NCBI RefSeq assembly: GCF_000154785.2
Contig: NC_015730.1
Span: 992,001 to 1,056,000 of the forward strand
DNA: 64,000 nucleotides
Direction: 5' to 3'
DNA from: Roseobacter litoralis Och 149
GTDB taxonomy: Bacteria > Pseudomonadota > Alphaproteobacteria > Rhodobacterales > Rhodobacteraceae
The position numbers and the translations under genes were made by a program. Positions 1 to 64,000 of this stretch are shown here, piece by piece; within the stretch, counting starts at the first letter, position 1, and each line of letters opens with the position of its first letter. Below the pieces are notes generated by a model that ran no database searches, was not told the origin of the DNA, and saw only the letters and a list, made by a program, of their open reading frames with translations.

Positions 1-1
1 A

Positions 2-220
2 GAGCAGACTGCGGATTTCTTCGTCAAGAGCATGGATCGTGGGGATTTTTATATCCTTTGTCCCGACAACGATGTGCCGCGCGAGCTTGACGAAAAACGC
101 ATGGCTTGGGCCATGGGCGACATCATAGAAAACCGTCCGGCGCTTAGTCGGTGGCATCCTGATTATTCTGATGCCTTCGCTGCGTTTGTCGACAAAAACG
201 ACGAGGCTCTGGACCCGTAA
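2..220 (+). CDS. Short-chain dehydrogenase/reductase, C-terminal end (partial)
   Basis: The gene enters from the left window edge and is read in the frame starting at base 2; only about 72 C-terminal residues are present. The tail, with the stretch ILCPDNDVPRELDEKRM followed by GDIIENRPALSRWHPDY, resembles the C-terminus of a group of NAD(P)-dependent SDR oxidoreductases common in alphaproteobacteria. The Rossmann fold and the YxxxK catalytic motif would lie upstream, outside the window, so the substrate cannot be judged. The stop is TAA at 218-220. Assignment to the SDR family comes from resemblance of the tail alone. Confidence 0.65.
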   Translation, partial: EQTADFFVKSMDRGDFYILCPDNDVPRELDEKRMAWAMGDIIENRPALSRWHPDYSDAFAAFVDKNDEALDP

Positions 221-288
221 ACGGGCAAGCGCTTCAGCGGCAGCTTTTACGGGCATCGGACGTTTGTGATAAACGAGGCTACCATTAG

Positions 289-477
289 CCCGGTCGTTTC
301 CACGACAGGTTGCACATCTCCACCCGGCAGTATGTGCGCCCTGTTCGGGACTGGATTACGTCGATTGGCTTGGAAGCAAACGTATAGGGCTCGCATTCGA
401 TGCGGCGGACAAAGGTCACTTAGATATACAAAAAGACGGGCAACCTGCGCGTGGTGTAACTGCTTGTGACCCTTTAA
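289..477 (+). pseudogene. Decayed tyrosine recombinase/integrase remnant
   Basis: Frame 1 on the plus strand reads like the catalytic C-terminal part of a phage-type site-specific integrase. The segments FHDRLHISTRQYVRPVRDW, TSIGLEANV, HSMRRTKVT and IYKKTGNLRVV appear in the order expected for the family, including the H-x-x-R box. The frame is broken by stops at 385-387, 421-423 and 457-459 before ending at 475-477, and no start or N-terminal domain is visible. This is a dead fragment, probably the trace of an integrated element. No att site or tRNA gene is visible beside it. It is too damaged to be functional. Confidence 0.72.
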
Positions 478-589
478 GGGATGCAAATGAACGCTCAAAT
501 AATTCTGCAACATTCGTCGGTGAAAACCGCGTTAGAGCAGTGGGGCCCGATGTCTTGGACGCACCGCCAACGTCTTGAGGGGAGCGGCT

Positions 590-856
590 ATGGCAGAACT
601 TGGGTGGTTCGAGATACAGAACGATTTAGTCGGCTATCTGGCAGCTTCTTTGGTCGTTGCGACTTTCATGATGCGGTCGATACTCTGGCTCCGGGTTTTC
701 GCACTGGCCAGCAATGTCGCGTTTCTCGTGTACGCCCAGATGGCTGGCCTTGGACCGATTTTCATTCTGCATGCAATACTGTTGCCAATAAACCTGTTTC
801 GTATCTGGGAGATTTTCGTCAGCACGCGTAAAAGCGGGCAGCGTCCTTTGAACTAG
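590..856 (+). CDS. Small membrane protein resembling Popeye/cyclic-nucleotide-protein membrane segment
   Basis: An 88-residue hydrophobic protein with about three membrane segments. The start ATG at 590 is preceded by a GAGGGG Shine-Dalgarno-like stretch; a TTG five codons upstream is less likely. The pattern MMRSILWLRVFALASNVAFL followed by ILHAILLPINLFRIWE resembles the membrane region found in front of cyclic-nucleotide-binding domains in Popeye-like and some bacterial Crp/Fnr-like proteins. Here the chain ends straight after the membrane part, so no nucleotide-binding domain is present. Function is unknown. It stands alone between the integrase remnant and a regulator gene. Confidence 0.6.
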   Translation: MAELGWFEIQNDLVGYLAASLVVATFMMRSILWLRVFALASNVAFLVYAQMAGLGPIFILHAILLPINLFRIWEIFVSTRKSGQRPLN

Positions 857-1036
857 CCCGTTCCACAATACGCAGTCACCTGACTGATCGGCTGGTTTAT
901 CGAACGTCTCTGTTACGCGGCAGGATGACTTGGGGTAAAAGTTTAAATCCCGGAAACGGACAAGATCCTCGACAAAGAGAAATTCGCCTTTACGATAAAG
1001 AAACCAACAGATTATCCATCATTAACGTAGGTATCT

Positions 1037-2614
1037 TTGTCGCAACAATTGATTTTCGAGCCGGACTTTTCGGCAGTGCGGTTTGAGGACGGCACCGAGG
1101 TCAAATTCACCCGGATGGAAAAGCGTGCACTGGCGGTTTTTTCTACCTCCGCTGGCCGTGTGCTATCCCGCGATTACCTTCTGGATGCAATCAGCGAACA
1201 TGGGTCGGAGAAGAGTGACCGAAACGTTGATTTTCTGATCAACCGAATACGGGCCAAGCTCCGCGACAGCGCCAAAAACCCGAAGTTCATTGAGACACGA
1301 TATGGTGAAGGTTACGTCTGGCTCTTTACCGGAACGTCGGCATCAAATGATGCCGAGGCCGCATTCATCGTCATAGCGCCGCTTAAGGGCCTCGCCACCC
1401 TTGGTGAATTCGAGGAAAACGGTCTGGCTTTGGTCCCCTTCCTGCAGGCAGATTTTCGCAGTCAGATCCCACCAGATGAAACCGTCATGATCGCGCAAGA
1501 CGTTGAAGGGGTTTCTGCAAGCGTCGCCCGCGGGCAGAAGATCGACGTTCAGATCAGCTTTTTCCAATACGGTTCAGGTGTTGAATGTGTCGTATCCGCG
1601 CGCCGATTGCCCGGCGGCCACATCTTTGTGGTGCGCCGCTTTCCCATTGAGGCCGGACCGGAGGGGTATCAGAACCTATCGGTTCAATCGCGCACGCTCA
1701 CGCGTTTGATTATGGCGAATTACTGGCAGGACATCGCCCAGAAAGGCATTGGTGAAGCACCCCTGCCCATCGCAATGCACCATGCGGCTGAACTGCCCAA
1801 AGACAGTAATTCGTGGGAGATTGCGAACCGCAGGCTGACAGATCTCAGAACAGAGCAACCCGACGACCCCGCACTCAAGATGATGTGGGCCACACATCTG
1901 CACACGAAATATGTGCTGAACGGATACGACCTTTTTACCAATGGCGAAGACACATGCGCCGCAGACGAGGCCGAGATTGAACAATGTGTGCTGGACGCTC
2001 TGGACTATGCACAAACGAGGCCGGAACTGGCGGTGATGGCCGCAAAGCTGTTGTATTTCGTCGATCAGGGTTACCGGGATCTGGCGTTGGAACTGGCAGC
2101 CCGAGCGCACAAATCAAACACCGCAATCGCCTCGTCCCTCGCCATCGTTGGACAGCTACACTCCTTCACCGGCGACATGGAAATGGCCGAGAATTATTTA
2201 TTGCAGGCCGAGCAACTGAGTACACCAAAATCTGATTTTCAGATTTATGCACTTACCCTGCTGTGTCAGGCCTACAAGGCATCCGGCAACCACACCCGGC
2301 TCGCCGCGACGATGAAGCGAATGCACAAAGCGCGGCCTGCCACAATGCTCATTTTCGAACCGCTCTTTAGCGACCCCATCTCCCCCTCGTTGCGTGCCAA
2401 GGCCATAACACTGCTCATGTCACGCAAACGCGCAACGGGTTTACTCAAGTTCGTCACATACCTGAGCGCGCGCCTTTTTGAGAACCCCGAGCATCGACAG
2501 AACTCTTTATTGACACCGGTCAATCTGCTTGTCCGACGCTTCGGGCCGGAGGTCGTGCCGCAAGAGACCGCTCTTCATCTGCCCCAGCTGCAGCGATCCA
2601 ACAGCAAAAAGTAG
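1037..2614 (+). CDS. Winged-helix (OmpR/CadC-type) regulator with TPR-like C-terminus
   Basis: A 525-residue protein. Residues about 1-100 form an OmpR/PhoB-type winged helix: the segments VLSRDYLLDAI and NVDFLINRIRAKLRD followed by TRYGEGYVW are the usual recognition helix and wing. No receiver domain precedes it, as in CadC/HilA-type regulators. The C-terminal half (about 300-470) is alpha-helical with TPR-like repeats, for example AVMAAKLLYFVDQGYRDLAL and GDMEMAENYLLQAEQL. No clear transmembrane segment is seen, so it is probably cytoplasmic. The start is TTG at 1037, which keeps the winged helix complete; no ATG serves as well. It lies 66 bases upstream of the BCCT transporter in the same direction and may control it, which is inference. 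Confidence 0.78.
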   Translation: MSQQLIFEPDFSAVRFEDGTEVKFTRMEKRALAVFSTSAGRVLSRDYLLDAISEHGSEKSDRNVDFLINRIRAKLRDSAKNPKFIETRYGEGYVWLFTGTSASNDAEAAFIVIAPLKGLATLGEFEENGLALVPFLQADFRSQIPPDETVMIAQDVEGVSASVARGQKIDVQISFFQYGSGVECVVSARRLPGGHIFVVRRFPIEAGPEGYQNLSVQSRTLTRLIMANYWQDIAQKGIGEAPLPIAMHHAAELPKDSNSWEIANRRLTDLRTEQPDDPALKMMWATHLHTKYVLNGYDLFTNGEDTCAADEAEIEQCVLDALDYAQTRPELAVMAAKLLYFVDQGYRDLALELAARAHKSNTAIASSLAIVGQLHSFTGDMEMAENYLLQAEQLSTPKSDFQIYALTLLCQAYKASGNHTRLAATMKRMHKARPATMLIFEPLFSDPISPSLRAKAITLLMSRKRATGLLKFVTYLSARLFENPEHRQNSLLTPVNLLVRRFGPEVVPQETALHLPQLQRSNSKK

Positions 2615-2680
2615 GAAAGCAAACAATTCTACAACAATGCGCTTCGATCCTGCGTGTCAGGGCAATCGGAGGCGTAACCT

Positions 2681-4324
2681 GTGGCAAACTCCCCAATCAC
2701 GGACAGACTCGAAATTCGCACCGTTCAAAAAGGGTTCTATAAAGGCTTCAACCCAACGGTCTCTTTGATTTCAAAGGTCATTGTGACGCTTCTGGTCTTG
2801 GCACTTATCGCCAGCCCAACCGCCGCCGCCACGCAGTTGGAGGCACTCAAGGCACTGACACTCACGATCTTTGCGGCATGGTACATCAACCTGCTTGGTG
2901 TGTTCGTTATCGCCTGCGCCGTTTTGGTGGTTTTGCCGGTATCGGGCGTTCTGAAACTGGGCAAACCCAGCGACGTGCCCGAATACAGCACGCAGTCGTG
3001 GCTTTCGATGATGGTCTGCGCCGGGATCGGGATCGGCATCCTCGTCTTTTCGGTCAGCGAACCCGTGGCTCATTCTGTCATCAACCCTGATATTCTGGCA
3101 GGTGAAACGGGCAGCGGGACGATCACTTCGGCGATGCGCTTTACCTATCTGCATTGGGGGGTGTCCGCATGGAGTTGCTATGCGATTGTCGCCCTTTCGC
3201 TTGGCCTCAATTGTCATGGCAATGACCAACCGATGACGATGCGGTCCGCCCTTGTGCCACTGTTTGGGGCGCGCTTGGAAGGTTGGCTTGGGAATGTGGT
3301 CGACATCCTGTCCATCCTCGCCATCATCGCCGGTATCACGACCACAATTGTTCTGGGTCTAGAACAGATATGTTCGGGATTATCCGTTTTGACCGGCAGC
3401 ACCTTTTTCGCAGATTTCGCCGGTGATCCGCCCCTTGTCGCTCTTCTCACAGCCATGCTTGTCGCCTTGTCTATCGTAACGACATCAATCCTGTCCGGCG
3501 TTGATCGCGGCGTGAAATGGATTTCCAATCTCGGGCTCCTCGTCGCCTTTGGTGTCTTGCTCGTGTTTCTCTTGACGGGGCCGGTTGGGCGACTGATGGG
3601 CGGGTTTGCGGATGCCGGTCTGACCTATCTGCGCCGCCTGCCATCCGAGGTTTTCACTGTATACGGGCCGTCAAGCGGCCCAAACGGAGCTGAGCAAGCA
3701 CAGTGGCAGGCAGATTGGACGATCTTTTACTGGGCGTGGTGGATTGCCTTTGCGCCCTTTGTGGGGCTCTTTCTGGCGCGGATATCGCGCGGGCGTACTG
3801 TGCGTGAATTCATCCTTGGCGCGGTGATTATGCCAACAGTTATGTGTTTCATCTGGTTCTCAACCCTTGGGGGGTCCGCGCTGCTGCTTGAGGCCGACGG
3901 GATCGCGCAAGGAAAAATCGTGAACGCAGCCCACGCCTTTCGGATTTACCAGACAGTTGACTTGGTCTTGGACCCGGCGTGGGCAACGATCATGAAAGGG
4001 GTGATCGTGTTCCTTTTTCTCATTCTCATCGTGGCGTCTACATCGGCTGCCATCATCGCGATCAAATCAATAGGGGCGTCAGGCGCCACTGTATCGGAAA
4101 CACCGTTGCATTCGATGATATGGGCGCTCGTTATCGCGGGCATCACGGGCGCTGTCATGGCTGTCGGGGGGGTGGCTTCGGTGCGTGACATCATGATCGT
4201 GGGCGCGGTGCCCTTTTCCGGCATCATGGCATTGATGCTGGTGTCGATCCTGCGCCTTGTTCTTAAGGCAGGGTCAAGATCAGCCGCCGCCGTCGGCTCA
4301 GCCAGAACGGATTTCAGAACCTGA
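2681..4324 (+). CDS. BCCT family transporter (betaine/choline/carnitine type)
   Basis: A 547-residue inner-membrane protein with about twelve hydrophobic segments, the usual BCCT size. Family landmarks are SWLSMMVCAGIGIGILVFS followed by SEP at residues 107-128, HWGVSAWSCYAIVAL near 158, and the tryptophan-rich YWAWWIAFAPFVGLFLARIS. The glycine motif is GIGIG; sodium-coupled betaine carriers usually have GMGIG, so the preferred substrate is uncertain. It should import a quaternary ammonium or related zwitterion such as glycine betaine, choline or DMSP. The start is GTG at 2681 with GGAGG about nine bases upstream. Its last 11 bases overlap the converging gene on the minus strand. Confidence 0.9.
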   Translation: MANSPITDRLEIRTVQKGFYKGFNPTVSLISKVIVTLLVLALIASPTAAATQLEALKALTLTIFAAWYINLLGVFVIACAVLVVLPVSGVLKLGKPSDVPEYSTQSWLSMMVCAGIGIGILVFSVSEPVAHSVINPDILAGETGSGTITSAMRFTYLHWGVSAWSCYAIVALSLGLNCHGNDQPMTMRSALVPLFGARLEGWLGNVVDILSILAIIAGITTTIVLGLEQICSGLSVLTGSTFFADFAGDPPLVALLTAMLVALSIVTTSILSGVDRGVKWISNLGLLVAFGVLLVFLLTGPVGRLMGGFADAGLTYLRRLPSEVFTVYGPSSGPNGAEQAQWQADWTIFYWAWWIAFAPFVGLFLARISRGRTVREFILGAVIMPTVMCFIWFSTLGGSALLLEADGIAQGKIVNAAHAFRIYQTVDLVLDPAWATIMKGVIVFLFLILIVASTSAAIIAIKSIGASGATVSETPLHSMIWALVIAGITGAVMAVGGVASVRDIMIVGAVPFSGIMALMLVSILRLVLKAGSRSAAAVGSARTDFRT

Positions 4325-5498
4325 GTGCAAGTCGGAACCATACCCGGGTCGCATCCTGCTCAATTGCGCCAACCGGTTCGTCCAGAATATGGGTGACGGA
4401 CAGCTCCCCCAGAAAATCACCAATAGCGGTCCTGTACCCGATAGAAGCACTTGACCAGTTATCGGTGTTCCCCGTCAGAACCGCGTTGCCAAGGTCCTCG
4501 GTCCAGCCCCCGTCGATCCCGAAAAATCCCTGCCGCAAGTCCAGCCGTTTTGCCTCCAAAGATGGAAGTTTGAAGTTGTAGGCAAGCTCGACCCGACTAC
4601 CCAGGCAGCGGTCTCCATTGACGAAACTCTGGTCGAAACCACGCGCATAGGTGTTGGTGCCATACCCGCAGCGCTGCGAGATCGGTAGACTGTCATCAGT
4701 CCATTGGCCAACGATGCCGGCATTGACCAATACCCGTCGTGAAACCGGCACTGAAGCTTCAGCACTGAAGGCGATACGCAGAAAGTTAGCGGTAGACCCC
4801 GGTGCTGATCCAAGCAGACTGTTCTCTGCCGATGCACCAAACCCGCCCAACCCTTTGGTTGCGGAAATTGCCAGCCGCGTCCTGAACCTAAATAGCTGCC
4901 CGGTGTCGCGTTGCAGCGCCGCCCGGACCAGTCGCAGGTTTTCCTCCACAACTGTCCTGCCGAGTGCTTCGGCCGAACTGTCACGTAGAGCAAACTCGAG
5001 GCTCGCCAAAACTCTGCTGTTTTCCGATGCGGCAAGCCGCCTCGCGCCGATGGCAAAATTCGTTTGCTCCCCTCTGATGTCCAGCGCGAGGCTCTCGCTG
5101 GACCCAAGACGGTATTCGCCATGATCAGCGGAAGCAAAAAGAGTAACGCCGGTATCCGGCACTTGAAGGCGGTAGCCCAGACCGAGCGCGGCAAGTTCAA
5201 TTTCGTCATTCTCCGACAGACCGCTTATGAACAGCACCGCGTCGAATTGATCACCCGCCGCCGCAAAGTCAGGAAGGGACATACCAACAGCAGCATTGTA
5301 AGGCCCGAGTTCTTCAGCGCCGTTTGAGGTGAATGTCAAATAACCGGTATTTTCTTCCACCTTCCGAAGCCGTGATGTTGACCCTTTGTCAACACCCGTT
5401 GCCGGGTCGGCAGCAAAATCGGCAAAGAAGGATTGTGCTTTTGCGAGATCGGCAGACAAAAGCAATGACATCGCCGCCAGCGCAAAAATTCTCTTCAT
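4314..5498 (-). CDS. Predicted outer-membrane beta-barrel protein, unknown
   Basis: A 394-residue protein. The ATG at 5498 starts a clear signal peptide (MKRIFALAAMSLLLSADLAKA, cleavage probably before QSFF); an in-frame TTG five codons upstream would only lengthen it. The mature part is rich in alternating polar/hydrophobic stretches with many aromatic turns. It ends in RVWFRLALRF, a C-terminal phenylalanine typical of proteins inserted by the BAM complex. I do not recognise the family. It converges on the BCCT gene with an 11-base overlap. Secretion and barrel topology are inferred from sequence character only. Confidence 0.7.
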   Translation of the reverse strand: MKRIFALAAMSLLLSADLAKAQSFFADFAADPATGVDKGSTSRLRKVEENTGYLTFTSNGAEELGPYNAAVGMSLPDFAAAGDQFDAVLFISGLSENDEIELAALGLGYRLQVPDTGVTLFASADHGEYRLGSSESLALDIRGEQTNFAIGARRLAASENSRVLASLEFALRDSSAEALGRTVVEENLRLVRAALQRDTGQLFRFRTRLAISATKGLGGFGASAENSLLGSAPGSTANFLRIAFSAEASVPVSRRVLVNAGIVGQWTDDSLPISQRCGYGTNTYARGFDQSFVNGDRCLGSRVELAYNFKLPSLEAKRLDLRQGFFGIDGGWTEDLGNAVLTGNTDNWSSASIGYRTAIGDFLGELSVTHILDEPVGAIEQDATRVWFRLALRF

Positions 5499-6211
5499 AC
5501 GGGAATACACCAATGAAAATAATACTTTAATAAGAGGCGAGAAACTCCCTTACGTCAATCGAAAATCGGTGCAGCATCAAAGTGCTGCTTCCCGTTTCAA
5601 CAATCTGCGATGAGTTGATCAGGCCAAAAGCCCTCACCGGTCAGTCATAGAATTGGATGGAGTTCTCCTTCACCTTGACCGCCCCTAGAGCTATGGGGCG
5701 CGCGGCACGAATTAGGTGATCCCGTTTGATCAGACTGCCCTTGGCAGCCTTCAATACGAGTCCGCTTTCGAGATTTGGCTTAAAAAAATCTGGCTTGCAG
5801 CGAATGATTGCGTTCCGCACCCTTATCCAGGCTTTTCCTAAACGGACTGGACTTCAGCGGCTGGCAGAGCGGTCGTCTCGGCGCGCGCGATAAGTATTCG
5901 CATGGCTCGCCTGCCCGGTAGGGCGGGTTTTTGGATTCAGGTGCCTCTCTGTTTCAGATGGTGCGAGACCAGACCCCACGTCGATTGGAGCTACACGCAA
6001 AGGACCCGCTTTCTTTGCCTATTTCATGGATTTTCTGATCGATACAAATCAAAGTGTCGTCGACGATGCTGCACGAACCAAGCCGATGCTGCCAGCGGAA
6101 GTTGGTTCCGTATAATTCATGCTTTCAGAGTGGGCAGCGGGCACGACCGCAGACCCAGAGGCCCCCCGAAACCGGAAGCAACATCACCCAGAGCTTGAGG
6201 GCAAGATCGCG
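5499..6211. other. Intergenic stretch without a convincing gene
   Basis: About 700 bases between the outer-membrane protein and the response regulator. On the minus strand bases 5641 to about 5852 form one open frame of some 70 codons ending FYD-stop, which reads like a real protein tail but has no start and is closed upstream by a stop. On the plus strand about 5975-6111 is open with a protein-like run ending in LPAEVGSV-stop. Neither could be assigned to a family. They may be worn-out gene pieces. No terminator or RNA gene was recognised. Confidence 0.4.
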
Positions 6212-7123
6212 TCACACCTGATGCATTACACGGTCTGCAGCCACCGCTGCCGCGGTGCGGTTATCCACGCCCATTTTCTGAAATACCTGTTCAAGATGCT
6301 TGTTGATTGTTCTGCTGCTCAGAGAGAGGATTTGCGCAATATCCCGATTGGGTTTGCCAAGAGACAGCCAGTAAAGCACCTCCGCTTCCCTTGGGGTCAG
6401 GCCGAATACCTCTTCAAGTTGCTGGTAAGGATGAGCGTCCCGTTTTTGATTGGTTTTCAGCAAATTCTCACCAGAAGGCGACGTGCCAATATAATCGAGG
6501 ACAAAGGTTTCAAAGGCAAAGCTGCTCGCTTTTGAGGCAGGCAATTGAGAACTTGATGACAGCCAGCGCAAAAACCGCTGGTTTCCCGCAAGGGCCGTTT
6601 CATCACATTTCATGGTTTCCCCAAGAAAACGAAGCGCTTTTGGACTTCCCCAGAGCAACGCGCCCTCTGAGGATACCGCGATAACGGAGCGCCCTGACGT
6701 ATCCAACGCTTGCCGCGCACTCTGTATCGCTTTTGCATTTATGATGTGGGTGGTGATCCGGGCTATCAATTCGTCGATGACCGCGGGCTTCATGACATAG
6801 TCGACACCTCCGACCTGAAGACCACGAACGATATGCTCCGGTTCGGTCAGACCGGTCATAAAGATCACTGGTGCATAGGCCAGACGCTCGTCTGCTTTCA
6901 GCAAGGAACAGGTCTCAAAACCGTCAATGCCCGGCATCATGGCATCCAGCAGAATGACGTCGGGGAGGATACGTTGCGCCAGATCTAGGGCCGTGCGACC
7001 ATTGGTGGCCACAACGGCACTGATGCCGTTTTCTTCCAGCGCCGCGCTGATCATGCTCAAGGTTTCCGGACTGTCGTCCACGACCAGCGCGATGTGACGG
7101 TCCTTGCTGTCAACGGTCGGCAT
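6212..7123 (-). CDS. LuxR-family response regulator (REC + HTH)
   Basis: A 303-residue two-component regulator. The receiver domain covers about residues 9-128, with the acidic pair DD at 16-17, phosphoacceptor D60 in ILLDAMMPG, T90 and K112. The C-terminal LuxR helix-turn-helix is at about 238-300 (FGLTPREAEVLYWLSLGKPN, then SSRTINKHLEQVF). Between them lies a linker of about 100 residues that is longer than in NarL-type proteins and resembles a degenerate PAS. The ATG at 7123 overlaps the end of the upstream hybrid kinase by 14 bases, so the two are translationally coupled and almost certainly partners. The likely targets are the divergent amide/urea transport genes, by inference from position. 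Confidence 0.88.
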   Translation of the reverse strand: MPTVDSKDRHIALVVDDSPETLSMISAALEENGISAVVATNGRTALDLAQRILPDVILLDAMMPGIDGFETCSLLKADERLAYAPVIFMTGLTEPEHIVRGLQVGGVDYVMKPAVIDELIARITTHIINAKAIQSARQALDTSGRSVIAVSSEGALLWGSPKALRFLGETMKCDETALAGNQRFLRWLSSSSQLPASKASSFAFETFVLDYIGTSPSGENLLKTNQKRDAHPYQQLEEVFGLTPREAEVLYWLSLGKPNRDIAQILSLSSRTINKHLEQVFQKMGVDNRTAAAVAADRVMHQV

Positions 7124-10100
7124 CGACCATCTCCTCGAGAATATCAGCAATGCCCGGCAGATCGAAAACCGAGGCCATCTTGTTGAGCCGCACCAGCATG
7201 GAACCCCGCAGGCTGCCTTTTTTGGCCAGCTCACCGATGCGATCTGTCAACGCCCGGGCCATCCCGTTGCGCGCAAGTTCAATCAGTTCGGTACGCTCTG
7301 CTTCGGAAAACGGAGCTTTGGGCTTAACTTTGAGGTCCGCGGTTTCCTTGTACGAAAGTTCAAGGCGCAGAATTTCGGCAATGCGCAACAGAAGATCGTC
7401 AAGATTGTAAGGTTTTGTGATGAATGCGTCGCATAGTGGCACCTGAGACGCGGGAGCCTGTGTATCCATCGCGTGTCCGGAGATCATAATGATCGGGGAG
7501 GAACGATGCGCACCCTGTCGTAGTTTTTCCGCCAGCGAATACCCATCCAGACCGGGCAGATCGATATCCAGTACAAACAGATCAGGTGTGATATCCTTCA
7601 GCATCGCCTCCGCGTGCTCTGCACTTGGCGCGGTGAGAACCGCAAATCCCAAGGGCGCAAGATAGCTGTCCAGCAGATTCAGGTGGTTGAGATCATCATC
7701 CACGACAAGCAGGGTCTTGCGTGCGCCCAAAACCCGCGATACGGACACCGGCTCAGTTTCAACGACCGTTCCAGACAGGTTGTCGCGCGCATCTGCCGGC
7801 ACTGCAGGCAGCATCACGCGGACCCGAAATAGGCTGCCTTTTCCTTCAGTGCTTTCCAATTCGATGTCGCCACCCAATATCTCTACCAGTAGCTTGGTGA
7901 TGGTCAAACCGAGGCCCGACCCCTGCGCCTGCGTCCCGCTTCCACGCTCGAACGGCTCCCAGATCCGCGCGCGATCCTCTTCACGGATGCCGCATCCGGT
8001 ATCGCTGACTTCTATAACAGCCACTTCATTGCGATATTTGATCCGCATTGAAACCTCGCCGTTGTCGGTGTAGCGGATAGCGTTCGACAACAGGTTGATG
8101 ATGATCTGACGCAGGCGCTTTTCATCAAATGTGATCCACACCGGGAGGACTCTGCTTGTCTCCATCCTGAACCGGAGGTTCTTTTCACGCGCGGCTTCCT
8201 CGAAAATCGAACTGACCTGTTGTAAGAATACCCGCAGATTTATGCGGTCCCGACTGATTTTCAAGCGCCCGGCCTCGATCCTTGATATATCGAGCAGCCC
8301 TTCAATTAGGCCAGCCAAATGTTCGCTGCTGCGCCGAATGGTGATGATCGAATTGCGCCTGCGGGCAGGCATGTCTTCGTCGCGTTCAAGGATTTGTGCA
8401 AACCCGTAAATGGAATTAAGCGGTGTTCGCAGTTCATGGCTGAGCCCAGTCATATAGCGCGTTTTAGCAAGATTTGCGGCTTCCGCCTTTTCCTTTGCCT
8501 GTTGTAGTTCCAAGTCCGTGCGTTCGTGCGCCCGTACCTCAAAAAGCAGCCGTTCCGTCTGTTTTTCAGCCTCTTTACGCGCCTGCCGCTGGCTTTCGGA
8601 AACCAAAAGATACATCCAGACCGTGATGCCGCTGACAATGACAACCATCGTAAAAACAACCCAGAGGATCGCGTCAAAGTTCTCTGCATAACGCAGATCG
8701 CGTACAAAAAGTAATAGTCCTCCAAAGCCCAAACCGATGAAAGCGGTGATGAGGATAAACCGTGACATGCGCGACATCAGCGCTTGCGCTACCGATAAGG
8801 GCAAGTTCCGTGTCAGCACGCCCCGCGTGACGTTATCCAGACGGGCGTGTGGTTTGCAGCTGTCTCTGCAAGCGCTGTCCAGCGTGCAGCAAAGCGAGCA
8901 GATCGGACCGGCATGAAAAGGACAATGGGTCATGTCGGGCGGATCAAAGCTGTAATCACACATGATACATTTCCCGGCCACATCCGCCGGTGCGGCTCTG
9001 GCGATATAGTAACGCCCACCCGTCGCCCATGCGATCACAGGGGCCAGTAGAAACGACGTACCCAGTGCGATAAAACTGGAGAGGGCCTCCATCATCGCAC
9101 CAAACGCACCGCCAAAGGCGAGTAGGGAGAACAGACATGCCGTCGCCATGGAACCGATGCCGACAGGGTTGAAATCGTAAAGGTGCGCGCGGCGAAACTC
9201 GATGCCCGGGGGGCTGAGGCCAAGTGGTTTGTTTATGACCAGATCAGCAACCAACGCACCGATCCACGCCAACGCAACATGCGAATAAAGCGCCAATGTG
9301 GCCTCCAAGGCACCAAAAACGCCCAGTTCCATCAGCATCAGGGCAATGCCGACATTGAACACCAGCCAGACCACGCGGCCAGGATGTGCGTGGGTCAGTC
9401 GGGAAAAGAAGTTCGACCAAGCGATTGAGCCCGCATAGGCGTTGGTCACGTTGATTTTTAGCTGACTGAGAATGACAAAGCTGCTGGTGAGCAGCAGAAC
9501 CGCCCAGGGCTGCTCCAGCGCCATGTCAAAAACGGTTTCGTACATGCGCGTCGGGTCGGTGGCCAGCGCTTCGGGAACTCCGTTCGCGATTGCAATAACC
9601 ACCAGATAGGACCCGGCGAGCATCTTGAGCATGCCCAGAATGGACCATCCCGGTCCCGCCATCAAAAGCGACGCCCACCAGCGGCGCTTTTCTGATGGCG
9701 TGTGTGGCACGGGCAGAAACCTCAGGTAGTCGACCTGCTCACCGACCTGCGCGATCAGAGAGAAGATGACGCCGGAGGCTGCGCCTAACATGATCAGCTT
9801 GCTGCTGCTCTCGCCGGTTTGTGCCGCGTTGCCTTCAAAGCTGGACCAGCTTTGGATATCGTACCCCACAACGCCCAGAATGACGAAGGGCGTGATGTGC
9901 AGCAAAACCCAGAGCGGCTGTGTCCAGGCTTGAAAAGAGGAAATCTTGGAGAAGCCATTCACGACAAGCGGGATAACAACCACCGCGCTGATCAAGTAGC
10001 CGATGACCAATGGAATCCCGAGGCTGTATTCCAAGGCCAGCGCAAGGATTGCGGCCTCAAGCGCGAAAAAGATGAAGGTGAAGGTGGCATAGATCAGTGA

Positions 10101-10460
10101 GGTGATTGTCGAGCCGATGTAGCCAAATCCTGCCCCCCGTGTCAGCAGGTCGATATCCACACCGTAGCGCGCACCATAGTAGCTGATGGGCAGCGCTGTG
10201 AGAAACAGAACCGCCCCCACCAGCATGATCGCAGTCACAGCGATATCAAACCCGTAAGAGAGCGTGATCGCAGCACCGATCGCCTCAAGCGCAAGGAAAG
10301 ATATCGAGCCAATGGCGGTATTGGCTACGCGCGCGCAAGACCAGCGCCGGGCCCGGTGGGCCGTAAAGCGCAAGGCAAAGTCTTCCTTGGTCTCGTTGGC
10401 TACCCAACGATTGTACTGCCGCTTTTCCTTTGTCGCGCGATACGTCGTCGCCATCTGCAT
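7110..10460 (-). CDS. NCS1-type transporter fused to hybrid sensor histidine kinase
   Basis: About 1,116 residues (numbering here counts from a GTG at 10472; ATGs at 10460 and 10454 are alternative starts). Residues about 25-495 are a complete NCS1 (purine/cytosine permease-like) transporter with about twelve hydrophobic segments. Residues 502-540 carry eight cysteines in a finger-like cluster (C502, C505, C517, C525, C528, C529, C535, C539). Two more membrane helices at about 571-623 lead into a coiled coil, then the kinase: H679 in SHELRTPLNS, N797, DTGCGI at 824 and GSGLGL at 851. A receiver domain follows with D969 and K1020, then an alpha-helical tail of about 80 residues. The layout parallels CbrA, where a solute-carrier domain is joined to a kinase. 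It is probably the sensor, perhaps also carrier, for the amide or urea imported by the divergent operon. Confidence 0.9.
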   Translation of the reverse strand: MQMATTYRATKEKRQYNRWVANETKEDFALRFTAHRARRWSCARVANTAIGSISFLALEAIGAAITLSYGFDIAVTAIMLVGAVLFLTALPISYYGARYGVDIDLLTRGAGFGYIGSTITSLIYATFTFIFFALEAAILALALEYSLGIPLVIGYLISAVVVIPLVVNGFSKISSFQAWTQPLWVLLHITPFVILGVVGYDIQSWSSFEGNAAQTGESSSKLIMLGAASGVIFSLIAQVGEQVDYLRFLPVPHTPSEKRRWWASLLMAGPGWSILGMLKMLAGSYLVVIAIANGVPEALATDPTRMYETVFDMALEQPWAVLLLTSSFVILSQLKINVTNAYAGSIAWSNFFSRLTHAHPGRVVWLVFNVGIALMLMELGVFGALEATLALYSHVALAWIGALVADLVINKPLGLSPPGIEFRRAHLYDFNPVGIGSMATACLFSLLAFGGAFGAMMEALSSFIALGTSFLLAPVIAWATGGRYYIARAAPADVAGKCIMCDYSFDPPDMTHCPFHAGPICSLCCTLDSACRDSCKPHARLDNVTRGVLTRNLPLSVAQALMSRMSRFILITAFIGLGFGGLLLFVRDLRYAENFDAILWVVFTMVVIVSGITVWMYLLVSESQRQARKEAEKQTERLLFEVRAHERTDLELQQAKEKAEAANLAKTRYMTGLSHELRTPLNSIYGFAQILERDEDMPARRRNSIITIRRSSEHLAGLIEGLLDISRIEAGRLKISRDRINLRVFLQQVSSIFEEAAREKNLRFRMETSRVLPVWITFDEKRLRQIIINLLSNAIRYTDNGEVSMRIKYRNEVAVIEVSDTGCGIREEDRARIWEPFERGSGTQAQGSGLGLTITKLLVEILGGDIELESTEGKGSLFRVRVMLPAVPADARDNLSGTVVETEPVSVSRVLGARKTLLVVDDDLNHLNLLDSYLAPLGFAVLTAPSAEHAEAMLKDITPDLFVLDIDLPGLDGYSLAEKLRQGAHRSSPIIMISGHAMDTQAPASQVPLCDAFITKPYNLDDLLLRIAEILRLELSYKETADLKVKPKAPFSEAERTELIELARNGMARALTDRIGELAKKGSLRGSMLVRLNKMASVFDLPGIADILEEMVDADR

Positions 10461-10583
10461 CCCCAGTCCCACAGCCTTAACCCTGAAAAGGATGATTGGC
10501 TGAAGACGTCAGCTCAGCGGGCCCTCCATTTCCCGTCACATCCATTGCTGGAGCATTGATACAGCGTAGTTACGCGCAGTGGC

Positions 10584-10601
10584 ATACGTCAATCGACGTA
10601 T
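10584..10601. promoter_or_regulatory. Perfect inverted repeat, putative operator 1
   Basis: ATACGTC-AATC-GACGTAT is an exact palindrome with 7-base arms. It lies in the divergent promoter region between the sensor kinase and the urtA-like gene, about 85 bases upstream of the urtA ATG. The symmetry suits a dimeric LuxR-type regulator such as the one encoded at 6212-7123. Its role is inferred. Confidence 0.5.
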
Positions 10602-10639
10602 TCGCGGCAGGCAATGATTAACAGATGATTAGGGCAACC

Positions 10640-10654
10640 TGCACAGATTGTGCA
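10640..10654. promoter_or_regulatory. Perfect inverted repeat, putative operator 2
   Basis: TGCACA-GAT-TGTGCA is an exact palindrome with 6-base arms and a 3-base centre. It lies 31 bases upstream of the urtA-like start codon, so a protein bound here would sit over the promoter or early leader of the transport operon. Its sequence differs from the upstream palindrome, which suggests a second regulator or two site classes. Confidence 0.45.
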
Positions 10655-10685
10655 CATCTACCGCAATCAACCGAAAGGATTGTCC

Positions 10686-11957
10686 ATGTCTGACAAGAAG
10701 TTACCCGCAAAAATGACCGGCGCGAGCCGCCGTGCTTTTATGGCCGGTACCGCCGCGATGACGGCGTCACTGTTTTTGCCCAAGAGCCTGCACGCTGCTG
10801 ATTTTCCAACAGCACAGGTCAATACAACCGGCCTCGCCGTGACTGATGACACCGTTACGATCGGCATTCTGCATTCGGTCACCGGTACAATGGCAATTTC
10901 GGAGACAGGTTCCGTTCAGGCCGAAAAACTGGCCATCGAACAGATCAACGCCCAAGGCGGCATTCTTGGCCGCAAAATCGAATACATTCAGGAAGATGGC
11001 GCGTCTGACTGGCCCACATTCGCCGAGAAAGCGCGCAAATTGCTGGTGAATGACAAGGTCGCCTCGGTCATGGGGTGCTGGACATCCGCCAGTCGCAAGG
11101 CGGTTCTGCCCGTCTTTGAGCAGCACAACGGGTTCCTCTATTACCCCACCTTCTATGAAGGTCTCGAACAGTCGCCCAACGTGATCTACACGGGTCAGGA
11201 AGCCACCCAGCAGATCATCGCGGGCCTTGATTGGGTCTCTGAGACTAAAGGGGCCAAATCGTTCTACCTGCTGGGGTCCGATTACATCTGGCCGCGCACC
11301 TCCAACAAGATCGCGCGCAAGCACATCGAAAACTTCCTTCCGGATTCCAAGGTTGTGGGCGAGGAATACTATCCGCTGGGCCATACCCAGTTCAATTCCG
11401 TCATCAACAAGATCCGTCTGCGTAAGCCCGATGTGATCTATGCGATCGTCGTGGGGGGCTCCAATGTCGCCTTCTACAAGCAGTTGAAAGCTGCGGGGAT
11501 CGATCCGGCAGGCGAAAGCCCGATGGTGCTGACTATCTCCGTGACCGAGGATGAAATCCGCGGCATCGGCGGCGAAAACATCGAAGGCACCTATGCCTGC
11601 ATGAAGTATTTCCAGAGCCTTCAGAACGAAAACAACCTCGCATTCGTCAAGGCCTTCAAAGACATGTGGGGCGAGGACATCGTGATCGGTGACGTGACGC
11701 AGGCGGCATATCTTGGTCCATGGCTGTGGAAGGCTGCGGTTGAGAAGGCCGGGTCCTTTGATGTGGATAAAGTGCGCGAGGCCAGCCCGGGCATCGAGAT
11801 GACAACCGCGCCTGAGGGATACGTGAAAATACACGAAAATCACCATCTGTGGTCCAAGACCCGCGTGGGCCGTGCGCAGGCGGATGGTCAATATGAAGTG
11901 GTGTTTGAGACTGCGGAGTTGGTGGAGCCGGATCCGTTCCCGGAAGGCTACCAGTAA
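10686..11957 (+). CDS. urtA: Urea/short-chain amide ABC transporter substrate-binding protein
   Basis: A 423-residue periplasmic binding protein of the branched-chain amino acid/urea class. The ATG at 10686 follows an AAAGGA site and gives a twin-arginine signal (GASRRAFMAGTAAMTAS, then LHAADF). The mature protein has the type I fold pattern typical of UrtA/AmiC/FmdD: VTIGILHSVTGTMAISE, VMGCWTSASRKAVLPV and FLYYPTFYEGLE. With the formamidase downstream, short-chain amides such as formamide or acetamide are as likely as urea; the Methylophilus fmd locus has the same combination. Tat export is unusual but known for such proteins. It is the first gene of the operon and is separated from the permease gene by a strong hairpin. 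Confidence 0.9.
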   Translation: MSDKKLPAKMTGASRRAFMAGTAAMTASLFLPKSLHAADFPTAQVNTTGLAVTDDTVTIGILHSVTGTMAISETGSVQAEKLAIEQINAQGGILGRKIEYIQEDGASDWPTFAEKARKLLVNDKVASVMGCWTSASRKAVLPVFEQHNGFLYYPTFYEGLEQSPNVIYTGQEATQQIIAGLDWVSETKGAKSFYLLGSDYIWPRTSNKIARKHIENFLPDSKVVGEEYYPLGHTQFNSVINKIRLRKPDVIYAIVVGGSNVAFYKQLKAAGIDPAGESPMVLTISVTEDEIRGIGGENIEGTYACMKYFQSLQNENNLAFVKAFKDMWGEDIVIGDVTQAAYLGPWLWKAAVEKAGSFDVDKVREASPGIEMTTAPEGYVKIHENHHLWSKTRVGRAQADGQYEVVFETAELVEPDPFPEGYQ

Positions 11958-11967
11958 GCACTGCAGG

Positions 11968-12002
11968 GGGAGGCGTATTGCGAGGATACGCCTCCCGCTT
12001 TT
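11968..12002 (+). terminator. Intra-operon hairpin/attenuating terminator
   Basis: GGGAGGCGTAT (11968-11978) pairs exactly with ATACGCCTCCC (11986-11996) around a 7-base loop and is followed by GCTTTT. It starts 11 bases after the urtA-like stop and ends 29 bases before the next start. Partial termination or 3'-end protection here would leave more binding-protein mRNA than permease mRNA, a common arrangement in ABC operons. Confidence 0.7.
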
Positions 12003-12030
12003 CTCACCCAACATGACACGGAGGCACAGA

Positions 12031-12957
12031 ATGTTTGCCGACTACTCAATGAGCGAACTAGGCGCGATTTTCGCCATGCAGGGCTTTGCCGGCCTTATTC
12101 TGTTCTCGGTCTTCGTGCTGATGGCCTTGGGTCTGGCCATCATTTTTGGCCAAATGGGCGTGATTAACATGGCGCATGGCGAGTTCATGATCCTCGGCGC
12201 TTACATGACCTATCTGACGTCAAATCTGTTTGAGGCCTATCTGCCTGGCCTTTTCAGCATGTATTTCTTTATCGCAATGATCATTGCATTCTTCGCGTCC
12301 GGTTTATTGGGTCTGTTCGTTGAATGGGCGATGATCCGGCATCTTTACAAACGCCCGCTTGACACGTTGCTCGCCACCTGGGGTTTGAGCCTGATCTTGC
12401 AGCAACTTTATCGCAGCGTTTTCGGCGCGCGTGAAGTCGGGGTGAGCATCCCGGATTGGATGATGGGATCGCTGCCGCTGACCGATCTGGTCGAAATACC
12501 GATCAATGGTATTTTTGTCATGGTGTTGGCGGTCACGATCTCGCTGGCCGTGTATTATCTGATGTTTCGCTCATCATGGGGTTTGCAGGTGCGTGCGATC
12601 AGCCAGAACCGCGTGATGGCCGATGCGGTCGGGATCAACACCGCGTGGACCGATCGGTTGACCTTCGGCATCGGCTGCGGGGTCGCGGGCGTGGCCGGTT
12701 CGGCGTTTACGATGATCGGATCGACCGGACCCACGGCGGGGCAGCTCTACATCGTGGATACTTTCCTTGTCGTGGTCTTTGGCGGCGCAGGCAGCCTGCT
12801 CGGCACTATCGCCAGCGCCTTTTCGATCAGCCAGGCACAGTCGATCATGGAATTCTTCCTCTCCGGCTCAATGGCCAAAGTGCTGACGCTGCTGATCGTC
12901 GTCGGCATCCTGATGATCCGTCCTCAGGGTCTGTTCACTCTCAAGCTGCGTAAATAA
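12031..12957 (+). CDS. urtB: Urea/amide ABC transporter permease (LivH type)
   Basis: A 308-residue inner-membrane permease. The start ATG at 12031 is preceded by ACACGGAGG. LivH-type features include GLAIIFGQMGVINMAHGEF, the EAA-like loop QVRAISQNRVMADAVGINT and FLVVVFGGAGSLLGTI. About eight membrane segments are visible. It should pair with the next gene product to form the translocation pore for the substrate delivered by the upstream binding protein. UrtB of urea systems is often longer because of an N-terminal periplasmic extension, which is absent here and fits an amide/urea FmdE-like version. Confidence 0.9.
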   Translation: MFADYSMSELGAIFAMQGFAGLILFSVFVLMALGLAIIFGQMGVINMAHGEFMILGAYMTYLTSNLFEAYLPGLFSMYFFIAMIIAFFASGLLGLFVEWAMIRHLYKRPLDTLLATWGLSLILQQLYRSVFGAREVGVSIPDWMMGSLPLTDLVEIPINGIFVMVLAVTISLAVYYLMFRSSWGLQVRAISQNRVMADAVGINTAWTDRLTFGIGCGVAGVAGSAFTMIGSTGPTAGQLYIVDTFLVVVFGGAGSLLGTIASAFSISQAQSIMEFFLSGSMAKVLTLLIVVGILMIRPQGLFTLKLRK

Positions 12958-12969
12958 GGAGCCGGAAAG

Positions 12970-14109
12970 ATGAGCATCGCTTCCAACCGCCTTTTCACCC
13001 GGCAAGACATCGTTGGCTTTGCCATCCTTGCCGGGATCATCTTCATTGTTCTGCCGTTGGCATTGGACGGCTTCCGGCTGAACCTGTTCGGCAAATACCT
13101 CACCTACGCTTTCGTTGCCGTCGGTCTGGTGCTGTGTTGGGGGGCAGGGGGCATCCTCAGCCTCGGGCAGGGCGTCTTCTTCGGGCTGGGCGGATACTGC
13201 ATGGCGATGTTTCTCAAGCTCGAAGCCTCAACGCCTGAAAACACGGCCATCCAGTCCACGCCGGGCATCCCCGATTTCATGGATTGGAACCAGCTTAGTG
13301 CCTTGCCATGGTGGTGGGAACCGTTCGCCAATCTGGCCTTCGCCCTCTTCGCTGTTGTCGCGGTTCCGGTGATTTTCGCCTTCATCATTGGTATGGCAAT
13401 GTTCCGCAGGCGCGTGGGAGGGGTCTATTTTGCGATCATCACACAGGCTTTCGCCGCGATCCTGACGATCCTTATCATTGGTCAACAGGGCTTCACGGGC
13501 GGTGTCAACGGGATTACCGACCTGCGCACGTTGCAAGGATGGGACATCCGGACCGAGGCTGCAAAAGAGACGCTTTACTATGTAAATGGCGTGTTGCTCT
13601 TCATCTGCCTGTTCATCGCGCAATTTGTCCGCAAATCGAAACTGGGGCGACTGCTTATCGCAATGCGGGATCAGGAAGACCGGGTGCGTTTTTCAGGTTA
13701 CGACGTCGCGAGTTTTAAAATCTTTATCTTCTGCCTCGGTGCCGCATTTGCCGGAATTGGCGGGGCGATGTTCACGCTTCAGGTCGGTTTCATGTCACCG
13801 ACCCTAGTGGGCATCGTGCCCTCCATCGAGATGGTGATCTTCTGTGCTGTGGGCGGGCGGCTGTCCATTATCGGCGCGGTTTATGGCGCACTGCTGGTGA
13901 ACTGGGCAAAGACGTCATTGTCCGAAAGCTTTCCGGAATTGTGGCTGTTTGGTCTTGGCGGTCTGTTCATCGCGGTCGTGATGCTCTTTCCCAACGGGTT
14001 GGCCGGGCTCTACGCCGACCATGTCGCCCCGCGCATCAACAAGCTTTTGGCAAGACCGGCCAACGCCGCCAGTAAACCTGACGACGCCACCCGCGCGGCA
14101 GCGGAATAG
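12970..14109 (+). CDS. urtC: Urea/amide ABC transporter permease (LivM type)
   Basis: A 379-residue inner-membrane permease, 12 bases after the preceding gene with GGAGCCGG just upstream of the ATG. The LivM/UrtC pattern includes GAGGILSLGQGVFFGLGGYC, the central segment GGVYFAIITQAFAAILT, the cytoplasmic loop LLIAMRDQEDRVRFSGYD and a C-terminal hydrophobic region ending at MLFPNGLAGLY. About ten membrane segments are visible. It forms the heteromeric channel with the preceding LivH-type protein. Its short polar C-terminus rich in Ala and Asp is unremarkable. Confidence 0.9.
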   Translation: MSIASNRLFTRQDIVGFAILAGIIFIVLPLALDGFRLNLFGKYLTYAFVAVGLVLCWGAGGILSLGQGVFFGLGGYCMAMFLKLEASTPENTAIQSTPGIPDFMDWNQLSALPWWWEPFANLAFALFAVVAVPVIFAFIIGMAMFRRRVGGVYFAIITQAFAAILTILIIGQQGFTGGVNGITDLRTLQGWDIRTEAAKETLYYVNGVLLFICLFIAQFVRKSKLGRLLIAMRDQEDRVRFSGYDVASFKIFIFCLGAAFAGIGGAMFTLQVGFMSPTLVGIVPSIEMVIFCAVGGRLSIIGAVYGALLVNWAKTSLSESFPELWLFGLGGLFIAVVMLFPNGLAGLYADHVAPRINKLLARPANAASKPDDATRAAAE

Positions 14110-14120
14110 GAGACAGACCC

Positions 14121-14870
14121 ATGTTGGACCAGAATCCCAATTTCGTCCTCTCCGTCGAAGGGCTGACCGTTTCTTTTGATGGGTTCAAGGCGGTTGATGA
14201 CCTCAGCTTTTACGTTGAGCCCAATGAATGCCGCGTCATCATCGGACCAAATGGGGCCGGCAAGACAACCGTGCTCGACCTCATCTGCGGGCGGACCAAG
14301 GCGACAAATGGATCCGTCAACTTCAAGGGTAAGGAACTTCTGACCATGCGCGAGGATCAGATCGTGCATGCCGGTGTCGGTCGAAAATTCCAGACGCCTT
14401 CCGTCTACGAAGACCTCACGGTTTTCGAAAATCTGGAATTGTCCTACCCGCATGGCTATAGCGTCTTTGGCGCCCTGACGTTTCGGCGCAGCAATACGGT
14501 AAGGTCCCTGATCAAGGAAATCGCTGAGACGATTTTCCTTGAGACGTTGCTTGATGAAAAAGCCGCGTATCTCAGTCATGGGCAAAAGCAATGGCTGGAG
14601 ATTGGCATGTTGCTGATCCAGGATCCCGAACTTCTGATGCTTGATGAACCTGTTGCGGGCATGTCCGTGGCCGAGCGCAAAAAGACAGCAGAACTACTCA
14701 ACACGATTGTCAAGGACCGGTCGGTGATCGTGATCGAGCACGACATGGGCTTTGTCGCCGATATCGCCACAAGGGTGACCGTGTTGCATCAGGGCAAGAC
14801 CCTGTCTGAGGGCTCGATGGAGCGCGTGCAAAACGATCCAAAAGTCATCGAAGTTTACCTCGGCCACTGA
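14121..14870 (+). CDS. urtD: Urea/amide ABC transporter ATP-binding protein (LivG type)
   Basis: A 249-residue ATPase. Walker A is GPNGAGKTT near residue 47, the signature-like segment is LSHGQKQWLEIGMLL and Walker B is PELLMLDEPVAG, followed by the switch histidine in VIEHDMGFV. LSHGQ in place of LSGGQ is the form usual in UrtD/LivG proteins. It lies 11 bases after the permease gene with a GGAG ribosome site and is followed 12 bases later by the second ATPase. It works in the cytoplasm as one half of the ATPase heterodimer. Confidence 0.92.
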   Translation: MLDQNPNFVLSVEGLTVSFDGFKAVDDLSFYVEPNECRVIIGPNGAGKTTVLDLICGRTKATNGSVNFKGKELLTMREDQIVHAGVGRKFQTPSVYEDLTVFENLELSYPHGYSVFGALTFRRSNTVRSLIKEIAETIFLETLLDEKAAYLSHGQKQWLEIGMLLIQDPELLMLDEPVAGMSVAERKKTAELLNTIVKDRSVIVIEHDMGFVADIATRVTVLHQGKTLSEGSMERVQNDPKVIEVYLGH

Positions 14871-14882
14871 AAAGGAGCGCCT

Positions 14883-15572
14883 ATGCTTTCGATCAAGAAT
14901 CTCCGCGCGGCTTATGGCGAATCCGAAGTGTTGCATGGTCTGGATCTGGACGTGAAACCGGCCGAGATTGTCGCCATCATGGGGCGCAACGGCATGGGCA
15001 AGACCACGCTGATGAAAACGCTCATGGGGATCCTGCCCGAAAGGGACGGCGACGCGCGGGTGGGCAAGACCTCCGTTTATGGCATGAAACCGCACCAGCG
15101 CGTGGCCGCAGGCCTTGCTTATGTGCCGCAGGGTCGGATGATCTTTTCGTCCATGACCGTGCGCGAAAACATCGAAACCGGGCTCACGACGACGGGCGCC
15201 AAGGATATCCCCGAGGACATATACGAGCTCTTTCCGGTGCTGTTGGAAATGAAGTCGCGCCGGGGGGGCAATCTTTCTGGCGGGCAGCAACAGCAGCTGG
15301 CCATCGCACGCGCTCTGGCAAGCGCGCCGAAGGTGCTTTTGCTTGATGAGCCGACCGAAGGCATTCAGCCGTCGATCATCCGCGAAATGGCCCGCACCCT
15401 GCGCCGTATCCGAGACGAGAAAAACCTGACGATTGTCGTGTCAGAACAGGTTTTGAGCTTTGCGCTGGATGTGGCCGACCGGGTGATCGTGATCGAAAAC
15501 GGGAATTTTGTGCATGACAGCCCCCGCGATGGCATCGACGCCGACCGCGTATCGAAATTTCTATCTGTTTGA
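14883..15572 (+). CDS. urtE: Urea/amide ABC transporter ATP-binding protein (LivF type)
   Basis: A 229-residue ATPase of the LivF/UrtE type. Walker A is GRNGMGKTT, the signature NLSGGQQQQLAIARAL and Walker B VLLLDEPTEGIQPSI. The IQPSII run after Walker B is characteristic of UrtE rather than LivF. The start ATG at 14883 follows AAAGGAG. It is the second nucleotide-binding subunit of the importer and the last transport gene before the formamidase. Confidence 0.92.
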   Translation: MLSIKNLRAAYGESEVLHGLDLDVKPAEIVAIMGRNGMGKTTLMKTLMGILPERDGDARVGKTSVYGMKPHQRVAAGLAYVPQGRMIFSSMTVRENIETGLTTTGAKDIPEDIYELFPVLLEMKSRRGGNLSGGQQQQLAIARALASAPKVLLLDEPTEGIQPSIIREMARTLRRIRDEKNLTIVVSEQVLSFALDVADRVIVIENGNFVHDSPRDGIDADRVSKFLSV

Positions 15573-15605
15573 CGTCAAGAAACTAAGAAGGAGAGGACCT
15601 AACCC

Positions 15606-16835
15606 ATGGCAGACACATTGATTTCTGTGGATCTGAGCGAAAGCCCACACACGAACGAGAACATCCACAACCGCTGGCATCCCGACATCCCCATCAACAT
15701 CTGGGTCGAGCAGGGCGACGATTTCAAGATCGAGACCTATGACTGGACCGGCGGGCAGATCAAGAACGACGATGACGCCTCCGATGTGCGTGATGTAGAG
15801 CTTGAACAGGTGCATTACCTCTCGGGACCCATTGGCGTGAAAGGGGCGGAACCCGGCGATCTGCTGGTCGTCGAAATCCTGGACATCGGCGCCAAGGAAG
15901 AAATGAACTGGGGCTTCAATGGCTTCTTTTCCAAGAACAATGGCGGTGGTTTTCTGACCGATCATTTCCCATCGGCGCAGAAATCGATCTGGGATTTCGA
16001 CGGCATGTTCACCAAATCCCGGCATGTGCCCGGCGTTAAATACGCGGGGCTCATCCACCCCGGCCTGATCGGGTGCTTGCCGGATCGCAAGATGCTCGAC
16101 ATGTGGAACAGCCGCGAGACCAAGCTCTTTAACACGGATCCCGAGCGTGTGCCGCCGCTGGCCGCCCTGCCCAACACACAAAGCGCGCATATGGGTGCCA
16201 TGCAGGGCGAGGCCCGCGACAAGGCCGCAATGGAAGCCGCCCGCACCGTGCCCCCGCGCGAACATGGCGGCAACTGCGACATCAAGGATTTGAGCCGGGG
16301 CTGCAAAATCTACTTTCCGGTTTATGTGGACGGCGCGGGCCTGTCGATGGGCGATCTGCATTTCAGCCAGGGTGACGGCGAGATCACTTTCTGCGGTGCG
16401 ATCGAAATGGCCGGTTGGCTGCACCTCAAGGTTGAGGTCATCAAGAGCGGTATGGCGAAGTATGGGGTCAAGAATCCGATCTTCAAACCATCCCCGATCA
16501 AGCCTCAATACGATGATTTCTTGATTTTTGAGGGGATTTCTGTCGATGAGAGCGGCGAGCAGCACTACCTTGATGTTCATATCGCCTACCGGCAGGCTTG
16601 CCTTAACGCGATAGAATACCTGAAAAAATTTGGCTACACCGGGGCGCAGGCTTACTCAATTCTGGGGACTGCACCGGTGCAGGGGCACATTTCTGGCGTT
16701 GTCGATATTCCCAACGCCTGTGCCACGCTTTGGTTGCCGAACGATATCTTCGAGTGGGACATGATGCCCAACGCGGATGGTCCAAAGAAGTATCTTGATG
16801 GCTCCGTTGATATGCCGATTGCGCCAGATCTTTGA
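15606..16835 (+). CDS. fmdA: Formamidase (acetamidase/formamidase family)
   Basis: A 409-residue cytoplasmic amidohydrolase, matching the usual length of about 407 for FmdA-type formamidases. It should hydrolyse formamide to formate and ammonia. Family features include the N-terminal HNRWHPDIPINIWVEQGD, the central GGNCDIKDLSRGCKIYFPVY with a metal-site-like cysteine/aspartate region, and DLHFSQGDGEITFCGAIEM. The ATG lies 33 bases after the ABC ATPase with an AGGAGAGG site about ten bases upstream, so transport and hydrolysis are co-transcribed. No urease genes are present in the window, so the transporter's main substrate may be an amide. Confidence 0.93.
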   Translation: MADTLISVDLSESPHTNENIHNRWHPDIPINIWVEQGDDFKIETYDWTGGQIKNDDDASDVRDVELEQVHYLSGPIGVKGAEPGDLLVVEILDIGAKEEMNWGFNGFFSKNNGGGFLTDHFPSAQKSIWDFDGMFTKSRHVPGVKYAGLIHPGLIGCLPDRKMLDMWNSRETKLFNTDPERVPPLAALPNTQSAHMGAMQGEARDKAAMEAARTVPPREHGGNCDIKDLSRGCKIYFPVYVDGAGLSMGDLHFSQGDGEITFCGAIEMAGWLHLKVEVIKSGMAKYGVKNPIFKPSPIKPQYDDFLIFEGISVDESGEQHYLDVHIAYRQACLNAIEYLKKFGYTGAQAYSILGTAPVQGHISGVVDIPNACATLWLPNDIFEWDMMPNADGPKKYLDGSVDMPIAPDL

Positions 16836-16891
16836 AAAAACACCGGGCGGTTTTCGAGCCGTCCGGTTGCCAACCAAAAAAGGAGCAGGAT

Positions 16892-17221
16892 ATGCCTCTA
16901 TACGACTATTATTGCGAGGACTGCGGTCCCTTTACCGCATTTGCGTCTCTGGAACGGTTCAAAGCGCCCTGTGACTGCCCGGAATGCTCAACCAGCGCAC
17001 CTCGGGTCTTGTTGAACGCACCGCGGCTTGCTGTTTTGGAAGGTGGCACACGTCGCGCACATGAAACAAATGAACGCAGCGCTGACAGCCCGAAGAGATC
17101 CAGTCATGGGCCGGGATGCTCTTGTTGCACGTCTGGCAAGGCGCGCCCATCAAAGACCCTGCATCACGCCAATGGCGCAAAGTCTTTCCCAACGAAGAGA
17201 CCATGGATGATCTCGCACTGA
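16892..17221 (+). CDS. fmdB: FmdB family zinc-ribbon protein
   Basis: A 109-residue protein. The ATG at 16892 follows AAAAAAGGAGCAGG and begins the FmdB hallmark MPLYDYYCEDCG. The zinc ribbon is formed by C8/C11 and C29/C32, with an extra C27. The rest is a low-complexity, charged tail with a second cysteine cluster (GCSCC). FmdB was named as a putative regulator of the Methylophilus formamidase/amide operon; its molecular role is not settled. Position straight after fmdA supports the same grouping. A hairpin overlaps its stop codon. Confidence 0.88.
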   Translation: MPLYDYYCEDCGPFTAFASLERFKAPCDCPECSTSAPRVLLNAPRLAVLEGGTRRAHETNERSADSPKRSSHGPGCSCCTSGKARPSKTLHHANGAKSFPTKRPWMISH

Positions 17222-17240
17222 CATCTTGGACAGTGCGTCG
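17214..17240 (+). terminator. Possible terminator of the urt-fmd operon
   Basis: CGCACTG (17214-17220) pairs with CAGTGCG (17231-17237) around a 10-base loop, overlapping the fmdB stop codon. The tract after it (TCGTTT) is only weakly T-rich, so it may be a partial terminator or only a 3'-end hairpin. Confidence 0.35.
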
Positions 17241-17370
17241 TTTCAACGATCGAAAAACATCTGTCATCACGTTGAAGTCGCCCCAACTATGAAGTTCGAA
17301 AAAGTCGTTTTGAAAGACATTTTGGGAAAGATCTGACTGCACCAAAAATGTGGCAGGTTTCTGCACCCAA

Positions 17371-17401
17371 AGAAAAACCTCCATGGCAGAGTCCACGGAG
17401 G
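17371..17401 (-). terminator. Rho-independent terminator facing left with no gene before it
   Basis: Read on the minus strand, CCTCCGTGG, loop ACTCTG, CCATGGAGG is followed by TTTTTCT: a 9-base stem with one G-U pair and a clear U tract. On the plus strand no T-run follows. No recognisable minus-strand protein gene ends here, so the transcript it terminates may be a small RNA starting somewhere between 17402 and about 17800. Confidence 0.55.
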
Positions 17402-17883
17402 CAGCCTAAGTGCCGTCGGTTTCGGGTGGTCGCAACGTATGACTTTTGCGATTGGGTGTGGGTTTGTTTCTTCGGTCTTCTGCGTAATAAATCCCACCGG
17501 GTAGCCGTGGCGCAGGAAACGGACTGTGACAAGTCATTTCATGGCTATTTTGCAGATGTCATGCGCCTGATGCGCGAGCCTAGACGGTGCATGGTTGAAC
17601 CCAGCGCCGTTCACTGTTTTGCACCAGTGAACCGTGTTTGAGGCGAAGGCGGTTACAGTAACATCGGCGGCGGTAGCATCCCGCACATTCCGATTCAGCG
17701 CGTTCCCCGGAAATAGACGGCCTGTACTTCCCTCGCGTTGAAATGCCCTTGGGTTTGACCGCGGGCACGTCCACCACATTTTGGCCAGTCCAATTTACGC
17801 ACGGCCTGTCCACATGGAAAAATCGAACGATCCGCCTGAGACAAAAGCAGCCTGAAATGGACCGCTCGCAGTTAAAATACAAA
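17402..17883. other. Gene-poor stretch, possible small-RNA region
   Basis: No convincing coding frame was found. Apart from the leftward terminator at its left edge, the only structure noticed is an inverted repeat GTTCACTG-TTTTGCAC-CAGTGAAC at 17609-17632. Open frames here lack ribosome sites and show no family resemblance. Confidence 0.4.
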
Positions 17884-17908
17884 GACCGGCGCGATTTGCG
17901 CGCCGGTC
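17884..17908 (-). terminator. Terminator of the small lipoprotein gene
   Basis: GACCGGCGCG (17884-17893) pairs exactly with CGCGCCGGTC (17899-17908) around a 5-base loop. In the minus direction it is followed by TTTGTATTTTAA. It lies about 30 bases after the stop of the lipoprotein gene. Confidence 0.75.
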
Positions 17909-17938
17909 ACCCGGTCTCAGTTGAACGTTACTGCCTGA

Positions 17939-18142
17939 TCATCCGTCGGAACCAGCCGCTTTCCTGACGCCTTTCACGGCCAGTTTTCCAGCGCCAACCG
18001 CGCCTTTTGCGACAACCTTTGTTGTTCCGGCGGCGACACCGACCGAGTTGTCAATGACTTGGTCGGTGGAACAGGCCGCGATGTTGAGCAATGCGGCCAA
18101 AAGAGTTACCACGAGTGCCTTGCGTGTCGTGAAAAGTTTCAT
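17939..18142 (-). CDS. Small predicted lipoprotein
   Basis: A 67-residue protein with a type II signal peptide: MKLFTTRKALVVTLLAALLN then IAAC, so C24 would be lipidated. The mature part is 44 residues, rich in Gly, Ala, Val and Lys (for example TTKVVAKGAVGAGKLAVKG), and resembles short Gly/Ala/Val-rich lipoproteins seen in many proteobacteria. Function is unknown. An AAGGAGA site precedes the ATG, and it is followed by its own terminator, so it is a monocistronic unit. It diverges from the LysR gene. Confidence 0.75.
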   Translation of the reverse strand: MKLFTTRKALVVTLLAALLNIAACSTDQVIDNSVGVAAGTTKVVAKGAVGAGKLAVKGVRKAAGSDG

Positions 18143-18351
18143 TTTCAGTCTCCTTTTCCCAACAAATGGGTTTTAGCCAGCGTGGAAGCTGATCCCGCGA
18201 TGATGCGCGTTGGGACGCTCGTCCCGGTTGGCCATCTGCGAAATGCAGTCTCGGCCACATCAACTTCCACGAGCGAAGATTTAGGACATTCCATCAGACA
18301 AGAAAAACGAATAAGAATTGTATATGAAACGCGTAAAGCTCATGGATTAAT

Positions 18352-19281
18352 ATGGACATCACCCTCATCAAGACCTTCATCGAAGTCGCCAACACCGGCT
18401 CTTTCGTCGCCGCCTGCGACCGTCTGTTCGTAACGCAATCGGCCGTGAGCCTGCGGATCCAGCGGCTCGAAGACAGCTTGGGCCACCCCCTTTTTATCCG
18501 CTCCAAGGCGGGTGCCGTGTTGACGTCCGAGGGCAAACAGTTCGAACGATACGCGCTCAGCCTGCTCAAGATCTGGGAAGAGGCCCGCCAGCAGATCGCC
18601 ATTCCGGAAGGCTACAGCCGTGCCTTGTCTATCGGCGCGCAATATTCGCTGTGGCCCCGGCTGGGTTTTCGCTGGCTGGACGCAATGCAGGCGCAGATGC
18701 CTGAACTCAGCGTGCATGCTGAACTAGGCATGACAGATAGGATAACGCGCTTTTTGATCGAAGGCGTGGTGCAAGCTGCGCTTCTTTATACACCGCAATT
18801 GCGCCCGGGGTTGATCGTAGAGCATGCGCTGGATGATGAGCTGATCTTGGTGGCCTCCTATCCTGAAGCCACCGTAGATATGAAGAAGGAATTCGTCTCT
18901 GTGGATTGGGGGCCTGAATTCACCCATGCGCTGACCATCGCCCTGCCGCATCTAACAGATTCTGGGCGGTCCATGGCGCTCGGTGCGCTGGCAGCGGATT
19001 ATGTCGTCAACAGGAAGGCAGCTGCTTTCCTGCCGGCGCGGTCTGTAAAGCGTCATTTGGATGCAGGAAGACTGCACATTGTTGCGGACGCGCCACGCTT
19101 TCCCTATCCATCCTGGGTCGTATTTCGGGATGACTTGGATGACGATCTGACGGAGCTGATGCGCACGACTCTGGCGCAAGTGGTGCAAAGTGCTGAAGAT
19201 GAACAGAAATCCGTGGTTGATCAGCTTGAGGTAATGAAAAATTTCGATGCTGAAGATCATTCACCTATTACAAGTAAATAA
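18352..19281 (+). CDS. LysR family transcriptional regulator
   Basis: A 309-residue regulator. The N-terminal winged helix is MDITLIKTFIEVANTGSFVA, with the recognition helix in VTQSAVSLRIQRLEDSLG, followed by LFIRSKAGAVLTSEG. The effector-binding domain starts near residue 90 (RALSIGAQYSLWPRLGFRWL). It lacks the most common LysR effector landmarks, so its ligand is not predictable. It is transcribed alone, divergently from the lipoprotein. LysR proteins often control the divergent neighbour and themselves, but nothing here links it to a pathway. The AT-rich stretch upstream (about 18300-18350) probably holds its promoter. Confidence 0.88.
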   Translation: MDITLIKTFIEVANTGSFVAACDRLFVTQSAVSLRIQRLEDSLGHPLFIRSKAGAVLTSEGKQFERYALSLLKIWEEARQQIAIPEGYSRALSIGAQYSLWPRLGFRWLDAMQAQMPELSVHAELGMTDRITRFLIEGVVQAALLYTPQLRPGLIVEHALDDELILVASYPEATVDMKKEFVSVDWGPEFTHALTIALPHLTDSGRSMALGALAADYVVNRKAAAFLPARSVKRHLDAGRLHIVADAPRFPYPSWVVFRDDLDDDLTELMRTTLAQVVQSAEDEQKSVVDQLEVMKNFDAEDHSPITSK

Positions 19282-19406
19282 TACTCGTCTCATACCCGAT
19301 TATTTCGAATTTCACTCAAGACAAACCGTTCTCTATATCCGGTCTCAGCAGAGATGCTCCCGTTCCTCAATGAGGGCGGGTCACCTTGTTGGGAAAGGAA
19401 TGACCC

Positions 19407-20261
19407 ATGAACACACTTTTGAAACTGGCTTCGGTTTCCGCGATCGCATTGTTGGTTGCGTCTCCTGTATTTGCACAGTCTGGTTTGGTCGGTATCGATG
19501 ATCTGGATGATCGTATCGATGACATCGCCGAAGACGCGCAGGACAATCTGGAAGATGGCAACGACGATGGTCGTTTTGGCCCGAATAACGTGCCGCAGGG
19601 CTGGCGCGGATCATTTGCACTGACAGGATCGGCCGCCAATGGCAACACGGACACCGGTGAGCTCTCGGCTGCAGGTCGTCTGACCTACGGCATTGGCTCG
19701 TGGAACCACCTGATCGGATTTGCGGTCGAATATGGCGAAGCCAACGGAACAAAGAACGAAGAGAAATTCTTTGGTACTTACGAAGGCAACCGCTACTTCA
19801 CCGACGAATTCTACGCGTTTGGCCTTGCCCGCTACGAGTTTGACGGCGTGTCTGTGGATGACGACGGCAACGTGCTGGACGGCGACCAACAGGACGCTTT
19901 CATCGGCTTCGGCCCGGGGTACCGGGTGCTGAACGACCAAAACCACACTTGGCGTGTGCAGGCAGGTCCAGGTGTTCGGTACTTCAGTGACATCACTGAT
20001 GAATCCGATACTGAAATCGGCTTCATCGCGTCGTCGCGGTACTACTACGGCTTTAATGAGCAAGTATCGTTCACCCTGGACACAGATGTCCTTGGGTCTG
20101 ATGTCAACACAGTTCTCACCAATGACGCTGGCATCAACTTCAAAGTGACCGATACCCTGTCAACCCGTGTGAGCTATCGAACAGAGTACAATACCGACCC
20201 TGCGGGTGGCCGTAAATCGACCGACAACACACTGGGCCTGTCGTTGGTGCTGGGCTTCTAA
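19407..20261 (+). CDS. DUF481 (YdiY-like) outer-membrane protein
   Basis: A 284-residue exported protein. The signal peptide is MNTLLKLASVSAIALLVASP, with cleavage probably after VFA, followed by an acidic linker (DLDDRIDDIAEDAQDNLED). The barrel part is typical of the DUF481 family: SFALTGSAANGNTDTGELSA, then paired strands and the ending NTLGLSLVLGF with a terminal phenylalanine. DUF481 proteins are small outer-membrane barrels of unknown function, often linked to salt or osmotic response. A GGAAAGGAATG ribosome site precedes the ATG, and a strong terminator follows. Confidence 0.87.
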   Translation: MNTLLKLASVSAIALLVASPVFAQSGLVGIDDLDDRIDDIAEDAQDNLEDGNDDGRFGPNNVPQGWRGSFALTGSAANGNTDTGELSAAGRLTYGIGSWNHLIGFAVEYGEANGTKNEEKFFGTYEGNRYFTDEFYAFGLARYEFDGVSVDDDGNVLDGDQQDAFIGFGPGYRVLNDQNHTWRVQAGPGVRYFSDITDESDTEIGFIASSRYYYGFNEQVSFTLDTDVLGSDVNTVLTNDAGINFKVTDTLSTRVSYRTEYNTDPAGGRKSTDNTLGLSLVLGF

Positions 20262-20321
20262 GCACCTTGAAACGCGTCTGGCCGGTTCAGCGTCGTACGG
20301 ATCAGGCAACGTTCAACTCCG

Positions 20322-20345
20322 GGGGCAGGGAAACCTGCCCCTTTG
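20322..20345 (+). terminator. Rho-independent terminator after the DUF481 gene
   Basis: GGGGCAGG (20322-20329), loop GAAA, CCTGCCCC (20334-20341), then TTTG. An exact 8-base stem with a stable GNRA-type loop, 60 bases after the stop codon. Confidence 0.85.
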
Positions 20346-21340
20346 TTTAAAGCGAGTGCACCTGATGAACATGGCGGCAGATATTTCGATTCAAACGGAT
20401 GCGTATGACTGTCTTGCGGTTGAGCTTCTTACTTCGCAGAACACTGGCACCGTGATCGGCGTTTGACTTGGTCGTGGCCGACCCGGGGCACGTTTTTTGT
20501 GTTCGGCTTTGACCCGGTCATGACGGAAGTCTTCGAAAAACTGATTGAAGTGCAAACCCTATCTGGGCAGCCTGAACGCTTCGTTGACCAAAAACCAAAT
20601 AAGCCTGCTGCGACGCAGTAGCCAATGCACCAGAATAGGTGGCTTTTTCGACGGCCGCGCGGCGTAGCAAACTGTTCACCTGCAGCGAGAAATCAAGTTT
20701 TCTTCTTTAGGCTCGAAGCCGAACTGCGGCGGCGGCGCGGTCTCGCGTGATATATTTCATTGGTCAACGTCGGGTTGTCGTTGTGGTTGCGCGCGGCGGA
20801 CCGGAGGGTCCGTCAAAAAAGCGCCAAGCGGCACAGCTTGTGACGGTTCGCAGGGTGCCGGTGGCTGAGCTTGTCCTTGAACAGGGGCGGAGCAAAGCGT
20901 GTTGCTGTAAGTGTCGGGCGAAGCTCGGCGGCGTCGATGCGTCAATGTTCAGTGAGATGAAGGCCATGGAGAAAGAGAACAGGTCAAGTTGCTGCGACAT
21001 CCCATTGTTGAATGACAACGGACATACTGGCCAATCAGCTTGGGCGCAGACGCCACCTCGACAACATATTTAGCAAAAGGCTGTGGTGGCTGCCGTTTCA
21101 GGAAACGATCAATTTCCAGGAAATCAATCACGGCTTCAGCAAAGACTGGATCACATGCCACCAGTTACCCGCGCCCCATTCGGCGCTTGATTGCAAGGTG
21201 CCCGGTGTAACATAGTGTTCAAGCATAAAATGAGTAAAAGCAGCATTATACCCAAACCCCATACACCCTGGCTAAGGTGTAATTTCCCACAAAAGACTTG
21301 AGACCACGTCAAAAGCTCTTGGAAGGCTGAGGATCAAACA
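20346..21340. other. Gene-free stretch of about 1 kb
   Basis: No coding frame with a ribosome site and recognisable product was found. A minus-strand run at about 20950-21160 (FLEIDRFLKRQPPQPFAKYV in one frame) looks faintly protein-like but is closed on both sides. The stretch may hold eroded insertion-sequence or gene debris. The last 100 bases probably contain the promoter of the acyl-CoA ligase gene. Confidence 0.4.
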
Positions 21341-22900
21341 ATGACAATTTACAAAAGCACGTTTCCCGATGTCGCATTAACCCAAGACACTATTACGCAA
21401 CGCGTATTTGAAAACATTGACCCCAAGATGACCGTTCTGATTGACGGACCGACGGGGCGGGAACGAACCGGGGCTCAATTCATTCATGACGTGAAATCTC
21501 TGGCGGGCGGTTTGACGGCGCGAGGGTGGGGGGCTGGAAAAACCATTGCGTTGATGGCGCCGAACATACCTGAGTTCTGCGTCATTTTTCACGCGTCCGC
21601 CTGGGCCGCGGGGACGATCACAACAATCAATCCGACCTATACCGCACCCGAGGTCAAACACCAGCTTGAGGATGCCGGCGCCGAGGTCCTGATTACTATC
21701 GCGATGTTTGCCGATATCGCCAAAGAGGCCATCAAGGGTACGCGCATCAACGACATCGTTATCATTGATGAGGCCCCTGCGGGAATGCTTCCCCTTCATG
21801 AACTGATGGGGCCGCCGATGACCGCACAAATCCCTGTGGATGTGACGACCCATGTGGTGGTGTTGCCCTATTCTTCGGGCACCACTGGTCTGCCCAAAGG
21901 CGTCATGCTCACCCATCAGAACCTTGTTGTGAATGTAGATCAGGTTTTGGCGGTAACCGGCCTTTCGGGCGCGCGCGAGACGACCATTGCCTTCTTGCCG
22001 TTTTTTCACATTTATGGCCTGCAGGTTCTTCAGAATGTGTACATTGCGGCTGGTGGCTGTCTGGTGACCATGCCGCGCTTTGATCTTGAGCTTTTTCTGA
22101 GTTTGATCGAAACGCATAAAACACCGAAACTCTGGATTGTTCCGCCAGTGGCATTGGCCTTGGCCAAACATCCCATAGTCGACAAATATGACCTGTCCTG
22201 TCTCGAGCAGGTCAATTCTGCAGCTGCCCCCTTGGGATCGGACGTGGCAGAGGCCATCAGCCAGCGACTGGGCACGCACACGACGCAAGCCTATGGCATG
22301 ACCGAACTTTCCCCGGCTAGTCACGCGTCGCCCTTTGGTAAAGGCAAGGACGGGTCGTCGGGTGCTGCGTTGCCAAATACCGAGTGCAGGATCGTCGACA
22401 CAGAAACCCTCAAAGATGTAGCACCTGGACAGGATGGAGAGCTTTGGGTGCGTGGGCCGCAGGTCATGGCGGGCTATCTGAACAATCCTCGGGCCACAAA
22501 AGAGACAATCGCCGAAAATGGATGGCTCAGGACAGGTGACATCGCCAGAATCGATTCCGATTCCTTCGTTTACATCACGGACCGCCTCAAGGAACTCATT
22601 AAATACAAGGGCTTTCAGGTGGCACCGGCTGAACTGGAGGCTGCATTGGTCTCGCATCCCGCGATACTTGATGCCGCAGTCATCGGTGTGCCAGATGAAG
22701 AAGCAGGGGAGTTACCCGCGGCCTTCATTGTGGTCGCTGAAGATAGCAACACGCTGTCATTGGAAGAGGTTCAAGCCCATCTCGCGGAACGTCTGGCCCC
22801 CTTCAAGCAAGTGCAAAGGCTGAGTGTTGTTGATGCAATCCCCAAATCTGCATCTGGCAAGATTCTCCGACGGGTTCTGCGCGATCAATCCAGCGCATAA
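21341..22900 (+). CDS. AMP-dependent acyl-CoA synthetase (4-coumarate-CoA ligase-like)
   Basis: A 519-residue adenylate-forming ligase of the 4CL/firefly-luciferase branch. The P-loop-like motif is YSSGTTGLPKGVMLTH, followed by YGMTELSP, GELWVRGPQVMAGYL, WLRTGDIA, the hinge region ITDRLKELIKYKGFQVAPAE and the catalytic lysine region PKSASGKILRR. It should activate a carboxylic acid to its CoA thioester through an acyl-AMP. Both aromatic acids and medium-chain fatty acids are possible. The ATG at 21341 follows GGAAGGCTGAGGA. It stands alone between long non-coding stretches. Confidence 0.88.
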   Translation: MTIYKSTFPDVALTQDTITQRVFENIDPKMTVLIDGPTGRERTGAQFIHDVKSLAGGLTARGWGAGKTIALMAPNIPEFCVIFHASAWAAGTITTINPTYTAPEVKHQLEDAGAEVLITIAMFADIAKEAIKGTRINDIVIIDEAPAGMLPLHELMGPPMTAQIPVDVTTHVVVLPYSSGTTGLPKGVMLTHQNLVVNVDQVLAVTGLSGARETTIAFLPFFHIYGLQVLQNVYIAAGGCLVTMPRFDLELFLSLIETHKTPKLWIVPPVALALAKHPIVDKYDLSCLEQVNSAAAPLGSDVAEAISQRLGTHTTQAYGMTELSPASHASPFGKGKDGSSGAALPNTECRIVDTETLKDVAPGQDGELWVRGPQVMAGYLNNPRATKETIAENGWLRTGDIARIDSDSFVYITDRLKELIKYKGFQVAPAELEAALVSHPAILDAAVIGVPDEEAGELPAAFIVVAEDSNTLSLEEVQAHLAERLAPFKQVQRLSVVDAIPKSASGKILRRVLRDQSSA

Positions 22901-23154
22901 ACTGTTTGTTTTCGTCCCGACGGGTGCAATTACACGCGTCTAAGTCTTGTGGCTGCCCAAAATGAGGCAGGGGCGCAGATAACTCAAACAGCGGGCGAAG
23001 GGGCCTCAAAGCCCTTGCAATGCAATAAAAAATCAAAAGAGGCATTGTTTTTCAATATGTTATACAGTTTTAACGATCACAAAACTAATTTTTAACGAAA
23101 TATTGGGCTTTCCGGCGCAATTTCTGAACAAATCAGCAATGTCGGAGCGCGTGT

Positions 23155-23667
23155 ATGAGTATTCTTGATCCAATTAAGTCCGAAGCAGATCAACCCGGTC
23201 AGAACCAGGGCTTTATGATCGCCTATCTGGAGGCGCTGTCGCTGGTTGAGCGATTGCACCGCCTTTTACTCGATGTCATCAAAGATGAATTCGAACGTGT
23301 CGGGGTGCTTGAGATCAACGCCGTACAAGCGCTGCTGCTGTTCAACATCGGTGAAAACGAGGTAACGGCAGGCGAACTAAAGAGCCGGGGATACTATCAG
23401 GGCAGCAACGTGAGCTACAATTTGAAAAAGCTTGTTGAAATGGGCTACATGCACCATCAGCGCTGCGAAATTGACCGTCGCTCGGTGCGCGTGAAGCTGA
23501 CTGAAAAGGGCCGCAAAATCCGTGACGTGGTCACTGTGCTGTTTTCACGCCATGCCGAAGGCTTGGAGCAAAAGGGTGTATTGGGCCCCGAAGGTATTGA
23601 TGACATCACGCGGTCTCTCAAGCGGATGGAGCGGTATTGGACGGACCAGATCCGCTACATCTACTGA
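23155..23667 (+). CDS. MarR/LdtR-like transcriptional regulator
   Basis: A 170-residue winged-helix protein. The core matches the LdtR-like MarR group of alphaproteobacteria: LHRLLLDVIKDEFERVGVLE, then INAVQALLLFNIGENEVTAG, the recognition helix region QGSNVSYNLKKLVEMGYMH and the wing RRSVRVKLTEKGR. LdtR was described as a stress-responsive regulator of cell-wall L,D-transpeptidase genes in Liberibacter; no such target is present in this window. The upstream 120 bases are strikingly AT-rich and probably contain a promoter and operator. Confidence 0.82.
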   Translation: MSILDPIKSEADQPGQNQGFMIAYLEALSLVERLHRLLLDVIKDEFERVGVLEINAVQALLLFNIGENEVTAGELKSRGYYQGSNVSYNLKKLVEMGYMHHQRCEIDRRSVRVKLTEKGRKIRDVVTVLFSRHAEGLEQKGVLGPEGIDDITRSLKRMERYWTDQIRYIY

Positions 23668-23670
23668 TAA

Positions 23671-24387
23671 TTATTGAAGCGCGCTCACGGCAATACCCGC
23701 AAGTTCGCGCTTCAATTTTTGCGTCATCGCGTTGGCGTAGTCCTCAAACCCCAGCGCTGTTTGTACAAAGGAGTCCGCGCCCATGATGACTTCTGCGGCG
23801 AAATAAGCGGATAACTCCCCAATTTCGACATATCTGCGATCTGTGGCCGCTGGCGCGTCTGATCCGATCGCAAGGGCATTGATTGTAATTTCGCTGGACA
23901 TGAGGGTCTCTCTTACATGCCGTGGCCGCGGGCCCAGATTGGATTTCCCGTCTCCGGATAAATCTAGCGTACGTTTCCAGCAGGACGCCATTTGGTCCAG
24001 ATAATCCGCGCCGATCTGCATGGCGGTCCCAAGTGCCGTGCCGGGGGTTGCCTCGCGCCGTTGCGTTTGTGCCAAAGTTTTGCTGACATTTTGCAATGCG
24101 TCTTGCCCTGTGATCGGTGTCCAGCCAACAAGCAGCTCTTGGTCATCCGGGCCGCTCCATTCATAGACCAAAAGGGAAACCGGTGCAGAGGGCATCGCCA
24201 ATAAAATTTTGGTGACTTCCGGGTGATTAAGGGCTGCCACGAGGCCATCGATCTGCAATCTGTATTCCCGCAAATCAACCGATCCGGAAACGTCCAGACC
24301 AATCGCAAGTGCCTGACGACAGTTTGCAAAGGCGACAGTGGGCGACACGAAATGTGCACATAGGATGAAAAATAAAATGCGCCGCAT
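23671..24387 (-). CDS. DUF1194 (von Willebrand A-like) exported protein
   Basis: A 238-residue protein with a signal peptide (MRRILFFILCAHFVSPTVAF). Behind it is a VWA-like domain with a MIDAS-type start, LAIGLDVSGSVDLREYR, and later LDLSGDGKSNLGPRPRH, which fit a divalent-metal adhesion site (DxSxS and a later Thr/Asp). It is the second of two tandem DUF1194 genes, with 2 bases between them. The product should be periplasmic; partners are unknown. The stop is 4 bases from that of the converging LdtR-like gene. Confidence 0.8.
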   Translation of the reverse strand: MRRILFFILCAHFVSPTVAFANCRQALAIGLDVSGSVDLREYRLQIDGLVAALNHPEVTKILLAMPSAPVSLLVYEWSGPDDQELLVGWTPITGQDALQNVSKTLAQTQRREATPGTALGTAMQIGADYLDQMASCWKRTLDLSGDGKSNLGPRPRHVRETLMSSEITINALAIGSDAPAATDRRYVEIGELSAYFAAEVIMGADSFVQTALGFEDYANAMTQKLKRELAGIAVSALQ

Positions 24388-24389
24388 CG

Positions 24390-25130
24390 CTAACCCCGGG
24401 GGGAATGGGGCGACGATGTTGAGCCGATAACAGGCGGCGTCAATTCGCGCTCCAGCTTGCGACGCATCGCCCGTTCATAGTCTTCAAAACCCTGCGCAAT
24501 CTCCACGAAAGCAGCGGGACCGCGCATGACCTGCCCTTTGTAGAAGGCGATCAAGCCTGTTTCCGCTTCAAAATCGGCGCCGTTGACGACCAATCCGTTC
24601 ACTGTAACGCCGTCAAAGGGAAAAGCCGCATAAGCCTGAGCCGGGCTGAACCCCTCATTGTTCTGACCATCTCCTGCCATATCGAGTGTTTCATACAAAC
24701 AGGAAGGCGCCCGCTCCAACATGCCCGCACCGTACCCCAAGGCGTATCCCATTGCGGTGGGAAAATCATTGTGGCTGCGCTTGCTGTTTGCAATCCTTTG
24801 CGCTGCGCCAAGCAGCTTTGCCGGGCTGTCGATGAGCGTCCAGTCCAACAGAATTTCCTGATTGTAGCGCCCGGACCATTCGAAAGCAGCAAGCGCAACA
24901 TATTGATCTGTCGCAAAAAAGGCGGCCTGAACCTCTGGGGCGGTAAGCGCTGCGACCAGACCGCCTCTTTGCAGGGTGTCTTCTGCGGCGTCAACGGAGC
25001 TGGACACATCCATCGCAAGGACCAGCGCCAAGCGGCAATTCTGCGCCAGAGCGGCTGGCGCAGATAACAGCATGAGCCCGGCAAGAGTGGCTGCTCTTAC
25101 CAATGCCCCGTGTTTTCCATGCTTGCCCAT
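24390..25130 (-). CDS. DUF1194 (von Willebrand A-like) exported protein
   Basis: A 246-residue paralogue of the next gene. A signal peptide (VRAATLAGLMLLSAPAALA) precedes the MIDAS-like LVLAMDVSSSVDAAEDTLQ and LDMAGDGQNNEGFSP. The ATG at 25130 makes the gene overlap the glyoxalase gene by 34 bases; an in-frame TTG at 25103 would cut this to 7 bases and still keep the signal peptide, so the start is uncertain. The two proteins share the pattern FEWSG, GFEDY and AMxxKLxREL and arose by duplication. Function is unknown. Confidence 0.78.
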   Translation of the reverse strand: MGKHGKHGALVRAATLAGLMLLSAPAALAQNCRLALVLAMDVSSSVDAAEDTLQRGGLVAALTAPEVQAAFFATDQYVALAAFEWSGRYNQEILLDWTLIDSPAKLLGAAQRIANSKRSHNDFPTAMGYALGYGAGMLERAPSCLYETLDMAGDGQNNEGFSPAQAYAAFPFDGVTVNGLVVNGADFEAETGLIAFYKGQVMRGPAAFVEIAQGFEDYERAMRRKLERELTPPVIGSTSSPHSPRG

Positions 25131-25525
25131 GGCTCAGCCGGGGCAAGGTGGTCGCCTTCCTGCAGGATTTCGATTGAAATGTTGTCAGGTGAGCGCACAA
25201 AGGCCATGTGACCATCGCGCGGGGGGCGATTGATTGTTACGCCATTGTCCATCAAATGCTGGCACACCTCATAGATGTTGCCCACCCGGTAGGCGAGGTG
25301 TCCGAAGTGGCGGCTGTCGCTGGGCAGGCCCTCGTCACCGTCCCAATTATAGGTCAGTTCAACGGGACACTCTTCCTGACCGGGAGGCGCCATGAACACA
25401 AGGCTGAAGCGACCGCTGTCGCTGTCCATACGCCGCGTTTGCTTTAGGCCCAACAGTTCGTAAAAAGCGATGGATTTATCCAGATCCTTTACGCGGACCA
25501 TGGTGTGCAAATATTTTAATGTCAT
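25097..25525 (-). CDS. gloA: Lactoylglutathione lyase (glyoxalase I)
   Basis: A 142-residue single-domain glyoxalase. Family features are YLHTMVRVKDLDKSIAFYEL near the N-terminus, the metal ligands in the first His and in VELTYNWD, GHLAYRVGNIYEVC and the final ISIEILQ glutamate. It isomerises the methylglyoxal-glutathione hemithioacetal to S-lactoylglutathione in the cytoplasm. It is first in a minus-strand group with the two DUF1194 genes, the first of which overlaps its 3' end. The overlap may mean coupled translation, but a functional link is not obvious. Confidence 0.88.
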   Translation of the reverse strand: MTLKYLHTMVRVKDLDKSIAFYELLGLKQTRRMDSDSGRFSLVFMAPPGQEECPVELTYNWDGDEGLPSDSRHFGHLAYRVGNIYEVCQHLMDNGVTINRPPRDGHMAFVRSPDNISIEILQEGDHLAPAEPWASMENTGHW

Positions 25526-25927
25526 CAGGGTTTCCGTTTTGTGAGGTTACAAGTGCAGCCTAACATGCCCAGCTTTGGACGCCAGCACCATCCCGCAGAC
25601 GTGAACGCGCGGGTTGGAGGTCTGCGGAAATTTACAAAGGTCGTTCCTGCGAAGAGTGTCGAGATGTCTTCCAGAGGTCGATTTACACATCTGAGGCCAG
25701 AGCAGATTGCGTGTGTTCCAGTCATCGTGCCGTCTGGTAGGGTCAGTTGGAATCATAGACGTTACAAAAGCGGCGCACCCGTTCCTCGTGTTCTACAAAA
25801 GGAATTCCGACAAGGTATTTCAATTCGCACGCCCACGGCGTAAATCAAAAGTCTGGACACTGCGTGACCTGTCTCTTGTAAACCAAGATGCAAGCCGCAA
25901 CCTGTCGGCTCAATGCAACAAGATCGA
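25526..25927. other. Non-coding stretch upstream of thyA
   Basis: About 400 bases with no recognisable gene. A plus-strand frame at about 25770-25930 (AHPFLVFYKRNSDKVFQFA) is open but has no start, ribosome site or known family. It should contain divergent promoters for gloA and thyA; no clear hexamers were picked out. Confidence 0.35.
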
Positions 25928-26776
25928 ATGATGGGGAATGATTTGCAGCAGTATCACGACGCACTACGCACCATTCTGGAGTTCGGAGAAGAATCAACGG
26001 ATCGTACGGGCACCGGCACGACCTCTTACTTCGGGATGCAAATGCGCTACCGTCTCTCGGACGGCTTTCCACTGGTCACGACCAAGAAGTTGCACCTCCG
26101 CTCTATCTTTCATGAACTGCTCTGGTTTCTGTCCGGTGACACAAACATCCGTTACCTGCAGGAAAACGGTGTCAAGATTTGGGACGAATGGGCCGATGAA
26201 AACGGCGACCTCGGGCCGGTCTATGGCCACCAGTGGCGGGCGTTCTCTGCGGGCGCGCAGACAGGGGACGTAAAAGATGATGAGCCTTTGCACATTGGTC
26301 GGGGAGTTGATCAGGTAGCCAATCTGATTGACACAATCAAATCCAGTCCCGATAGCCGTCGTCTGATCGTGTCCGCCTGGAACCCGGCTGATGTGCCGCG
26401 CATGGCGCTGCCGCCGTGCCACGCGCTTTGGCAGGTGCGCGTGCTGAACGGTCGCATGCATCTGCAGCTATATCAACGTTCCGCAGACATGTTTCTGGGG
26501 GTGCCTTTCAACATTGCGTCATACTCGATGCTGCTTGTGATGTTGGCGCATGTCACCGGCTATGAACCGGGTGATTTCGTGCACACGCTGGGGGATGCGC
26601 ATATTTACAGCAACCACATGGATCAGGTGAATTTGCAACTGACGCGCACGCCCAAACCCTTGCCGAAACTGCGTATAAATCGTGATGTGAGTTCCATTTT
26701 TGACTTCCGCTACGAAGATTTTGAAGTGATCGGCTATGACCCTGACCCGGCGATCCGGGCACCTGTGGCGGTCTGA
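25928..26776 (+). CDS. thyA: Thymidylate synthase
   Basis: About 282 residues. ThyA converts dUMP to dTMP using methylene-tetrahydrofolate. Visible landmarks are [42 protein letters not shown], the catalytic cysteine in [29 protein letters not shown] and [12 protein letters not shown]. Between WRAF and VDQV there are about 17 residues, some 14 more than in the short E. coli form. Starts at 25913, 25928 and 25931 are all possible; no strong ribosome site is visible. folA follows after 3 bases, the usual thyA-folA pair, because ThyA turns over the folate that FolA regenerates. Confidence 0.95.
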
Positions 26777-26779
26777 GCA

Positions 26780-27259
26780 GTGATTACTCTCATTGTGGCC
26801 CGTGCAGAAAACGGCGCGATCGGACGTGACGGGACAATCCCATGGAATGTCCCTGAGGATCTTAAGTTCTTTCAGCGCGAAACCTTGGGCGGCGCGCTGA
26901 TAATGGGGCGCAACACTTGGGAGAGCCTCCCGGTGAAGCCTCTGCCCAGACGTTTTAACGTCGTGGTTTCATCAAATTCGGATACTGCGGAAGTGGTTGC
27001 ACCCAGTGTAAAGGTTGCCATTGAGCTTGCGATAGAGCACGGGCATCAGCGAATTTATGGTATTGGTGGTGCAGCAATTTACCAGGAAATGCTGCCATTG
27101 GCACATCGCTTGTTGATTTCTGAAGTGCAGATCGACGTCCCTGATGCCGATACGTTTTTCCCAAATTTTGACGTAGCGGGTTGGAAGGCAATCGACACGC
27201 GTCCGCTGCGCGGGCAGGCGCCTGCCTGTTCTGTGCATGAGTATCTGAGGTTGATGTAG
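26780..27259 (+). CDS. folA: Dihydrofolate reductase
   Basis: A 159-residue enzyme that reduces dihydrofolate with NADPH. Landmarks are ITLIVARAENGAIGRDGTIP, then PEDLKFFQRETLGG, the MGRNTWESLP motif, RRFNVVVSSN and YGIGGAAIYQEMLP. The start is GTG at 26780, three bases after the thyA stop; the ribosome site would lie inside the thyA 3' end. The pair is a standard folate/thymidylate operon. The start V-to-M reading gives the usual MITLIVA N-terminus. Confidence 0.95.
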   Translation: MITLIVARAENGAIGRDGTIPWNVPEDLKFFQRETLGGALIMGRNTWESLPVKPLPRRFNVVVSSNSDTAEVVAPSVKVAIELAIEHGHQRIYGIGGAAIYQEMLPLAHRLLISEVQIDVPDADTFFPNFDVAGWKAIDTRPLRGQAPACSVHEYLRLM

Positions 27260-27600
27260 CTTCCTGCGCGGTGCGATCAGCTCAACAGGGTGTCGTTTGG
27301 CGAAATCAGCTCTGAGCGCGCCGGTGCAGACAGTTATGTTGCCGACGCCTGCGGTTGCCGGGCAACTTGCGCTCCGAATGCTGGTCACGATCGGAGTTCA
27401 TACCAAACCATTCGCACCTATCAACTGTGGAACGGATACTAACTATGCGCCACTGTTGCGATCAAACCGAGCCGGTTTTGGATGGTTCGTTTCTGGGCGT
27501 GTCTGTCACGCGTCACCGTCATATGGAAAAACAGCAAGCGGAACAAAGCGACAGCCCGGGCCATACATCTTGGCCCAAGCGCTGTAAAATTTTCTACGGA
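27260..27600. other. Non-coding stretch between folA and the cold-shock gene
   Basis: No supported gene. A weak inverted repeat GGGCCA-TACATCT-TGGCCC at 27558-27576 lies downstream of the cold-shock gene in its direction but lacks a U tract, so a terminator role is doubtful. Confidence 0.3.
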
Positions 27601-27807
27601 TCAGAGCAGTTTGAGATCGCTCGCCATCTGACGTCCGTCTCGCCCCTCCGTAAGCTCGAAGTCGACTTTCTGATCGTCCGCCAGACCCGTCAGGCCTGAC
27701 CGTTCTACAGCAGAGATGTGCACAAACACATCCGAGCCGCCACCTTCGGGGGCGATGAACCCATAACCCTTGGTGGTGTTAAACCATTTCACGGTGCCAG
27801 TTGGCAT
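27601..27807 (-). CDS. Cold-shock domain protein (CspA family)
   Basis: A 68-residue single cold-shock domain. RNP1 is GYGFIAPE and RNP2 is DVFVHISAV, after the family start GTVKWFNTTKGYG. It binds single-stranded RNA/DNA and acts as an RNA chaperone. It is a single gene. The roughly 195 bases between its start and the diverging ArsC-like gene give room for the long 5' leader that many csp genes use for cold regulation, though no specific leader element was identified. Confidence 0.93.
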   Translation of the reverse strand: MPTGTVKWFNTTKGYGFIAPEGGGSDVFVHISAVERSGLTGLADDQKVDFELTEGRDGRQMASDLKLL

Positions 27808-28003
27808 CTTTTCCGTGCCTCCTTTGTCTCTTTACACCGCCTTTGATAAAAGCGGCGTGAACTTCCAGTTTTCGGCTGCACTTGCGCATTACCCCAAGTT
27901 TGACCTTGCTTTATCAGATTGGGCTTCTCATGAAAAAATCAAGCAGTATCAGGTGTAAACTGCTCAAAACTACGTTAACCACAGCGAAAAAAGAGGAAAA
28001 ACT

Positions 28004-28321
28004 ATGCAACTTTATGGTTTGAAAAATTGCGATACTTGCCGGAAAGCTATGAAAGCCTTGCCGGGTGCTGTGTTGGTAGATGTGCGCAGTGATGGCGTTC
28101 CGGATAGCGTATTGGCGCGGGCACACGAGACCTTTGGGGATCAACTGGTGAACACACGGTCCACCACGTGGCGCTCCTTGGATGAAGAAGCGCGCGGCAG
28201 GCCCGCCTTGACACTCCTAAAGGAACACCCTGCACTCATGAAACGACCGCTGATACAGCAGGGCGACACCTTGTATCTGGGCTGGAGCAAGGAAACTCAG
28301 GCCGCGTTGGGCGCAGCCTGA
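28004..28321 (+). CDS. ArsC/Spx-family protein
   Basis: A 105-residue thioredoxin-fold protein. It opens with MQLYGLKNCDTCRKAMKAL, giving the CxxC motif at C10/C13 typical of YffB/Spx/ArsC-like proteins, and has the family PALTLLKEHPALMKRPLIQQ with the conserved R-P. True arsenate reductases have a CX5R loop and a longer C-terminal part; this one is shorter and closer to the YffB group, whose function is poorly known. It is probably glutathione- or thiol-linked. It converges on the bufD-like gene, with 6 bases between the stops. Confidence 0.82.
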   Translation: MQLYGLKNCDTCRKAMKALPGAVLVDVRSDGVPDSVLARAHETFGDQLVNTRSTTWRSLDEEARGRPALTLLKEHPALMKRPLIQQGDTLYLGWSKETQAALGAA

Positions 28322-28327
28322 GCAGTT

Positions 28328-28882
28328 TCACATCTCTCGGGGTAGAACCTGCCGTGAAATCGCCCTGTCGAGCGACAGCGGCCCGGCGCCTTTGACCACC
28401 AGAACCAGCAGCACAAAGATCCAGAACGCGCGTTGGTCCATGATGATGCTGTCGGGAAACCGGTCAAACCACGCGCCGAACGTTTCAGCATGTTCCAGAC
28501 CGCCATGACCGATCAAATCGGTCAGCGATTGTACGATCACAAATCCGATCATGCCCAAAGCGCTCAACCGCGTGAAAAGCCCGACCACGATCAGCGCAGG
28601 CAGAATGAACTCTGCCCATGTCCCTGCGACGACCACAGCCCAATGCCATATGGAAAGCTGTGATGTGTCATAGACCACGGCCTCCATCACCCTGGGGAAA
28701 ATCTGCGCATAAGCGCCGACAGATGGTTGAAACAACCCCATGAAACCGTCGCCCAATTTGGTGAGGCCGGAGACCCAGAAATACATCAGCAACGTGCCTG
28801 CAAAAACCAAACGCGCCAGAGTTGGCAAGAGCCATTCTGCCCGCGTCAGGCGATCCGAAATGGCGGTGTAAAGGGTAATCAT
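28328..28882 (-). CDS. bufD: DoxX family membrane protein, bufferin locus (BufD-like)
   Basis: A 184-residue inner-membrane protein with about four hydrophobic segments and DoxX features (RLVFAGTLLMYFWVSGLTKL, ALIVVGLFTRLSALGMIGF). Its ATG overlaps the stop of the DUF2063 gene by 4 bases (ATGA), so it is translationally coupled to it. In the bufferin operons described in Caulobacter a DoxX-type protein is the fourth member, and its biochemical role is not established. The context here is the same, which is the basis for the symbol. Confidence 0.8.
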   Translation of the reverse strand: MITLYTAISDRLTRAEWLLPTLARLVFAGTLLMYFWVSGLTKLGDGFMGLFQPSVGAYAQIFPRVMEAVVYDTSQLSIWHWAVVVAGTWAEFILPALIVVGLFTRLSALGMIGFVIVQSLTDLIGHGGLEHAETFGAWFDRFPDSIIMDQRAFWIFVLLVLVVKGAGPLSLDRAISRQVLPREM

Positions 28883-29637
28883 GGTGTTTCCTTTGTAGTG
28901 TATTCTGTCAGGGCGTGCGTGGCGATCGCTTGCGTCAGCGAGGCTGTAAGGTCGAAGGCTTGGTGTGTACGGGCGATCTTTTCACAGGCGGCGCCAAATT
29001 CCTCGCCCGCATGCAGTGCCTCAAGCCAGTCCGCGCCACCGGGTGCCAGCAGGTGAGGTGCGGGGTCGAATTCGGGGCGCGTGATGATCACATCCTGCGC
29101 GATGGCACGCGGCTTGTCGGCGTTTTCGGTCATGTTGAATGCCCAGATGTCGTAAAGTGGCCAGCGTGAACGCAACACTTTGGTAGAGGGCTTCAGGCGC
29201 AACTTTAGCTGCATCAGCGCCGCCTCATCCTGTTGGAAAACCTCCGGATTGAGGTCTGGTGCGTCCGCTGCGTGGTAGGATTGTCGCATTTCAATATCAA
29301 GGCGCGCGCAATCCGCGAGATACCCCAGATGGGCGAGAGGCTCAAAGGTCTCCAGAAACGCGGGCAACGTGGCGCCATAGTGCATCATCAGGGGGGATCG
29401 CGGCGGGTTTTGCCTTGCGTAAACTTCGGCGAGTTGTGCAAAACCCCGCGCACCCAAGAGCTTGACAAGTAAAGGAAAAGCAACCGTCAGGGCTTCTGTC
29501 AGCGAGACGAGCACATTGTTGCGATAAACAGAAAACCGGTTGCCAGCGGGATCCCCTGCGCCATCCGTCAATCCGGGCGGCACCACTGCCTGAGCGTCAA
29601 GCAAGGCTGCGCGAAACTGGGTCTGTTCAACTGTCAT
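28879..29637 (-). CDS. bufC: DUF2063 protein, partner of the MNIO enzyme (BufC-like)
   Basis: A 252-residue cytoplasmic protein. The ATG at 29637 sits in an ATGA overlap with the MNIO gene, which argues against starts further upstream. The N-terminal part has the DUF2063 pattern [55 protein letters not shown] and then RSPLMMHYG. The family was once called DNA-binding, but genes next to DUF692 enzymes encode the partner or recognition protein that helps present the precursor peptide. That role is inferred here from operon position. Confidence 0.85.
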
Positions 29638-30488
29638 CCGACGGATTCGAGAGCCTGCGCGGCGCGCTCGGCCTCTGCCAGCAAGATCGGCCAGTCCGGC
29701 ACGTCGTTGTCCCATTCCACAAGAACGGGGCGCGGTCCGGTTTTGGAAATCGTATAGGCCAGCAAATCCCAGACCGGGTCCACGACGGGTTTGCTATGGC
29801 TGTCAATCAACAGCGGCGCGCTATGATCGTCCGCATCTTCGTCATGACCGCCAACATGAATTTCGCCCACCGCTGCGAGCGGATATGCGTCGATATAGTC
29901 TTTCGGGGTATAGCCGAGATTGGTCGCAGAAATAAAAACGTTGTTCACGTCCAGCAACAGACCGCAGCCGGTGCGTTTGACCAGTTCCGCCAGAAAATCG
30001 GTTTCGCGCCACGTGCTTTCGTCAAACGCCAGATAGCTTGACGGGTTTTCTAGCAGCATTTGCCGCCCAATGACCTCTTGAACCTCGTCGATGTGATCCG
30101 CGACATGCGCGAGTGTTTCATTCGTATAGGGCAGGGGCAGCAGATCGTTCAGAAACTCTGCACCATGGGTTGACCAGGCAAGATGTTCTGAAAAGCTCGC
30201 TGGATTTGTGCGATCCAGCAGTGTCTTGAGCCGCGCCAGGTGCGCTTTGTCCAGTGGCTGTATGCCACCAATGCTCAATCCGACACCATGAACGGATAAT
30301 GCGAAGCGGTCCTGTAATGCCCGCAACTGGGCGTGTGGGCGACCGCCATCGCCCATGTAGTTTTCCGCATGAACTTCCAGCCACTCTACGCAGCCGGGCC
30401 GTTCCATCAGGTCACTGAAATGCTGTGGTTTGTAACCAACACCCGGCGCAAGGGGCAGGTTGGGCGCGTGTGGGGAAGTGTCTAACAT
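29634..30488 (-). CDS. bufB: DUF692 multinuclear iron oxidase (MNIO), bufferin-modifying enzyme
   Basis: A 284-residue TIM-barrel enzyme of the DUF692/MNIO family, related to MbnB. The expected metal-ligand segments are all present: [56 protein letters not shown] and [11 protein letters not shown]. In bufferin systems this enzyme uses a multinuclear iron centre to convert cysteines of the precursor into copper-binding thiooxazole/oxazolone-type groups. It lies 82 bases after the precursor gene and overlaps the partner gene by 4 bases. Iron stoichiometry and product cannot be read from sequence. Confidence 0.9.
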
Positions 30489-30570
30489 GGGCTCTCCGAG
30501 AATTGCGGCCAGCCGAGAGGTGCCTGAAAAGCGCCCGACATCGAAAATGCCGGGCGCGGGAATGGATTAG

Positions 30571-30873
30571 TTATGCGGGCCGGTCGCGGTCCAGCTCTTC
30601 GAGCGACCCTTCGCGTGGAGTGCCGTCTGCCATGGCGGGCAGTTCGATCTCTGCGCATGTGCCTTTGTCAACAAGCGTCCATGCGTTGCCCTGATAATCG
30701 ACAGTGGACGAACCGGCGCATGTTGTGCCGGGGCCAGCAGCGCAATCATTCGCGCCCGCAAGCGAGATGCCATAGCATTTTTCCTTGGCGGCGGCCTGAA
30801 CGGTTGTTGTCTGCGCGACGAAGGCGGCAGCGACTGCGCTTGCGATTGCGACGGTTTTCATCGTGTTGGACAT
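30571..30873 (-). CDS. bufA: DUF2282 bufferin precursor, copper-binding RiPP (BufA-like)
   Basis: A 100-residue exported peptide. After a signal peptide ([17 protein letters not shown] up to TVQA) comes the DUF2282 core with four cysteines: C33 in [11 protein letters not shown]44 in ANDCAAG, C52 in TTCAGSS and C73 in KGTCAEI. The C-terminal 25 residues are acidic. The set of four cysteines, the KCYG start and the following bufBCD genes match bufferin 1 of Caulobacter, a ribosomally made peptide that sequesters copper in the periplasm after cysteine modification. AAAGGGAAA lies before the ATG at 30873; a second Met four codons later is an alternative start. Confidence 0.87.
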
Positions 30874-30956
30874 ATCATTTTCCCTTTTTAAACTGACCTG
30901 CTGGCCATCTGTGCCTCATTTGTATCAAAGCATGCAAAACATACCATTCACGAGCC

Positions 30957-30969
30957 TGTGTGTCACACA
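30957..30969. promoter_or_regulatory. Perfect palindrome upstream of the bufferin operon
   Basis: TGTGTG-T-CACACA, a 13-base exact palindrome, lies about 85 bases upstream of the bufA start codon, in the region expected to hold the promoter. It may be an operator for a dimeric regulator. No ECF-type promoter motif such as that used for bufferin genes in Caulobacter was recognised. Confidence 0.35.
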
Positions 30970-31011
30970 TGCGTCAGCAAATGGTGACCAAGGGGCAGAA
31001 AAACACGTAAA

Positions 31012-31043
31012 ACGCCGCAGAAATGTTTCAAAAACTGCGGCGT
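31012..31043 (-). terminator. Hairpin downstream of thrS
   Basis: ACGCCGCAG (31012-31020) pairs with CTGCGGCGT (31035-31043) around a 14-base loop. In the minus direction it starts 34 bases after the thrS stop and is followed by TTTTAC. A 9-base GC-rich stem with a short U run; probably the thrS terminator. Confidence 0.6.
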
Positions 31044-31076
31044 ATTCTGTGTAACGGCTGAGAACAGGCTTTTTTG

Positions 31077-33023
31077 TTACAAAAGGTCGGGCGGCGTTGC
31101 CTCACGTCCCAAAGCTTGTGTTACAGCCTCAAGACTCTCAACGGTGGTCTTTTTCTCTCCGAGCCTGCGCAGGGTGACTGTCTGTTCTTCGACCTCGCGC
31201 GCGCCAACGGCCAGAATGACAGGGACCTTGCCGACGGAGTGTTCGCGCACCTTGTAGTTGATCTTTTCATTTCGCAGATCGGCTTCCGCGCGCACCCCAG
31301 CTGCCTTGAGTTGATCAACCACCTGCATCACGTAGTCATTCGCGTCAGTGATAATTGACGCCACAACCACCTGCCGCGGGGCCAGCCAGAACGGCAGTTT
31401 CCCGGCGGAATTTTCAATCAAAATCCCGATGAACCGCTCGAACGAACCCAGACAGGCCCGGTGCAGCATGTAAGGGCGGTGCTTTGCCCCATCCTCTCCG
31501 ATAAATGTGGCGTCCAACCGTTCCGGCAGGTTCGGATCAACCTGAAACGTGCCGCACTGCCATTCCCGGCCAATGGCGTCGGTGAGTTTGAAATCCAGCT
31601 TGGGCCCGTAAAATGCCCCTTCGCCTGCGTCCAGCGTATAGGGATGACCTGTCGCCTTGATCGCGTTTTCCAGCGCGGCCTCGACATGGTCCCAGCTTTC
31701 CTCAGATCCCACGCGCTTTTCGGGCCGTGTGGCAAACATGATCTCGAACTTCTCAAAACCGAGATCCTGATAGACGGACGACAGATAGGTGATGAAGGCC
31801 GCGCATTCCGCCTCGATCTGGTCCTCGCGGCAAAAGATATGGCCATCGTCCTGAGTAAACCCGCGCACCCGCATGATCCCGTGCAGTGCACCTGACGGTT
31901 CATAGCGGTTACAGGACCCGAATTCAGCCATGCGCAACGGCAGGTCGCGATAGGATTTAAGCCCCTGATTGAAAATCTGCACGTGGCACGGGCAGTTCAT
32001 GGGTTTCAGCGCATTGACCGCTTTTTCGCGCGCGTGTTCCTCGTCCACTTCGACGATGAACATATGCTCCTGATACTTGTCCCAATGGCCCGAGGCTTCC
32101 CACAGCTTGCGATCAACCACCTGAGGGGTGTTGACCTCCTGATAGCCCGCCGCGCGTTGTTTGCGGCGCATGTAGTCCTGCAGCGTTGTATAGATGGACC
32201 AGCCGTTTGGATGCCAGAATACTTGCCCCGGGGCTTCTTCCTGCATGTGAAACAGGTCCATTTCGCGGCCCAGCTTGCGGTGGTCGCGTTTGGCCGCTTC
32301 CTCCAGCATGGTCAGATGCGCTTTGAGCTTTTCCTTGCCCGTAAAGGCCACGCCGTAAATACGCTGCAGCATCGCGCGGTCACTGTCACCGCGCCAATAC
32401 GCGCCTGCGATGGACATGAGTTTGAACGCATCGCCGGGCACTTGCCCGGTATGTTGCAGATGCGGGCCACGGCACAGGTCCTGCCAGTCGCCGTGCCAAT
32501 ACATCCGCAAGGGTTCATCGCCCGGAATGGCGTCGATCAACTCGACCTTATAGGGTTCGTTGTTCGCCTCATAAAAGGCGATTGCACGCGGGCGGTCCCA
32601 CACTTCCGTGCGCACTGGGTCGCGTTTGTTGATGATCTCTTTCATCTTTTTTTCGATCAGGCCAAGGTCTTCGGGCGAGAACGGCTCAGCGCGGTCAAAG
32701 TCGTAATACCAGCCATCCTTTATTACAGGGCCGATTGTCACTTTGGTCTCTGGCCAGATTTCCTGCACGGCGCGCGCCATGATATGAGCAAGGTCGTGGC
32801 GCACCAGTTCATTTGCCTGTGCCTCGTCCTGCATTGTGTGGATCGCGATGGTGGTGTCTGCGCTGATTGGCCAAGCCAGATCATAGTGCTCGCCGCCGAC
32901 GGTCGCGCTGATCGCCTTCTTGCGCAGGGAGGTTGAAATGCTGGCTGCGACATCGCCAGCGGTGACGCCTGCGTCGAATTCGCGTGCGCTGCCATCGGGG
33001 AAGGTGAGAGAGATCTGGGCCAT
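31077..33023 (-). CDS. thrS: Threonyl-tRNA synthetase
   Basis: A 648-residue class II aminoacyl-tRNA synthetase of normal length. The N-terminal TGS domain ([20 protein letters not shown]) is followed by the editing domain with [16 protein letters not shown] and the zinc/editing segment [10 protein letters not shown]. The catalytic core has [20 protein letters not shown] and the class II arginine region [20 protein letters not shown]. The anticodon-binding domain ends the protein. It attaches threonine to tRNA-Thr. It is a single gene with a terminator. No T-box or other leader was recognised upstream. Confidence 0.97.
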
Positions 33024-33220
33024 CTTGGGCGCTCCTCGTCAGTTTGGCGCCTACGAGACGCCCGGTTGCGGGTTTAGGAGCTTGGCTGATGAACCCCTAT
33101 GCAGTTCGTGTCAAGCGGGGCAGAAATTGTATACCGAAGAATACGTTGACTGCGACACCTTACGTGTTAAATCCGACATATGTTTCCAATGCGAAACGTC
33201 CAAATGTGAGGGATTTTCAG

Positions 33221-33466
33221 ATGCCGCGTTTCAACAGAACTTTCGAACTTAGCATTCACGACGTTGATGTCATCGAAGAAGCGCTGCGTGCGCGGTCCCG
33301 CGAACTGTGCAAGATGCGCCGTGCGTTGTCGGATCAGAACCCGGCCGAACTCGAATCGATCATGGTCATCGAAGGAGATCTGCGCGAGAGCGAAGAACTT
33401 CTGGGCAGGCTCCATAACCAAAAGGTTTTTTATCGCCCCCGCGCGCAGACATACGTCAGCGGCTGA
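33221..33466 (+). CDS. Small conserved-looking hypothetical protein
   Basis: An 81-residue, highly charged, mainly helical protein. The start ATG at 33221 follows GTGAGGG. It opens MPRFNRTFELSIHDVDVIEE and continues with ALRARSRELCKMRRALSD, a likely coiled-coil or helical hairpin. No motif identifies a function. The open frame continues upstream for 59 codons, but that part overlaps the thrS promoter region and reads poorly. It stands alone. I do not recognise the family. Confidence 0.55.
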   Translation: MPRFNRTFELSIHDVDVIEEALRARSRELCKMRRALSDQNPAELESIMVIEGDLRESEELLGRLHNQKVFYRPRAQTYVSG

Positions 33467-33705
33467 TCACCTGCCATCCGGTTGATCGCTTCCCAGATGG
33501 GCGGCGGTCTTCGGGCAATGCAAGATGATCCCAAATCAGTTCAGGCGCCTATAGCCCTTCGCGGCATGTGCGACCGGTCGCCCGGCCTTTAACCAAGCGG
33601 CGCAAACATTACCCATTCAAAAAACAAAGTAAGCCCGATAAATTGTGCTTCGGGGATTGTAGGTTCCGAAGGGTTCGGCGCATCATCGGCCAAAAAGAGG
33701 TTGAG

Positions 33706-34461
33706 ATGTCTGATCCGAAGCATTTTGATAGCCCCCGCGGGCGCAGGCTGGCCTATCACCTGACGCTTGGTGCAGGACCTTTGATTGTTTTCCTCGGTGG
33801 CCTGAAATCCGATATGGAAGGCACCAAAGCGGTGCACCTTGAGGCGTGGGCCCGGCAGAGCGGCAGGGCCTTTCTGAGGTTTGACTACTCAGGCCATGGT
33901 CTGTCATCGGGTACCTTTGAGGAGGGATGCATTGGGGATTGGTCAGAAGACACATTCGATATCCTTAACGCGCTGACGACGGGTCCTGTACTGCCCGTCG
34001 GCTCGTCCATGGGGGGCTGGCAAGCATTGCTGCTGTCGCGGCGGATGTCGGATCGCATCATTGGCATGGTTACCATCGCGGCGGCGCCAGACTTTACCGA
34101 AGACGGGTATTGGGCTTCGTTCAGTGAGGCGCAAAAGGCGCAGATTGAGACGGAGGGCCAGATTGAAATACCCTCTGACTACATGGAGCCCTATATCATC
34201 ACCCGCCGCATGATCGAGGATGGCAGGGAAAAACTGGTCCTGCGTAAACCCTTGGTTTTGGATTTTCCGGTCAGATGTCTGCAAGGCACCGCAGACACTG
34301 CGGTGAGCATGCAAACTGCGATCAGGTTGCTGGAGCATGCCCAAAGCCCGGATATGCGATTGTTGCTTGTCAAAGATGCGGATCACCGGTTTTCGGATGG
34401 GCCTTGCCTCGGTCTGATCGACTCTGCGATTGAAGAGGTGCTCGCGCTGGCAGCGTCTTGA
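33706..34461 (+). CDS. Alpha/beta hydrolase
   Basis: A 251-residue hydrolase. The nucleophile elbow is VGSSMGGWQALL with Ser as nucleophile; the oxyanion region is IVFLGGLKSDMEG after the N-terminal strand, and DYSGHGLSSG follows. The acid is probably in CLQGTADTAVSM and the catalytic histidine in KDADHRFSD. The layout resembles the palmitoyl-protein thioesterase ABHD10-like carboxylesterases of alphaproteobacteria. The substrate is unknown. The ATG at 33706 follows AAAGAGG. The second hydrolase gene starts 155 bases downstream. Confidence 0.83.
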   Translation: MSDPKHFDSPRGRRLAYHLTLGAGPLIVFLGGLKSDMEGTKAVHLEAWARQSGRAFLRFDYSGHGLSSGTFEEGCIGDWSEDTFDILNALTTGPVLPVGSSMGGWQALLLSRRMSDRIIGMVTIAAAPDFTEDGYWASFSEAQKAQIETEGQIEIPSDYMEPYIITRRMIEDGREKLVLRKPLVLDFPVRCLQGTADTAVSMQTAIRLLEHAQSPDMRLLLVKDADHRFSDGPCLGLIDSAIEEVLALAAS

Positions 34462-34616
34462 GGTGATGGGCGATGTCCCGCGTGTGGGCCAGCCCGCGCA
34501 AAGCGTGGCGCTTGTGCTTTCGCGCTCTGCCGGTCACAACTGCGACATCGGTGTCTCTCAGGTGCAAAAAACCGCAATGAAAAATTGTTACTCTTTCAAA
34601 ATGCTGGAGGGGCGGG

Positions 34617-35327
34617 ATGGCTGAACCGCTGGTGTTGCTGCCCGGAATGATGTGTGATGCGCGGCTGTTCGGTCCGCAAATCGCTGAGCTTTCCGTTGAT
34701 ACGGCCGTCATGATTGCGCCAATTACACGGGGAGAACGCATCGAGGAGATCGCGTCGGGCCTGCTGGATGAATTGCCCCAACGCTTTGCGCTGGCCGGGC
34801 TGAGCATGGGCGGGATTGTGGCGATGGAAATCCTGCGGCGCGCCCCGGAGCGGGTGACCCGCATCGCCCTGATGGACACCAATCCGCTGGCTGAAACACC
34901 GCAGGTGGCCGCCGGGCGGGAACCGCAGATTGTTGCAGCCCGCACCGGTCGGATGCTGGATGTAATGCGCGAAGAAATGAAGCCGAAATACCTCGCCCCC
35001 GGGCCTGCACAGGTCGAGGTGCTGGATTTGGTGATGGATATGGCCGCAGCCGCCGGGCCAGAGGTGTTCGTCAGACAGTCGCGCGCCCTTCAACGCCGCC
35101 CTGATCAGCAGACGACGCTACGCAAATGCAAAGTGCCTGCACTTGTGCTTTGTGGGGCGCATGACGCGCTTTGCCCGGTCAAGCGACATGAATTCATGGC
35201 GGAACTGATCCCGTCGGCCGTGTTGCGTGTGCTGGAAAACGCAGGACACCTCCCCCCCCTTGAGCAACCCGCACAAACGACGCAGGCGCTCAGGGAATGG
35301 ATGTCACAGCCTTACGTCTTGACGTAA
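34617..35327 (+). CDS. Alpha/beta hydrolase
   Basis: A 236-residue hydrolase of a different subgroup from its neighbour. The nucleophile elbow is AGLSMGGIVAMEIL, the N-terminal strand PLVLLPGMMCDARLFGPQ, the acid region VLCGAHDALCP and the histidine ENAGHLPPLEQP. It resembles the short lysophospholipase/esterase-like hydrolases frequent near PHA genes. The ATG at 34617 is preceded by GGAGGGGCGGG. It converges on phaZ with only 7 bases between the stops. The substrate is unknown. Confidence 0.84.
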   Translation: MAEPLVLLPGMMCDARLFGPQIAELSVDTAVMIAPITRGERIEEIASGLLDELPQRFALAGLSMGGIVAMEILRRAPERVTRIALMDTNPLAETPQVAAGREPQIVAARTGRMLDVMREEMKPKYLAPGPAQVEVLDLVMDMAAAAGPEVFVRQSRALQRRPDQQTTLRKCKVPALVLCGAHDALCPVKRHEFMAELIPSAVLRVLENAGHLPPLEQPAQTTQALREWMSQPYVLT

Positions 35328-35334
35328 GGTGCGT

Positions 35335-36621
35335 TCAGGCGGCGGCGTTCTTGTTCGCGGCCCGCTTGGTTTTGCTTGTCGGCTTGCCATCACCACTGTT
35401 GGCATCGATGAAATCCAGAACCAGTGGCCGGATGTTGCGCCGCCAGCTTTTGCCCGCAAAGATGCCATAGTGCCCGGCGCCGTCTTCAAGATGGCTTGCC
35501 TTCTTGTCGTCCGGGAGGCCGGTGCACAGATCGAGTGCGGCGACACATTGGCCCGGCGCCGAAATATCATCTTTCGACCCTTCGACAGTTTTAACCGCGA
35601 CGGTTGTTATTTTGCCCAGATCGACCTTCTTACCCGCAACGACGAACTCGTTCTTGGCAATTTCAAGATTCTTGAAAATGCGTTCGACAGTCGAGAGATA
35701 GAATTCAGCCGTCATGTCCATAACAGCCAGATATTCATCGTAGAACCGGTTGTGCTTGTCGTGCTCCTCGGCGTCGCCCTGCGCGACGCGCGTGATCTGG
35801 TTCATGAAGGCTTTGCTGTGCGTTTCGCCATTCATTGAGATGAACGAGCTGAGTTGCAGCAGGCCGGGATAGACCATGCGACCTACACCGGGGTATTTGA
35901 ACCCAACGCGCTGGATCATCATTTCTTCCAGCTGGCCCATCGTCACGCGGCGGCCAAAGTCGGTCACATCCGTCGGTGTCGCATCGGGATCCACCGGACC
36001 ACCGATGAGCGTCAGACTGCGCGGCTGTGCGCTTGGGTCTTCCTCGGCAAGATAGGCGGTTGCAGCCAAGGCCAGCGGGGCAGGCTGGCAGACGGCAATC
36101 ACATGCGTGTCCGGGCCGAGCTCGCGCAGGAAATCAACAAGATATAGGGTGTAATCTTCAATATCGAACTTGCCAGCGCTCACGGGAATATCCCGCGCAT
36201 TGTGCCAGTCCGTGATGTAAAGATCAGCGTCAGGCAGCAGGCTGATCACGGTGGAACGCAACAGGGTTGAATAGTGCCCGGACATCGGTGCAACCAGCAA
36301 AACCTTGCGTTTCGGCACGGGACGGTCAGCGACGACAAAATGCAGCAGATCGCCAAAATCCTTTTCCACGACGACTTCGGTGGAAACCAGATGATCCTGC
36401 GCGTCCAAAGAAGGGACGGGCGGGATGTTCCAGTCTGGCTTTACGATCATGCGTTGGAATGTGCGTTCCGTCACTTCGCCCCATGCGGTCATCCATGCAA
36501 AAGCAGGGTTGGGAATTAGGGAAAATGCAGGGTATGATCCCATAGCCAATGCAGAAGCACCAAGCCATTGGTTCGTGTTACGGATCGTTTCCATAAGGTC
36601 GTATGTCGCCATGTATCGCAT
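35335..36621 (-). CDS. phaZ: Intracellular polyhydroxyalkanoate depolymerase
   Basis: A 428-residue intracellular PHA depolymerase. The catalytic cysteine C178 is in VIAVCQPAPLAL, the Cys-type box that replaces the Ser lipase box in this family. Other landmarks are LLVAPMSGHYSTLLRSTV, DWHNARDIP and the late GAGHYGIFAGKSWR histidine. The start is ATG at 36621, with AAGGAG about nine bases upstream. The extreme C-terminus is lysine- and alanine-rich, possibly for granule contact. It degrades stored PHB and is divergent from the synthase gene phaC, so both sides of the PHA cycle share one promoter region. Confidence 0.94.
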   Translation of the reverse strand: MRYMATYDLMETIRNTNQWLGASALAMGSYPAFSLIPNPAFAWMTAWGEVTERTFQRMIVKPDWNIPPVPSLDAQDHLVSTEVVVEKDFGDLLHFVVADRPVPKRKVLLVAPMSGHYSTLLRSTVISLLPDADLYITDWHNARDIPVSAGKFDIEDYTLYLVDFLRELGPDTHVIAVCQPAPLALAATAYLAEEDPSAQPRSLTLIGGPVDPDATPTDVTDFGRRVTMGQLEEMMIQRVGFKYPGVGRMVYPGLLQLSSFISMNGETHSKAFMNQITRVAQGDAEEHDKHNRFYDEYLAVMDMTAEFYLSTVERIFKNLEIAKNEFVVAGKKVDLGKITTVAVKTVEGSKDDISAPGQCVAALDLCTGLPDDKKASHLEDGAGHYGIFAGKSWRRNIRPLVLDFIDANSGDGKPTSKTKRAANKNAAA

Positions 36622-36697
36622 AAGGGGTCTCCTTGACCATTGCCCGGATTGCCGAGACAGACAGTCGCATCGCCCCCTGAAAGCCAACGACGTAATG

Positions 36698-36708
36698 CTG
36701 CAGGTGCA
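36698..36708. promoter_or_regulatory. Near-match PhaR box between phaZ and phaC
   Basis: CTGC-AGGT-GCA with a final A instead of G: 7 of 8 positions of the CTGC-N4-GCAG form. It lies about 23 bases upstream of the phaC ATG in the divergent phaZ/phaC spacer. A plausible weak PhaR site; the mismatch lowers confidence. Confidence 0.4.
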
Positions 36709-36730
36709 AACATAGGGAGTAAAGGTTCCG

Positions 36731-38536
36731 ATGACAACAAAAAGTGACGAAGGTGTTGTCCCCAGCGGCGAAACACTCGAAAAAATGACCCAAAACCTCA
36801 AAAAAGTAGAGGTGTTGTCAGAACGTTTGCAGAGAGTTCTTACCCAAAAACAAGGCCACAACGCCGCCTTGGATGGCCCGAATCAAGAGTTGTTCGGGAG
36901 GGCGGCGCAAGCCTATTGGGCCGAAATGATGCACAACCCGGCCAAGGTGCTGGAACATCAAATGTCCTATTGGTCCGACACGATGAAGCATTTTGTGCAA
37001 GCGCAGCAAGTGCTTGCACAAGGCAAGCTGGCAGCCCCCGAAGATCCGGGCCCCAAGGATAAACGGTTTGCCAACCCGCTGTGGGACACACACCCCTACT
37101 TCAACTACGTGAAGCAACAATACCTGATCAACGCACAAGCTCTGCAGACCGCGGTCGAGGATGTGACAGAGCTTGACGATCTCGAAAAGACCCGGCTGAA
37201 CTATTTCGCCAAACAGATCGTTGATATGATGTCGCCGACCAACTTTCTGGCAACCAATCCGGATGCCCTCGAAAAAGCGATCGAGACGGAGGGCCAGAGC
37301 CTTGTGCAGGGTCTTGAGAACCTGATCAGTGATCTGGAGGCGAACAACGGCGAACTGGTGGTCAAGCTCGCGGATGAAAACGCGTTTGAACTGGGCCGCA
37401 ACATCGCCACAACACCCGGCAAAGTCGTTTACCGCAACCGCATGATGGAGTTGGTGCAATATACGCCAACAACGGAACAGGTCTATAAAACGCCGCTGGT
37501 GATCTTTCCCCCTTGGATCAACAAGTTTTATATTCTCGACCTCAAAGAGCAAAACAGCATGGTTAAATGGGCTGTTGAACAGGGCCAGACCGTCTTTGTC
37601 GTTTCGTGGATCAATCCGGATCCGACCTATCGCGATGTCGGTATGGAGGATTATATCGAGGAGGGATATCTTGCCGCAATTCGCGAGATCAAGGAGATCT
37701 GCGGCGAAAAACAAGTCAATGCCGTAGGGTACTGTATCGCAGGGACCACTCTGGCACTGACGCTGTCCTTGATGAAACAACGCGGCGACAAATCCATCAG
37801 GTCGGCCACCTTCTTTACCGCCTTGACGGATTTTTCGGATCAGGGTGAATTCACACCGTTTCTGACCAATGATTTCATTGATGGGATCGAGGCGGAGATT
37901 GAAGACAAGGGGATGTTACCCTCGGTGATCATGGCGCGCACCTTTTCGTTCTTGCGCTCAAACGATCTGATCTACGGCCCTGCCATCAAGAGTTATATGA
38001 TGGGGCACGCCCCGCCCGCGTTTGATCTGCTCTACTGGAATGGGGATGGCGCGAACCTGCCGGGCAAAATGGCAATGCAGTACTTGCGGGGCCTGTGCCA
38101 GCGCAACGAACTGGCGGGGGATGGGTTTGAACTGCTGGGCCACAAGCTGACGCTGACGGATGTTGACGTGCCGCTCTGTGCCGTGGCTTGCGAGACAGAT
38201 CACATCGCGGCGTGGAAAGACAGCTACCGCGGTGTCCAGAAAATGGGGTCTAAGGATAAGACGTTCATTATGACCCAGTCAGGGCATATTGCAGGCATCG
38301 TAAATCCGCCGACCCGGAACAAATACGGTCACTACACGAACCCCGACATGAAACTGGAGTACCAGGACTGGCACGCGCGCGCTGACTTTCATGACGGATC
38401 ATGGTGGCCACTGTGGGGCGACTGGTTGAAAAAGCGATCGGGCCGCAAGGTTAAGGCGCGTATCCCCGGCGATTCTACGCATGAAATTCTGTGTGATGCC
38501 CCCGGAACCTATGTTGCGATAAAAGCAACGGTCTGA
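36731..38536 (+). CDS. phaC: Class I polyhydroxyalkanoate synthase
   Basis: A 601-residue synthase, the class I length. The catalytic cysteine C335 lies in the lipase-like box GYCIAGTT. Other landmarks are PPWINKFYILDL, VFVVSWINPD, the aspartate region CETDHIAAW and the histidine SGHIAGIVNPP. It polymerises 3-hydroxyacyl-CoA into PHA at the granule surface. The ATG at 36731 follows ATAGGGAGTAAAGG. It is transcribed with, or just ahead of, phaP and phaR. No phaA or phaB is present in the window. Confidence 0.96.
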   Translation: MTTKSDEGVVPSGETLEKMTQNLKKVEVLSERLQRVLTQKQGHNAALDGPNQELFGRAAQAYWAEMMHNPAKVLEHQMSYWSDTMKHFVQAQQVLAQGKLAAPEDPGPKDKRFANPLWDTHPYFNYVKQQYLINAQALQTAVEDVTELDDLEKTRLNYFAKQIVDMMSPTNFLATNPDALEKAIETEGQSLVQGLENLISDLEANNGELVVKLADENAFELGRNIATTPGKVVYRNRMMELVQYTPTTEQVYKTPLVIFPPWINKFYILDLKEQNSMVKWAVEQGQTVFVVSWINPDPTYRDVGMEDYIEEGYLAAIREIKEICGEKQVNAVGYCIAGTTLALTLSLMKQRGDKSIRSATFFTALTDFSDQGEFTPFLTNDFIDGIEAEIEDKGMLPSVIMARTFSFLRSNDLIYGPAIKSYMMGHAPPAFDLLYWNGDGANLPGKMAMQYLRGLCQRNELAGDGFELLGHKLTLTDVDVPLCAVACETDHIAAWKDSYRGVQKMGSKDKTFIMTQSGHIAGIVNPPTRNKYGHYTNPDMKLEYQDWHARADFHDGSWWPLWGDWLKKRSGRKVKARIPGDSTHEILCDAPGTYVAIKATV

Positions 38537-38550
38537 TTTTCAACGTAATT

Positions 38551-38561
38551 CTGCACTGCAG
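38551..38561. promoter_or_regulatory. PhaR box 1 upstream of phaP
   Basis: CTGC-ACT-GCAG, an exact CTGC-N3-GCAG match to the site reported for PhaR of Paracoccus and Rhodobacter. It lies 15 bases after the phaC stop. Confidence 0.65.
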
Positions 38562-38573
38562 CATTTATTTGTG

Positions 38574-38584
38574 CTGCAGTGCAG
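38574..38584. promoter_or_regulatory. PhaR box 2 upstream of phaP
   Basis: CTGC-AGT-GCAG, a second exact match, 23 bases (about two helical turns) after the first, so both would face the same side of the DNA. It lies just upstream of the predicted -35 element. Confidence 0.7.
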
Positions 38585-38591
38585 AAAAAGC

Positions 38592-38620
38592 TTGCAATGC
38601 TGCAGTGCGGCATCTATATA
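38592..38620 (+). promoter_or_regulatory. phaP promoter with a PhaR-like box in the spacer
   Basis: TTGCAA (38592-38597), a 17-base spacer and TATATA (38615-38620) form a good sigma-70-type promoter. Inside the spacer CTGC-AGT-GCGG (38600-38610) is a 7-of-8 match to the PhaR box. A repressor bound here would block polymerase directly, which fits the known behaviour of PhaR, released when PHA granules form. Confidence 0.62.
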
Positions 38621-38675
38621 TTCCTCAGACGCAACAGACCGGGATCATCTCGGAAGGCGACGAAAGGAATTAGAT

Positions 38676-39122
38676 ATGAGCAAGACACCTGATCTCTCCG
38701 CAATGTTCAAAGATGTAATGGGCGCTTTTCCGGTAGACACCAAAGCATTTGACGAAGCTTTCAAAACATCAGCCACGCTGAATGAAAAGCTCTCTTCCGT
38801 CGCGCTGAGCGCCGCAGAAAAATCCACAGACATTTCCAACAAATGGGCGCAAGACACGCTTGCCAAAATGTCGGACATGGCCAAAGCCAAAGCAGAGCCT
38901 GCTGACTACGCAAAAGCGATGACAGATTTCGCTTCCGCGTATTCCGAAACAGCTGCAGAGCACATGGCTGCTTTCGCTGAAATCGCGAAAAAAGCACAAA
39001 TGGACACAGTTGAATTGATGATGGCCGCTGGCAAAGACATGAGCGAAGACGCTCAAGCCGCAGTCAAGAAAGCCACAAACGAGGCGACTGCAGTTGTCAA
39101 AAAAGCTGCAAAAACCAACTGA
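38676..39122 (+). CDS. phaP: Phasin, PHA granule-associated protein
   Basis: A 148-residue alanine/lysine-rich helical protein without signal peptide. Its pattern (AEPADYAKAMTDFASAYSET and AAGKDMSEDAQAAVKKATNE) is typical of phasins that coat PHA granules. The ATG at 38676 follows GACGAAAGGAATTAG. It has its own promoter with PhaR boxes and a strong terminator, so it can be expressed at high level independently of phaC. It lies between phaC and phaR. Confidence 0.9.
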   Translation: MSKTPDLSAMFKDVMGAFPVDTKAFDEAFKTSATLNEKLSSVALSAAEKSTDISNKWAQDTLAKMSDMAKAKAEPADYAKAMTDFASAYSETAAEHMAAFAEIAKKAQMDTVELMMAAGKDMSEDAQAAVKKATNEATAVVKKAAKTN

Positions 39123-39172
39123 ACCAGAAATCTGATTTGCGCTGGATCCTCCCTGTAAGGCGCAATGAGGTT

Positions 39173-39205
39173 GGGCGAGCTTGTAAAAGCTCGCCCTTTC
39201 TTTTT
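39173..39205 (+). terminator. Strong terminator after phaP
   Basis: GGGCGAGCTT (39173-39182), loop GTAA, AAGCTCGCCC (39187-39196), then TTTCTTTTT. An exact 10-base stem with a long U tract, separating phaP from phaR. Confidence 0.93.
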
Positions 39206-39223
39206 GTGCGTCAGTGTCTTAAG

Positions 39224-39234
39224 CTGCAGTGCAG
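39224..39234. promoter_or_regulatory. PhaR box upstream of phaR
   Basis: CTGC-AGT-GCAG, an exact match 23 bases before the phaR GTG start codon and immediately after the phaP terminator. The position indicates autorepression of phaR. Confidence 0.68.
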
Positions 39235-39257
39235 CGCTATTTTTTCGGAGGCACCCC

Positions 39258-39824
39258 GTGGCGGAAAAACAAAAATCATTGCTCATAAAGCGCTACGCCA
39301 GCAGACGGCTTTATAACACTGAGACAAGCGATTACGTGACGCTTGAAGATATCGCGGGCTTCATTCGTGAAGGGCGCGAAGTGCAGATCCTCGATCTGAA
39401 ATCTGGTGACGATCTGACCCGGCAATATCTGTTGCAGATCATCGCCGAGCACGAGAGCCGCGGCGAAAGTGTCCTGCCGGTTGACGTTCTCAACGATTTG
39501 GTGCGCAGCTACATGACCCCCGGTGCAAGTGTTGTGCCGCAGTTTCTGCAAGCGTCCTTTGAAATGCTGCGTAGTGGCCAAAGCCAGATGCTGGATCAGA
39601 TGGGTTCGATGAACCCGATGGCAAAGATGCCGGGCTTTGAGATGATGGAAGCTCAACAGAAAGCGTTCATGAAAGCGATGACCGGTGGTTTGGCCAACCC
39701 ATCCGGGTGGAACAGCAAAGATGAGGCCGACTCCGAGGAGGCGGCTGAAGAACCGGGCGAAGACCTCGATTCCATCAAGCAGCAGCTTTCTGAATTGCAG
39801 GATAAACTGTCGAAACTAAAGTAG
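39258..39824 (+). CDS. phaR: PHA synthesis repressor PhaR
   Basis: A 188-residue protein. The N-terminal PHB/PHA accumulation regulator DNA-binding region is KRYASRRLYNTETSDYVTLE followed by DIAGFIREGREVQILDLKSG. The PHB-accumulation domain comes next (VLPVDVLNDLVRSYMTPG). The tail is acidic and ends in a coiled coil (SIKQQLSELQDKLSKLK). PhaR binds both DNA and PHA granules, releasing phasin transcription when granules appear. The start is GTG at 39258 with CGGAGG seven bases upstream; ATGs further up fall inside the terminator and operator. One PhaR box lies just ahead of it. Confidence 0.94.
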   Translation: MAEKQKSLLIKRYASRRLYNTETSDYVTLEDIAGFIREGREVQILDLKSGDDLTRQYLLQIIAEHESRGESVLPVDVLNDLVRSYMTPGASVVPQFLQASFEMLRSGQSQMLDQMGSMNPMAKMPGFEMMEAQQKAFMKAMTGGLANPSGWNSKDEADSEEAAEEPGEDLDSIKQQLSELQDKLSKLK

Positions 39825-39845
39825 TTCGCAAGGACCCGGTCTGGG

Positions 39846-41150
39846 TTAAAAGCCCAGACGGTCGCGCATGGCGTACCAGGTCATCGCAAGGATCAACAAG
39901 GGCGTGCGCAAGGCACCCCCGCCCGGAAAAGCCGGTGTGGGGATGCAGCCCATTGTATCAAATCCCTGATCCTGGCCCTCGATTGCGCGGGCCATCAATT
40001 GTCCCGCATGCGTCGCCGTTCCGACCCCATGGCCGGAATATCCCGAGGCGGACAAGATGTTCGGGGCCACGCGCGCAAGGTAGGGAAAGCGTTTCATGGT
40101 GATGCCCAATGTCCCGCCCCATGCGTAGTCGATGCGCACGTCTTTGAGGTGCGGATAAACAACCTGCATTGGTTTGCGCACGAGCGGTGCGATGTCTTTC
40201 GGGAATTGATACCCGTAGCTTTCGCCCCCGCCAAACAGCAACCGTTTGTCGTGGGACAGGCGAAAGTAATTGACCACGAACCTGCTGTCCGCGACTGCGA
40301 CATCCTGTGTCAGCACGCGGTTCGCGTCTTCGCCCAGTGGCTCGGTGGCAACAATGAAGTTATTGATCGGCATCACGCGCGCGGTGACCTTGGGTGCCAA
40401 TCCTGACAGGTAGCCATTGCAGGCCAGCACAACATGACCGGCGGTTATGACGCCACCCTCGGTTTTGACCTTAACGGCTTGACCATGTTCAAGCTCTGTA
40501 ACCCGCGTGTTTTCGTGAATGGTGACACCAGCCGCCACAGCGGCCCGCGCCAGCCCAAAAGCAAAGGCCAGCGGATGCAGGTGCGCCGCCCCCCTATCCA
40601 GCAACGCGCCTTTGTAGTCAGGGGAGGGGCAAAGTGCGTGACATTCCTCAGCCGAAAGCGCTGCGATTTGCGTGTAGTTGTATTTGTTCTGCAGATGCGC
40701 CGCGTAGTCATGCAGATGCGCGACATCTTTTCTGGTTGATCCGGTCCACGCGATGCCGGGTTTCAGGTGGCAGTCGATCTTGTGTTCTGCGATCAGGGAT
40801 TTGACCAGTGCCTTGGCATCCTCGCCGTATTCCCACAGGACGCGCGCGCGCTCAAACCCGACCATGCTTTCCAGCGCTTCCTGATCAACCCGTTGCCCGC
40901 TGCCAAGCTGACCGCCATTACGGCCTGATGCGCCAAAGCCGACCCGATGCGCGTCCACCAGAATGACCCGGCGGCCAGATTCTGCGAGGTGCAGCGCGGC
41001 GGATAGCCCGGTGTAGCCCGCGCCAATGACACACACATCTGCGGTGTGCGCCCCGTCCAGTTTGGGAAACGGTTCAGGTGGCGTCGCCGTTGCCGCATAC
41101 CAGCTTGGCGGGTACTGGCCGGCAGTGTCGTTTGTATATAGCAGATCCAT
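39846..41150 (-). CDS. puuB: FAD-dependent oxidoreductase, gamma-glutamylputrescine oxidase type
   Basis: A 434-residue flavoprotein of the DAO/PuuB family. The dinucleotide-binding motif is VCVIGAGYTGLSAALHLAES near residue 39, followed by GASGRNGGQLGSGQRVD, the usual PuuB/OrdL pattern. Later motifs are YFRLSHDKRLLFGGGESYGY and ASGYSGHGVGTATHAG. It should oxidise a gamma-glutamylated amine such as gamma-glutamylputrescine to the aldehyde, releasing ammonia and peroxide. It is the last gene of a minus-strand operon, 18 bases after the synthetase gene. The exact amine is inferred. Confidence 0.85.
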   Translation of the reverse strand: MDLLYTNDTAGQYPPSWYAATATPPEPFPKLDGAHTADVCVIGAGYTGLSAALHLAESGRRVILVDAHRVGFGASGRNGGQLGSGQRVDQEALESMVGFERARVLWEYGEDAKALVKSLIAEHKIDCHLKPGIAWTGSTRKDVAHLHDYAAHLQNKYNYTQIAALSAEECHALCPSPDYKGALLDRGAAHLHPLAFAFGLARAAVAAGVTIHENTRVTELEHGQAVKVKTEGGVITAGHVVLACNGYLSGLAPKVTARVMPINNFIVATEPLGEDANRVLTQDVAVADSRFVVNYFRLSHDKRLLFGGGESYGYQFPKDIAPLVRKPMQVVYPHLKDVRIDYAWGGTLGITMKRFPYLARVAPNILSASGYSGHGVGTATHAGQLMARAIEGQDQGFDTMGCIPTPAFPGGGALRTPLLILAMTWYAMRDRLGF

Positions 41151-41168
41151 TTGCGGTTCAGATAACGC

Positions 41169-42527
41169 TCAGACGTTGAGCAACAAGTGTTCGCGTTCCC
41201 AAGGCGAAATCACTTGCAGGAACTCTTCGTACTCCGCGCGTTTCACGATCGAATAGACGCGGGCGAAGTCTGGTCCCAGAACGTCGTGGATCGCGTCAGC
41301 CTCATCAAACAGGTTCAGCGCAGAGCCCAGAACACGCGGAATATCCCCATCCCCGTCATAGGCGTCGCCCTTAAATTCCGGCTGCGGTTCTTCGCGACCG
41401 ACCATGCCGAGATATCCGCAGGCGAGGCTGGCCGCGATGCCCAGATAGGGATTGCAATCCATCCCGGCCAGCCGGTTTTCCACGCGCCGCGCGGCGGGGC
41501 TGGACAGTGGTATGCGGATGCCCGTGGTGCGATTATCCCGTCCCCAGTTCAGGTTGATCGGCGCTGCGTGATCTTTCACATAGCGTCTATAACTGTTCAC
41601 ATAAGGCGCAAAGACCGCGAGTGCTGCGGGCATGTGATTTTGCAGACCGGCAATGAAGTGGCGGAACAGGTCGGTTTCTCCGCCGTCCGGCGTGGAAAAG
41701 ACGTTTTGCCCGGTCTCTGTGTCCAGAACGGAGTGATGGATATGCATGGCACTGCCGGGTTCATCCGCAATGGGTTTGGCCATGAAAGTGGCAAAGCAAT
41801 CATGACGCAGCGCCGCTTCGCGGATCAGTCGTTTGAAATAAAAGACCTCATCGGCGAGTTTGACCGGGTCACCGTGCAAAAGGTTAATCTCCAACTGCCC
41901 CGCGCCGCCTTCCTGCGTGATGCCGTCGATCTCAAAACCCTGCGCCTCGGCGAAATCGTAAATGTCATCGATGACCGGGCCGAATTCATCCACGGCTGTC
42001 ATGGAATAGGCCTGCCGCGCAGCAGCCGGGCGGCCGGACCGGCCCATCATCGGCTTGATGTCATGGGCCGGGTCAATGTTGCGCGCCACAAGAAAGAACT
42101 CCATCTCAGGGGCCACAACGGGGGACCACCCTCTTTCCTGATAGAGCTTGCAGACGCGTTTCAAGACATTGCGCGGGCTGAAGGGCACAGGCTCGCCCGC
42201 ACGATCAAAGGCGTCGTGGATCACCTGCAACGTCCAGTCACCCGTCCATGGGGCGGCGGTCGCGGTGCTCATGTCAGGCTTGAGGATCATGTCGCGTTCA
42301 ATGAAACCATCATCCCCCGCCGCTTCGCCCCAGCCGCCGGTAATGGTCTGGTAAAAGATACTGTCGGGCAGGTGAAAGTAATCCTGCCGTTGAAACTTCG
42401 ATGCAGGAACGGCCTTGCCCCGCGCAATGCCGGGCAAATCGGAAATGATACACTCAACTTCGTCAAGCCGGTGCCCCTCCAGATAGGCGCGCGCAGCATT
42501 TGGCAGGTTTGTTATCCAGTCGGCCAT
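41169..42527 (-). CDS. puuA: Glutamine synthetase family protein, gamma-glutamylpolyamine synthetase type
   Basis: A 452-residue type I GS-like ligase. The segments EMEFFLVARNIDP, GQLEINLLHGDPVKLADEVF, HIHHSVLDTETGQNVF and NLNWGRDNRTTGIRIPLSS are the ATP-, glutamate- and metal-binding regions. PuuA-type enzymes join glutamate to putrescine or other amines instead of ammonia. Glutamine-synthetase regulatory features such as the adenylylation loop tyrosine are not evident. It overlaps the amidotransferase gene upstream by 16 bases, so translation is coupled. Role assigned from the oxidase next to it. Confidence 0.85.
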   Translation of the reverse strand: MADWITNLPNAARAYLEGHRLDEVECIISDLPGIARGKAVPASKFQRQDYFHLPDSIFYQTITGGWGEAAGDDGFIERDMILKPDMSTATAAPWTGDWTLQVIHDAFDRAGEPVPFSPRNVLKRVCKLYQERGWSPVVAPEMEFFLVARNIDPAHDIKPMMGRSGRPAAARQAYSMTAVDEFGPVIDDIYDFAEAQGFEIDGITQEGGAGQLEINLLHGDPVKLADEVFYFKRLIREAALRHDCFATFMAKPIADEPGSAMHIHHSVLDTETGQNVFSTPDGGETDLFRHFIAGLQNHMPAALAVFAPYVNSYRRYVKDHAAPINLNWGRDNRTTGIRIPLSSPAARRVENRLAGMDCNPYLGIAASLACGYLGMVGREEPQPEFKGDAYDGDGDIPRVLGSALNLFDEADAIHDVLGPDFARVYSIVKRAEYEEFLQVISPWEREHLLLNV

Positions 42528-43204
42528 GCGGCCCTCTCTTTCTTGAAGAATGCAGCCATTTTGTTGGCGACGTCCATGCGGTCGCTCGGCTGCTCGAGCT
42601 TTGACATCGCACGTGCCAAGAGGTCGTCAGGAACAACGCCACTTCCGCGTGTTTCGATCAACCCCTTAATAAAGGTTGAATCGTATTCCGGGTGCGGCTG
42701 TATGGTCCAGATGCGATCACCGTATAAAAGCCCCGCGTTTTCGCAGAAATCCGATTGGGCGATCACTTTGGCACCTTCAGGGCGTTGCACGACCTGATCC
42801 TGATGCCATGCATTGATCGCATAGGTGCGACCGTCCATCTGATACTCGGTCAGTCCAACCGACCACCCCTTGTCGAATTTTTCAACCCGTCCCCCCATGG
42901 CCTGCGCGATGATCTGATGGCCGAAACACACGCCAATCATCGGACGGCCCGCCGCATAAGCCTCGCGAACGAAGTCTTCCAGTGGCGGGATCCAGTCGTG
43001 GGGCTCGTAAGCGCCATGTTTTGATCCGGTGATCAGCCATCCATCCGCATCCGTGACACTTTCGGGAAAGATGCCATCCACAACGGCCCAGCCCTGCATG
43101 TCAAAGCCTTGCCCCTCGAGCAACCGCTCAAAATACTGGTCGTAGCTGCCGCCTTCCATCATGTTTTCAGGCGGGTGTCCGGTGATCAGAATACCAATTT
43201 TCAT
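42512..43204 (-). CDS. Class I glutamine amidotransferase-like protein
   Basis: A 230-residue single-domain amidotransferase/hydrolase. The nucleophile elbow is MIGVCFGHQIIAQAMGG with the catalytic Cys, and the later IQPHPEYD supplies the histidine. It resembles the stand-alone GMP-synthase-like GATases rather than the PuuD peptidase proper. Within this operon it may hydrolyse a gamma-glutamyl product (as PuuD does for gamma-glutamyl-GABA) or serve one of the two GS-like ligases. It sits between the two GS-family genes, overlapping the second and 3 bases after the first. Confidence 0.83.
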   Translation of the reverse strand: MKIGILITGHPPENMMEGGSYDQYFERLLEGQGFDMQGWAVVDGIFPESVTDADGWLITGSKHGAYEPHDWIPPLEDFVREAYAAGRPMIGVCFGHQIIAQAMGGRVEKFDKGWSVGLTEYQMDGRTYAINAWHQDQVVQRPEGAKVIAQSDFCENAGLLYGDRIWTIQPHPEYDSTFIKGLIETRGSGVVPDDLLARAMSKLEQPSDRMDVANKMAAFFKKERAAWPTG

Positions 43205-43207
43205 GTT

Positions 43208-44542
43208 CTACACCGTGTCCAGATAGATGGTGACCTGTTCCTGCGGCGACAGCTCGGCCATATATTTCATCTCCTGCCGTTTGGTCAGCACGAAATTTCG
43301 GATCAGGTCGGGGGCAAAAATACGCGCCACTTGTTCGTCGGTTTCAAACTGATTAATCGCGCTTTCCCAGTCGCCCGGAATTTGCGGCAGGTCTGCGGCA
43401 TAGGCATTCCCGGTGATCGGGGCAGGGGGATCCTGCGCGTCTTCGATCCCGTTAAGGGCAGCACCCAAGACGGCGGCAAGCATCAGGTAGGGGTTCACAT
43501 CGCCGCCCGCCACCCGGTGTTCGATGCGCCGCGCTGCAGGGCTGCCAGAGGGAATCCGTATGGCAGAGGTTCTGTTTTCATAGGCCCAGCTGATGCCTGT
43601 GGGCGCATGTGACCCCGGCACCATCCGATCAAAGCTGTTGGCATGGGGCGCAAACACCAAGGCCGAGCCCGGCATGGCCTTGAGGCACCCCGCAACTGCA
43701 TGGCGCAGCACATCAGTGCCTGCCTCGCCCCCGTCGTCAAAGACATTGTTGCCCGCGCCATCCAGCACAGAGAAATGAATGTGCAGGCCGGACCCGGCAT
43801 AATCCTCATAGGGTTTGGCCATGAAACTGGCGGCAAACCCGTGCCGCCGCGCCATGCCCTTGACCAGCATCTTGAACAACCACGCATCATCAGCTGCCCT
43901 GAGCGCATCATCGCAATGCATCAGGTTAATCTCGAATTGGCCGAGCCCAGCCTCGGAAATCGCTGTGTCTGCCGGAATGTCCATTTCTTCACAGGCATCA
44001 TAGAGGTCGGTGAAAAATGCATCGAACTGATCCAGCGCGCGCAGGGACAGGATTTCTCCTGCCACGCGGCGTTTGCCAGAGCGCGGCGACGGCGGCACCT
44101 GCAGTGTGCGACCGGAATCGTCAATCAGGAAAAACTCCAGTTCCACCGCACAAACCGGCGTCAACCCGCGCGCTTTGTAGCGCTCAACCACCGCGTTCAA
44201 CGCGTGGCGCGGATCACCTGCATAGGGTCGCCCGTCTTCGTGAAACATCCAGATCGGCAAAAGCGCCGAGGGCGCATCGAGCCACGGCATCGGCATGAAC
44301 CCCCGCTCGGTCGGTTTCAGCACGCCGTCGCGGTCGCCGGTTTCATAGACCAGCGGGCTGTCGTCGATATCCTCGCCCCAGATGTCGAGGTTCAGAACCG
44401 ACATGGGAAACCGCGTGCCACCCTCGACCGCTTTATCTGCATAGCGCGACGGGATGCGTTTGCCGCGCGCCTGACCATTCAGGTCAGAAGCCGCCACCCG
44501 GATCGTGCGGACCTGTGGATTTTTTCGAAGCCAGTTCTTCAT
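43208..44542 (-). CDS. Glutamine synthetase family protein
   Basis: A 444-residue GS-like ligase, paralogous to the gene two places downstream. Landmarks are VELEFFLIDDSGRTLQVPP, GQFEINLMHCDDALRAADDA, HIHFSVLDGAGNNVF and SWAYENRTSAIRIPSGSP. Its substrate should be an amine joined to glutamate, as for PuuA; the presence of two such enzymes suggests two amine substrates or two steps. The ATG lies at 44542, 87 bases downstream of the permease gene. True GlnA is excluded by the divergent N-terminus and shorter length. Confidence 0.82.
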   Translation of the reverse strand: MKNWLRKNPQVRTIRVAASDLNGQARGKRIPSRYADKAVEGGTRFPMSVLNLDIWGEDIDDSPLVYETGDRDGVLKPTERGFMPMPWLDAPSALLPIWMFHEDGRPYAGDPRHALNAVVERYKARGLTPVCAVELEFFLIDDSGRTLQVPPSPRSGKRRVAGEILSLRALDQFDAFFTDLYDACEEMDIPADTAISEAGLGQFEINLMHCDDALRAADDAWLFKMLVKGMARRHGFAASFMAKPYEDYAGSGLHIHFSVLDGAGNNVFDDGGEAGTDVLRHAVAGCLKAMPGSALVFAPHANSFDRMVPGSHAPTGISWAYENRTSAIRIPSGSPAARRIEHRVAGGDVNPYLMLAAVLGAALNGIEDAQDPPAPITGNAYAADLPQIPGDWESAINQFETDEQVARIFAPDLIRNFVLTKRQEMKYMAELSPQEQVTIYLDTV

Positions 44543-44629
44543 ACAGCACCAGTCTTATGGGCTGGTCATAAGGGTGCGGCGTCCCGTACCACGGCCAGCG
44601 CCACGGATAATTTGATCAAATTATGGATA

Positions 44630-45436
44630 CTACCGGATCAGGTTGGGACGCAACCTCAATTTAGGTCTGGCATCTTGCGGCAAATGACGGTTCAGCCGCG
44701 CGTTGACCAGCCCGAATATCCCCACAACGATCAGCGTGAGCAGGATGAAGTACCCCGCGAGGATCGGGTAGGGCACGAACGGATTGAACGTCTTGTCTGC
44801 GAAGTAGCTGGCATAATAGAGTGCATCGCCGCGCTGTTGCCAGGCAGGGAACCCGGACAGAAAGACCAGCGCAGTTGCATGAAACAAAAAGATCGCCTCA
44901 TTGGTGTAAGCAGGCCAGGCCAGCCGCAGCATAGTGGGCCAGATGACACGCCGGAACCGGGCCCATCCGGTCATCCCGTATGCATCTGCGGCTTCGGTGT
45001 CGCCTTTGGGTATGGACTGCAACGCGCCGTAAAAGATCTCACCTGAATAAGCGGCCGTATTGAAGAACAGCACGATCAACGCCCCGAGCCAGGCGGCTGT
45101 GAAGGGGTCGAATATGGGCGATACGGACTTGAGGCTCAGGAACAGGAAGTAGCCGAAGAAGAACTGGATAAAGAGCGGTGAGCCGCGAAAGATAAAGATG
45201 AACCACTCAGATGGCTTGCGGAAAATCCTGCGAGGGGACGCCTTGCCGACGGCTACGGCTGTCGCCAGAAAAAACCCGCAGATCAGCGCCACAAGACCGA
45301 AATAGATGTTCCAGATCATGCCAGACCCAATCAGCGTAAACTGTTGGCACAGCGTGAAATCATCGCGGGGCAGCAACCGTTCGCCAATACCGATCGCGCG
45401 CAGGCCATAATCCTGAATGGTTTGCCAGCAACTCAT
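44630..45436 (-). CDS. ABC transporter permease, polar amino acid/amine type
   Basis: A 268-residue inner-membrane permease of the HisM/ArtM type with about five hydrophobic segments. The EAA loop is GDTEAADAYGMTGWARFRRVI followed by WPTMLRLAWPAYTNEAIFL. It has FIFRGSPLFIQFFFGYF at the start of the conserved domain. Its ATG overlaps the stop of the upstream permease gene by 4 bases. The two permeases form a heterodimer with the ATPase and binding protein encoded upstream. Such transporters usually carry basic amino acids or opines, so a diamine-like substrate fits the operon. Confidence 0.87.
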   Translation of the reverse strand: MSCWQTIQDYGLRAIGIGERLLPRDDFTLCQQFTLIGSGMIWNIYFGLVALICGFFLATAVAVGKASPRRIFRKPSEWFIFIFRGSPLFIQFFFGYFLFLSLKSVSPIFDPFTAAWLGALIVLFFNTAAYSGEIFYGALQSIPKGDTEAADAYGMTGWARFRRVIWPTMLRLAWPAYTNEAIFLFHATALVFLSGFPAWQQRGDALYYASYFADKTFNPFVPYPILAGYFILLTLIVVGIFGLVNARLNRHLPQDARPKLRLRPNLIR

Positions 45437-46269
45437 GCGGCGGCCTTTCTCTGGGCTTCGCCAGCGGCGGTTGCCTGTCCGTGGGTCAGGCGCGCCATGA
45501 CCCGTTCAAGCACGATCTCGGAGACGCGCGTGAACAACAGGTAAAAAACCAGCAGCGCGAGGAAATACCACATGCGCCAGTCGCCATGCGGGTAATCCGT
45601 GAAGCGGGGCGTCTTGGTCCCACCCAATTCGCGGGCCCAATAGACGATGTCTTCAACACCTAGCAGGAACAGCAGCGGCGTGGCTTTGATCAGTACCATC
45701 CAGAGGTTGGACAGACCCGGCAAGGCATAGACCCACATCTGCGGCACCAACACGCGCCAGAAGGTTTGGCGCCGCGACATGCCATAGGCTTCGGCAGTTT
45801 CAAGTTGGCTGCGGGGCACGGCCCGCATGGCCCCAAAGAGGACATTGGCTGCGAAAGCGCCGAAAACAAGGGCAAATGTCAGGACAGCCAGTGCGAACCC
45901 ATAGCTCTCATGGACCCACTGCGGGGCCGAGCCCAAGGGCATTTTTGCCGCCTGACAGACGACAAAATCATTCCCCTGTCGGATCGGTTCCGACCAGTCG
46001 GGGCACAGCGCCTTGTGTCTGAGGTATTCGATGCCCTGATCCAACGCGATGACGAAAAACAGGAAAAACGCGATATCGGGCACGCCGCGCACCACTGCAA
46101 TATAGGATTTTCCAAACCAACGCAGCGGCGCGATGTTTGAGCGCGCAGCGGATGCGCCGCCAAACCCAAAGGCCAGTGCCACGGGTGCTGTGATCGCCAG
46201 CAGCAGTAAAACGGTCAGCACGGACCAATAGAGCGACATGTGTTTTGGCGTCGTCAGATAGCACGACAT
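45433..46269 (-). CDS. ABC transporter permease, polar amino acid/amine type
   Basis: A 278-residue inner-membrane permease of the HisQ/ArtQ type. Landmarks are KSYIAVVRGVPDIAFFLFFV and the EAA loop RSQLETAEAYGMSRRQTFW. A stretch of about 50 residues between the second and third membrane segments includes two cysteines (ALCPDW and VVCQAAK) and is longer than in typical HisQ proteins. The ATG at 46269 is not preceded by a strong ribosome site; an internal ATG at 46239 is possible. A GC-rich hairpin separates it from the binding-protein gene upstream. Confidence 0.86.
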   Translation of the reverse strand: MSCYLTTPKHMSLYWSVLTVLLLLAITAPVALAFGFGGASAARSNIAPLRWFGKSYIAVVRGVPDIAFFLFFVIALDQGIEYLRHKALCPDWSEPIRQGNDFVVCQAAKMPLGSAPQWVHESYGFALAVLTFALVFGAFAANVLFGAMRAVPRSQLETAEAYGMSRRQTFWRVLVPQMWVYALPGLSNLWMVLIKATPLLFLLGVEDIVYWARELGGTKTPRFTDYPHGDWRMWYFLALLVFYLLFTRVSEIVLERVMARLTHGQATAAGEAQRKAAA

Positions 46270-46336
46270 CCACTGCCAGTCAGGCAGAAGACTTGGATCT
46301 GTGCAAAAGCTGAAAATAATATGTCTCGCTTTAAAT

Positions 46337-46366
46337 AACCGGCGCCCGCGGTGGCGCGCGCCGGTT
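46337..46366 (-). terminator. Hairpin after the binding-protein gene
   Basis: AACCGGCGC (46337-46345) pairs with GCGCCGGTT (46358-46366) around a 12-base GC-rich loop. In the minus direction it follows the binding-protein stop by 8 bases and leads into TATTTAAA. It probably causes partial termination or 3'-end stabilisation, giving excess binding-protein mRNA over permease mRNA, as seen at the urt locus in this window. Confidence 0.6.
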
Positions 46367-46374
46367 TGAATGGA

Positions 46375-47103
46375 TCAGAACTGTTCCAGATCGGGCAACC
46401 ACTTGCCGATCAGGGCATTCAGGCTGCCGTCTTCTTTCATGGACCGGATCGCCACGTTGAACTTTTCTTTCAGCTCCGTATCGCTTTCGCGCAGGCCCAG
46501 ACCAATGCCGCCACCAATCATGACGTTTTGCTCCAGCAACATCAGGTCCGGATCGGCGTTTGCCAGTTCGGACAGGAATGCTTTGTCCGCCAGAACCGCG
46601 TCCGCTTCACCGTTTTTAACGGCGGCGACGGTTTCTTCCGGGGTCGCAAATTCAACCAGTACCGCACCGGAGGAGGCGATAAAGCTTGCCTGGATCGTAT
46701 TGGCCTGTGCCGCGATCACGCCGCCCTCAAGGTCCACATCCGCAGAGGCGGACAGATAGGCAGAAGGATCTGGCAGGGTGTATTGCTCAGAAAAATCAAT
46801 GACTTCATCACGCTCATCGGTCACGGACATGCCTGCGATGATGACGTCATAGTTGCCGGAAACGAGGTTGGGGATGATGCTGTCCCACTCGTTTGTGACC
46901 CATTCGCAGGTCAGTTCTGCGCGCGCGCAGAGTTCGTCCCCAAGCTCGCGCTCAAATCCGTCGACTTCGCCGGCGTCATTGAGGAAATTATACGGAGGGT
47001 AGGCACCTTCAGTGCCCATGCGCACGGTTTTTCCGTGACCATCTGCAAGCGCCATACCAGCTGTCAGGGCCAGAGTGGCAGTCGTCAGGATAAGTGTTTT
47101 CAT
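46375..47103 (-). CDS. ABC transporter substrate-binding protein (polar amino acid type)
   Basis: A 242-residue periplasmic binding protein with a signal peptide (MKTLILTTATLALTAGMALA, cleavage before DGHG). The class II fold pattern is VRMGTEGAYPPYNFLNDAGE, VDGFERELGDELCARAELTC, then DVIIAGMSVTDERDEVIDFS. These match the HisJ/ArtJ/OccT group. A disulphide is likely between the two cysteines near residues 60-66. It should deliver an amine or basic amino acid to the two permeases. It lies 27 bases after the ATPase gene. Confidence 0.9.
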   Translation of the reverse strand: MKTLILTTATLALTAGMALADGHGKTVRMGTEGAYPPYNFLNDAGEVDGFERELGDELCARAELTCEWVTNEWDSIIPNLVSGNYDVIIAGMSVTDERDEVIDFSEQYTLPDPSAYLSASADVDLEGGVIAAQANTIQASFIASSGAVLVEFATPEETVAAVKNGEADAVLADKAFLSELANADPDLMLLEQNVMIGGGIGLGLRESDTELKEKFNVAIRSMKEDGSLNALIGKWLPDLEQF

Positions 47104-47130
47104 ATCAGTACTCCCAATTATTATTTTTGA

Positions 47131-47907
47131 TTACGCTGCGTGGGTTGCCGAAAGAAACCCACGCAGGCGTTCTGATTTGGGTGCGCCGAACAGCGTTTCC
47201 GGCGGCCCTTGTTCTTCTACCAGACCTTGATGCAGAAAGACGACATGGTCTGACACATCAGCGGCCAGTTTCATGTCATGCGTCACGATCAGCATGGTGC
47301 GCCCTTCCCTGGCGAGGTCCTTGATGACTTTGATCACCTCTTGCTCGAGTTCAGGATCGAGCGCCGAGGTTGGTTCATCAAAAAGCAGCGCCTCAGGCTC
47401 CATGCAGAGTGCACGCGCGATTGCTGCGCGCTGTTGTTGACCACCGGACAGTTGCGCAGGGTAGACGTCGCATTTGTCGCCGATACCAACCTTGTCGAGA
47501 TAGCCGCGCGCCGCTTTTTCGACCTCATCACGGTCCCGCTTGAGGACAGTCACCGGCGCTTCCATGACGTTTTGCAAAATGGTCATATGCGCCCAAAGGT
47601 TAAACTGCTGGAACACCATGCTGAGGTTTGTGCGAATGCGCAAAACCTGATCGCTGTCAGCGGGGCGGCGGGCATGACCCTCGCCCTTCCACGTGACCTG
47701 TTCCCCTTTGAACAGAATGTCACCTTGCTGGCTGTCCTCCAGCAGGTTGCAACAGCGCAACAGCGTCGATTTGCCAGAGCCCGAAGACCCGATCAGCGAT
47801 ATCACATGTCCTTTGGGTGCTGTGATGTCGACGCCCTTGATCACCTCAAGCGCTCCATAGGCCTTGTGCAGGTTTTTCATCTCAATGACGGGCGCTTGCG
47901 GCTTCAC
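47131..47907 (-). CDS. ABC transporter ATP-binding protein (polar amino acid type)
   Basis: A 258-residue ATPase, first gene of the amine-utilisation operon. Walker A is GSSGSGKSTLLRCCNLL, signature QLSGGQQQRAAIARALCMEP, Walker B ALLFDEPTSALDPELEQ and switch histidine VTHDMKLAADV. It has the insertion typical of HisP-type proteins (the region with GEQVTWKGEGHARRPAD). It energises uptake by the two downstream permeases. About 120 bases upstream are non-coding and should hold the operon promoter. Confidence 0.92.
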   Translation of the reverse strand: MKPQAPVIEMKNLHKAYGALEVIKGVDITAPKGHVISLIGSSGSGKSTLLRCCNLLEDSQQGDILFKGEQVTWKGEGHARRPADSDQVLRIRTNLSMVFQQFNLWAHMTILQNVMEAPVTVLKRDRDEVEKAARGYLDKVGIGDKCDVYPAQLSGGQQQRAAIARALCMEPEALLFDEPTSALDPELEQEVIKVIKDLAREGRTMLIVTHDMKLAADVSDHVVFLHQGLVEEQGPPETLFGAPKSERLRGFLSATHAA

Positions 47908-48027
47908 GTATGTGATCTCTTGCTTATTTCGCTAAGGCATAAGGAAGGAAATTTGCTGGTTTGGCAACTTTGAAAGTGTGTATTTTCAGTTTCCGCTAGG
48001 TCAATATGCGCATTAGCGCCACTTATT

Positions 48028-48774
48028 TTATCCTGATGTCGGTGGTAGCGGCACCGCGAGATACGCGGACGCGGGAATATGCACTATGTTTTTGATCATC
48101 AATGCTGCGCGAATATGCGGTTCCAAGCCTGCAACTGACTTCGATATTGCGCCAAAAAGCGCCTGAGGGTCCTGTCCGCGCGCGCAGATATAGGGCAGGC
48201 CCGGCGTTGGCGCGGTCGAGACCAGCACCCGCAAGGCGGCGGTCAGGTCCGTGTCGCGTTCCAACAAGGCCCACGTCACCGCATCAATCGCCGCTATATC
48301 CGCCATGCCTGTGCTGACGGCTTCGGCAGAGGCGCGATGTGCTCTTGTATCAACGCAGTTGGTCGCAAAGCTGAAACCGGCCTTGTGGTCAATCAGGTGT
48401 TGTTCAGCAGCTGCCCATCCGGATTGAGACCGCACATCATTGCGCGCAAAACGCGCGCCGGCAAAATCCGTGATCTGCATACGCTCGTCAGATGACCGCA
48501 CAATGAAATGGGATCGATAGTAACCGGGTGGGCAATCGGCCACCCCATAGTCCGGCGTCCCGACCAGCAAGACCGACGCGTGCAGGCCGCTGCGATAGGG
48601 AAGCCCGCATGTTTGTGACAAAACGAGATCGTGGCGTTCCCAGCAGTCATGCGGGTCTAAATCGCGGCTTAGGTGCTTTGGGCCGCGTCCGTAGGTATCG
48701 CGGATGGCTTGCCAATATATATCATGCGCCGCACGGGTGTGCGGGGTTTCATACATTGGCAAACTGGCAATCAT
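48028..48774 (-). CDS. PhnD-like periplasmic-binding-fold protein without signal peptide
   Basis: A 248-residue protein resembling the phosphate/phosphonate ABC-binding PhnD family (PF12974 type): MIASLPMYETPHTRAAHD at the start, LVLSQTCGLPYR, then a shortened second lobe with STGMADIAAIDAVTWALL and STAPTPGLPYICARG. The start ATG at 48774 overlaps the stop of the TerB gene by 4 bases. No signal peptide or lipobox is present, so it may work in the cytoplasm, unlike a normal binding protein; the family also has such members. No transporter genes are nearby. The ligand is unknown. Confidence 0.72.
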   Translation of the reverse strand: MIASLPMYETPHTRAAHDIYWQAIRDTYGRGPKHLSRDLDPHDCWERHDLVLSQTCGLPYRSGLHASVLLVGTPDYGVADCPPGYYRSHFIVRSSDERMQITDFAGARFARNDVRSQSGWAAAEQHLIDHKAGFSFATNCVDTRAHRASAEAVSTGMADIAAIDAVTWALLERDTDLTAALRVLVSTAPTPGLPYICARGQDPQALFGAISKSVAGLEPHIRAALMIKNIVHIPASAYLAVPLPPTSG

Positions 48775-49211
48775 GCCTGAGGGTTTATGTCCTGCCGGAC
48801 CAGCGCGCTGTCGCGGTCGCTGATGCCCAGAAAATTCGTGACCATGCGGACCAGAGCGTCTTCTTCCTGTGCCCGAGCACCATCCGCCAGCACAACTTCC
48901 CACAGGGCTTTGACGACGGACAGACGGTCCTCATAGGGGACTGCATCTTTGATCGCGCGGGTAAAGCGAACCGTATCGGGCGCCTCGGCTTCAAGCGCTT
49001 CGGCTTCTTCGCGCAGGGCGCTGACCGCGCCCGGACCAAGACCGTACCTGCGCGCATTAATTCTGTCGATGCGCTCACGCTCCGCAGTGCTGTAGTCATG
49101 GTCGGAACGAGCGATCCGCACCAGCAACGCGGTCAATGCAAGACGTGCGTCTTCATCGGGAAAGTCTTCGGCGTCAGACTGGGTCAGTCTTTTCAGGAAA
49201 TCAGCAAACAT
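48771..49211 (-). CDS. TerB-like protein
   Basis: A 146-residue helical protein of the TerB (tellurite resistance, DUF533-like) family: ARLALTALLVRIARSDHDYS near residue 25, then ERERIDRINARRYGLG and VPYEDRLSVVKALWEVVLAD with ALVRMVTNFLGIS. The acidic residues of the two helical repeats fit metal binding, a proposed TerB property. The ATG at 49211 is chosen because the upstream part reads poorly. It is a tandem paralogue of the next gene upstream and is coupled to the PhnD-like gene. Its role is unknown. Confidence 0.78.
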   Translation of the reverse strand: MFADFLKRLTQSDAEDFPDEDARLALTALLVRIARSDHDYSTAERERIDRINARRYGLGPGAVSALREEAEALEAEAPDTVRFTRAIKDAVPYEDRLSVVKALWEVVLADGARAQEEDALVRMVTNFLGISDRDSALVRQDINPQA

Positions 49212-49248
49212 GAGAGTGATATAAATACCTTTCTCGGGCGTGCCAATC

Positions 49249-49686
49249 TCAATCGTCATTCAGGGCTGTTTTACGCGCGTCGGCGATATCATCCGCGCTC
49301 AGGCCCAATGCCTCTTCGATGTTTTCAAGCATGACTTCTTCATCGGCGTCGCGTTCCCCATCGGCCAGCGCAACCGACCACATGGCTTGCGCGAGGGCGC
49401 GGCGGTCGGTGTAAGGCACCTCATCGCGCAGAATGCGCGCAAATTCCGGTGTGCCGGGGGCGTCACGCTCCAACGCTTCGCAGGTTGCGCGCAATTTTGC
49501 GGCCTCAAGCGGTTTGAGACCAAAGGTCGCCGCTAGAATACGGTCGATTTGCCCTACTTCGGACGCTCTGTATTGTCGATCCGCAAAGGCAACCCGCACA
49601 AGCAGCGCGCCAAGCGCCAACTGTGCATTGGGTTGCGGCAGGGGGGGCGCCTTGGCTTTTCGGCGGGGAAACAATCGCTCAAACAT
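49249..49686 (-). CDS. TerB-like protein
   Basis: A 145-residue TerB-family protein. The helical repeat pattern is AQLALGALLVRVAFADRQYR, SEVGQIDRILAATFGLKPLE and VPYTDRRALAQAMWSVALAD, closely parallel to the gene 37 bases downstream. It opens with MFERLFPRRKAKAPPLP, a basic, proline-rich leader. The pair looks like a recent-to-moderate duplication kept in one operon with the PhnD-like gene. A stress or metal role is possible, but no other ter genes are present. Confidence 0.78.
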   Translation of the reverse strand: MFERLFPRRKAKAPPLPQPNAQLALGALLVRVAFADRQYRASEVGQIDRILAATFGLKPLEAAKLRATCEALERDAPGTPEFARILRDEVPYTDRRALAQAMWSVALADGERDADEEVMLENIEEALGLSADDIADARKTALNDD

Positions 49687-49827
49687 CTTTTATCTCAATT
49701 CACGCGAGGTCGACCAGATATACACGGGCATCATGGGCATAAGCCGTCCGATTGTTTAATAACACTGCTGTGACCAGATCAATCCGTGTTTTTACGCAGT
49801 GCGGAGGGGATGGCGCGCTGCAAAGCA

Positions 49828-50619
49828 CTACTTGGCAGGGCTGTGTGACTGTCCGAAATGCGCCCCGAGACGGGCCATTTCTTGGGCCAGACCGTAGGGT
49901 GGATTGATCACGAACATGCCCGAACCGATCATGCCATGCCCCTTTTTCGCGGGCGGAAAACGAACCTCATGACGCAAAGCGGAGGGATGATCCTGTTGCA
50001 AGGATCGCAACATGCCCATGTGCTGGCTGACTGTCAGGATCGGGTACCATAGGCAGATGACGCCAACATTCCAGGATTTCCCCAATTTGGAGATTTGCTG
50101 CGGGATCTTGGTGTAATCGGTCTTAATTTCGTAGCTCGGGTCGATCAGCATCGCGCCACGTCGCGGGGTCGGTGGACAAATGGAATGGGCCAATTCAAAC
50201 CCATCCATCTGGTAGCATTTCGCGCCGGTGGAGGACGTGTTGAAATCCAGCGCGTCAAATTCGGCCGGGTGAAGTTCGGCAAAGTGCATCCGGTCGCCGG
50301 GTCTGAGCAGGGATGCGGCGATCAGCGGGGAACCGGGGTAAAACGACGCCCCGAAATCTCGCCTGATTTTGGTCAGGACGGCCGCAAAAGGATGTGTATC
50401 GTCGAAAAAGGCGTGGGCTATCTCTATACCCTGCGCTGCCTCAGCCGTTTTCAGCGCCGCCGGGTCCTGCAGGTCGTAAAGCCCGCGGCCCGCATGAGTC
50501 TCGATATAGGAAAGCGGTTTATCCTTGCGCAGCATGTAAGACAAAATCCACGCCAGCAGCACATGTTTATGCACATCGGCAAGATTGCCCGCATGGTAGA
50601 TATGTTGGTAGCTGAGCAT
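49828..50619 (-). CDS. rlmJ: 23S rRNA (adenine-2030-N6)-methyltransferase
   Basis: A 263-residue SAM-dependent methyltransferase. The RlmJ start MLSYQHIYHAGNLADVHKHV is distinctive. Catalysis maps to MLIDPSYEIKTDY (the D-P-P/S-Y type motif, here DPSY) and later GSGMFVINPPYGL. It methylates A2030 of 23S rRNA in E. coli. The start is ATG at 50619. It appears monocistronic: the terminator to its right belongs to the VPLPA-CTERM gene. Confidence 0.92.
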   Translation of the reverse strand: MLSYQHIYHAGNLADVHKHVLLAWILSYMLRKDKPLSYIETHAGRGLYDLQDPAALKTAEAAQGIEIAHAFFDDTHPFAAVLTKIRRDFGASFYPGSPLIAASLLRPGDRMHFAELHPAEFDALDFNTSSTGAKCYQMDGFELAHSICPPTPRRGAMLIDPSYEIKTDYTKIPQQISKLGKSWNVGVICLWYPILTVSQHMGMLRSLQQDHPSALRHEVRFPPAKKGHGMIGSGMFVINPPYGLAQEMARLGAHFGQSHSPAK

Positions 50620-50691
50620 GATACATCGCTAGAATGAATGACACGCCTGCACAACAGGAAAGCGGCAGGATGACGTATGGGGCCAAGACAT

Positions 50692-50724
50692 GAAAAAAGC
50701 GCCCCGATGAAACATCGGAGCGCT
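50692..50724 (-). terminator. Terminator after the VPLPA-CTERM gene
   Basis: AGCGCCCCGATG (50698-50709) pairs with CATCGGAGCGCT (50713-50724) with one G-U pair and a 3-base loop. In the minus direction it is followed by TTTTTTC. A 12-base stem with a clear U tract. Confidence 0.9.
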
Positions 50725-50747
50725 CTTTGTAAGACCTAAAGCTGTGT

Positions 50748-51530
50748 TCAGGCTTTTTTGTTCTTCCGGCGACGTGCCACGCCTGCCAGAGCAGCCATAC
50801 CACCGATCAACAGCAGCGAAGATGCTGGCAGTGGAACGGGGCTGATCGCTGCGCCGTCGACGGTGAACGCGTCATTCCGTGACGTTTCAATAGACACCTC
50901 CGCCGAAGCAACGCCAGCGTCGAAGCTGATTTTGACGATGTTCGTATCGTTATTCCCGAACAAAGACCCTGAGAAAACAGCTTTTGTTCCGTCGCCCAGT
51001 TCTACCGTCAGGGTCTTGGCACCCACGTCGGCAGCATCTTGAATTGCAAACACCAGAGTTGTAAACAGCGTTCCGCCTGCAAGCGCAGCGTTCCAGACTA
51101 TGCCCTGTGTATCGTTGGAATTGATAGCGAAATTGCCATTGTCGGGGACAATGTTACCTTGACCGTTTGTATCGTCGGGACTCTTTTGAAGAGCTATCCC
51201 ATTGCAGTCTGCTGCGCCCAAGTCGAACCTGCTGCATGTCGAGCCTGAACCGAGCAGGTCGCCCGCTGTCCACAGTGATCCAAATGTACCAACTTTCGTT
51301 GTCAAATCGCCTGACAACTCTCCCTCTTCAACCGAACCGACACCGCGTACCGCTTGGGTGTTCGCGAACGTGCCAGTTAGAATGCTAGAAAGCTCGAAGT
51401 CTTCAACAACAGCGCCGTTCGTAAGATTGGCAAAATCAGTTGGAGTAAATACTTGCGCGGTAATAGTTGTTGCATGTGCAACCGATCCGAATGAAAGCAG
51501 CGCCGCTGCTGCAACTGTCGTTCTAAGCAT
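50748..51530 (-). CDS. VPLPA-CTERM sorting domain protein
   Basis: A 260-residue exported protein. The signal peptide is MLRTTVAAAALLSFGSVAHA. The C-terminus is a sorting tail: the motif VPLPASSLLLIGGMAALAGV, a hydrophobic stretch, then RRRKNKKA. VPLPA-CTERM is the alphaproteobacterial variant of the PEP-CTERM signal, removed by an exosortase. Two cysteines (residues 98 and 109) could form a disulphide in the otherwise beta-rich passenger. No exosortase gene is seen in the window. The passenger family was not recognised. A strong terminator follows. Confidence 0.82.
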   Translation of the reverse strand: MLRTTVAAAALLSFGSVAHATTITAQVFTPTDFANLTNGAVVEDFELSSILTGTFANTQAVRGVGSVEEGELSGDLTTKVGTFGSLWTAGDLLGSGSTCSRFDLGAADCNGIALQKSPDDTNGQGNIVPDNGNFAINSNDTQGIVWNAALAGGTLFTTLVFAIQDAADVGAKTLTVELGDGTKAVFSGSLFGNNDTNIVKISFDAGVASAEVSIETSRNDAFTVDGAAISPVPLPASSLLLIGGMAALAGVARRRKNKKA

Positions 51531-51733
51531 GAGTTACCTCGTTAAAAATGTAAATGTGCAATTAATATCTCGTTAATCCCTGTTAATTTCAAGCGAATAC
51601 GCGCCGATTAAGATAATGCGGTCAATTTTAGTTGCTTTTTCTATCGCCTTAATTGCGCGGGTGTAGAAAATGCGGCTCTAGGTAGTAATTCGCGCACGCA
51701 ACACGGGAACTGCCCACAGCAAAACCACTCGAA

Positions 51734-53377
51734 TCAAACGAGGCGGCTGTTTTCCTTAGCGGCACGGATGAAATCCGCGAACAGGGGGTGCGGATCAAAG
51801 GGTTTCGACTTCAATTCTGGGTGAAATTGCACGCCGATGAACCACGGGTGCTTCGGCCATTCGATGATTTCGGGCAGTTTCCCGTCAGGGGACATGCCGG
51901 AGAACACCAGACCGGCGTCTTCGAGTTGCGCGCGATACTTGATGTCGACCTCGTAGCGGTGACGGTGCCGCTCATCAATGGCGGAGGTGTGGTAGATATC
52001 AGCCACGCGCGTGCCCGCGGTCAGGGTCGCATCATACGCGCCGAGCCGCATGGTCCCGCCCTTGTCATCGCCAACCTTGCGGGACACTTTGGCATTTCCC
52101 TGTACCCATTCCTTAAGGTGATAGACGACAGGTTCGAACCGCTTTTTGCCCGCTTCATGGTCAAATTCTTCGGACCCGGCGGCTTTGATGTTCGCCACAT
52201 TGCGTGCCGCTTCGATCACGGCCATCTGCATGCCGAGACAAATACCAAGGTAGGGCACCTTGTGCTCGCGGGCATATTGGGCCGCTTTTATCTTGCCTTC
52301 GGTTCCGCGTTCGCCAAAACCTCCGGGCACGAGGATCGCGTGAAAGCCCTCAAGGTGCGGGGCGACATCTTGGGTGTCGAACACTTCTGCGTCCACCCAT
52401 TCAACAGTAACTTTGACGCGATTTGCCATACCGCCATGGGTCAAGGCCTCTGCGATGGACTTATACGCGTCTTCGAGCTGCGTATATTTACCAACGATCG
52501 CCACTTTGACTTCGCCCTCAGGATTATGCACGCGATCCGAGACATCCCGCCAGACCGTCAGGTCGGGTTTGGGCGCGGGGGAAATGTCAAACGCATCCAA
52601 AACGGCCTGATCGAGCCCCTGTTCGTGATAGGCAAGAGGGGCGTCGTAGATGGTTTTCAGATCATAGGCTGCCACAACAGATTCTTTGCGCACATTACAA
52701 AACAGCGCAATTTTCTCGCGTTCTTTCTCCGGGATCGGATGTTCGGAGCGGCATACCAAAATATCAGGCGCGATGCCGATAGATTGCAGTTCTTTGACCG
52801 AGTGCTGCGTCGGCTTGGTCTTCAGTTCGCCTGACGCGGCCAGGTAGGGCAACAACGTCAGATGCATGAAGATGCATTGGCCGCGAGGTTTATCGTGGGT
52901 GAACTGTCGGATCGCTTCGAAAAACGGCAAGCCTTCGATGTCGCCGACCGTCCCGCCGATTTCACAGAGCATGAAGTCGACCTCGTCATCGCCAATACCA
53001 ATGAAATCCTTGATCTCATTCGTGACATGCGGGATCACCTGAATGGTTTTGCCGAGGTAATCGCCGCGCCGCTCCTTTTCCAGAACGGTGGAATAGATGC
53101 GGCCGGAGGACACGGAATCGGTGGAGCGCGCCGCAACGCCGGTGAAACGCTCGTAGTGGCCCAGATCAAGGTCTGTTTCCGCGCCATCATCGGTCACAAA
53201 GACCTCGCCATGTTCAAAGGGCGACATCGTTCCGGGATCGACATTCAGATAGGGATCAAGCTTGCGCAACCGTACGGAAAAACCACGCGCCTGCAGCAAA
53301 GCGCCCAGAGCGGCGGATGCCAGCCCTTTTCCAAGCGATGAAACCACACCTCCGGTGATGAAAATATATCGTGCCAT
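51734..53377 (-). CDS. pyrG: CTP synthase
   Basis: A 547-residue enzyme that aminates UTP to CTP with glutamine. The synthetase domain opens [20 protein letters not shown] with the P-loop, then [20 protein letters not shown] and [17 protein letters not shown]. The glutaminase domain has the nucleophile in [18 protein letters not shown] and [12 protein letters not shown]. It follows secG at 178 bases, the usual alphaproteobacterial order. Length and motifs are normal. Confidence 0.97.
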
Positions 53378-53555
53378 TGCTTGAGCTGCTCCCGTGCGTC
53401 GCCGCGAAATAGTGTCAGTTTCGCGATTTTTCGACTGCGAAAAGTCGCAGCACCACGGGAGTAAAGTTTAGCAGGATTCGGACCGGCAAGGCAAGGCCAC
53501 TCGCAATATGATGTTGCAAAATCCTGACAGCTCTCAAGGTGTTGTAGTGTTTTTG

Positions 53556-53921
53556 TTATTCCAGCGTTGGAACCAAGGGGGCGTTCTCATCCGCGGATGG
53601 GGGCAACAGCAGATCACTTTCCGGCACGCCGGGTGTGTCGCTGCGATCCGCTGCGGGTGGTGTGACGCCGAGGCGGTCAATCACCGAAGACCCCGATGCG
53701 TTCTCGGCTGCAAATATCGTCAGTGTCATCGACGTACAGATAAAGGCGATCGCCAACGCCCATGTCACCTTGCCCAAGGCTGTCGCCGCGGCGCGACCGG
53801 TCATGGCACCGCCACCGCCGCCACCCATGCCAAGGCCCCCTCCCTCGGAACGCTGCAGCAACACGACGGCTATCAGCCCCAAGGCGAGGATAAGGTGTAT
53901 GATCAGGACGACGTTTTCCAT
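53556..53921 (-). CDS. secG: Preprotein translocase subunit SecG
   Basis: A 121-residue inner-membrane protein with two hydrophobic segments: MENVVLIIHLILALGLIAVV and VTWALAIAFICTSMTLTIFA. Between them is the SecG glycine-rich loop LLQRSEGGGLGMGGGGGG. It assists the SecYEG channel. The start ATG at 53921 is followed by a typical SecG N-terminus; the open frame upstream is not protein-like. The C-terminal tail is proline- and aspartate-rich and not conserved. It precedes pyrG. Confidence 0.92.
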   Translation of the reverse strand: MENVVLIIHLILALGLIAVVLLQRSEGGGLGMGGGGGGAMTGRAAATALGKVTWALAIAFICTSMTLTIFAAENASGSSVIDRLGVTPPAADRSDTPGVPESDLLLPPSADENAPLVPTLE

Positions 53922-54206
53922 GAAGGACCTGTATGGTTCAGAGCAACTTTGGGCGTATCTAGGCAAGTTTGCCCCCACCCGCAAGGGAGGATTCAAACCG
54001 ACGTTACGGGCTTTGATGAAATACGACTGCCTGCGGCGTGAATTGCGGGTGTGAAATGGGGTGCGATCCTCGTGTATTTCGGCGTTGCTATTGGCATGCA
54101 AACCCATGTGCCTCAGTGCTTTCGGTGGCAGACGGATCTGTCTTGTTGAAAATTTCCGTTCCAAAGCGGCTGGACAAACATGCCCGCTTGGACGCATCTT
54201 TGTATC

Positions 54207-54839
54207 ATGCCGCATGACCATGATGACCACAATCACCCGCACTCGTTGCTGCCCGGCGACCCTGTACTGCGCATCAAAGCGCTGGAAACGCTGCTGACCA
54301 AGAAAGGTCTGGTCGATCCGCTGGCGTTGGATGCGATTATCGATACCTATGAAAACAAGATCGGCCCGCGTAACGGCGCGCATGTGGTGGCAAAGGCGTG
54401 GCTGGAGCCTGCCTTTCGCGCCGCTTTGCTAAAAGATGCGACAAAGGTCGTGTCCGAACTGGGGTATTATGGCCGTCAGGGCGAACACATGGTGGCCGTT
54501 GAAAACACGGACACGGTTCACAACATGGTCGTGTGTACCTTGTGCAGCTGTTATCCGTGGCCCTTGCTGGGCATTCCGCCGACATGGTACAAATCAGATG
54601 CGTATCGCGCCCGCGCTGTGCGCGAGCCGCGCAAGGTACTGGCCGACTTTGGGGTCGCATTGCCCGCCGACAGGGCAGTGCGGGTCTGGGACAGCACCGC
54701 CGAAGTCCGGTATCTGGTCATTCCGCAACGCCCCAAGGGCACGGACGACTGGGATGAAGAAGCCTTGATGGACCTTGTAACCCGCGACAGCATGATCGGC
54801 ACGGGCCTTGTGCACAGCCCCGAGGCGCGCACGACATGA
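54207..54839 (+). CDS. nthA: Nitrile hydratase subunit alpha (cobalt type)
   Basis: A 210-residue subunit. The metal site is [12 protein letters not shown]110, C113 and C115, with threonine in the CTLCSC form typical of cobalt (Fe-type has CSLCSC). The start ATG at 54207 gives [12 protein letters not shown], a His-rich N-terminus often seen in cobalt enzymes. Later motifs are [20 protein letters not shown] and [15 protein letters not shown]. The enzyme converts nitriles to amides. Two of the cysteines would be oxidised. It overlaps the beta gene by 4 bases (ATGA). Thiocyanate hydrolase is related but is a less likely reading. Confidence 0.92.
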
Positions 54840-55510
54840 CCCGGCCGCACGACATGGGGGGGCGGTATGGCGATGGTGCCGTGATACCGGAAAACGAGAG
54901 CGTGAAGTTCAAAGAGGACTGGCACGCGCGCGCTTTGGCAGTGACCCTTGCCTCTGGCGTTCTGGGGCAGTGGAACATCGATATCTCGCGTCATGCGCGC
55001 GAAAAATTGTCACCCACGGATTATGCGCGCTTTAGTTATTACGAAAAATGGATGGCCGGGCTGGCAGACCTGCTGGTTGAAACCGGGGTAGTGGATGCGC
55101 GTGAGTACGCCGCCGCAGATCCGGCGCCGAGCCCACTGGCAGAGCGTGCGTTGCGCGCCGAACACGTGGACAGCGTGCTTGCCCGTGGCGGTCCAGCAGA
55201 CCGACCGTCGCAGGTGCCACAGCTTTTCAGTGTCGGCGACACCGTCAAAACGCGCAAGATTGCGGCGAACTGCCTTGTCGATGGGGGCCACACGCGCCTG
55301 CCGCGCTATGCGGCGGGTATGCGGGGACGCATCGTCCGTTTTCACGGCACGCATGTTTTGCCTGACAGTGCCGCGCATCACCTTGGCGAAGCGCCGGAAC
55401 CGCTTTATGCGGTCGCCTTTCGTGCTGCCGAACTCTGGGCGCATCCCGAGCATCCCGACGATGAAGTCGTGCTGGACCTGTGGCAAAGCTATCTGGTGGC
55501 GGACACATGA
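54836..55510 (+). CDS. nthB: Nitrile hydratase subunit beta
   Basis: A 224-residue subunit. The start [16 protein letters not shown] shows the HDMGG hallmark, followed by [16 protein letters not shown] and the middle arginines near [15 protein letters not shown]. The C-terminal SH3-like barrel has [17 protein letters not shown], then [20 protein letters not shown]. The subunit forms the heterodimer with the alpha chain. ATGA overlaps on both sides show coupled translation of the three-gene unit. Confidence 0.92.
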
Positions 55511-55821
55511 CACCACCGGAACCTGTGTTTTCAGAACCTTGGCACGCGCAGGTTTTCGCCGTCACTGTGCGTTTGAACGAAACGGGCCATTTGCCTTGGT
55601 CCGATTGGGCGGCGGCTTTTTCGCGTACACTCAAGCGCCACGGGTTGAGTAAAGAACTGGATGGCGGTGACGACTATTTTCTGGCTTGGCTCGAAACACT
55701 GGAAAACACACTGGTGTCCAAGGGCATGGCAGAAACATCCGACATTGCCGCGATCAAAGCAGCTTGGGAAACGGCCTATCTGAACACACCGCATGGTCAG
55801 CCTGTTCACTTGACAGAATAA
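55507..55821 (+). CDS. Nitrile hydratase accessory (activator) protein
   Basis: A 104-residue protein resembling the N-terminal half of the nitrile hydratase beta subunit: FSEPWHAQVFAVTVRLNETG, DWAAAFSRTLKRHG, DYFLAWLETLENTL. Such proteins (P14K/NhlE-like) insert cobalt and help cysteine oxidation by carrying the alpha subunit. The ATG at 55507 overlaps the beta stop by 4 bases. No cobalt transporter is encoded nearby. Confidence 0.88.
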   Translation: MTPPEPVFSEPWHAQVFAVTVRLNETGHLPWSDWAAAFSRTLKRHGLSKELDGGDDYFLAWLETLENTLVSKGMAETSDIAAIKAAWETAYLNTPHGQPVHLTE

Positions 55822-55834
55822 CTGAACGGCCGAA

Positions 55835-55859
55835 GCGCGCGGGTCTGTCGAACGCGCGC
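55835..55859 (+). terminator. Possible terminator of the nitrile hydratase operon
   Basis: GCGCGCG (55835-55841) pairs with CGCGCGC (55853-55859) around an 11-base loop and is followed by ATTTGC. Stem good, U tract weak. It may serve both converging genes. Confidence 0.4.
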
Positions 55860-55871
55860 ATTTGCCGATGG

Positions 55872-56276
55872 TTAGTCGTCAATGTCGTCCACATCTGTTT
55901 GACCGGACAGAGCGCGCCGCACATGGCTCCACCCCAGACCGATGCCCAAAACGGCAGACAAGGCAAAGAGCGCCAGCCAGACATTCAGGTTCTGATTATC
56001 CAGCGCCAAAACGCCAAAGTCATGCAGGACCCAGACCGCGGCTGCGAATATCCCAAGGATAAGGCCCATGCCCAGGGGGCCGATGGATCGCAGCGTTGCG
56101 CGCAGGAAAATGATATATGCGACGGCCAGAACAAGACCCACAAGGACGGCAATCGACAGGTTTTGCGCACCATATGTCTGAAGCCACGTGATATAGTTGT
56201 ACTGGGTTGGATTGAAGGTGGCCGCCAAGAGCACGAACGCGCCCATCCAACGTGTTAGTATACCCATGTCTTTCAT
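55872..56276 (-). CDS. DUF6524-like membrane protein
   Basis: A 134-residue inner-membrane protein with four hydrophobic segments. It opens MKDMGILTRWMGAFVLLAAT, then FNPTQYNYITWLQTYG, LRATLRSIGPLGMGLILGIF and ALDNQNLNVWLALFALSA. The FNPTxxNYxxW stretch is characteristic of a small unknown family (DUF6524) in proteobacteria. The tail is acidic (DVDDIDD). Start at 56276, or at 56267 three codons later. It is divergent from purA and convergent with the nitrile hydratase genes. Function is unknown. Confidence 0.72.
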   Translation of the reverse strand: MKDMGILTRWMGAFVLLAATFNPTQYNYITWLQTYGAQNLSIAVLVGLVLAVAYIIFLRATLRSIGPLGMGLILGIFAAAVWVLHDFGVLALDNQNLNVWLALFALSAVLGIGLGWSHVRRALSGQTDVDDIDD

Positions 56277-56442
56277 TCCGTCCGGTTGCTGCACTGCGCC
56301 GAAAGCGATCCTTGCGGCCCGGGAATGTCTATTACCCTTCCAAGGTGCTGCGTCAATCGAGCGGCGTACATTTTGAGGTTTCGCCCCGGCGCATGCCTCG
56401 CTATACCGGCGCGGGTTTCATCCGAATACAAAAGGACCAGAT

Positions 56443-57738
56443 ATGGCAAACGTCGTCGTTGTGGGCGCTCAGTGGGGCGACGAAGGAAAAGGCAAGATTG
56501 TCGACTGGCTGTCTGAACGCGCGGATGTGATCGCGCGCTTTCAGGGCGGTCACAATGCCGGACATACGCTGGTCATTGATGGCAAAGTCTACAAGCTGAA
56601 CGCGTTACCCTCCGGCGTGGTGCGGGGCGGCAAACTGTCTGTTATTGGCAACGGCGTTGTGCTGGACCCTTGGCATCTGACCAAGGAAATCGACATTATC
56701 CGCGGGCAGGGCGTCGATATTTCTCCCGAGACCTTGATGATCGCCGAAAACACACCGCTGATCCTGCCCATTCATGGCGAATTGGACCGTGCGCGCGAGG
56801 AAGCCGCGAGCAAAGGCACCAAGATCGGTACGACGGGCCGGGGTATTGGCCCCGCCTATGAGGATAAGGTCGGTCGCCGCTCGGTCCGGGTCGCGGATCT
56901 GGCCGATACTGCCACGCTCGAAGCGCGGGTGGATCGTGCGCTGCAACACCATGATCCGCTGCGCAAAGGCCTCGGGATTGAGCCGGTGGACCGGGACGCG
57001 CTGGTTGCGCAACTGATCGAGATCGCACCCCACATCCTCAAGTACGCAGCCCCCGTGTGGAAGGTGCTCAACGAAAAGCGGCGCGCGGGCAAGCGTATTC
57101 TGTTTGAGGGCGCACAGGGCGCGCTTTTGGATATCGACTTTGGCACCTATCCCTTTGTAACCTCATCAAACGTGATTGCAGGTCAGGCGGCGACCGGTGT
57201 CGGTGTAGGCCCCGGCGCGATCGATTATGTGCTCGGGATCGTCAAAGCCTATACAACGCGGGTGGGTGAAGGCCCCTTTCCGGCAGAACTCGACGATGCC
57301 GATGGCCAGCGGCTTGGCGAGCGTGGGCATGAGTTTGGCACGGTGACGGGGCGCAAACGTCGCTGCGGCTGGTTCGATGCCGTGCTGGTGCGCCAGACCT
57401 GTGCGACATCCGGCGTCAACGGGATTGCCCTGACCAAGCTTGATGTTCTGGACGGCTTCGAGACGCTCAAGATCTGTGTTGGATATGAACTGGATGGCAA
57501 GCGCATGGATTACTTGCCGACCGCAGCGGATCATCAGGCGCGCTGCCGTCCCATTTACGAAGAAGTGCCGGGGTGGTCGGAATCCACCGAAGGCGCGCGC
57601 AGTTGGGCGGATTTGCCTGCCAACGCCATCAAATATGTGCGCCGCGTTGAAGAGTTGATTGACTGCCCCGTCGCCCTACTTTCTACCTCGCCGGAGCGGG
57701 AAGACACCATCCTCGTCACGGATCCGTTCGCCGATTGA
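56443..57738 (+). CDS. purA: Adenylosuccinate synthetase
   Basis: A 431-residue enzyme that joins IMP and aspartate using GTP. It starts [20 protein letters not shown] with the P-loop GDEGKGK, followed by [51 protein letters not shown] and [12 protein letters not shown]. These are complete and the length is normal. The ATG at 56443 lies seven bases after AAAGGA. A small DUF2842 gene follows 11 bases downstream. Confidence 0.97.
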
Positions 57739-57749
57739 TAAGGAACCCC

Positions 57750-57974
57750 ATGTCGCTGAGTTACAAAGCCAGACGCCGCCTTGCACTGCTGATCCTTTTG
57801 ATCGGGCTGCCGGTCTATATTGTGTCCTGCATTACCGTGATTAACTGGCTTGATCGCCCCTCGCTCTGGGTCGAATTGTTGGTATATGTGGTTCTTGGGG
57901 TGTTCTGGGCCTTGCCGTTCAAATTTATTTTCAAAGGCGTCGGTCAGGCAGACCCGGATCAACCCGAAGGCTGA
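57750..57974 (+). CDS. DUF2842 small membrane protein
   Basis: A 74-residue inner-membrane protein with two hydrophobic segments: MSLSYKARRRLALLILLIGL and LWVELLVYVVLGVFWALPFK. It ends FKGVGQADPDQPEG. SYKARRRLALL and WALPFK are DUF2842 hallmarks. ATG at 57750 preceded by AAGGAA and 11 bases after purA, so it is probably co-transcribed with purA. Function is unknown. Confidence 0.85.
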   Translation: MSLSYKARRRLALLILLIGLPVYIVSCITVINWLDRPSLWVELLVYVVLGVFWALPFKFIFKGVGQADPDQPEG

Positions 57975-58045
57975 ACGACCCTTTCGGCGCGCAGCTCGTT
58001 TGGATCGCGTTAAACTGTTGCGTGTCGGTCCGGTGGCTATCTGTT

Positions 58046-59653
58046 TTAGTCAGAGGCAGTAAACCAGCCGCCTTTGACGTTTGTTATCTTGTCTGCGCGC
58101 AGCAAGTGATCAAAGTACCGCAGGCCATCCTCACGGCTGAAACCCCCTTTAAAGACTTGTCTTCTGCGCGACATAAGCTGCTGCAACGAGAGTTTTGCCC
58201 GTCCTTCGACAAGGCTGACATATGCAACTGCGGCTTCCTGTAATTTTGGCAAGGTTTGTGCCCCATGCGCGGCCGCACGGGTGGCGAAAACGCTGCCCTT
58301 GCCAGCTTTGGTACTTTCCTTCTACGTGTCGTCCGTGCGGCGCAGAGCGGTGGTCTCTCGCACACGGTGATCTACCCGTTGTTCTGCCACGAGCCTCAGC
58401 GGGGCGGGGCGGGCACCTGAATGGCGCTCGGAGCTTTCCCCGGCGGATACAGCGCGGCGCGGTTGTACGACATCTGCAAGGTCGCCGCGGTAGGCTTGTA
58501 CGTCTTTGGCGCGTTTTGCGGTCTCGTTTTCAAGTGACTGATCGTTACGGCGTGCGGCAACGGCGGCGCGCAATTGTGAAAAAACGCTGCGTCGCGTTTG
58601 ACCATCTGGTTGTTCCATCTGGTGATCCGCCTCCGCCATCAAGCGTGACAGGTCGTCTTCTGCGTCTTGTTTGATTTGGGATGCATCTTTGCGCGCGGCA
58701 CCTGATCCGGAGATTGGCACATCGACAGGCTTGGCTTGGGTCTGCGACATGTACGGTTCAGGGTCTGCTGCTTCATCCCGCTGCTGCGGTTTGCTGTCGT
58801 ATGTTTCCCCAGTCAGACCAGATACCTGATCGTCAGCATTTGCGTTATTGCCCGCTTCAAGAGCGCGCAGGACCGCATCAATGTCGTCTGTGTCAACGTC
58901 CTCTGCAACAGTCTTGCGCGCGCTATCCTCATGTTCAGCATCTTCTTGAAGCGCGCCCGCGATGTCTTGAGCAGCGTTGGAGATCACATTGCTTTGGCTG
59001 CGTGCCTCCGCATTGCGCAGCGCTTTCAACCCGTCAAAACCCAGAACTTCGCTGGGTGCTTCGGCGTCTTCATCGTATCCGACATCCTGCGCCTGCATTT
59101 CTTGTCGTGACACCGCCGCGCGCAGACGTTCACGTTTCTCAAAAGAGCTACCGGCTGATTTGGTGGTCTGGCCGGGAACGTTTTGTTTTGTCAAAAACGA
59201 CGTTTCAGATGCCGGGCGCACACCTGCCAACGATGCCACGGTCTTGAAAGCCTGAGCCGTCATTTCCGCTTCCATGTCATCCTGAACGATTGCGGGCGTA
59301 GTCACTGGTTTTGCGAAAAAAGCCGCTGCGCTGTCTAGGGCTGATTGTTCTGCGTTCGTTGTCCTGAGCACGGACTCCTGTGCAGCGACTGCGGTTGGAT
59401 CATGCGCTTTAAGCATGATTTGGCCATCAAAACTATCAGCCTCAATGCGCTGGGCCCGGGTTTGCTGGATCTTATGCGCCAACGCCTCTGCATCTGGTTG
59501 CGGCGGCTCTGCCCCGAAGAACCTGTCCTCTGCCGCAAGGTCGCGAAAGAATTCAGCGATGTCCTTCATCGTGCCAAGGGCGTCGTCAAACCCTTCTAAA
59601 GTACAGGAAAATGTACCATAGGATACCGTAAGGACCTTGCTGTCATTCGTCAT
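58046..59653 (-). pseudogene. Long acidic protein interrupted by one in-frame TAG
   Basis: Codons 1-443 (59653 down to 58325) encode a charged, mostly disordered protein opening [20 protein letters not shown]. It includes [35 protein letters not shown], and [18 protein letters not shown] stands at 58322-58324. The same frame continues for 91 codons with no further stop until 58046-58048. That part (LQEAAVAYVSLVEGRAKLSL, QLMSRRRQVFKGGFSREDGL, RYFDHLLRADKI) looks like the C-terminal helical domain that such proteins carry in related Rhodobacterales, some annotated as CheA-like, by recollection only. So the gene seems to have lost one codon to a nonsense change. Alternatives are stop readthrough, a sequencing error, or two separate genes (the second starting at a TTG at 58252). 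Confidence 0.7.
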
Positions 59654-59791
59654 CTCATGCGCGTCCCGTGCGTTTTGGTAACAAGGTGTCTAACATTTTA
59701 GCTAAGCCCCAAGGAGCATCAGACAGTGTTATTAATCGTGCCAGATCATGGCAATATTGTGGCGTGTGTCCCTAATGAACCATAAACTTTC

Positions 59792-60511
59792 ATGACGTAT
59801 ACAATTGTAGAAACGACTAAACCGTTAACCCTGATTGGCGGGGGCGAGGCGACAGTGGATGATGTCGCGAGCGCGCTGGCGCTGGCGCCGATATGTGTTG
59901 CTGCCGACAGTGGTGCGCATCTGGCCTTGGAGGCTGGTATCGATGTGGCCGCGGTCATCGGGGATATGGACTCGATCTCGGACCGCGCGCGTGCGCGCAT
60001 CGCAGCGGAGCGGTTTCATCATATCGCGGAGCAGGACAGCACCGATTTCGATAAGGCGCTACGGCATGTTTCTGCGCCGTTGGTGGTTGCCGTCGGATTT
60101 TGCGGGGGGCAGATTGATCACGCGCTGGCGGCGTTGCATACGATAATACGACGGGCAGACCGACATATCGTCCTGTTGGGCGCAACCGACATCGTATTCC
60201 TGTGCCCACCCGCGTTCAATGTGCCAACCCCAGCAGGAACACGGGTATCCCTGTTTCCGATGGGGCCGGTGCGGGGGCGGTCCAAGGGGCTGTTCTGGCC
60301 GATTGACGGTATCGACTTCGCGCCCGGTTTGCAGGCAGGGACATCAAATCGTACAACCGGACCGTTTTCGATTGAAACGGATGCCCCGGTGATGCTGTGC
60401 ATCATGCCGCGCGCGTTCCTTCAGCCGGTTGTGCAGGCGTTGCTCGGGCTGTCAGCGACAAAGCGATGGCCCGCTCTCGCAGTACCACATAGAGACCCGC
60501 CGCAATCGTAA
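59792..60511 (+). CDS. Thiamine pyrophosphokinase
   Basis: A 239-residue enzyme that transfers pyrophosphate from ATP to thiamine. Landmarks are LTLIGGGEATVDDVASAL, VAADSGAHLALEAG, AAVIGDMDSISDRARA (metal Asp) and EQDSTDFDKALRHV, followed by GFCGGQIDHALAAL. The later part (TRVSLFPMGPVRG) is the thiamine-binding domain. The last 110 bases overlap the converging transporter gene, so the C-terminal 36 residues may be unusually long or the neighbour's end may be. No TPP riboswitch was recognised upstream. Confidence 0.88.
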   Translation: MTYTIVETTKPLTLIGGGEATVDDVASALALAPICVAADSGAHLALEAGIDVAAVIGDMDSISDRARARIAAERFHHIAEQDSTDFDKALRHVSAPLVVAVGFCGGQIDHALAALHTIIRRADRHIVLLGATDIVFLCPPAFNVPTPAGTRVSLFPMGPVRGRSKGLFWPIDGIDFAPGLQAGTSNRTTGPFSIETDAPVMLCIMPRAFLQPVVQALLGLSATKRWPALAVPHRDPPQS

Positions 60512-61346
60512 TCACAATACCGACGCTTGCCATCGGATTTGGAAAATCACCAAACACCATGAACCCGATGATCGTCGCAAAGGGAATTTCCAGATACTGC
60601 ATCGGCGCGAGCGTGGCGGAGGGCGCAAAACGCAGCGACCACGTCATTAACAGATGCGCGACCGTGCCCAATAGGCCGATGCTCAGCAGCAAGGTCCAGT
60701 CATAGGACGACACATGCACAATCTGAAGCTGTAAAAAACCGCTGTTTTGAAAGATCAAAAGAACCGGGAGAATCACAAACACTGCCATCACGCCGCTGAC
60801 CGCCTGCAGGCTGATTGGATCGGTTTCCTTTGCGATCTGGCGGGTGACCAGCATGAAAAGGGCAAAATTGATCGCCACGCCTACGGGCAACAGGGCAGGC
60901 CAGCCAACTTGGGCAAAGCTGGGCTGCACCACAAGCAAGGTGCCCAGAAAACCGACCGCGCAGGCAATGATACGGCGCGCACCGACTTCTTCGTTCAACG
61001 CGTATTTACCCAGCACCAGCATGATGAACGGCATCACAAAAGCGATCGCAACAGCATCTGCAAGTGGCAGGTATTTCAACGCGGTAACCATGGCGCCGAT
61101 ACCTATAATATGAAGAATGGTGCGCACGAATGTCAGCCAAGTCACCCGTTTGCTCATGCGCCAGCGTCGCCGTGTGAGCCAGACCAACGGGATCAGCAAC
61201 AAAGCCTGCACCGCAAAACGCACCAAAACCAGCTGGCCGATTGGCACAGTTTGTCCGAGGATTTTCGCTATCGCATCGCCGACAGGCGCAAGCACGCAAA
61301 ATCCCAGCATCAGCATGATGCCAAGAAAGGGCCGGTCAATTGTCAT
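60402..61346 (-). CDS. DMT superfamily (EamA) transporter
   Basis: A 314-residue inner-membrane protein with about ten hydrophobic segments in two EamA repeats. Landmarks are GFCVLAPVGDAIAKILGQTV in the first helix, then VRFAVQALLLIPLVWLTRR, ALKYLPLADAVAIAFVMPFI and PMQYLEIPFATIIGFMVFGD. It is probably a metabolite or amino-acid exporter. It lies 55 bases downstream of sdaA in the same direction, so export of a serine- or amino-acid-related compound is possible, though not shown. Its last 26 or so codons overlap the thiamine pyrophosphokinase gene on the other strand. Confidence 0.86.
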   Translation of the reverse strand: MTIDRPFLGIMLMLGFCVLAPVGDAIAKILGQTVPIGQLVLVRFAVQALLLIPLVWLTRRRWRMSKRVTWLTFVRTILHIIGIGAMVTALKYLPLADAVAIAFVMPFIMLVLGKYALNEEVGARRIIACAVGFLGTLLVVQPSFAQVGWPALLPVGVAINFALFMLVTRQIAKETDPISLQAVSGVMAVFVILPVLLIFQNSGFLQLQIVHVSSYDWTLLLSIGLLGTVAHLLMTWSLRFAPSATLAPMQYLEIPFATIIGFMVFGDFPNPMASVGIVITIAAGLYVVLRERAIALSLTARATPAQPAEGTRAA

Positions 61347-61401
61347 TGTTGGAGCCTAAAGCGATCTGGTCAGCATTGCAAGCAGAGGTTGTTTTGCGCA
61401 C

Positions 61402-62778
61402 TTAGCAGTTCGGCACATTTACAGCCAATCCGCCGAGCGACGTTTCCTTGTATTTTTCTGACATATCGATGCCGGTCTGACGCATGGTTTCGATACAGGC
61501 GTCCAGCGGGACAAGATGCGTACCATCGCCGCGCAAGGCGAGGGATGCTGCCGACACGGCTTTGATCGCGCCAAGGCCATTGCGCTCAATGCAGGGGACT
61601 TGCACCAGACCCTTGACGGGATCGCAGGTCATGCCAAGGTGGTGTTCCAACGCGATTTCGGCGGCATTTTCCACCTGTGCGGGGGTGCCGCCCATTACAG
61701 CGCACAGGCCCGCAGCGGCCATGGCTGCGGCAGAGCCGACCTCGGCCTGACACCCTGCCTCAGCGCCTGAAATCGAGGCGTTGAACTTGACCAAGCCGCC
61801 AATGGCTGCAGCCGTCAGCAGAAAGTCCTCGATGTGGGACTCTGATGCGCCGGGGACATGATCCAGATAATAGCGCAAGGTGGCAGGCAGTACGCCCGCA
61901 GCACCATTTGTGGGGGCCGTGACCACCTGACCACCGGCCGCGTTTTCCTCGTTGACGGCCATCGCGTAGACGCTCATCCAGTCGTTGATCGTGTGGGGCG
62001 CGTTGAGGTTCATGCCCCGTTCGGCCAAAAGCGCGTCATGGATGCCTTTGGCGCGGCGTTTGACCTGCAGGCCGCCGGGCAGAATACCATCGGTCGTCAA
62101 CCCACGCGTGATGCAATCATCCATCACCTGCCAAAGCCGCTTGGTGCCTTCTGCGAGGCTGGTCGGACAGCCACGGGCAATTTCATTTGCGCGTTTCATC
62201 TCGGCAATGTTCTTGCCGGAGGCGGTCGACATCTCAAGCATCTGGGCGGCAGATTTGAACGGGTAGGGAATGGGCGGGCCGGTTTCATCGGTGTCTTTGC
62301 CCGCGGAAAGCTCCGCTTCGGTCATCACAAATCCACCGCCGATAGAATAGAAAACCTCGCGCAGGGTGACATCGCCTTGGGCATCTGTGGCGCGGATCAT
62401 CATACCGTTTGCGTGCCCGCTGAGCGGGGTCTCATAGTCGAAAATCAGATCGGTTGCAGGGTCAAACCGCAGGGGTTGCAGGCCCTCAACGTTCAGGGTT
62501 TTTGTGGCTTTTATCTCGGCCAGTGCCGCTTCGGCCTTCTCGGCGTCATAAGTGTCGGGGACAAACCCCGCGAGGCCCAGAATGGTGGCCCGGTCCGTGG
62601 CATGACCTACACCCGTGAAGGCAAGTGAGCCATGCAGCGACACGCGTATCCCGTGAAATTCGAAGGGGGACGCGCGCATCATCTCCAGAAACCGCGCCGC
62701 AGCGACCATGGGCCCCATCGTATGTGAGGATGAGGGGCCGATACCGACCTTGAACATATCAAAGACAGATAAAAACAT
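61402..62778 (-). CDS. sdaA: L-serine ammonia-lyase (L-serine dehydratase)
   Basis: A 458-residue one-chain L-serine dehydratase with a [4Fe-4S] cluster. Landmarks are SVFDMFKVGIGPSSSHTMGP at the N-terminus (beta domain), then EIARGCPTSLAEGTKRLW, VTAPTNGAAGVLPATLRYYL, AEAGCQAEVGSAAAMAAAGL and the C-terminal cysteine PNC. It converts serine to pyruvate and ammonia. The ATG at 62778 immediately follows the GST stop. The C-terminal Cys is expected to cap the active site in this family. Confidence 0.95.
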   Translation of the reverse strand: MFLSVFDMFKVGIGPSSSHTMGPMVAAARFLEMMRASPFEFHGIRVSLHGSLAFTGVGHATDRATILGLAGFVPDTYDAEKAEAALAEIKATKTLNVEGLQPLRFDPATDLIFDYETPLSGHANGMMIRATDAQGDVTLREVFYSIGGGFVMTEAELSAGKDTDETGPPIPYPFKSAAQMLEMSTASGKNIAEMKRANEIARGCPTSLAEGTKRLWQVMDDCITRGLTTDGILPGGLQVKRRAKGIHDALLAERGMNLNAPHTINDWMSVYAMAVNEENAAGGQVVTAPTNGAAGVLPATLRYYLDHVPGASESHIEDFLLTAAAIGGLVKFNASISGAEAGCQAEVGSAAAMAAAGLCAVMGGTPAQVENAAEIALEHHLGMTCDPVKGLVQVPCIERNGLGAIKAVSAASLALRGDGTHLVPLDACIETMRQTGIDMSEKYKETSLGGLAVNVPNC

Positions 62779-63471
62779 CTAAGTGGCACTTCCTTCTGGC
62801 GGGTTTGGATGGCGAGGGGACGTAAACGGATCGCGGCCAAGTCCCTCGGCCTGTTGTGCGGTCTCAACTGACGGGCGTTGTTCAAGGTTGCGCAGCGCTG
62901 CGTGTATCGCGTCAAAGGCCGTGAGGTCAAACCATGTTCTGTCGCTCTGCGTCGGATAAAGCGCCAGCCAGCGCATCATGGGGCCCAGATAAAGGTCCAG
63001 CAAAATGCCAGGGCGATCATCTGCCCATCGCTGATCGATGAGGCCCAGCAGGCGCAGGATGTTGGACTGCGTCATCTGCGTGAGCTGCGACACATGATCC
63101 ACGTCGCGTCCAATATAAGCGCCGGGATAAAACAGCATGCGCAACGCAGGATGCAGGGTATTGGACAAAAAGAACAACCATTTCAGCAGTTCCGCTCTTT
63201 GCGGATCATCAGCGCCCGGGCCAAGATGCCCGTGTGTATCGGACAGCCACAGCAATATGGCAGCGGTTTCAAAGATCGGGCCCTGCGGCGTTTCCAGCAC
63301 CGGGATCAACTGGTTCGGGTTCAGGGCGCGATAGGCCGGGCTGTGTTGCGCCGAATTTTGGCGATCCACCAGTTGCGTGGTGTAATCAAGGCGCAGTTCT
63401 TCCAACGCCAGACGGATCACCAAAGAGGCGTTATCCGGGGCATAGTGAAGAATGTAGCGCGCTGTGCTCAT
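62779..63471 (-). CDS. Glutathione S-transferase family protein
   Basis: A 230-residue cytoplasmic GST. The thioredoxin-like N-domain opens MSTARYILHYAPDNASLVIR, with LNPNQLIPVLETPQGPIFET (the cis-Pro and Glu-Ser-type glutathione site, here ETAAI). The C-domain is helical. The start is ATG at 63471; an ATG two codons earlier (63477) is possible. Its stop lies directly against the sdaA start, so gst-sdaA-eamA form one transcription unit. The substrate is unknown. Confidence 0.85.
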   Translation of the reverse strand: MSTARYILHYAPDNASLVIRLALEELRLDYTTQLVDRQNSAQHSPAYRALNPNQLIPVLETPQGPIFETAAILLWLSDTHGHLGPGADDPQRAELLKWLFFLSNTLHPALRMLFYPGAYIGRDVDHVSQLTQMTQSNILRLLGLIDQRWADDRPGILLDLYLGPMMRWLALYPTQSDRTWFDLTAFDAIHAALRNLEQRPSVETAQQAEGLGRDPFTSPRHPNPPEGSAT

Positions 63472-63650
63472 AGCCATTCCATAGCGGATTCGAAGGCAAA
63501 GGACTTCAGGAAAAGCGACCTCCTCAAGAGGAAAACGCACATAACCAAAGCGGTGCTGCACCTCACTATTCGGTGGGGATGCAAGAATCGCTCTCGCACC
63601 TTGGCTGCATGTTTCTTATAAGGCCCCTGAAGCCGCGCAAGGAGCCATCG

Positions 63651-64000
63651 ATGTCTTCAGAACTCTCGCCGATCGACAAGGCAAAATTTGTCTGCGCCAA
63701 ACGGGCCGCACAATTCGTAGAAAATGGTATGCGGGTGGGGCTGGGCACCGGGTCAACGGCGGCCTGGCTTGTGCGCTGTCTGGGGGAGCGGGTGCGCGAC
63801 GAAGGGCTGCATATTACAGGGGTTCCGACATCTACGCGCACTGCGGAACTGGCCCGTGAGGTCGGTATTGATGTGATCACACTCGATGCGGCCAAGCGGC
63901 TGGATCTGACGATTGATGGTGCGGATGAATTCGATGGCGCGTTTAATCTGATCAAAGGCGGTGGCGGTGCCTTGCTGCATGAAAAGGTCGTGGCGACGTC
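63651..64000 (+). CDS. rpiA: Ribose-5-phosphate isomerase A (partial)
   Basis: The first 116 codons of rpiA run off the right edge. The ATG at 63651 follows CAAGGAGCC. Landmarks are [20 protein letters not shown], the phosphate loop [28 protein letters not shown] and the catalytic [20 protein letters not shown] with GALLHEKVV. It isomerises ribulose-5-phosphate and ribose-5-phosphate in the pentose-phosphate pathway. It diverges from the GST gene. Confidence 0.95.

Follow-up and report, generated by a model that had tools for sequence, protein, structure and literature searches.

What controls a bufferin operon in a genome with no match to the regulator that acts on its Caulobacter counterpart? 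The locus that raises this question lies in a 64,000-nucleotide stretch of Roseobacter litoralis Och 149 DNA (NC_015730.1, positions 992,001 to 1,056,000), which we refer to as the window. We consider it likely that this is an ordinary bufferin operon and that in one clade its σF-NrsF control has been replaced by a putative dimeric regulator. The genes, their family membership, the iron ligands of the maturase, the conserved dyad and hairpin, and the lack of an NrsF match were established computationally, and the features are as follows, in window coordinates:

28328-28882, minus strand: bufD, DoxX-family membrane protein (184 aa; PF07681, 28.9 bits, cut-off 23.6)
28879-29637, minus strand: bufC, DUF2063 partner protein, PME-type 1 by family (252 aa; PF09836, 4.1e-23, 81.9 bits)
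29634-30488, minus strand: bufB, MNIO bufferin maturase (284 aa; Pfam MbnB_TglH_ChrH, 353.6 bits; NF050167, 375.5 bits)
30531-30557, minus strand: hairpin starting 13 bases past the bufA stop and followed by CTTTTC (-20.8 kcal/mol)
30571-30873, minus strand: bufA, bufferin-1 precursor (100 aa; PF10048 DUF2282, 1.7e-24, 86 bits, cut-off 22.4)
30919-30924, minus strand: tentative -10-like TACAAA, at T/A-rich positions of an ungapped alignment
30948-30976, minus strand: candidate operator, the tandem dyad TGACGCATGTGTGACACACAGGCTCGTGA, conserved upstream of bufA and located 75 bases ahead of its start
31077-33023, minus strand: thrS, upstream of bufA

The products of bufA, bufB, bufC, and bufD all score above the curated Pfam cut-offs, modestly so for the DoxX assignment of BufD. 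The initial annotation had placed four genes at 28328-30873 with 4-base overlaps among the last three, and this was borne out: ATGA overlaps join bufB to bufC and bufC to bufD, and a gap of 82 bases separates bufA from bufB. We took bufC as 28879-29637; a longer ORF starting inside bufB is also present. Translation likewise agrees with the 100-residue precursor carrying C33, C44, C52, and C73 that had been described. Genome-wide profile searches found a single MNIO-family match and a single DUF2282 match in this genome. BufB reaches 375.5 bits against the NCBIfam model NF050167 MNIO_BufB ("MNIO family bufferin maturase"), which has a cut-off of 310, scores 241 bits against the HvfB model, under its cut-off of 360, and had no match in a PHROGs search. 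The metal-ligand residues that the initial annotation had singled out for checking are in place: TglH binds iron through His71, His107, Glu151, Asp184, Asn187, His216, Asp229, His231, and Glu258 (PMC10880893), and in our alignment BufB keeps all nine (H67, H102, E147, D180, N183, H211, D229, H231, and E258). BufC has a length that is usual for a DUF2063 partner, matches the NCBIfam HvfC model weakly (30 bits, cut-off 142), and found no match up to an E value of 1 in a PDB sequence search; the same search with BufA returned one chance-level row (E value 0.065).

To compare loci, we used a pattern scan of named genomes that found 519 encoding a relative and took the best 80 of these 519 as the near set, which is consequently weighted toward close relatives. 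The order A-B-C-D is kept on one strand in 79 of the near loci, and the remaining locus (L041, on a 4.2 kb contig) has A-B-C; conservation of order to this degree argues that the genes are associated beyond chance. The four-cysteine pattern is present in all 110 loci examined (80 near loci and 30 from the wider class). A DUF2282 match is present in 135 of the 385 class genomes and in 106 of the 149 genomes from the family Rhodobacteraceae. The best precursor match, from R. denitrificans (P0001), is 97% identical to BufA and is named only as a DUF2282 protein, and one from R. weihaiensis (P0005) is 90% identical and named BufA1 at NCBI. Given the family evidence and the existing BufA1 name of a 90% identical protein, the operon is of a known kind. 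The original filing as a bufferin-1 operon is thus backed by family models, nine iron ligands, the four-cysteine pattern, and the kept gene order, and judged by these sequence features it is nearly certain that the genes form an ordinary bufferin-1 operon, one more member of a large and already named family.

The closest studied system is the bufferin 1 operon of Caulobacter vibrioides (CC3254-CC3257), which has been described with these four families in this order and with a four-cysteine precursor (PMC12452194, PMC3511200); the likeness is one of families, order, and cysteines by description, and not residue by residue. The parallel with Caulobacter drawn in the initial annotation holds for gene set and order but does not extend to control: neither an NrsF match in the genome nor a σF-type site upstream of bufA was found here, and an unrelated dyad sits in the promoter region. 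More distantly, the captophorins, including oxazolin (HvfABC), and fontiphorin share an MNIO enzyme with a DUF2063 partner (PMC12668002), although oxazolin and fontiphorin precursors have EGKCG repeats, unlike BufA.

An acidic tail of 25 residues after C73 had been put forward as the main peculiarity of this precursor. The tail has in fact 27 residues (eight D/E and three K/R), and all 80 near loci have tails of 22-28 residues with negative net charge (median -4, range -7 to -1; -4 or below in 58 of 80). Tails have 11-27 residues and a median net charge of -1 in the 30 class loci, and 17-43 residues and charges from +1 to -8 in 30 family loci chosen by DUF2282. An acidic tail was therefore ruled out as a distinguishing feature, being common to the near loci, and it is not linked to the presence of the dyad. 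G89, S90, and L91, a GSL stretch in the tail, are 93-98% conserved across 111 aligned precursors, and the mean majority frequency over 81 near rows is 0.93 for the core (residues 29-73), 0.81 for the tail, and 0.68 for the signal region; judged from these alignments the tail is conserved, and hence no peculiarity of this precursor. The odd residue is R98, which is rare: among 81 aligned rows, 94% carry Leu here. Two family loci (L173 and L177) have 43-residue tails with an EADGF.GL stretch inserted ahead of RDLP. At the N-terminus, K6, a hydrophobic stretch, and an A-rich cleavage region can be made out by eye, which makes export via a Sec signal peptide plausible.

The 82-base gap after bufA holds the hairpin. 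Within the 60 bases that follow bufA, the strongest hairpin of each near locus has a median of -21.3 kcal/mol over the 80 loci compared with -11.6 kcal/mol for shuffled sequences, and -10 kcal/mol is reached in 78 of 80 loci versus 52 of 80 shuffles (single-base shuffles, one per locus). Stem sequences vary widely across the 16 loci compared. A terminator was considered and rejected for this hairpin, given that only 8 of 80 near loci combine a hairpin of -10 kcal/mol or lower with at least four T in the next seven bases. Because so few look like terminators, we prefer a role in RNA stability or partial attenuation, and the hairpin probably raises precursor levels over enzyme levels.

Upstream of bufA the conserved element is a 29-bp tandem dyad with the pattern TSACR-N5-GTG-N3-CAC-N5-YGTGA. 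A 36-base motif containing it scores more than 25 bits in 68 of 81 rows (the 80 near loci and the window), with a top shuffle at -2, by a model trained on the same 81 rows that it scored. Its core consists of two adjacent 14-base dyads (TSACR-N4-YGTGA) spaced by one base. The only later stretch of raised information in the ungapped alignment comprises T/A-rich positions 29-30 and 34-35 past the last CGTGA, and the -10-like stretch of the window is offset by one base from these; the alignment weakly suggests a -10 box, which would put the end of the dyad at -35.

Within the family, the exact dyad is found almost solely beside bufA. The pattern occurs in 40 of 149 whole family genomes, at one place in each, whereas the reversed-pattern control occurs in none. 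In 39 of the 40 the site lies beside bufA, so that 39 of 106 bufA-bearing family genomes have it versus 1 of 43 family genomes without bufA. Among 30 sites that we fetched, 28 are upstream of bufA, one is between bufA and bufB (L116), and one is beside no buf gene (L117); the other ten sites are, by coordinates, 157-189 bases away from a DUF2282 match. When the search was extended to the class, the exact dyad was found in 9 of 385 genomes, two of them at bufA and both of these within the family; by coordinates the other seven matches are not beside DUF2282, and the control matched one genome. Allowing up to two mismatches, 19 of 30 family loci picked by DUF2282 alone contain the dyad, compared with 0 of 600 shuffles, and 11 of the 30 do not contain it. 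This genome has one exact site; elsewhere in it two sites at three mismatches were found, which does not exceed the reversed control (four), and this search thus found no regulon. L116 and another locus (L073) have a strong dyad, or a second site, between bufA and bufB, which may reflect a shift of the dyad to drive only bufBCD. Searches of open-licence literature listings on bufferins or DUF2282/DUF692 in Rhodobacter, Roseobacter, or Rhodobacterales, and on bufferin regulators and promoters, turned up no account of an operator of this type, and we know of no regulator family that matches the dyad. Taken on its conservation and distribution, this clade-specific control region looks like a real and so far undescribed candidate operator.

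Control of the Caulobacter operon is described as involving σF and an NrsF-type regulator at the site GTAACC-N16-CGAA upstream of the operon (PMC3511200). Here, no NrsF (PF06532) match was found in the genome at an E value of 0.001, at which the Caulobacter positive control was detected, and a σF-type site (GTAAC[CG]-N15-18-CG[AT][AT]) is absent upstream of bufA. Of the 149 family genomes, 22 have an NrsF match, which scores over the cut-off in 21; NrsF is found in none of the 40 genomes with an exact dyad (0 of 39 with bufA) versus 17 of 67 bufA genomes without one (Fisher 2e-4). In the 30 family loci, NrsF over the cut-off is found for 0 of 19 with a dyad versus 9 of 11 others (Fisher 4e-6), although both Fisher values overstate independence because the split between dyad and NrsF follows phylogeny and related genomes are counted separately. 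In seven of the nine, NrsF is adjacent to the buf genes, and the genome of one dyad locus (L173) has a sub-cut-off NrsF match with two stops. By raw counts without a shuffle control, a σF-like site lies upstream of bufA in six of nine NrsF loci, 1 of 19 dyad loci, neither of the two others, and 2 of 81 near-set rows. Those two others (L175 and L183), whose genomes gave no NrsF match and which have no dyad at up to two mismatches, are possibly controlled in a third way. Outside the family, many bufA genomes likewise have neither NrsF nor the dyad.

A 72-row tree of BufB, for which the bootstrap had not settled, places all 31 dyad rows in a single clade of 39 rows (support 99/92), together with seven rows classed as other and one NrsF-adjacent row (L163). 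Of the seven NrsF-adjacent family loci, six group apart from these, in a clade shared with L170 (100/99). Dyad presence requires at least eight label changes on this tree, and losses, or diverged dyad sites that escaped detection, are thus needed. Clustering of ORFs in the 80 near loci shows two common neighbors, thrS upstream and an ArsC/Spx-family gene downstream. The latter, convergent with the operon in the window (28004-28321, plus strand; PF03960, 54.8 bits), lies on the downstream side of buf at 41 of the 80 near loci. The gene thrS is next to buf in 79 of the 80 near loci, in 26 of 29 loci with an exact dyad, and, among the family loci, in 15 of 19 that have a dyad and 1 of 11 that do not; many of the loci counted cover only about 1.5 kb. 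Since most dyad loci have thrS, conservation comes partly from joint inheritance of this entire stretch. The gene is missing from three exact-dyad loci and from four family dyad loci, and in these six genomes (seven loci, two from G453) the dyad is kept beside other, unrelated upstream genes, so that it is tied to bufA. A terminator-like inverted repeat is visible by eye between thrS and the dyad. An adjacent regulator gene was sought and set aside, with none recurrent among the neighbors in the 80 near loci and only unrelated genes upstream at dyad loci without thrS; an ArsR-like HTH protein encoded some 3.4 kb upstream was likewise discarded as the regulator, as it is present in only 16 of 80 near loci.

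The neighborhood bears directly on whether the dyad is a protein operator at all. That it is instead part of thrS, as its 3' end or terminator, or an RNA structure, would suit its palindromic form and the presence of thrS beside buf at all but one near locus, and yet we regard this as improbable: the exact dyad is far commoner in family genomes with bufA than in those without, remains in place where the upstream genes are others than thrS, and is separated from thrS by a distinct terminator-type hairpin, and the sole site away from bufA (L117) has unrelated neighbors. Conservation extends to base identity, beyond pairing alone, and on this ground and for its tracking of bufA a dyad acting only as RNA was rejected as the main reading.

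With a protein operator preferred, the signal to which the operon responds has still to be weighed. Its main job might be another stress, such as gold, chromium, cadmium, or oxidative stress, instead of copper, given that Caulobacter σF genes including CC3254-CC3257 have a reported chromium response (PMC3511200), that gold-induced gig operons are reported to overlap bufferin operons, with some precursors fused to MerC (PMC12452194), and that the control region here is unlike that of Caulobacter. The precursor core is strongly conserved, however, and the studied bufferin-1 product is reported to bind copper and to help growth in excess copper (PMC12452194), and we consider another main stress unlikely. 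A relic, with genes that persist while BufA is neither modified nor made, is hardly credible when all frames are intact, the iron ligands and cysteines are kept, and the dyad is exact.

We therefore return to a working copper bufferin, for which the cysteine chemistry, the metal, the stoichiometry, and the putative regulator with its signal are what we infer. In Buf1 the central two cysteines are described as modified and the first and last as disulfide-bonded, and Caulobacter bufferin 1 is reported to carry thiooxazoles, to chelate Cu(I) and Cu(II), and to aid growth in excess copper (PMC12452194); thiooxazole chemistry has been proposed for the whole captophorin class (PMC12668002), and work cited in a 2026 preprint has the Sec signal peptide doubling as the leader for BufB-BufC (PMC13419390). 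By homology with Caulobacter, the same cysteine chemistry and copper sequestration would operate here. In this bufferin-1 operon of the captophorin class, BufA would be synthesized with a Sec signal peptide, BufB acting with BufC as partner would oxidize the central cysteines C44 and C52 to thiooxazoles, a C33-C73 disulfide would form after export, and the periplasmic peptide would bind copper, with BufD as a predicted inner-membrane accessory protein and the hairpin probably allowing the precursor to build up beyond the level of its enzymes. Within the Rhodobacteraceae clade to which this genome belongs, the operon would no longer be under σF-NrsF; a putative dimeric regulator may bind the 29-bp tandem dyad at the -35 region as two adjacent dimers and control the operon from a σ70-type promoter. 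As to how this arose, we lean slightly toward a history in which control in one clade passed from σF-NrsF to a dedicated regulator, acting at a dyad that occurs about once per genome, at roughly the time when the operon joined thrS.

If true, this would point to a single-operon metal regulator that is so far undescribed, and the locus would be an instance in nature of a conserved RiPP operon whose regulation was replaced. The control region predicts a regulator with a near-unique target, for which the exact 29-bp pattern could serve as bait, and would make the inducer of bufferins in these abundant marine bacteria directly testable.
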